Shown piece by piece: positions 1 through 21,160 of a stretch of 21,160 bases of DNA (positions are counted from its first letter, which is position 1; every line of letters starts with the position of its first letter). The position numbers were made by a program, and so were the translations under genes. The stretch comes from a virus: positions 1 through 21,160 of IMG/VR virus record IMGVR_UViG_3300034198_007831, one strand, 5' to 3'. The notes under the pieces were generated by a model. It was given only the letters and a program-made list of their open reading frames with translations, had not been told where the DNA came from and made no database searches.

Positions 1-66
1 ATAAGGTACATCGAAATGAACTTATATAATTTTAAAAGCTTAAAAAGCTTTTACGGTATTTGCTAA
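1..66 (+). CDS. 3' end of upstream gene (partial; possibly tail assembly chaperone)
   Basis: Frame 1 is open from the left edge to a TAA at 64-66, giving 21 visible residues that end in the motif KSFYGIC. The other two + frames close early: frame 2 starts with a stop at 2-4, and frame 3 ends with TAA at 27-29. The upstream gene therefore ends either at 66 or at 29. The gene immediately 5' of a tape measure gene in siphoviruses normally encodes a tail assembly chaperone, often as two products linked by a programmed frameshift. Both open ends would fit such a pair, but the slippery site would lie outside the window. The assignment rests on position only. The segment could also be non-coding leader. 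Confidence 0.35.
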   Translation: MRYIEMNLYNFKSLKSFYGIC

Positions 67-67
67 T

Positions 68-72
68 AGGAG
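68..72 (+). promoter_or_regulatory. Shine-Dalgarno site that fixes the tape measure start
   Basis: AGGAG at 68-72 lies 5 nt before the ATG at 78. The same frame is open further upstream to a TTG at 60, but that codon has no ribosome site before it and would place this AGGAG inside the gene. The ATG at 78, giving a protein that begins MAGIKVEY, is the better start. Confidence 0.8.
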
Positions 73-77
73 AAACT

Positions 78-3000
78 ATGGCTGGAATAAAAGTAGAGTA
101 CGAACTATCAGATGGTGGCAGTACTAAAAATCTTAATAATGCTACTAGCTTATTAAGAGAAAATATGGATGGAGTAACAGCTGCAGCAACTAGAGCTAGT
201 GCTGCGGCTAAATCTGCTATGGCTGCAAGCGCTGCGCCAAAAACTGCCAACGCCATTAAAGCCGCTAGTGCATCTACAGCTGATAAAGTTGATATGTACG
301 ACCAAGCCAGAGCTGGAGTAGGCACTGGCGCGGCTAGTCGTGACTTTGCTAAGCAAGCGCAAGGATTAGGCGGACTAGTACGTGTTTATGCTACTTTTGC
401 TGCTAACTTATTTGCGGTAACTGCTGCGTTTACAGCACTTAAAGAAGCAGCTAATACAGAAAACATGGTTAAAGGCCTAGATCAACTTAGTGCTGCTGGT
501 GGACAAAGTCTAGGAACTCTTTCAAAGCAAATAGCTGCTACTACTGGTGGAGCACTGTCCTTGCGCGACGCTATGACAGCAGTTGCACAGGCAAGTAGTG
601 CTGGTCTAGGTACTAAGCAGATTCAAGATATTGCAGTTGTTGCTGGTAAAGCATCACAGGCATTAGGTATTTCAATGACTGACGCAGTAAGTCGTCTAAG
701 TCGTGGTATTTCAAAAATTGAACCAGAATTGTTAGACGAAATAGGTATTTTCGTAAAAGTTGATGATGCAGTAAATAGATATGCCTTATCGGTAGGTAAA
801 ACTGTAACTTCACTAAGCGACTTTGAAAGACGCCAAGCTTTTGCAAATGCTGTGTTAGAACAAGGTAAACAAAAGTTTGCTGCAATTGAAGCAGCTCCAA
901 ATCCTTACGATAAACTATTAGCAAGTGCGTCAAACTTACTTACTGCAGGATTGCAAGTAATAAATAAAGTACTAACACCAATATTAGATATACTAGCACA
1001 ATCGCCTACAGCTTTAACGGCTGTTTTTGGTTTAATAGCTATTACACTACTAAAACAAGCAATACCTGCTATAGGTGCTTGGAGAGAAGAATTAACTAAA
1101 TCAGCCGATGTAGCTGCTAAAACAGCACAAAAATCCTATGAAGCTTTTAGAGATTACTCTATTGCAAAAAATCTTGAGAGAGAAGCAAAAGATATAGTAC
1201 CAATTCAGCAAAGAATTAACGCCAATATTGCTGGTGCACAAACAGAGCTAGCTAAAACTTTATCTGATAAATCCAAAATTTTATCTCAAGCAATGTCAGG
1301 CACAGTTGATCCTCAAGCTATGGATAAGCTAGTAAGCACAGAAGTAGCTAGACGCACTACTATACTAGAGAAAATTAAAGCTACTGCAGCTGCAGATGCA
1401 ACTGCGTCTGCAGCTAAAAAATCTGCATATGCAGAAACTATTGCCCTACAAGAAAAAGAAATAGCTAGACTTCAAGTTGCCAGCACTTTATACAAAGAAG
1501 TTGCTGCGGATAGACAACTAATAGCCGCTAGACAGGCTAACACAGATAACGCGGCTGCAACTCGCGAAGAAAAAAATAGAAAAATTATTGCAGATAGCTT
1601 AACAAACAAAGCTACCTCAGCAGGAATACTAGCTCAAGTAGGCTCAGATACTAACTTAAAAGGCACAAAAGAAGCTTTTAGATCTCTATTAGATAATGTA
1701 AAAAATGGTATACCTATATTTGATGAAACTGGAAAAACAGTAGGCAGAGCTACATCTGGATTAAAAGGCTTGGGAGCTGCAGCAACAATTGCAAAAGGAA
1801 GTTTAGTTATACTAGGTTCAGCAATAGGTACTGCGTTTAGCGCAGCATCAGGCGTACTGCAGGCTATAGGGGTTTTAGTTGGTATTTACCAACTTTTAAA
1901 TTCTGTTGCTTCAAGTGCTACAAAACAACAAGATGAGTTTAATACAAAAGTAGAAGAAAATAACAATGCTGTAAAAACAGTTAATGACACTTTTAAGCTG
2001 TACACTACAGCCAAAAAAGAGGCTTTTGGCATAGAGGGAATATCAGCGTTTACTACTGCACTATCAGGTGTCACAAAATCTTTTGATGAGCAACTTGATG
2101 CGCTTAATAGATTTCGCAAAGCCGCTGGCGTGTGGGATAAATTAAAAGATGATGTTGCTGGTATTTTTGGAAAATCTAATACTGACGAAATTAAAAAGAA
2201 TGCTGTAGATAGTATTCAAGCAATATTAAAGTCGCTTCAATTTAGTAGTGGCAAAGAAAATGCAAAAAGTATTTTGGGACAAGTAGTACCAAAAGAAGCC
2301 TTGGAAGATACTGAAGAACTTAAAAAAGCAATTGGAAAATTAAATGACGCTGATTTAAGTAAATTAGCTAGCTCTTTTAAAATGATTGAAGAAAGTCAGC
2401 AGTTTAGTACAAATGCAGCAAAAGGATTCTTAGAAACTTTAAAGTCTATTAATAAAACTGTAGACCAAATTATTCAAAGCAACGCTTTTACGGATTTGCA
2501 AGGCAAGCTAGGTGTTGACTTAGTAAATGCTGCAGATCAATTTGCACAAGCTTTAACAGATCCATTAAAAAGTGTAGCTGTTTTAGAAGAAATAACAAAG
2601 AATCCAAAACTATTTGCTATTATAGGTCCAGAGCAAATAGAGTCTTTGTTTAAGGCACGAACTATTGTAACAGAAATTGGTAAACAAGAAAAAGAAGTAG
2701 AAAAACTAAGACAAGAGTTTGAAAAGTTTGGTCCTGCAACTGAAAATCTTTCTGGTAATTACGATGCTCTTGGTAACGCTATCGGTGAATCGCTTGGACA
2801 GTCTAATACAGAAATAAGAAACGAACTAGAAAGTAATTATAAAGCTGCGGAAGCGTCTTTAACGGGATTAAAGACTAAAGCTGAAGAGTTTTCTATGAGT
2901 CAGGCCAACCTTGTTAAAACGCTAACTGATGAAGGTTTTAAAAGAATTGCTTTGGGTTTAAAAGAAGCCACTCAAAAAGCACAGAATAGCATAAAGGCGT

Positions 3001-6000
3001 TTGACTTAGGTCAAGCTGCTTCAGCAGGACTAAATACTGCAAATGAAGAGTATAAGCTAAAAATGGCTGATATTAGAATACAGACAGCTTTAGTTGAGGC
3101 TTCTTATGTTGCAGAACTTGCAACTAGAAAAAATACAGAAAAACTTGAAAAATTAACCGTTGAGCTAGAACTAGCTCGTGCTCAAGCTGCACGTACAAAT
3201 CCAAAAGCTACCGAAGATGAGAAAAAGGTAGCGGGTCTTATGGCAATATCCGCACAAGAAGCACTAGATAAAATAAAGGCAAAAGAAGACTTAAATGCTG
3301 GAGAAAGTGTTAAAAATGTAGAAGCTAAATATGGTACAAAAGCGGTACAACTAGCTCAGTCCAGTATTACTAATGATAAGATACCTGAAATTAAAAAACA
3401 AGCAGCTTTAAGTGGTCTTAAAGCCGACACTGTTATTGCAGGCAAAACTCGCGATATTAAAAACGAAGAGTATGCTTTTAAATTAAAAAGTGATGGGCGA
3501 ACCTTAGACTTAGAGTCTTTAAAACTACAAGAGTTAGCTATAAATAACGCACAGCAAATAACTAATATAGGTACAGTAGGCTTATTAGATGCAAAAGAAG
3601 AACTGCAACTAGAAATACTAGCGCAAGAAACAAGTAATCAGAGAAAAAAGATAGAAGAAGAAATAAGAAAAATAAATAAGTCTATAACTCCTGAGCTAAA
3701 AGAAACTGCAGATGCTGAGTTAAAAATTGAAAGATCTAAACTAGAGCAATTAGGTATTAGTGAACTAATAAAAGAAGCTAGTATAAAAGATAGTAGTATT
3801 CGTGCAAAGAGTGCAGACAGAGAAGCCCAACTAACTAAAGAAGCAGAAATTCGTATACAAAATGAACAAGATGTTAATTCTATTAAACTTGCTCAAATTT
3901 CTTTGTATGAAAAGCAAATAGATGCTCAACTACAGTTAGGAACTATTGATGATAAATCAGCAGTTCGTAAAAAAGCTGAATATGAATTACAGCGCTTAAT
4001 ATTAAAAGCTGAAGAAGACGAAAATAAAGCTCAGGATAAAGTAGACCTAAAAGCTGAAGCATTAGTTAAGGCTAAAGAAATATTACAAAGAGCTGATGAG
4101 TCACAAAGACAATTAAAAGCCTTACAGGATTCATATTTAAAACAAAGGCAAGATGCCCTAGAAAGTGGTACAGTTACAGCTGAAAATTTAGCTACTCTTC
4201 CAACAGTTTCTGTAGAAGCCCAACAAAAAGTAGATAACGAAAAAGAATTAGCAAAAGCTGTAGAAGCAAGAGCACAAAGTGAATATAATGCAGCTATAAG
4301 ATCAAAAGAAGCTATAGCTGGTGTAAACGAACTTAGTAAACAATCTATTGAAGACCAAAAAGCACTTAGTCTTGAACTTATTAAGCAAGCAGACCACTTA
4401 AGCAACATATCTAATATTACTAATTCTTTGTCTGCTGTTTTTGGAGATTTCGGAAAAACTCTTGGCGATGTAATTAGTAAATTTGATACTATGTATACTA
4501 ATGACCAAAAGAGAGCAGAGCAATTAAAGAACGCAGTAAAAGGTACTAAGGAATATAGTGATCTTGAAAGAAAAAACACTCAGGCACAACTAGCAGACGG
4601 TGCTTCTTTGATTGGCAGTGCAAAAAGTTTATTTAAAGAAAAAAGTACTACATATAAAACTATGGCAGCACTTGAAAAAGGCATACATATAGTTAATATG
4701 GCAATGAGCGCTCAGCGAATGGTTCAACAAAGCCTAGAAACTGGTGGTTTATTAGCAAACATAGGTACACGTATTACTGCAACTGTGGCTGCTGCTGAAG
4801 TAGATGGTGTTGCAGGCGTAGTAAAATCAGTTGCTAGCTTGCCGTTTCCAGTTAACGTAGCTGCAGGTGTTACAGTAGCTGCAATAATGGCAGCACTAAT
4901 AGGTCAAATTGGCGGAAAGGGACCAGGGTATACTAATGCTGCTACAAATACTGGTACTGGCGTTGGTGGAGGAGATAACAGCTCCCCAAGCGAAAGCTTA
5001 GCAAAATCAATTGAAATACTAGCACCAGCTGATCCTATAATGATGAAAAATAGCTCAGAAATGGTTAGGTACTTGCGTAATATTAGTGATAATATTGGAA
5101 ACTTTGGACTTGCACTAAGTAGAGCAGGAGTATTAGAAGGAAATGCTGCTGCTGCTAAAACTGGATTCAATACTACTAGCACAAGTAATATGTTGCTATG
5201 GGGAGGTCAGTTTATAAGAGATATAGGCGGTGCACTTGGTTTAGGCACAGTAATGGATAGCTTATCTAAAGCCTTAGGTTTTGGTACAAAAACAAGTATT
5301 GAAGGTCAAGGTATTACTGCAGGCCCACAGTCTATAGGTAGTATAAGACGAAGCGGATTTAGCGGTAACTTTTATACTAATATAAAAGAAGAAGACAAAG
5401 CTTTAGGAATAACTTATAGCAGTAGCACCAGAACTGTACTAACAGGCTTTACTAAAGAGCTAAGTGATGCACTTACAAATGTATTTGATTCAGTAGGAAA
5501 CGCAATATTTTCTTCAGCAGAAATACTTGGTAAGGATTCTGTTGACGTAATGAAAAAAATAGATGCTTTTGTTGTTAATTTTGGTAGTGTAGGAATTGGA
5601 GGTGATGCTTCAAAAACTATTGAAAATATTGCTGGACAACAACTAGATTTACTAGTACAAAGCGTGCTTCCAGAAATGGAACCTTTTAATAAACAAGGTG
5701 AACGTTTAGGCGAAACTTTGTCAAGAGTAGTATTTGGTATAGATTCAGCCTCAGTTGCTCTAGATAATATAGGTATTGAAGCTATTAAGTATACTGATAT
5801 TATTAATAAAAAAGGGGATGTAGGGGCAGAAATTGTAAGACAGTCTATATTAGCTGGCGAAACTCAGAGTTTAATAAAAGATGTTATTAAAAATGCTAAC
5901 GGAACTGCTGAAGATGTAGCTGAGCTATATACTAAACTAGACACATTACGAGATACTATAGTAGATCTTGGAATTGATCAAGAGTTTTTAAATAGAAGCG

Positions 6001-7337
6001 TAATAATTGCTGCAGGTGGAGTAGATAAGTTTAGTGAAGGAATAAACACATTTTTTGGTAAATTTACAACAGAGGCATATAAAACTTCTATTGAAATTGA
6101 CAAAGCAAAAAATGCTTTTAGTAAGTTTGGTGTAGCTATACCAGCTACTAGAGAAGAATTCTTTGAGTTATTTAATACTCTTTCAACTACTTCCCCAGAA
6201 GCTGCAGGCGGATTATTAAAAGTAATCGATTCCATAGATACAATGTATACTAGTACTGAAGCAATACTAGAAAAACAAAAATCAGCTTGGGAATCTTTCT
6301 TTGGTACATTTGCTTCGGCTAGTCAAAAGACTTTTAATGAAACTCTAAAGATAACTACTGTATTTAATAAATTCGGTCTAGCAATACCAAAAACTAGAGG
6401 CGAACTATTAACATTAGTTGATGGATTACGAACTACAGCGCCTGATACTGCAGATGCTATAATGGAGTTATCTTCTTCATTTAGTACTTACTATAGCGCT
6501 GCTGGTAGCTTTGAAAACGTTACCTTATCTTTAAGTAATAGTTTAAAAACTACTACTGAAAGTTTAAAGTCTCAGATTAAAGCACTAAAAGACTACGATA
6601 GTTCTTTGGTACTCGGTTCACAATCAACTTTAACAGCTACAGAACAGTATAGTTTTGCTAAAGATGAAGTAACAAGACTAAAAGGTATTATAGATAGTAC
6701 ACCAACAACAGCAGCAGAAGAAAAGACTAGAAATGAAGCTATTGGTTCGTTTACTAAAGCTACTGATAATTTCTTAAGATTATCTAGCAGCCTTTATGCT
6801 AGTGGAGCACAGTATTCTAGTGACTTTAACTTAGTAAGAACAGCCATTAAAAATACTAGCGCTGCTTTAGAAACTCAGCTAACTGATGCCGAAAAACAAC
6901 TAGCAAAATTAACTGAATCTAATAGCTTCTTAGAAGATATTAGTAATTCAAGTAAAACTACTTCAGAATTAATTACCAAATATTTAGAATTAGGGGGAGT
7001 GTCTATTACTGCACCTAAAGCTGCACTAGGTACTAATTATGTTCCACACGATATGTTGGCACAAATTCACGAAGGTGAACGTATTATGCCAGCAGCAGAT
7101 AATGCAATGTTAATGCAAAATCTTAACAGTGGTAACTCAAGTAATCAGCAGCTGCTTACACAAATTGCTCAACTAACTAAACAAGTTGAAGACTTGGCAG
7201 CAGTTGTAGCAGATGGTGCAATACTAAATGCTAAAGCAACTGATCGTAATACTGAGCAAATAACAAAAGTCATTACTACTAGCAATGACAAGACAATTCA
7301 AGCTAATCGCTTACAAGCTAAAGCTGGTATAAAGTAA
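78..7337 (+). CDS. Tail tape measure protein
   Basis: This 2419-residue protein would set tail length as the tube assembles around it and be ejected with the DNA. An Ala-rich N-terminus is followed by hydrophobic stretches at about residues 97-121, 312-330, 570-613 and 1588-1613. A long, charged, helix-rich Lys/Glu/Ala region lies at roughly 620-1450. A Gly-rich linker (GTGVGGGD, about 1625) precedes a segment ending SEMVRYLRNISDNIG, an arrangement familiar from tape measures of proteobacterial phages. Two copies of an FxKFGxAIPxTR motif begin at residues 2013 and 2095. The C-terminus carries GTNYVPHDM (about 2318) and EGERIMPAADN (about 2333), a typical tape measure ending. I see no peptidoglycan hydrolase motif. 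The gene is much longer than lambda H (853 aa) or T5 pb2 (about 1200 aa). A terminator follows directly. Confidence 0.96.
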   Translation: MAGIKVEYELSDGGSTKNLNNATSLLRENMDGVTAAATRASAAAKSAMAASAAPKTANAIKAASASTADKVDMYDQARAGVGTGAASRDFAKQAQGLGGLVRVYATFAANLFAVTAAFTALKEAANTENMVKGLDQLSAAGGQSLGTLSKQIAATTGGALSLRDAMTAVAQASSAGLGTKQIQDIAVVAGKASQALGISMTDAVSRLSRGISKIEPELLDEIGIFVKVDDAVNRYALSVGKTVTSLSDFERRQAFANAVLEQGKQKFAAIEAAPNPYDKLLASASNLLTAGLQVINKVLTPILDILAQSPTALTAVFGLIAITLLKQAIPAIGAWREELTKSADVAAKTAQKSYEAFRDYSIAKNLEREAKDIVPIQQRINANIAGAQTELAKTLSDKSKILSQAMSGTVDPQAMDKLVSTEVARRTTILEKIKATAAADATASAAKKSAYAETIALQEKEIARLQVASTLYKEVAADRQLIAARQANTDNAAATREEKNRKIIADSLTNKATSAGILAQVGSDTNLKGTKEAFRSLLDNVKNGIPIFDETGKTVGRATSGLKGLGAAATIAKGSLVILGSAIGTAFSAASGVLQAIGVLVGIYQLLNSVASSATKQQDEFNTKVEENNNAVKTVNDTFKLYTTAKKEAFGIEGISAFTTALSGVTKSFDEQLDALNRFRKAAGVWDKLKDDVAGIFGKSNTDEIKKNAVDSIQAILKSLQFSSGKENAKSILGQVVPKEALEDTEELKKAIGKLNDADLSKLASSFKMIEESQQFSTNAAKGFLETLKSINKTVDQIIQSNAFTDLQGKLGVDLVNAADQFAQALTDPLKSVAVLEEITKNPKLFAIIGPEQIESLFKARTIVTEIGKQEKEVEKLRQEFEKFGPATENLSGNYDALGNAIGESLGQSNTEIRNELESNYKAAEASLTGLKTKAEEFSMSQANLVKTLTDEGFKRIALGLKEATQKAQNSIKAFDLGQAASAGLNTANEEYKLKMADIRIQTALVEASYVAELATRKNTEKLEKLTVELELARAQAARTNPKATEDEKKVAGLMAISAQEALDKIKAKEDLNAGESVKNVEAKYGTKAVQLAQSSITNDKIPEIKKQAALSGLKADTVIAGKTRDIKNEEYAFKLKSDGRTLDLESLKLQELAINNAQQITNIGTVGLLDAKEELQLEILAQETSNQRKKIEEEIRKINKSITPELKETADAELKIERSKLEQLGISELIKEASIKDSSIRAKSADREAQLTKEAEIRIQNEQDVNSIKLAQISLYEKQIDAQLQLGTIDDKSAVRKKAEYELQRLILKAEEDENKAQDKVDLKAEALVKAKEILQRADESQRQLKALQDSYLKQRQDALESGTVTAENLATLPTVSVEAQQKVDNEKELAKAVEARAQSEYNAAIRSKEAIAGVNELSKQSIEDQKALSLELIKQADHLSNISNITNSLSAVFGDFGKTLGDVISKFDTMYTNDQKRAEQLKNAVKGTKEYSDLERKNTQAQLADGASLIGSAKSLFKEKSTTYKTMAALEKGIHIVNMAMSAQRMVQQSLETGGLLANIGTRITATVAAAEVDGVAGVVKSVASLPFPVNVAAGVTVAAIMAALIGQIGGKGPGYTNAATNTGTGVGGGDNSSPSESLAKSIEILAPADPIMMKNSSEMVRYLRNISDNIGNFGLALSRAGVLEGNAAAAKTGFNTTSTSNMLLWGGQFIRDIGGALGLGTVMDSLSKALGFGTKTSIEGQGITAGPQSIGSIRRSGFSGNFYTNIKEEDKALGITYSSSTRTVLTGFTKELSDALTNVFDSVGNAIFSSAEILGKDSVDVMKKIDAFVVNFGSVGIGGDASKTIENIAGQQLDLLVQSVLPEMEPFNKQGERLGETLSRVVFGIDSASVALDNIGIEAIKYTDIINKKGDVGAEIVRQSILAGETQSLIKDVIKNANGTAEDVAELYTKLDTLRDTIVDLGIDQEFLNRSVIIAAGGVDKFSEGINTFFGKFTTEAYKTSIEIDKAKNAFSKFGVAIPATREEFFELFNTLSTTSPEAAGGLLKVIDSIDTMYTSTEAILEKQKSAWESFFGTFASASQKTFNETLKITTVFNKFGLAIPKTRGELLTLVDGLRTTAPDTADAIMELSSSFSTYYSAAGSFENVTLSLSNSLKTTTESLKSQIKALKDYDSSLVLGSQSTLTATEQYSFAKDEVTRLKGIIDSTPTTAAEEKTRNEAIGSFTKATDNFLRLSSSLYASGAQYSSDFNLVRTAIKNTSAALETQLTDAEKQLAKLTESNSFLEDISNSSKTTSELITKYLELGGVSITAPKAALGTNYVPHDMLAQIHEGERIMPAADNAMLMQNLNSGNSSNQQLLTQIAQLTKQVEDLAAVVADGAILNAKATDRNTEQITKVITTSNDKTIQANRLQAKAGIK
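6114..6512 (+). repeat. Tandem protein repeat within the tape measure
   Basis: Two copies about 82 residues apart share the pattern [AV]FxKFGxAIPxTRxE, then L..L.TT.P..A. The first begins at residue 2013 (AFSKFGVAIPATREE) and the second at 2095 (VFNKFGLAIPKTRGE). The DNA copies have diverged, so this is an old duplication or a repeating structural unit. Similar FG..P.TR units occur in tape measures of other proteobacterial phages. Confidence 0.7.
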
Positions 7338-7341
7338 ATAT

Positions 7342-7372
7342 AGTAAGGGCTTTTTAGCCCTTACTTATTTTT
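7342..7372 (+). terminator. Intrinsic terminator after the tape measure gene
   Basis: A perfect 10-bp stem has arms AGTAAGGGCT (7342-7351) and AGCCCTTACT (7356-7365), a TTTT loop, and then TATTTTT. It starts 4 nt after the tape measure stop. The next gene's ribosome site, AAGGA at 7373-7377, follows at once, so there is no room for a new promoter between them. Transcription of the tail-tip genes must pass through this element. Confidence 0.85.
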
Positions 7373-7382
7373 AAGGATAAAT

Positions 7383-8201
7383 ATGGCAAATTTAAGAGTA
7401 TTATACAATAATCTTGCAGATAGTGCAACTATTACTGCAAGCTCAACTGTATTGGGCTACGCTATAGCAAATGTTCAAAATATTAAAAAAACTAGTGTGC
7501 ATAGGTCTGCTGCTACTACCAATACTGTTACCTATACTCTGAATTGGACCTCTGATCAGAAAATAAACGGTGTAGCGTTACCAGCAACTAATTTAATAAA
7601 TGGTTCCACTATTAGGGTAACCTTATATAATTCTGCTGGCACACTACTAGCAGACAGCAATACAGTAGCTGCCTGCAAAGATAAAAATCCAGAACTAAGC
7701 GTGGCTTATACAAGTAACGTTTTTCCTTATAGCGGCGCTACTAAAACTAGTATATGGTTTGATACTTTATACAGTACAGTAAGAAGAGTAGATATAACTC
7801 TTACGCATGCAAATAGCCTTACAAGTATAGATTGTTCAAGAATAGTTTGCGGAAACTACTGGGAAAGTACTAGACAAGCAAGTAATGGTATAACTGTAGG
7901 AGTAGTAGATAACAGTATTATAACTAATACTAGATCTGGGGACTCTTATGTAGATCGTAGACCTACTATTGAAACTATGCAATTTCAGTTACAGTACATA
8001 AATGATAAAGATAGAAAAACACTATTAGAAATTATGAAAACAGTAGGTTCAAGCGGTTTAGTATACTTATGTATATTTCCTGATAATACTAACCCCGAAA
8101 TTACGCAAAGCTATTCTATATACGGAAGAAGTCAAAGTAACTCGCTAGAGTATGCCTTATATAGTCTATATAATACTAGTTTAAATATAAATAGTTGGTA
8201 A
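7383..8201 (+). CDS. Minor tail protein, beta-sandwich N-terminus
   Basis: This 272-residue protein follows the tape measure gene, where siphoviruses encode tail-tip components. The N-terminal part (about 15-95) has SSTVLGYAIANVQN, an HRS, then KINGVALPATNL and IRVTLYNSAG. This resembles the galactose-binding-like (F5/8 type C) beta-sandwich pattern found in tail proteins. The C-terminal half includes DRRPTIETMQFQLQYI and KTLLEIMKTVGSSG, suggesting a second, mixed domain. There is no signal peptide or membrane segment. AAGGA lies 5 nt before the ATG, which supports this start. Three nucleotides separate its stop from the next start, indicating translation as a unit with the hub-like gene. A minor structural tail protein, possibly in the distal-tail role, is the best call. 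The family name is uncertain. Confidence 0.7.
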   Translation: MANLRVLYNNLADSATITASSTVLGYAIANVQNIKKTSVHRSAATTNTVTYTLNWTSDQKINGVALPATNLINGSTIRVTLYNSAGTLLADSNTVAACKDKNPELSVAYTSNVFPYSGATKTSIWFDTLYSTVRRVDITLTHANSLTSIDCSRIVCGNYWESTRQASNGITVGVVDNSIITNTRSGDSYVDRRPTIETMQFQLQYINDKDRKTLLEIMKTVGSSGLVYLCIFPDNTNPEITQSYSIYGRSQSNSLEYALYSLYNTSLNINSW

Positions 8202-8204
8202 CAA

Positions 8205-9701
8205 ATGAAGACAGTAACCGAAATAATATCTTGGCTAAATACGCCTGGTCATGTAAAGTGCACTTTAATAGACATAAAAGATGTAGTTACCAAACTTACA
8301 CCAAAAACTGAAGAAGATGTATATTTTTCAAGTGCAGTATACAATAATAATGATAACTTATCTTATATTCCAATAATTAATGGTGGTTTAAATTTTTCTG
8401 AAAGCTTATCTATAGACGGAAATATATCTAGTGGTTTTGGTAGCTTAGAGCTTACAAATGCTGGTGGTGCTTATGACTACTTTTTAGATTACATTTGGAA
8501 ACGCAGGCCTGTAAAAATTTATTTAGGGGATATTACGTGGCCTAAATCTGACTTTGTAATGATATTTGATGGACTTATAGAAGACTTAGCGTCTACTAAT
8601 GAAAGTACGTTAGTCATATCTTTATTTGATAAATTACAAAGATTAAACGATAATATTAGTGAAACTAATCTTAGTACTACAGAGTATTCTCAAAACACAG
8701 AACAAACACTATTGCCATTACTATTCGGGGAATGTTTTAATGTACAACCACTACTTGTAGATAATGGTAGTTCTTTAGATGGTGGTCAAGTATATATGTA
8801 CCATAATGGTCCAGCAAAAGGAATAATTGAAGTTAGAGATAATGGCAATCCAATAGAAGTTGACGAAGATATTACTACTGGAACTTTTACATTACAGACT
8901 GGCCCAAGAGGAACTATAACTTGTAGTGCACAAGGAAGTACTCCCTACAACAATACTGTAGCAGGTATTATTACTACTTTAGTTAAAAATTACGGTGTTG
9001 AAATAAATAGATTTACTGATGCAGAAATTAACTTTGCAGAATTTACAAATAATAGTAAAGTCGGTATATACTGCAAAGATAGAACTAATATACTAGATGC
9101 ATGTTCTCAACTAGCAAGAAGTGTTAATAGTGGATTAGTATGTCCAAGTATAACTTTAGAGGCTAATGGGACTGTAAGTGCCAGTAAGTTAAAGTTAGTT
9201 GAATTAAAAGAGCCTTCTGGTACTGCAAAATATACTTTTACAGATGCCTCTATGGTTGAAGGAAGTTTATCAGTAACACAAACTTTTCCTATACGCACAG
9301 TATTAAAGCTATCTTATTGTAAAAATTATACTGTTCAAACTTCGATTGTTGCTGGGTTAAATCCTACAATTAATTTTTCTCAAGAATATTTATTTGCTGA
9401 CTTTAGTGATGAAACACTGCAAGAACTATATAAAGATAACGGTACAGTGGAGCCAGATGAAACATTACTTATTGTTGAATCTGAAGCACAAACTGAGTTA
9501 ACTAAAAGAAAAAATTTATGGTCTAAGCCAAGATTTCTAATAACGGCTACTTATTTGCCAGAACATATATTTGTTCAATTAGGCGATATTGTAAGTATAC
9601 AGTCTACTAGGTTTAATTTAAGTGTAGCTAAAAAAGGAATAGTTTTTTCACTTAACAGAGATTGGTTAAGTGGAATGATTGAGATAGGAGTATTAGTCTA
9701 A
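8205..9701 (+). CDS. Tail hub / baseplate-like structural protein
   Basis: This 498-residue protein probably forms the central hub at the tail tip, between tube and fibres. Visible features are GNISSGFGSLELTNAGGAYD (about 65-85) and a KRRPVKIYLGD segment with FDGLIEDL (about 97-130). LLPLLFGECFNVQPLLVD (about 165-182) leads into a YMYHNGPAKGIIEVRDNG stretch, a combination I know from hub-like tail proteins of proteobacterial siphophages. The C-terminus reads LGDIVSIQS, then NRDWLSGMIEIGVLV, similar to the closing beta-structure of hub proteins. It has no clear Shine-Dalgarno and starts 3 nt after the previous stop, so translational coupling is likely. Its stop overlaps the next start (TAATG). 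With the following gene it may perform the job that lambda does with the single J protein. Confidence 0.75.
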   Translation: MKTVTEIISWLNTPGHVKCTLIDIKDVVTKLTPKTEEDVYFSSAVYNNNDNLSYIPIINGGLNFSESLSIDGNISSGFGSLELTNAGGAYDYFLDYIWKRRPVKIYLGDITWPKSDFVMIFDGLIEDLASTNESTLVISLFDKLQRLNDNISETNLSTTEYSQNTEQTLLPLLFGECFNVQPLLVDNGSSLDGGQVYMYHNGPAKGIIEVRDNGNPIEVDEDITTGTFTLQTGPRGTITCSAQGSTPYNNTVAGIITTLVKNYGVEINRFTDAEINFAEFTNNSKVGIYCKDRTNILDACSQLARSVNSGLVCPSITLEANGTVSASKLKLVELKEPSGTAKYTFTDASMVEGSLSVTQTFPIRTVLKLSYCKNYTVQTSIVAGLNPTINFSQEYLFADFSDETLQELYKDNGTVEPDETLLIVESEAQTELTKRKNLWSKPRFLITATYLPEHIFVQLGDIVSIQSTRFNLSVAKKGIVFSLNRDWLSGMIEIGVLV

Positions 9702-12130
9702 TGGCACAAACACCACTAAATAAAAGAGATATAGACTTACAAGCTCTAGATAATAGACTAATACCAGTAGCTACTAATTTTATATCGTTAGCGTCGCCAT
9801 ACTTAGAGTTTAAGTATGGCGGAGATAATTTGCCTAGCCCAGCTACAATAAAAATATCTGCTCAATTAGCTGGAGACTTAAAAGGTAATGTTACATTTTC
9901 AGTTACTGGACTTAAAGCTAACACAACATTAAATGTAACTAATAATAAGCTTACACTAGACCCTAGTACTTTTTCAGCCTACTCAGTAACTGTTACTGCC
10001 AGCTTAGACGCATATACTTCTAATGAGATGGTTATCTCTAAGAACTTTACAAATTTACTGACTAGATTAACTAGAACATACGATTCATTAGCAGCAGCTT
10101 CTGACGGTACAGATTATAGGCTACCAACAGCTAGTAATACACTAGAACTATACAATGGCACCACTAAAATAACTGGTGGTGATGTGCGTTTTGGTATACA
10201 AGGCATAACAGCAAATAACACAACAGTAGATGGATTAAAATTAACTATTAACTCAACTACTGGCGCTATTACTCTTGAAAATGCGACTGCTGCGGGTTGG
10301 ACCTCTGATATAGTAATTTTTACATTAGTAGCAAAATTTGGTGTTGATGAGTATCCTACTACCTATACTATTAGCAAAATAAGAGCAGATGGAGCTCTTG
10401 CAGATACAAGGCCCCCACCTACGCCAAATTTAACAGTTACAACTAGCTCAAGTTTAACTACTATATTTGTTAATCTTGCAAGTCAACCAATATATAGTGA
10501 AGGTCATGGTCATGACGTTACATTAGTTTATGCTGTAGCATACACTAATAATTATGAGTCTTTAGTATTTGAAAACGCTAGGCTACTAGAGCAATTTCCT
10601 GGTACTTTTGGTAGCTTTAATTCGGATCCAGCTGTTAAGTGGAAAATATGGTTAAAGTGGAAAAGTATAGACGGTGTTAGTAGCACTAATCCGCAAGGAC
10701 CTTTTACTGCTGAAACTGGTTCTGATGTAACAAAACTAGTGGAAGCACTAACTGGTCCTGGAAAGCCGTTTACAGTATTAACGGAAAAAACTGTTGTTGA
10801 CGGCATAGAGTATGAACCTGGAACATACACAACAAAAACGTTTATTATAGATGCCCAAATAACTGGTGCAAAAATAGCTAACCTGGCAGTTGATAATAGT
10901 AAAATTCAAAACCTAGACGCAGCTAAACTTACTGTAGGTGACGGTACTGTAGGCGGTAATTTAAAAAGTTCTAATTACAACAAAACAGCTAAAACAGGTT
11001 GGTTTATAGGCAAAGACGGAACTGCTGACTTTGACGCTGCAGTAATTCGTGGAACACTAAAAGCGAATCAAATAGATGCAAAAGGATTAAGTATTTATGG
11101 TGCTGATGGTACTTTAGTATTAAATGCAGGTAAATCAATACAAGATCAAATTTATCGCTATGTACCAGACGCAACATCTGGTACATCTCTTAACATGGAC
11201 ACAACCTGTAGCTTACCAACAGCTTGGGATAAAAGGAATATAGTAGTTATAAATGATGGTGCCTCTGGAAGAAATGCTTTAGCAGGACGATCAGGAGAAT
11301 TCTTATTAGAAGGAGCACCTAACGATGGAGATGCTGCATCTAAAGCTTTTAGGTTTACCCTAGACCCGCTAAAAAGATACCAAATATCTGCTTTAATTAG
11401 AAAAGTAGGAATAGTTAATGCTAATGCCGCTACTCATTTAGGGTTACTAGAGTTTGATAAAGATAACGCCGCTAGATATGATTGGGGTGGATATTTATAC
11501 GGTAAAATTTTAGCATCAGCTTTGACTACAGAGTTTAAAAGATACTACGTATATATTCCACCTGGAGAGTTAAACGATTTAGCTACTACTGCAGCCTTAC
11601 ACGTAATTTTAGGTTATATAGATGGTTCTTTAAACGCCTATACTGGTAGAATAGAAATCCAAGATATTAGGGTAGATGATATAACTACTCCTTACAATAT
11701 CTATACAGCCACTTTAGCTAGTGGAGCATTAGATGCTACAACTAAATCTAACGCTGTTAAAGCGGAAGCTAAGACGTATACTGATGCCGCTAAAGCCGCG
11801 GCTATAAAGCATACTAATGATAACAGTTTACTTAACTCAGTAAACCAAATTATAAAAACAGGGTTTTTTCTAAGAACAGACGGGTATAATAGTAGAGTAG
11901 TTAATGGTGTAACAATACCAGGCACTGGATTTGCGTTATATGATGGAGGTTTCATAGCTAAAAAGAATGGTGTAGATACTTTAGCTATAAAAGCTGATGG
12001 TAGCGCAGTTTTTAGCGGTACATTAAAGTTAGAACCTATTGGTGCTACTAGTTACTTAAGTATAACTAATGAAAAACTAGAAGTATGGAATAGTGGCAAG
12101 AAAAGGGTAGTTTTAGGTAAGTTAGATTGA
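9701..12130 (+). CDS. Tail tip / central fibre protein, J C-terminus-like
   Basis: This 809-residue protein is probably the tail-tip fibre. Two Ig-like segments come first: about 45-110 with VTFSVTGLKANTTL, and about 120-225 with LELYNGTTKITGGDVRFGI. At 381-478 is the hallmark of lambda J-type C-termini: IIDAQITGAKIANLAVDNSK, then TGWFIGKDGTADFDAA and VIRGTLKAN. A beta-rich region at about 480-665, with a segment ending TGRIEIQDIRVDD, looks like a carbohydrate-binding jelly roll. A short Ala/Lys helix (TKSNAVKAEAKTYTDAAKAA) leads to a second, degenerate J-like motif, GFALYDGGF, then DTLAIKADGSAVFSGTLKL, near the C-terminus. It starts on a 1-nt overlap with the hub gene. Host binding through the C-terminus is known for J and inferred here. 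Confidence 0.8.
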   Translation: MAQTPLNKRDIDLQALDNRLIPVATNFISLASPYLEFKYGGDNLPSPATIKISAQLAGDLKGNVTFSVTGLKANTTLNVTNNKLTLDPSTFSAYSVTVTASLDAYTSNEMVISKNFTNLLTRLTRTYDSLAAASDGTDYRLPTASNTLELYNGTTKITGGDVRFGIQGITANNTTVDGLKLTINSTTGAITLENATAAGWTSDIVIFTLVAKFGVDEYPTTYTISKIRADGALADTRPPPTPNLTVTTSSSLTTIFVNLASQPIYSEGHGHDVTLVYAVAYTNNYESLVFENARLLEQFPGTFGSFNSDPAVKWKIWLKWKSIDGVSSTNPQGPFTAETGSDVTKLVEALTGPGKPFTVLTEKTVVDGIEYEPGTYTTKTFIIDAQITGAKIANLAVDNSKIQNLDAAKLTVGDGTVGGNLKSSNYNKTAKTGWFIGKDGTADFDAAVIRGTLKANQIDAKGLSIYGADGTLVLNAGKSIQDQIYRYVPDATSGTSLNMDTTCSLPTAWDKRNIVVINDGASGRNALAGRSGEFLLEGAPNDGDAASKAFRFTLDPLKRYQISALIRKVGIVNANAATHLGLLEFDKDNAARYDWGGYLYGKILASALTTEFKRYYVYIPPGELNDLATTAALHVILGYIDGSLNAYTGRIEIQDIRVDDITTPYNIYTATLASGALDATTKSNAVKAEAKTYTDAAKAAAIKHTNDNSLLNSVNQIIKTGFFLRTDGYNSRVVNGVTIPGTGFALYDGGFIAKKNGVDTLAIKADGSAVFSGTLKLEPIGATSYLSITNEKLEVWNSGKKRVVLGKLD

Positions 12131-12150
12131 TAGGTATAAAATTTTTTAAC

Positions 12151-12180
12151 TTGACCCTAATTGCCTACTAATGCTATAAT
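12151..12180 (+). promoter_or_regulatory. Extended -10 sigma-70-type promoter for the fibre cluster
   Basis: TTGACC (12151-12156, 5 of 6 matches to the -35 consensus) is separated by 18 nt from a perfect TATAAT (12175-12180). The -10 is preceded by TGC, so it has the extended TGn element. Transcription would start near 12187, giving a leader of about 26 nt before the ATG at 12213. It lies in the only intergenic gap of the module. Confidence 0.8.
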
Positions 12181-12187
12181 AGGCAAT
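12160..12187. promoter_or_regulatory. Inverted repeat across the promoter (possible operator)
   Basis: Perfect 8-bp arms ATTGCCTA (12160-12167) and TAGGCAAT (12180-12187) are separated by 12 nt. The left arm lies in the promoter spacer and the right arm runs from the last -10 base to the expected start site. A dimeric repressor bound here would block RNA polymerase. No U-run follows on either strand, so it does not read as a terminator. Confidence 0.5.
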
Positions 12188-12212
12188 AAAAATTATAAAG
12201 GCAGAAGTTTAT

Positions 12213-15200
12213 ATGGGAATACCAACGGCAGCACAAAAACAGCTATACGCAAGATTAGTAGTTACTAACAATAGTACTGCTGAAGCTTTTCCTGACAGCT
12301 ATTACGATGACGAAAGCTTAGTACAAACAAATAATAATAATAGTTATTTGGCAAAAGCTGACGTGGTTACTCAAAATGTTTCTTCTGTAGAAAATAACAA
12401 AATACTATCCGAGGAGTACTCAGGTAGTTCTAAAAGTTATTCTGAAAGTTCCGCTACATCAGCAACCCAAGCCGCTGCTTCAGCTATTGCTGCTGCAACT
12501 GCCAGAGATGTTGCAACACTATCTGCAGGAATTTATGCTACTGAAGCAGCAGGAATTGCAGGTACAACTGTTGGTAAATACTTTAGCGTACCTTCGTCAC
12601 TTAACACAGAGTATTTAAATTTATACTTACACGAAACCGAAACTACTGCACGTAAAATACAAACATACCCAAGTGTTGCTGGTTTAGAGTATAGTGTTGA
12701 AAATACACTATATATATCCGCTAATGGCTCAGACAGTAATACTGGAACTTCTTGGGCAAAAGCTTTTAGAACAATAGAAAAAGCTTTACAAGCTGCTACC
12801 GAAAGATGGAATACATATAATAAAGCAACCCTTATAGAATGGGCTCCTGAAAGCATAGTTTATACTAAAGGGCATTTAGATATGCCTGATAATTGTGTTA
12901 TTAAAGCTGTTCACCGTACAGTATTTGTACGCCCATTTGATGATAGCTATGCTGAGCGTAATGTGTTTCGTATGGGTAGTGGTTGTTTTCTAGAAGGCGT
13001 AATGTTTGAAGGCTGGAGACTTGACAGTTTAGAAAATCCTACAGAAGGATTTGCAGTAAGCTTTAGACCTGGTGCAGTAATTACTCGTGTGCCTTATGCA
13101 CATAAAATTGCTTGCCGCGCATTACCAACTTGGGGTATAATTGCTCCTCCGTTAGACGCTGCAAATGCAAATCCTCTTGTACCACGTGCAGGTGGCGTAG
13201 CTCTTGCTGACGGTAATATTATTTCCCAATATAGTATATTTCCTAACATTATGACTTGGGGTGCTACTCCAGTTTTACCAAATGGTATAGGTTATTGCGC
13301 AAAAAACGGTGCCCTTATTAACGCGGTTAATGCTGTTAGTATTTGGGCACACAAGCATTTTCTTGCCCAAAGTGGCGGACAGATTATTTTATCTGCTTGT
13401 TCTACACAGTTTGGTGACTACTCAATGGTTGCGGATGGTGGCAGAGATATACTTAACCCAACTAAAACATACGCAGCAACTAATGTTAATAATACTATAC
13501 CTAGATTTACTACTAAAGCCGATAAAGATTGTATTAGTGATTTAGTTAATCCAGCTAAGCAAACTACTTTAGTTGATGAGATGTGGACAGAGCTTTCGGG
13601 TATAGGGTATACGGATAGTTGGAGTAATACTTTACAGCTAAAAACAAAATCTGACGCTAAACTACTATTGCAATGTTTATACTGGACCCTAAGCAGTGGT
13701 AATGAGCAGCCAATGCTTGATTTTGCAAAAGGTATGTTTGACGTTAACGCCAAGCCTGTTTATATTTCTGCAGCTAAATCTTCTGTGCCCATTACCGAAG
13801 AAACAGGAGCTTTAGCTAGAAGAGTTCAAAATAATACTAGTTTTGCAGCACAACTTAAAGCTTCGCAAGACACAATAGCAGACACTATGTGGACAGCTTT
13901 AGTTGACAGAGTTTATGTGTCTACTTGGACAGAACAAGACGAATACTATACTAAAAGAGACGCTAAAACATTACTAACAGCACTAGAAAGAGCTTTGGTT
14001 TATGCAAACGAGCAGTATATGACAGACTTTGTAAGAGGCCTATATTACACTGACGGAAGCCTAGTAATAGAATATCAAAAACTTCCAGCAACTTTATATG
14101 CTTGGCAAAACATGAAAACCAGTGTTTTAAACTTAAGCAGTGTTGGACCAACAACTGGAAATTTATACTTAACTATAGAAGCACTATTTAATGCTTTAAT
14201 ATCTAATTTTAGTTTTAAAGGCGACGTTACTTTTAATGCTAATTCTAGAGCTCGTGCAGAAGCAAAACTTTTGAGTGCAGGCGTCCCTACTGGAGCTATA
14301 ACAGGTCAAACACTTTGGAATAGTATTGTTGCTAAAGGATACAACAGTTATTTAAATAACACAACTGATGAAGGCTATACTAAAAGAGACGGAGAAACTC
14401 TGCTAACTGCACTAAGAGAGTGCACGGTTCCAACCACAGGGTTTAATCAAAGCGAACTACCTATGTTAGATTTTGCTTATGGACTATATTCGTTTTTTGG
14501 AACTTCAGTAATTTCTGCTGCAAAAATGCCAGCAGTATTATTATCATTTGATAAAGTAGAACAATTTATAGCAACCTACGTAACCGACACTAATGCTAGA
14601 ACTGTTATATCACGTATACTTACAGCACTAAAAGAAAATATTACTTTTAAAAAATTAACTACGTTTCCTACAAGTTTAGAGGCAGCAAATAAAATAACTG
14701 AAGCTTATGTTTTTGGAAGAACAGATGATTTAGCAGCATTAATAGATGTTGCATGGACAGCAGTACAAGCTGAAGCAACATATTTTAATAATAATGCCCT
14801 AACGCTTTCAGACGCTACAGCTACTAAAAATTACGCAAAAAGATTTGCAAAAGCACTAGCAGAGTGTTTTAGATTAGGATCAGATCAGCCAATGATTAAT
14901 TTTGGCAATCAGTTACTTATATCTTTAGATGTGTGTGTAATAGAACCAACTAAAGTTGCAGGAACACTAAGAGTATTTAAACTTTTAGGCAATCAACTAG
15001 TTAATAAATTAGGTGCTTATAGTATTGATGTTGCTAATATAATAACAAACTTAGAATCTAATTTAATTTGCAACAAAAATGTTTTACCTACTTTAAGCGC
15101 AACAGGTATAGCTAATTTAAAAAATGCTGCTGCACTTATTAAAAACTATCAAGAGTCTATAATAGAAAATACTTGGACAGCTTTAACACAAGATTCAAAT

Positions 15201-15932
15201 GTATTTGGTACAGGTAAACTAACGCAAGAAGACATGGTGCTTACTAAACGCGATACTTTAACCTTGCTAACAGCAATACGTGGTGTATTAGATACTTTTA
15301 CCGAAAAACCAATACTTAACTTTGCAAGCGAAATGTTTTTGCCTGCACGAGTGCCTGTTATTACTGGTGCAAAAATAATTCCAACTGTGTACTCATTTAA
15401 AGTTTTAAAAGATTATCTTAATCCCCCAGGAACCACTACTCCTGTAGAAGCTTCTGGATCTATTTTGGGCAATTTAATTAGTAATGCTACCCTAAACTCT
15501 AATAAGTACGCATTTGTATTTTGCTGGAATTTTATAAAAAAATACGTACGCAATACAATTAATGCTACAGGCAGTGCTTTACTAAAAGATACCGCTGACG
15601 CTTTACTAGATACTTTAAATACTAACGTGCTAATTCCTGATACAATACAAGAGCCTAGCCGAATTACAGCTATTGGCCATACTTGGACTTCTGTAATGGG
15701 CGGTGTAGCGCTTACAAAAATTCCTCCAGCAAATAATGCTGCTACAATTCAAGATTCTATTGTCGAAAGCGATAATGGTATTGTTATTGCGTCAGGACAA
15801 GACGATCAAGGTAATGCCCTGTTTGTGGGCGGATTACAAATAAATTCAGATACTGGCGAACTAGGCGGACCTCCATTCGATCAAGCCGTTAGACGAGTAG
15901 CAACAAAAACATCAATATCCAGGAGTTTCTAA
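12213..15932 (+). CDS. Large tail fibre with beta-helix-like region and repeats
   Basis: This 1239-residue fibre-like protein has a likely virion-attachment N-terminus (1-60). A Ser/Ala-rich helical stalk follows at about 62-115 (SGSSKSYSESSATSATQAAA). From 167 it has YISANGSDSNTGTSWAKAFR and then TIEKAL, the usual opening of right-handed parallel beta-helix proteins such as tailspikes and pectate-lyase-like folds. The beta-rich region continues to about 440. Five degenerate repeats occupy about 457-1070. The C-terminus (about 1176-1239) has GQDDQGNALFVGGLQINSDT, GPPFDQAVRR and ends TSISRSF; it may be a conserved trimerisation or tip unit. No catalytic residues can be assigned, so enzymatic depolymerase activity is unproven. 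The start has AAAGG at 12197-12201, 11 nt upstream, and follows its own promoter. Its stop overlaps the next ATG by 1 nt. Confidence 0.8.
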   Translation: MGIPTAAQKQLYARLVVTNNSTAEAFPDSYYDDESLVQTNNNNSYLAKADVVTQNVSSVENNKILSEEYSGSSKSYSESSATSATQAAASAIAAATARDVATLSAGIYATEAAGIAGTTVGKYFSVPSSLNTEYLNLYLHETETTARKIQTYPSVAGLEYSVENTLYISANGSDSNTGTSWAKAFRTIEKALQAATERWNTYNKATLIEWAPESIVYTKGHLDMPDNCVIKAVHRTVFVRPFDDSYAERNVFRMGSGCFLEGVMFEGWRLDSLENPTEGFAVSFRPGAVITRVPYAHKIACRALPTWGIIAPPLDAANANPLVPRAGGVALADGNIISQYSIFPNIMTWGATPVLPNGIGYCAKNGALINAVNAVSIWAHKHFLAQSGGQIILSACSTQFGDYSMVADGGRDILNPTKTYAATNVNNTIPRFTTKADKDCISDLVNPAKQTTLVDEMWTELSGIGYTDSWSNTLQLKTKSDAKLLLQCLYWTLSSGNEQPMLDFAKGMFDVNAKPVYISAAKSSVPITEETGALARRVQNNTSFAAQLKASQDTIADTMWTALVDRVYVSTWTEQDEYYTKRDAKTLLTALERALVYANEQYMTDFVRGLYYTDGSLVIEYQKLPATLYAWQNMKTSVLNLSSVGPTTGNLYLTIEALFNALISNFSFKGDVTFNANSRARAEAKLLSAGVPTGAITGQTLWNSIVAKGYNSYLNNTTDEGYTKRDGETLLTALRECTVPTTGFNQSELPMLDFAYGLYSFFGTSVISAAKMPAVLLSFDKVEQFIATYVTDTNARTVISRILTALKENITFKKLTTFPTSLEAANKITEAYVFGRTDDLAALIDVAWTAVQAEATYFNNNALTLSDATATKNYAKRFAKALAECFRLGSDQPMINFGNQLLISLDVCVIEPTKVAGTLRVFKLLGNQLVNKLGAYSIDVANIITNLESNLICNKNVLPTLSATGIANLKNAAALIKNYQESIIENTWTALTQDSNVFGTGKLTQEDMVLTKRDTLTLLTAIRGVLDTFTEKPILNFASEMFLPARVPVITGAKIIPTVYSFKVLKDYLNPPGTTTPVEASGSILGNLISNATLNSNKYAFVFCWNFIKKYVRNTINATGSALLKDTADALLDTLNTNVLIPDTIQEPSRITAIGHTWTSVMGGVALTKIPPANNAATIQDSIVESDNGIVIASGQDDQGNALFVGGLQINSDTGELGGPPFDQAVRRVATKTSISRSF
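13581..15420 (+). repeat. Five degenerate ~100-145 aa repeats in the fibre
   Basis: Units begin at residues 457 (MWTELSGIGY), 559 (MWTALVDRVY), 701 (LWNSIVAKGY), 847 (AWTAVQAEAT) and 987 (TWTALTQDSN). Each continues with a [YL]TKRDxxTLLTAL-like helix and then a [QKL]PMLDFAxGLY-like motif. Most end with a PVIxxAK-like segment and a hydrophobic helix. Unit 4 has lost the KRD. Spacings are 102, 142, 146 and 140 residues. The DNA copies are strongly diverged. Confidence 0.75.
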
Positions 15933-16462
15933 TGGCAGAAAAAATTAAATGCAAAACACCGTCTACTGGTAGAGTTAAAAACTATACTTATACTAATATT
16001 CCTGTAAAAAATTGGATTACTATAGCTGAAGCTCCTTACTTTTCAGTACCAGATGCTCGTAGAGTATATGCAGACAGAGACCCAGAAGATATTACCAGAG
16101 GGCTTAGATCTGGGGAAATATTTTTTATGACCCCCGTTTTTATTAGAAACACAACTTTTAGTAATTTGCCTCCTGGTGTAACTGGTAATACCACTGTTGA
16201 AACAACATTAGTAGAAATAAGACTAGTAACCGAAAGCGGTACTACAATTGCCTGCCCAGGAATAATGACAATACCACCAGGTGACACTGCTATGGTACCA
16301 GTACAAGGTAGAAGTCTAGTAAAAAGAAATTTTAATTATTCCGATGGAGATAAGTTACAGATATATGTTTATTCAGCTGCAGGTACAGGTAGTATTGCGC
16401 CAATACAAATATGGGCAAGTGCTGAAGAAAAGCCTTCGTCAGAACATACAGGAGTAGAGTAA
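15932..16462 (+). CDS. Conserved-looking virion-associated protein, unknown function
   Basis: I do not recognise a named family for this 176-residue protein. It has no signal peptide or membrane segment. The middle looks beta-rich: GEIFFMTPVFIRNTTF, VETTLVEIRLVTESG, then GIMTIPPGDTAMVPVQGRSL and KLQIYVYSAAG. That alternation fits a small beta-sandwich domain such as an attachment, collar or decoration protein. It lies between two large fibre-like genes and overlaps the first by 1 nt (TAATG). AGGAG at 15921-15925 lies 6 nt before the ATG and supports this start. A structural or fibre-linking role is inferred only from this context. Confidence 0.65.
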   Translation: MAEKIKCKTPSTGRVKNYTYTNIPVKNWITIAEAPYFSVPDARRVYADRDPEDITRGLRSGEIFFMTPVFIRNTTFSNLPPGVTGNTTVETTLVEIRLVTESGTTIACPGIMTIPPGDTAMVPVQGRSLVKRNFNYSDGDKLQIYVYSAAGTGSIAPIQIWASAEEKPSSEHTGVE

Positions 16463-16465
16463 TAA

Positions 16466-19400
16466 ATGGGCAATTTAAGCGATACAAAATTAGTTTCTGG
16501 AAGAACTCCTGTTATTGGCTACAGCTATAGCAAAGCACCAGCTAGCGGAGAACTAAATAACGTACTGCCTCCAGAATCTTTTGAAGGTTCTTGGGTATAC
16601 TACGAAAATCAAATGCAATTTTCTACTGGCACAGAGTGGAAAAGCACTGATCCGCCTGTTATACGTACACCTTCTGCTGCTGCACCTAATCCAAATATAC
16701 TTTTAACTAAAAGACAGTTAATTTTAACAGGCTACTCAACAACAGTTGCTGGATTAAGGCTACTGTCCGCAAGATTTCAAATTAGTTTAACAAGAGAGTT
16801 TGTTAATCCAGTAACTTTTTCAGTAGAAGCTGCTGTAACACTTCCAGTAAACTTTGTTAAAGATCAGTACTATACTATTTTAACTCTTGGTACAACTAAC
16901 TGGACTGCAGTAGGTGTAACAGGACTTGCAGCAGTAGGTACTGTTTTTAAAGCTACTGGACCTGGAACTGGAACTGGAAATGCTACCCTTAATGTTAATA
17001 CTTATACATTAAAAGCTAGCGAACCTGATATACGCTTAGTGCCTGGTACGGTTTACTATTGGAGAGGTAAATATGTTGCTGAACAAAATCAAGAATCTGC
17101 ATGGTCTTCCATAACACCTGGAGTTTTTCCTGAGTATATAGAAACCCCAAAAATTATTACTACTACTGGAATAAGAACAGCAACAATAACAGTATCCAGA
17201 TTTTTAACACCGTTTAGTTTGCCAGGAGAAGCTGTTTATAATAACACAGTATTTACATTATATAATCAGCTTGAGGGAGATCCCTTAACACCTAATATAA
17301 CTGTAATACAAGGTAATATTGATGTAGCTGCAACTGTTCCTAAAACTATTATAGGTGCTAATCTTCCGTACTATTGGAAAGCTAGACATACAGCTCGTTT
17401 AACTATTGACGGTGTTAACGTCTCAGTAAGCTCTCCTTCAACTAGCGTACAAACTCAACGACAAGTATTAGATGTATTTACGCCAGAAATAGACTGCTTA
17501 ATTGGTGTACCTTTAATAGAATTAAAAGTTACAGCTTTTGGTTCTAGTATTACTCCTGCTCCTGTTTTAAGTAAAATTCTATGGGAGTTTTACTCAAGCC
17601 CAAATATAGACGAAGGTACTATAGGTATAGTAGAAGAAAACTACAATGCTTTAACTATGACTCTTGATACAATTCGTAAACTAGATCTTAGCAGTCAAAA
17701 AGTAACTTTTTTAGAAGACGAAAAGCAATATTATTGGAGATGTAGATACTTAACTACAACAGGTACTTATTCTGAGTATAGTACTCTAATACCCGTACTA
17801 TTTATTAAAGCAGCAATAATATCTACGCCTGAAGTACCTACAGCTTTTCAAATAAACTCTGAAATAACCGCTTTTGAATTAAAAGGGTTTAAGAGTCTTT
17901 TTGATTTAGCCTTTGTAAGAACTAACTACGAAGTATATCGTAATGCAACTATTGTACAAGGTGTGTCGCCACTACTAGCAAGAAGCAGTCTAAGTGATAC
18001 AACAGGTTTTATATTAGCAGGTTCTGATCCCGATTTAGATAAAGGCAATATTTATTACTGGCGAGCTCAGTATGAAGGAAGAAAAGGCCTTCCTGGTACA
18101 CCTAGTTCATTTAGTCCTTGGACACCTTTATTTCCTTATATACAGCCTCCTTCTATTGCTACACCTGCTCTTAGTATAGTTACTACTTTAAATGCAGATA
18201 ATTTAGTACCACAACCCACAGTATCACTTCTAAGCACAGCTTTTGAAAAATTATCTGAACTAGTAAATGAAACTCATGTATCTAGTAATTGGGAACTATA
18301 TGAAAGCGGTAGTGCTAGTCCTTATCAAAGACTACTGAATAGTACCCAAAATTTACTTAGTTGGAGCCCCCTTGACCTTAGACCAGGAAAAGTATATACA
18401 GCAAGAGTTCAACACAACGGTGCATTTGATAGCTCTGGTTGGAGTAATGTTGTAACTTTTCAAACTGTTCCTGTGTTTAAAAATGAAGTCGATAAGCCAA
18501 ACCAAAATCCTGTAAATCAGAATAATCAAGCACTACAACTTAGAGACTACTGGCCTGCTGGAGGCGGCTGGTATGCAGCAAATATGTGGCAGTATGAAGC
18601 AGAAACTCCTAGTGCTGGCAGTATACTTATTGACAATCTTATTATTCTTAACGATAAAACTGTTACAGGTCCTGCAGTAACAAATACGGAGAACCACTTT
18701 GAGTTTAACTTAACAGATGCGTACGACACGCCTTTAGAACAAAACAAAGTTCCTATTTTTTACCTAGGACAAAGAGTAAGCTTAAGATCAAAACAAAACA
18801 CTGAAACTAGACTGGAGGGCTATATAGTTAAAGCTTACGGCCAGTATATAACTGTAGGTGTATTTGAGATGTTTATTGATACCTTTCCAAAAACAATATC
18901 AGGCGGATTTTATATATTAGCGCCCTATAGATTAGTTTTAGCCCCTAAAGCTAGTGGTGAACAAGCCACTTTTAGTGATGGTGATCCTATATTTGACTTT
19001 TATGCAGCTGATAGCTTTGATAGTAACGGTAACTATGTTAACGATGAAAGATTTGTAAATGGAGAATTACTACGTACGCCACCCTTACCATTTGAAGTTT
19101 GGAGCAGCACAGAAGGTAAAAGAATTACAGAGTCACTAGTTAAATATCCACTTTCACAATATTACTGCAAGCCAGCAGTCTGGGCAATGAGTAGAACAAT
19201 AAATGGAAAAAATGACTGGTACATACCTGCAAGAGACGAGTTAACAGCTATATTTTATAATTGTCATAATTATCTATATCCTCCTCCTAGCGCAAGCTAT
19301 TCAGTAGCAGACATGACTAACCCAAATAGTAGTCTCTACGCACCTTGGGGATTTGTTTATAGAACAACTAGTTATACTAACTATACTAAACAAAAATTTA

Positions 19401-19912
19401 CGGAACTTGGCTATAGAATAGGCTCTGGCACGGGCTTTAAACGTAATGATAAAAAGCAAATCTTTAGTGGTTTTGGAGAACGTGTAGATAGAACTGATGA
19501 TTTTTTTGGATTAAATCGTAATTCTTATCCTGAACAAATAGAATATAATACTCCTACTCCAGCAACATATAATACCGTTCCTGTAAATGGAGCATATCCA
19601 CAAACCAGAAGACAGCCACCCCTTACTGATCCGTTAGTTGAGATGGGTAGTACATTTGGTTACGCATGCTCTACGTTATGGCACGTTTTGGGCCCTTATA
19701 CTAGTAATCGTAAAGAATACGAAACTAAACTTGCTAATGGTACTTATCCTAATGCCTATACTCCTCCGTATAAGGGGCAAAACAATGGATTAAATGCTAT
19801 TTATATACTAACAGGGAAAAACGCAAATTATCCTGGTGCTTGGCAGCATGAAGAAACTGATGACCCTGAGACTGGTGTATCCCTTAGGTTAGTAAGAAGG
19901 GAAAGAATGTGA
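16466..19912 (+). CDS. Receptor-binding-type fibre: FN3-like repeats plus DUF1566/C-type-lectin-like tip
   Basis: This 1148-residue adhesin-like protein has an N-terminal 1-85 segment that may anchor it to the virion. Five fibronectin-III-like modules follow, each marked by a [YT]YW[RK]xxY-like strand at about 196, 300, 420, 528 and 642; the fifth is degenerate (VYTARVQHNG). At 130-175 is a separate small motif, YYTILTLGTTNWTAVG, then GTVFKATGPGTGTG, known from phage fibre proteins. The C-terminal third (about 700-1148) has YRLVLAPKASGE, then NDWYIPARDEL at 916-926, and ends VSLRLVRRERM. These are hallmarks of the DUF1566/Lcl family, a C-type-lectin-like fold used in phage receptor binding. 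AGGAG at 16450-16454 lies 11 nt before the ATG. The last codons overlap the next gene by 4 nt. Confidence 0.8.
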   Translation: MGNLSDTKLVSGRTPVIGYSYSKAPASGELNNVLPPESFEGSWVYYENQMQFSTGTEWKSTDPPVIRTPSAAAPNPNILLTKRQLILTGYSTTVAGLRLLSARFQISLTREFVNPVTFSVEAAVTLPVNFVKDQYYTILTLGTTNWTAVGVTGLAAVGTVFKATGPGTGTGNATLNVNTYTLKASEPDIRLVPGTVYYWRGKYVAEQNQESAWSSITPGVFPEYIETPKIITTTGIRTATITVSRFLTPFSLPGEAVYNNTVFTLYNQLEGDPLTPNITVIQGNIDVAATVPKTIIGANLPYYWKARHTARLTIDGVNVSVSSPSTSVQTQRQVLDVFTPEIDCLIGVPLIELKVTAFGSSITPAPVLSKILWEFYSSPNIDEGTIGIVEENYNALTMTLDTIRKLDLSSQKVTFLEDEKQYYWRCRYLTTTGTYSEYSTLIPVLFIKAAIISTPEVPTAFQINSEITAFELKGFKSLFDLAFVRTNYEVYRNATIVQGVSPLLARSSLSDTTGFILAGSDPDLDKGNIYYWRAQYEGRKGLPGTPSSFSPWTPLFPYIQPPSIATPALSIVTTLNADNLVPQPTVSLLSTAFEKLSELVNETHVSSNWELYESGSASPYQRLLNSTQNLLSWSPLDLRPGKVYTARVQHNGAFDSSGWSNVVTFQTVPVFKNEVDKPNQNPVNQNNQALQLRDYWPAGGGWYAANMWQYEAETPSAGSILIDNLIILNDKTVTGPAVTNTENHFEFNLTDAYDTPLEQNKVPIFYLGQRVSLRSKQNTETRLEGYIVKAYGQYITVGVFEMFIDTFPKTISGGFYILAPYRLVLAPKASGEQATFSDGDPIFDFYAADSFDSNGNYVNDERFVNGELLRTPPLPFEVWSSTEGKRITESLVKYPLSQYYCKPAVWAMSRTINGKNDWYIPARDELTAIFYNCHNYLYPPPSASYSVADMTNPNSSLYAPWGFVYRTTSYTNYTKQKFTELGYRIGSGTGFKRNDKKQIFSGFGERVDRTDDFFGLNRNSYPEQIEYNTPTPATYNTVPVNGAYPQTRRQPPLTDPLVEMGSTFGYACSTLWHVLGPYTSNRKEYETKLANGTYPNAYTPPYKGQNNGLNAIYILTGKNANYPGAWQHEETDDPETGVSLRLVRRERM
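16715..18470 (+). repeat. Five fibronectin-III-like modules
   Basis: Modules recur every 104-120 residues with a [YT]YW[RK]x[RKQ] strand near the end of each: VYYWRGKYV, LPYYWKARHTA, KQYYWRCRYL, NIYYWRAQYEG and VYTARVQHNG. Four are followed by an S-x-W-S or S-x-Y-S type turn. The DNA is diverged, so repetition is visible only in the protein. Confidence 0.65.
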
Positions 19913-20469
19913 AATATATAAGATATACTCTTGTTGATACAGAAACTGGTTTAAACGTATTTAATATACCTTCAACAGGGCCGTCAACTTTACCTGTTAT
20001 AGAAGGACTTGAGTTTAAATGGGAAAAGAGTTCTTTGTTCCCTACGTTAAGGCCAGAATTTTTTGGTATTTGCCCAGATACTTCTAATACTGATATTGAA
20101 GGTGTATTAGAAGTTATGTCAGAGGAAGCCTGGAATAGTGCTAAAATTACAGAAGAAAACGCTAGATTTTATTGCCCTGCTACTATTACTGCAGCACAAA
20201 TAAGACTAGGATTTTTAAAGTACGGTCTGCTAGATAGCGTTGAAGAAGTAGTACAAACTTTATCAAAAGGTTTACAAATAGAGTGGGAGTATGCCACTAT
20301 TTTATACAGAAATAGTGAGTTAATAAGACAAATAGGTAATACGCTAAATATACTTAAAGATAAAGATCCTGTTATAATCAATAATGAAGGTGAAGAAGAA
20401 TTCTTGTCTAGCAAGGAACAAGTTAGTATAATAAATAAAATTTTTTTGGAAGGTAAAGAGTACGTATGA
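19909..20469 (+). CDS. Tail-associated protein of unknown function
   Basis: This 186-residue protein starts with GTG, overlapping the fibre gene's TGA by 4 nt (GTGA). AAGGGA about 6 nt upstream supports that start. The middle has ARFYCPATITAAQIRLGFLK, then VEEVVQTLSKGLQIEWEYAT, and SELIRQIGNTLNI. This resembles a short helical unit, pattern ITxxQxxxxLxxxGLL ... IEWExAxxxxRxSxLI, that I have seen in small phage proteins encoded beside tail fibres. The N-terminal half (IRYTLVDTETGLNVF) looks beta-stranded and could contact the fibre. A fibre-assembly or fibre-tip role is inferred from position only. The stop overlaps the start of the heme-oxygenase-like gene (ATGA), so the two are likely translationally coupled. 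Confidence 0.6.
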   Translation: MKYIRYTLVDTETGLNVFNIPSTGPSTLPVIEGLEFKWEKSSLFPTLRPEFFGICPDTSNTDIEGVLEVMSEEAWNSAKITEENARFYCPATITAAQIRLGFLKYGLLDSVEEVVQTLSKGLQIEWEYATILYRNSELIRQIGNTLNILKDKDPVIINNEGEEEFLSSKEQVSIINKIFLEGKEYV

Positions 20470-20972
20470 CAACAGAACTATGGAACGCAACACGAGACTT
20501 ACACCATGCTTGTGAACAGCACCCTGTTGGTGGTGTAATGGCAGTAGGTAAACCTCCTGCTATTTGGTATGCTGCTTGGTTGCAAGTTTTGTTGCAACTA
20601 CATGAGGTTGTTGACCAACATTTACCAAGTACAGTACATCGTGTTGATCGAATTAAAAAAGACATTGCTACATTGGGTATTACAGTAGAACCAATTAAAG
20701 CTGCAAAAAGTTATGCAAACACATTAAATAATTCAACTGCAATAGTTGGGGCAGCTTATGTATTAACAGGAGCTCATTTAATGGGTGGTGAAATAATGCG
20801 TAGACGCTTAGAAGGATTTCCTACTGAGCATTTATCTTGGGATAGCCGTCCTGAAGCACTTAAATGTTTAACTCAACTACGTGAATCTCCTGAAGTCATA
20901 CAACCTGCTAGAGATTGTTTTAAATGCTTACTAGACTCAATGGATGAGATACTTGAAACATATCCTCAATAA
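20466..20972 (+). CDS. Heme-oxygenase-like protein
   Basis: This 168-residue helical protein aligns with two signature segments of heme oxygenases. NATRDLHHACE (7-17) matches EATKEVHTQAE of human HO-1, placing His13 at the proximal heme ligand His25. AYVLTGAHLMGGEIMRR (97-113) matches AYTRYLGDLSGGQVLKK without gaps, including the distal-helix GG. The residue aligned with HO-1 Asp140, needed for normal oxygen activation, is His104, and HO-1 Gly139 is Ala103. The length is shorter than plant or animal enzymes and nearer compact bacterial forms. There is no signal peptide, so it is probably cytoplasmic unless packaged. It overlaps the previous gene by 4 nt and sits at the end of the fibre unit. 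It may degrade heme, bind heme without degrading it, or only share the fold. No ferredoxin, bilin reductase or phytochrome gene is nearby. Confidence 0.7.
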   Translation: MTTELWNATRDLHHACEQHPVGGVMAVGKPPAIWYAAWLQVLLQLHEVVDQHLPSTVHRVDRIKKDIATLGITVEPIKAAKSYANTLNNSTAIVGAAYVLTGAHLMGGEIMRRRLEGFPTEHLSWDSRPEALKCLTQLRESPEVIQPARDCFKCLLDSMDEILETYPQ

Positions 20973-21093
20973 ATTACTTTTAGAACAGTTTTTATATGAT
21001 CTACTTATAGGTTTAGCCTTAATAGGCGGCTGTTATTTAGAGCACGAAAATTTTAAAGATACCAAAGAAACAAAACCAAAATACAATGGTTAA
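20944..21093 (+). CDS. Possible small lipoprotein-like ORF (49 aa)
   Basis: ATG at 20944 opens a 49-residue frame to TAA at 21091-21093 and overlaps the end of the heme-oxygenase-like gene by 29 nt. The product begins MRYLKHILNK, has a hydrophobic stretch ending GLALIGGC with Cys30, and then a charged tail (EHENFKDTKETKPK). Basic start, hydrophobic run and IGGC resemble a lipoprotein signal, though Glu14 and Asp19 interrupt the hydrophobic run and Gly at -2 is not ideal. No clear Shine-Dalgarno precedes it. It fills the gap before the terminator. Small phage lipoproteins can be outer-membrane spanin subunits or exclusion factors, but nothing here identifies either. Confidence 0.4.
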   Translation: MRYLKHILNKLLLEQFLYDLLIGLALIGGCYLEHENFKDTKETKPKYNG

Positions 21094-21102
21094 ATAAAAA
21101 AT

Positions 21103-21131
21103 AATACCAGCTTTAGGGCTGGTATTTTTTT
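21103..21131 (+). terminator. Intrinsic terminator closing the fibre unit
   Basis: Perfect 9-bp arms AATACCAGC (21103-21111) and GCTGGTATT (21118-21126) enclose a 6-nt loop, and the stem runs into seven T residues (21125-21131). A-rich sequence precedes it, which can allow partial function on the other strand. It ends the transcript carrying the fibre and heme-oxygenase-like genes. Confidence 0.85.
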
Positions 21132-21134
21132 ATG

Positions 21135-21160
21135 TTGACATACCTTAGCTTAAATGGTAT
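21135..21160 (+). promoter_or_regulatory. Promoter cut by the right edge (partial)
   Basis: A perfect -35 hexamer TTGACA (21135-21140) lies just after the terminator. After 17 nt the last three bases of the window are TAT, preceded by TGG, which would be the start of an extended -10 (TGnTAT...). The rest of the -10 is outside the window. It would drive a new + strand unit beyond the edge. Confidence 0.5.

Follow-up and report, generated by a model that had tools for sequence, protein, structure and literature searches.

Tandem helical repeats, homologous to cyanophage tail-fibre units and predicted to resemble phycobiliproteins, in a phage fibre protein

T4-like cyanophages of the Kyanoviridae encode a helical unit that is repeated two to five times in beta-helix-like tail-fibre proteins, such as S-PM2 p091, Syn1_101 and ACG-2014j gp088 (PHROG 5342 and 4527). 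Neither Pfam nor NCBIfam names this unit. We found it, with Cys-x-Arg-Asp retained, in 112 phage records, 111 of which are named as Synechococcus, Prochlorococcus or cyanophages and one as a single-cell marine virus. Homologous repeats are present in the IMG/VR virus record IMGVR_UViG_3300034198_007831, of which we analyzed positions 1 to 21,160 (the window, 21,160 nt). Two other described systems are close to the protein that carries them. The tail fibre of Agrobacterium phage 7-7-1 (9rkv) shares with it a predicted right-handed beta-helix trunk, whereas the window fibre has a large, putatively phycobiliprotein-like insertion near its C-terminal end. Phycobiliproteins (PF00502; phycocyanin, allophycocyanin and the bilin-binding domain of ApcE) have the fold A/B-E-F-G-H predicted for the window unit. 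They differ by the X-Y helices, which pair alpha with beta and which the unit appears to lack, and tandem repetition in a fibre is a feature of the window and not of phycobiliproteins.

The window encodes, in this order, a tape measure protein, two proteins without assigned function, an 809-aa protein, the fibre protein and an 1148-aa protein. The neighbor gene at 8205 matched no isolated phage by tblastn. The downstream 1148-aa protein (16466-19912) shows a weak match to Ig_Rha78A_N, just under the cut-off (E 4.5e-6), and another to Lcl_C (E 0.03). The features are:

60-7337: tape measure gene, 2425 aa
12213-15932, + strand: tail fibre/spike-like protein carrying the repeats, 1239-aa ORF
12213-12677, + strand: N-terminal part (aa 1-155), Ala/Ser/Thr-rich by composition, differing between relatives
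12690-13502, + strand: predicted right-handed beta-helix (aa 160-430), from AlphaFold strands, VIA and tblastn
13566-13784, + strand: unit 1, limited to its first half with helices A/B-E-F (aa 452-524), profile E 1.7e-29
13836-14222, + strand: unit 2, complete (aa 542-670), from AlphaFold, Foldseek/VIA and the residue map
14307-14645, + strand: unit 3 (aa 699-811), TKRD, profile E 1.8e-33
14739-15068, + strand: unit 4 (aa 843-952), TKNY with Arg-Asp lost, profile E 7.2e-29
15156-15485, + strand: unit 5 (aa 982-1091), TKRD, profile E 1.4e-31
15507-15629, + strand: displaced second half, helices G-H, the probable counterpart of unit 1 (aa 1099-1139), E 1.2e-8 at profile positions 72-111
15642-15929, + strand: conserved C-terminal beta segment, EPSRITAIGHTW...ELGGPPF...SISRSF (aa 1144-1239)

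Judging by its composition, the N-terminal part is probably a stalk and attachment region. The fragment aa 150-1239 matched PHROG tail fibre and baseplate wedge families, with a best E value of 2.6e-11. It gave five PHROG matches and the full-length protein none; the N-terminal part seems to mask these matches from the filters. The beta-helix part is similar to S-RIP2/KBS-P-1A (tblastn E 9e-10), and the C-terminal segment is 70-89% identical across 12 relatives.

An earlier, sequence-only reading of this DNA had described five diverged helical repeats at 13581-15420, and the array proved to be real. Tryptophan motifs lie at aa 457, 559, 701, 847 and 987, spaced by 102, 142, 146 and 140 residues, close to 142 after the shorter first interval as that reading had it. 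KRD occurs at aa 581, 724 and 1012, and P[MI][LI][DN]F at aa 500, 750, 893 and 1033. The best 30-residue self-matches score 45-66 (BLOSUM62), above the maxima of 20 shuffles (24-39), and a unit profile aligns five domains on the fibre protein (aa 452-524, 554-666, 699-811, 843-952 and 982-1091) with E values of 2e-29 to 1e-41. As this profile was seeded with the window's own units, independent support comes from five nonseed relatives with equal domains. The divergence of the units is old, as had been supposed, because they are mutually only 23-38% identical in protein and DNA likeness is left in a single 48-bp stretch. Unit 4 has indeed lost its KRD, with TKNY for TKRD, and unit 1 has TKSD besides. 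The array extends beyond the end first given, to aa 1139 (nt 15629), and unit 1 is probably short because its second half, G-H, is displaced to aa 1099-1139. In the AlphaFold model the array is all-helical, with beta structure on both flanks.

The repeats had also been called unfamiliar and without match to a named domain. For names this stands, as the region has none in Pfam, PHROG or NCBIfam. Matches do exist, however, and a search of other phage fibres revealed homologous units in cyanophage tail fibres. With an HMM of the window-type units, the seven best matches among cyanophage proteins were all cyanophage units, above the best decoy. Profile-profile comparison of the two types gave 95%, E 2e-8 and a score of 45.7 (shuffles ≤20), and larger alignments gave 96% and E 3e-9 over 99 columns (hhalign). 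This profile homology covers the whole unit. By profile and prediction, the window units are carried by a beta-helix fibre protein, as are those of cyanophages, although by eye their position on the trunk differs. A tblastn search with the window-type unit alone matched no isolated phage.

The predicted structure of one unit provides another match. We modeled unit 2 of the window with AlphaFold from 51 aligned units. The model (pLDDT 91.7, pTM 0.86) has five helices, at aa 542-565, 574-596, 601-608, 621-639 and 650-670, in the globin-like order A-B-E-F-G-H. Foldseek ranks 1-23 in the PDB are all phycobiliproteins, with probabilities of 0.97-1.00, TM scores of 0.57-0.72 and E values of 0.08 at best; myoglobins reach only 0.36-0.52 TM. 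All 50 entries listed by VIA are phycobiliproteins too, with Z scores of 15.2 to 13.7 over 115-132 residues and an rmsd of mostly 2.1-2.7, a range to be read knowing that unrelated helical models can reach Z of about 14. A second, separately aligned model again gave a phycobiliprotein-like unit 2. The training structures of AlphaFold include phycobiliproteins, and the Foldseek E values are not small. The weight of this evidence lies in its consistency and coverage, together with sequence tests independent of any model. The matches start at about residue 30 of phycobiliproteins, which indicates that helices X-Y are missing; the unit spacing leaves them no room. On this model the window unit is phycobiliprotein-like and not a phycobiliprotein, as it lacks X-Y and the bilin cysteine.

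In the sequence tests, a 17-unit profile of the cyanophage type searched against all PDB sequences had phycobiliproteins as its 39 best matches (best E 7e-5). Every match better than E 0.4 was a phycobiliprotein, phycocyanins coming first, and another selection of units gave a best E of 5.6e-4. Against 165 phycobiliproteins from cyanobacterial genomes, the hhalign score was 28.7 with window-type units, 38.5 with cyanophage-type units and 42.7 with both combined, compared with at most 16.5 for nine other gene clusters and 21.1 for 60 column shuffles. The units of the window and of a close relative (L052) alone scored 26.8 (shuffles ≤18.6). With a phycobiliprotein HMM, 35 real phage stretches, mostly located at the units, outranked all 216 decoys. 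The Pfam phycobilisome model matched three of 18 phage contigs, all below the cut-off (14.5-17.9 bits at best vs 22.2) and in two of the three with the best match inside the fibre gene; PF00502 had no match in the window at the family cut-off. A single cyanophage-type unit was not significant by phmmer (phycocyanin E 1).

For the window type taken by itself, similarity to phycobiliproteins is weak: the hhalign probability is only 28% (P 6e-4), and its profile retrieved no phycobiliproteins from the PDB with HMMER. This search was not significant; what supports the window type is the model, together with the bridge formed by the cyanophage-type units. Globin-like helical folds do recur, and helical spacers might have converged on such an arrangement without common descent. 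We consider this unlikely, since the cyanophage-type units, clearly homologous to those of the window, match phycobiliproteins significantly. Moreover, Cys-x-Arg-Asp and the upstream A/B helices align, and the register is the same for both unit types and for sequence and structure. The first PDB match of the window-type profile was the type III secretion tip protein IpaD (E 0.02-0.03; 0.02 in the search above). We rejected a relation to IpaD, which we regard as highly improbable, because this match is limited to the F-G-H part and IpaD is absent among the Foldseek and VIA matches listed.

At the bilin site, units 1-5 read TKSD, TKRD, TKRD, TKNY and TKRD; in unit 2, T580-K-R-D583 takes the place of Cys84-x-Arg-Asp87 of phycobiliproteins. 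Thus none has the bilin cysteine, and the window domains are most likely pigment-free beads. Cyanophage units keep this cysteine (23 of the 23 counted) where window-type units mostly have Thr, and both types keep Arg-Asp. This conservation without Cys suggests a structural role of Arg-Asp, which makes the retained cysteine weak evidence of pigment binding. It counts against the idea that fibres took over host phycobiliprotein domains whose Cys-x-Arg-Asp copies in cyanophages bind bilin covalently in the virion, which we hold to be very unlikely. We found no earlier report of phycobiliprotein-like domains in phage tails in a literature search that covered open-access papers and few preprints or subscription papers. 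If our assignment is true, tail fibres of cyanophages and uncultured phages are built in part from a cyanobacterial light-harvesting domain, so far nameless there. A fold would thereby be assigned to large stretches of cyanophage fibres that lack annotation. This raises the question of whether the domain passed from host to phage or in reverse, and makes its origin, like possible bilin binding in the virion, testable.

The array had been taken for a fibre shaft. The protein is fibre-like, and five tandem repeats whose number differs among relatives would suit a shaft running in line. However, beta-helix templates align on both sides of the array, the modeled units are globular and not rod-like, and single-unit relatives carry theirs after the last beta turn and ahead of the C-terminal segment. 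An in-line shaft is therefore, in our view, a distinctly unlikely reading. The long AlphaFold model is weak overall (pLDDT 63.5) and good in its first 160 residues. VIA aligned it with pectate lyase-type beta-helices over 207-264 residues and, at Z 14.4, with the tail fibre of phage 7-7-1 (9rkv_N). The aligned ranges, from about residue 13 to about residue 1059 of the model, are given by first and last residue only and are thus indicative. They suggest a beta-helix that is taken up again beyond the array, with the C-terminal segment continuing it, which in turn points to an inserted side chain of domains.

Searches of viral contigs for relatives yielded sets of 7, 35 and 80 loci that overlap in part. 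Of 41 distinct proteins, the majority carry a single unit, located after the last beta turn and before the EPSRITAIGHTW segment, and the others have three to six. With A and B as the first and second halves of a unit, the window and three relatives (L003, L004 and L005) show the layout A-(AB)n-B. L052, whose start is cut off, has (AB)4-B, and L068 has five complete tandem units. Six proteins (L031, L048, L086, L104, L105 and L113) are organized as A-[other units]-B, the inserted units being of the cyanophage type CxRD...GGN. In the tree, first halves from multi-unit proteins group in a single clade (0.986) near the single-unit relatives, a pattern that fits growth of the array within one ancestral unit; the second halves were too short to be resolved. 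L003 seems to contain a duplicated block of two units (aa 535-1077), as its units 2-3 and 4-5 are still 76% and 68% alike in DNA. The unit alignment A3 was nowhere conserved well enough to scan a collection with it. A scan of bacterial genomes found no encoded relative, hence no clue to a prophage or host, and psbA and CpeT were not found in 18 related contigs, many of which are fragments.

We consider it probable that the window protein is a beta-helix fibre with an inserted chain of phycobiliprotein-like beads. In such a tailed-phage fibre or spike, the chain would exit the trunk near its end and form five phycobiliprotein-like (globin-fold) domains, one of them split and the others complete, ~140 residues apart. 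It would then re-enter, and the conserved beta segment would complete the trunk. Unit 1 (A/B-E-F) would probably be completed by G-H at aa 1099-1139, the other four domains lying in its F-G loop. Duplication and insertion at this loop would shift the copy number, which ranges from one to six in relatives. The most likely use would be a protruding, length-adjustable bead chain giving the fibre reach or extra contact surface. Reach, avidity and receptor contact may each be its role, the bead chain being our best guess and receptor contact a close rival. It is possible that the array is itself the receptor-binding part and diversifies through copy number. It is a variable part flanked by conserved ones, and by eye related phages carry other domains at that place, for example ACG-2014f, whose stretch there we take to be LamG-like. 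Its units, however, show old divergence and not hypervariability.

Two further observations concern relatives. The N-terminus of the L007 protein (5506-7791) resembles Pseudomonas phage proteins (29-43% identity), suggesting that unit-bearing trunks may attach to different phage bodies. In a 382-kb phage, a 334-aa protein (L201, 1462-2463) with an N-terminal CTRD matched the Pfam phycobilisome model below the cut-off (E 0.006) and was not significant by phmmer. A second tail protein of this phage, a 1641-aa frame (L202, 1-3174, minus strand), carries five or more CxRD units, which follow a beta-helix-like part.
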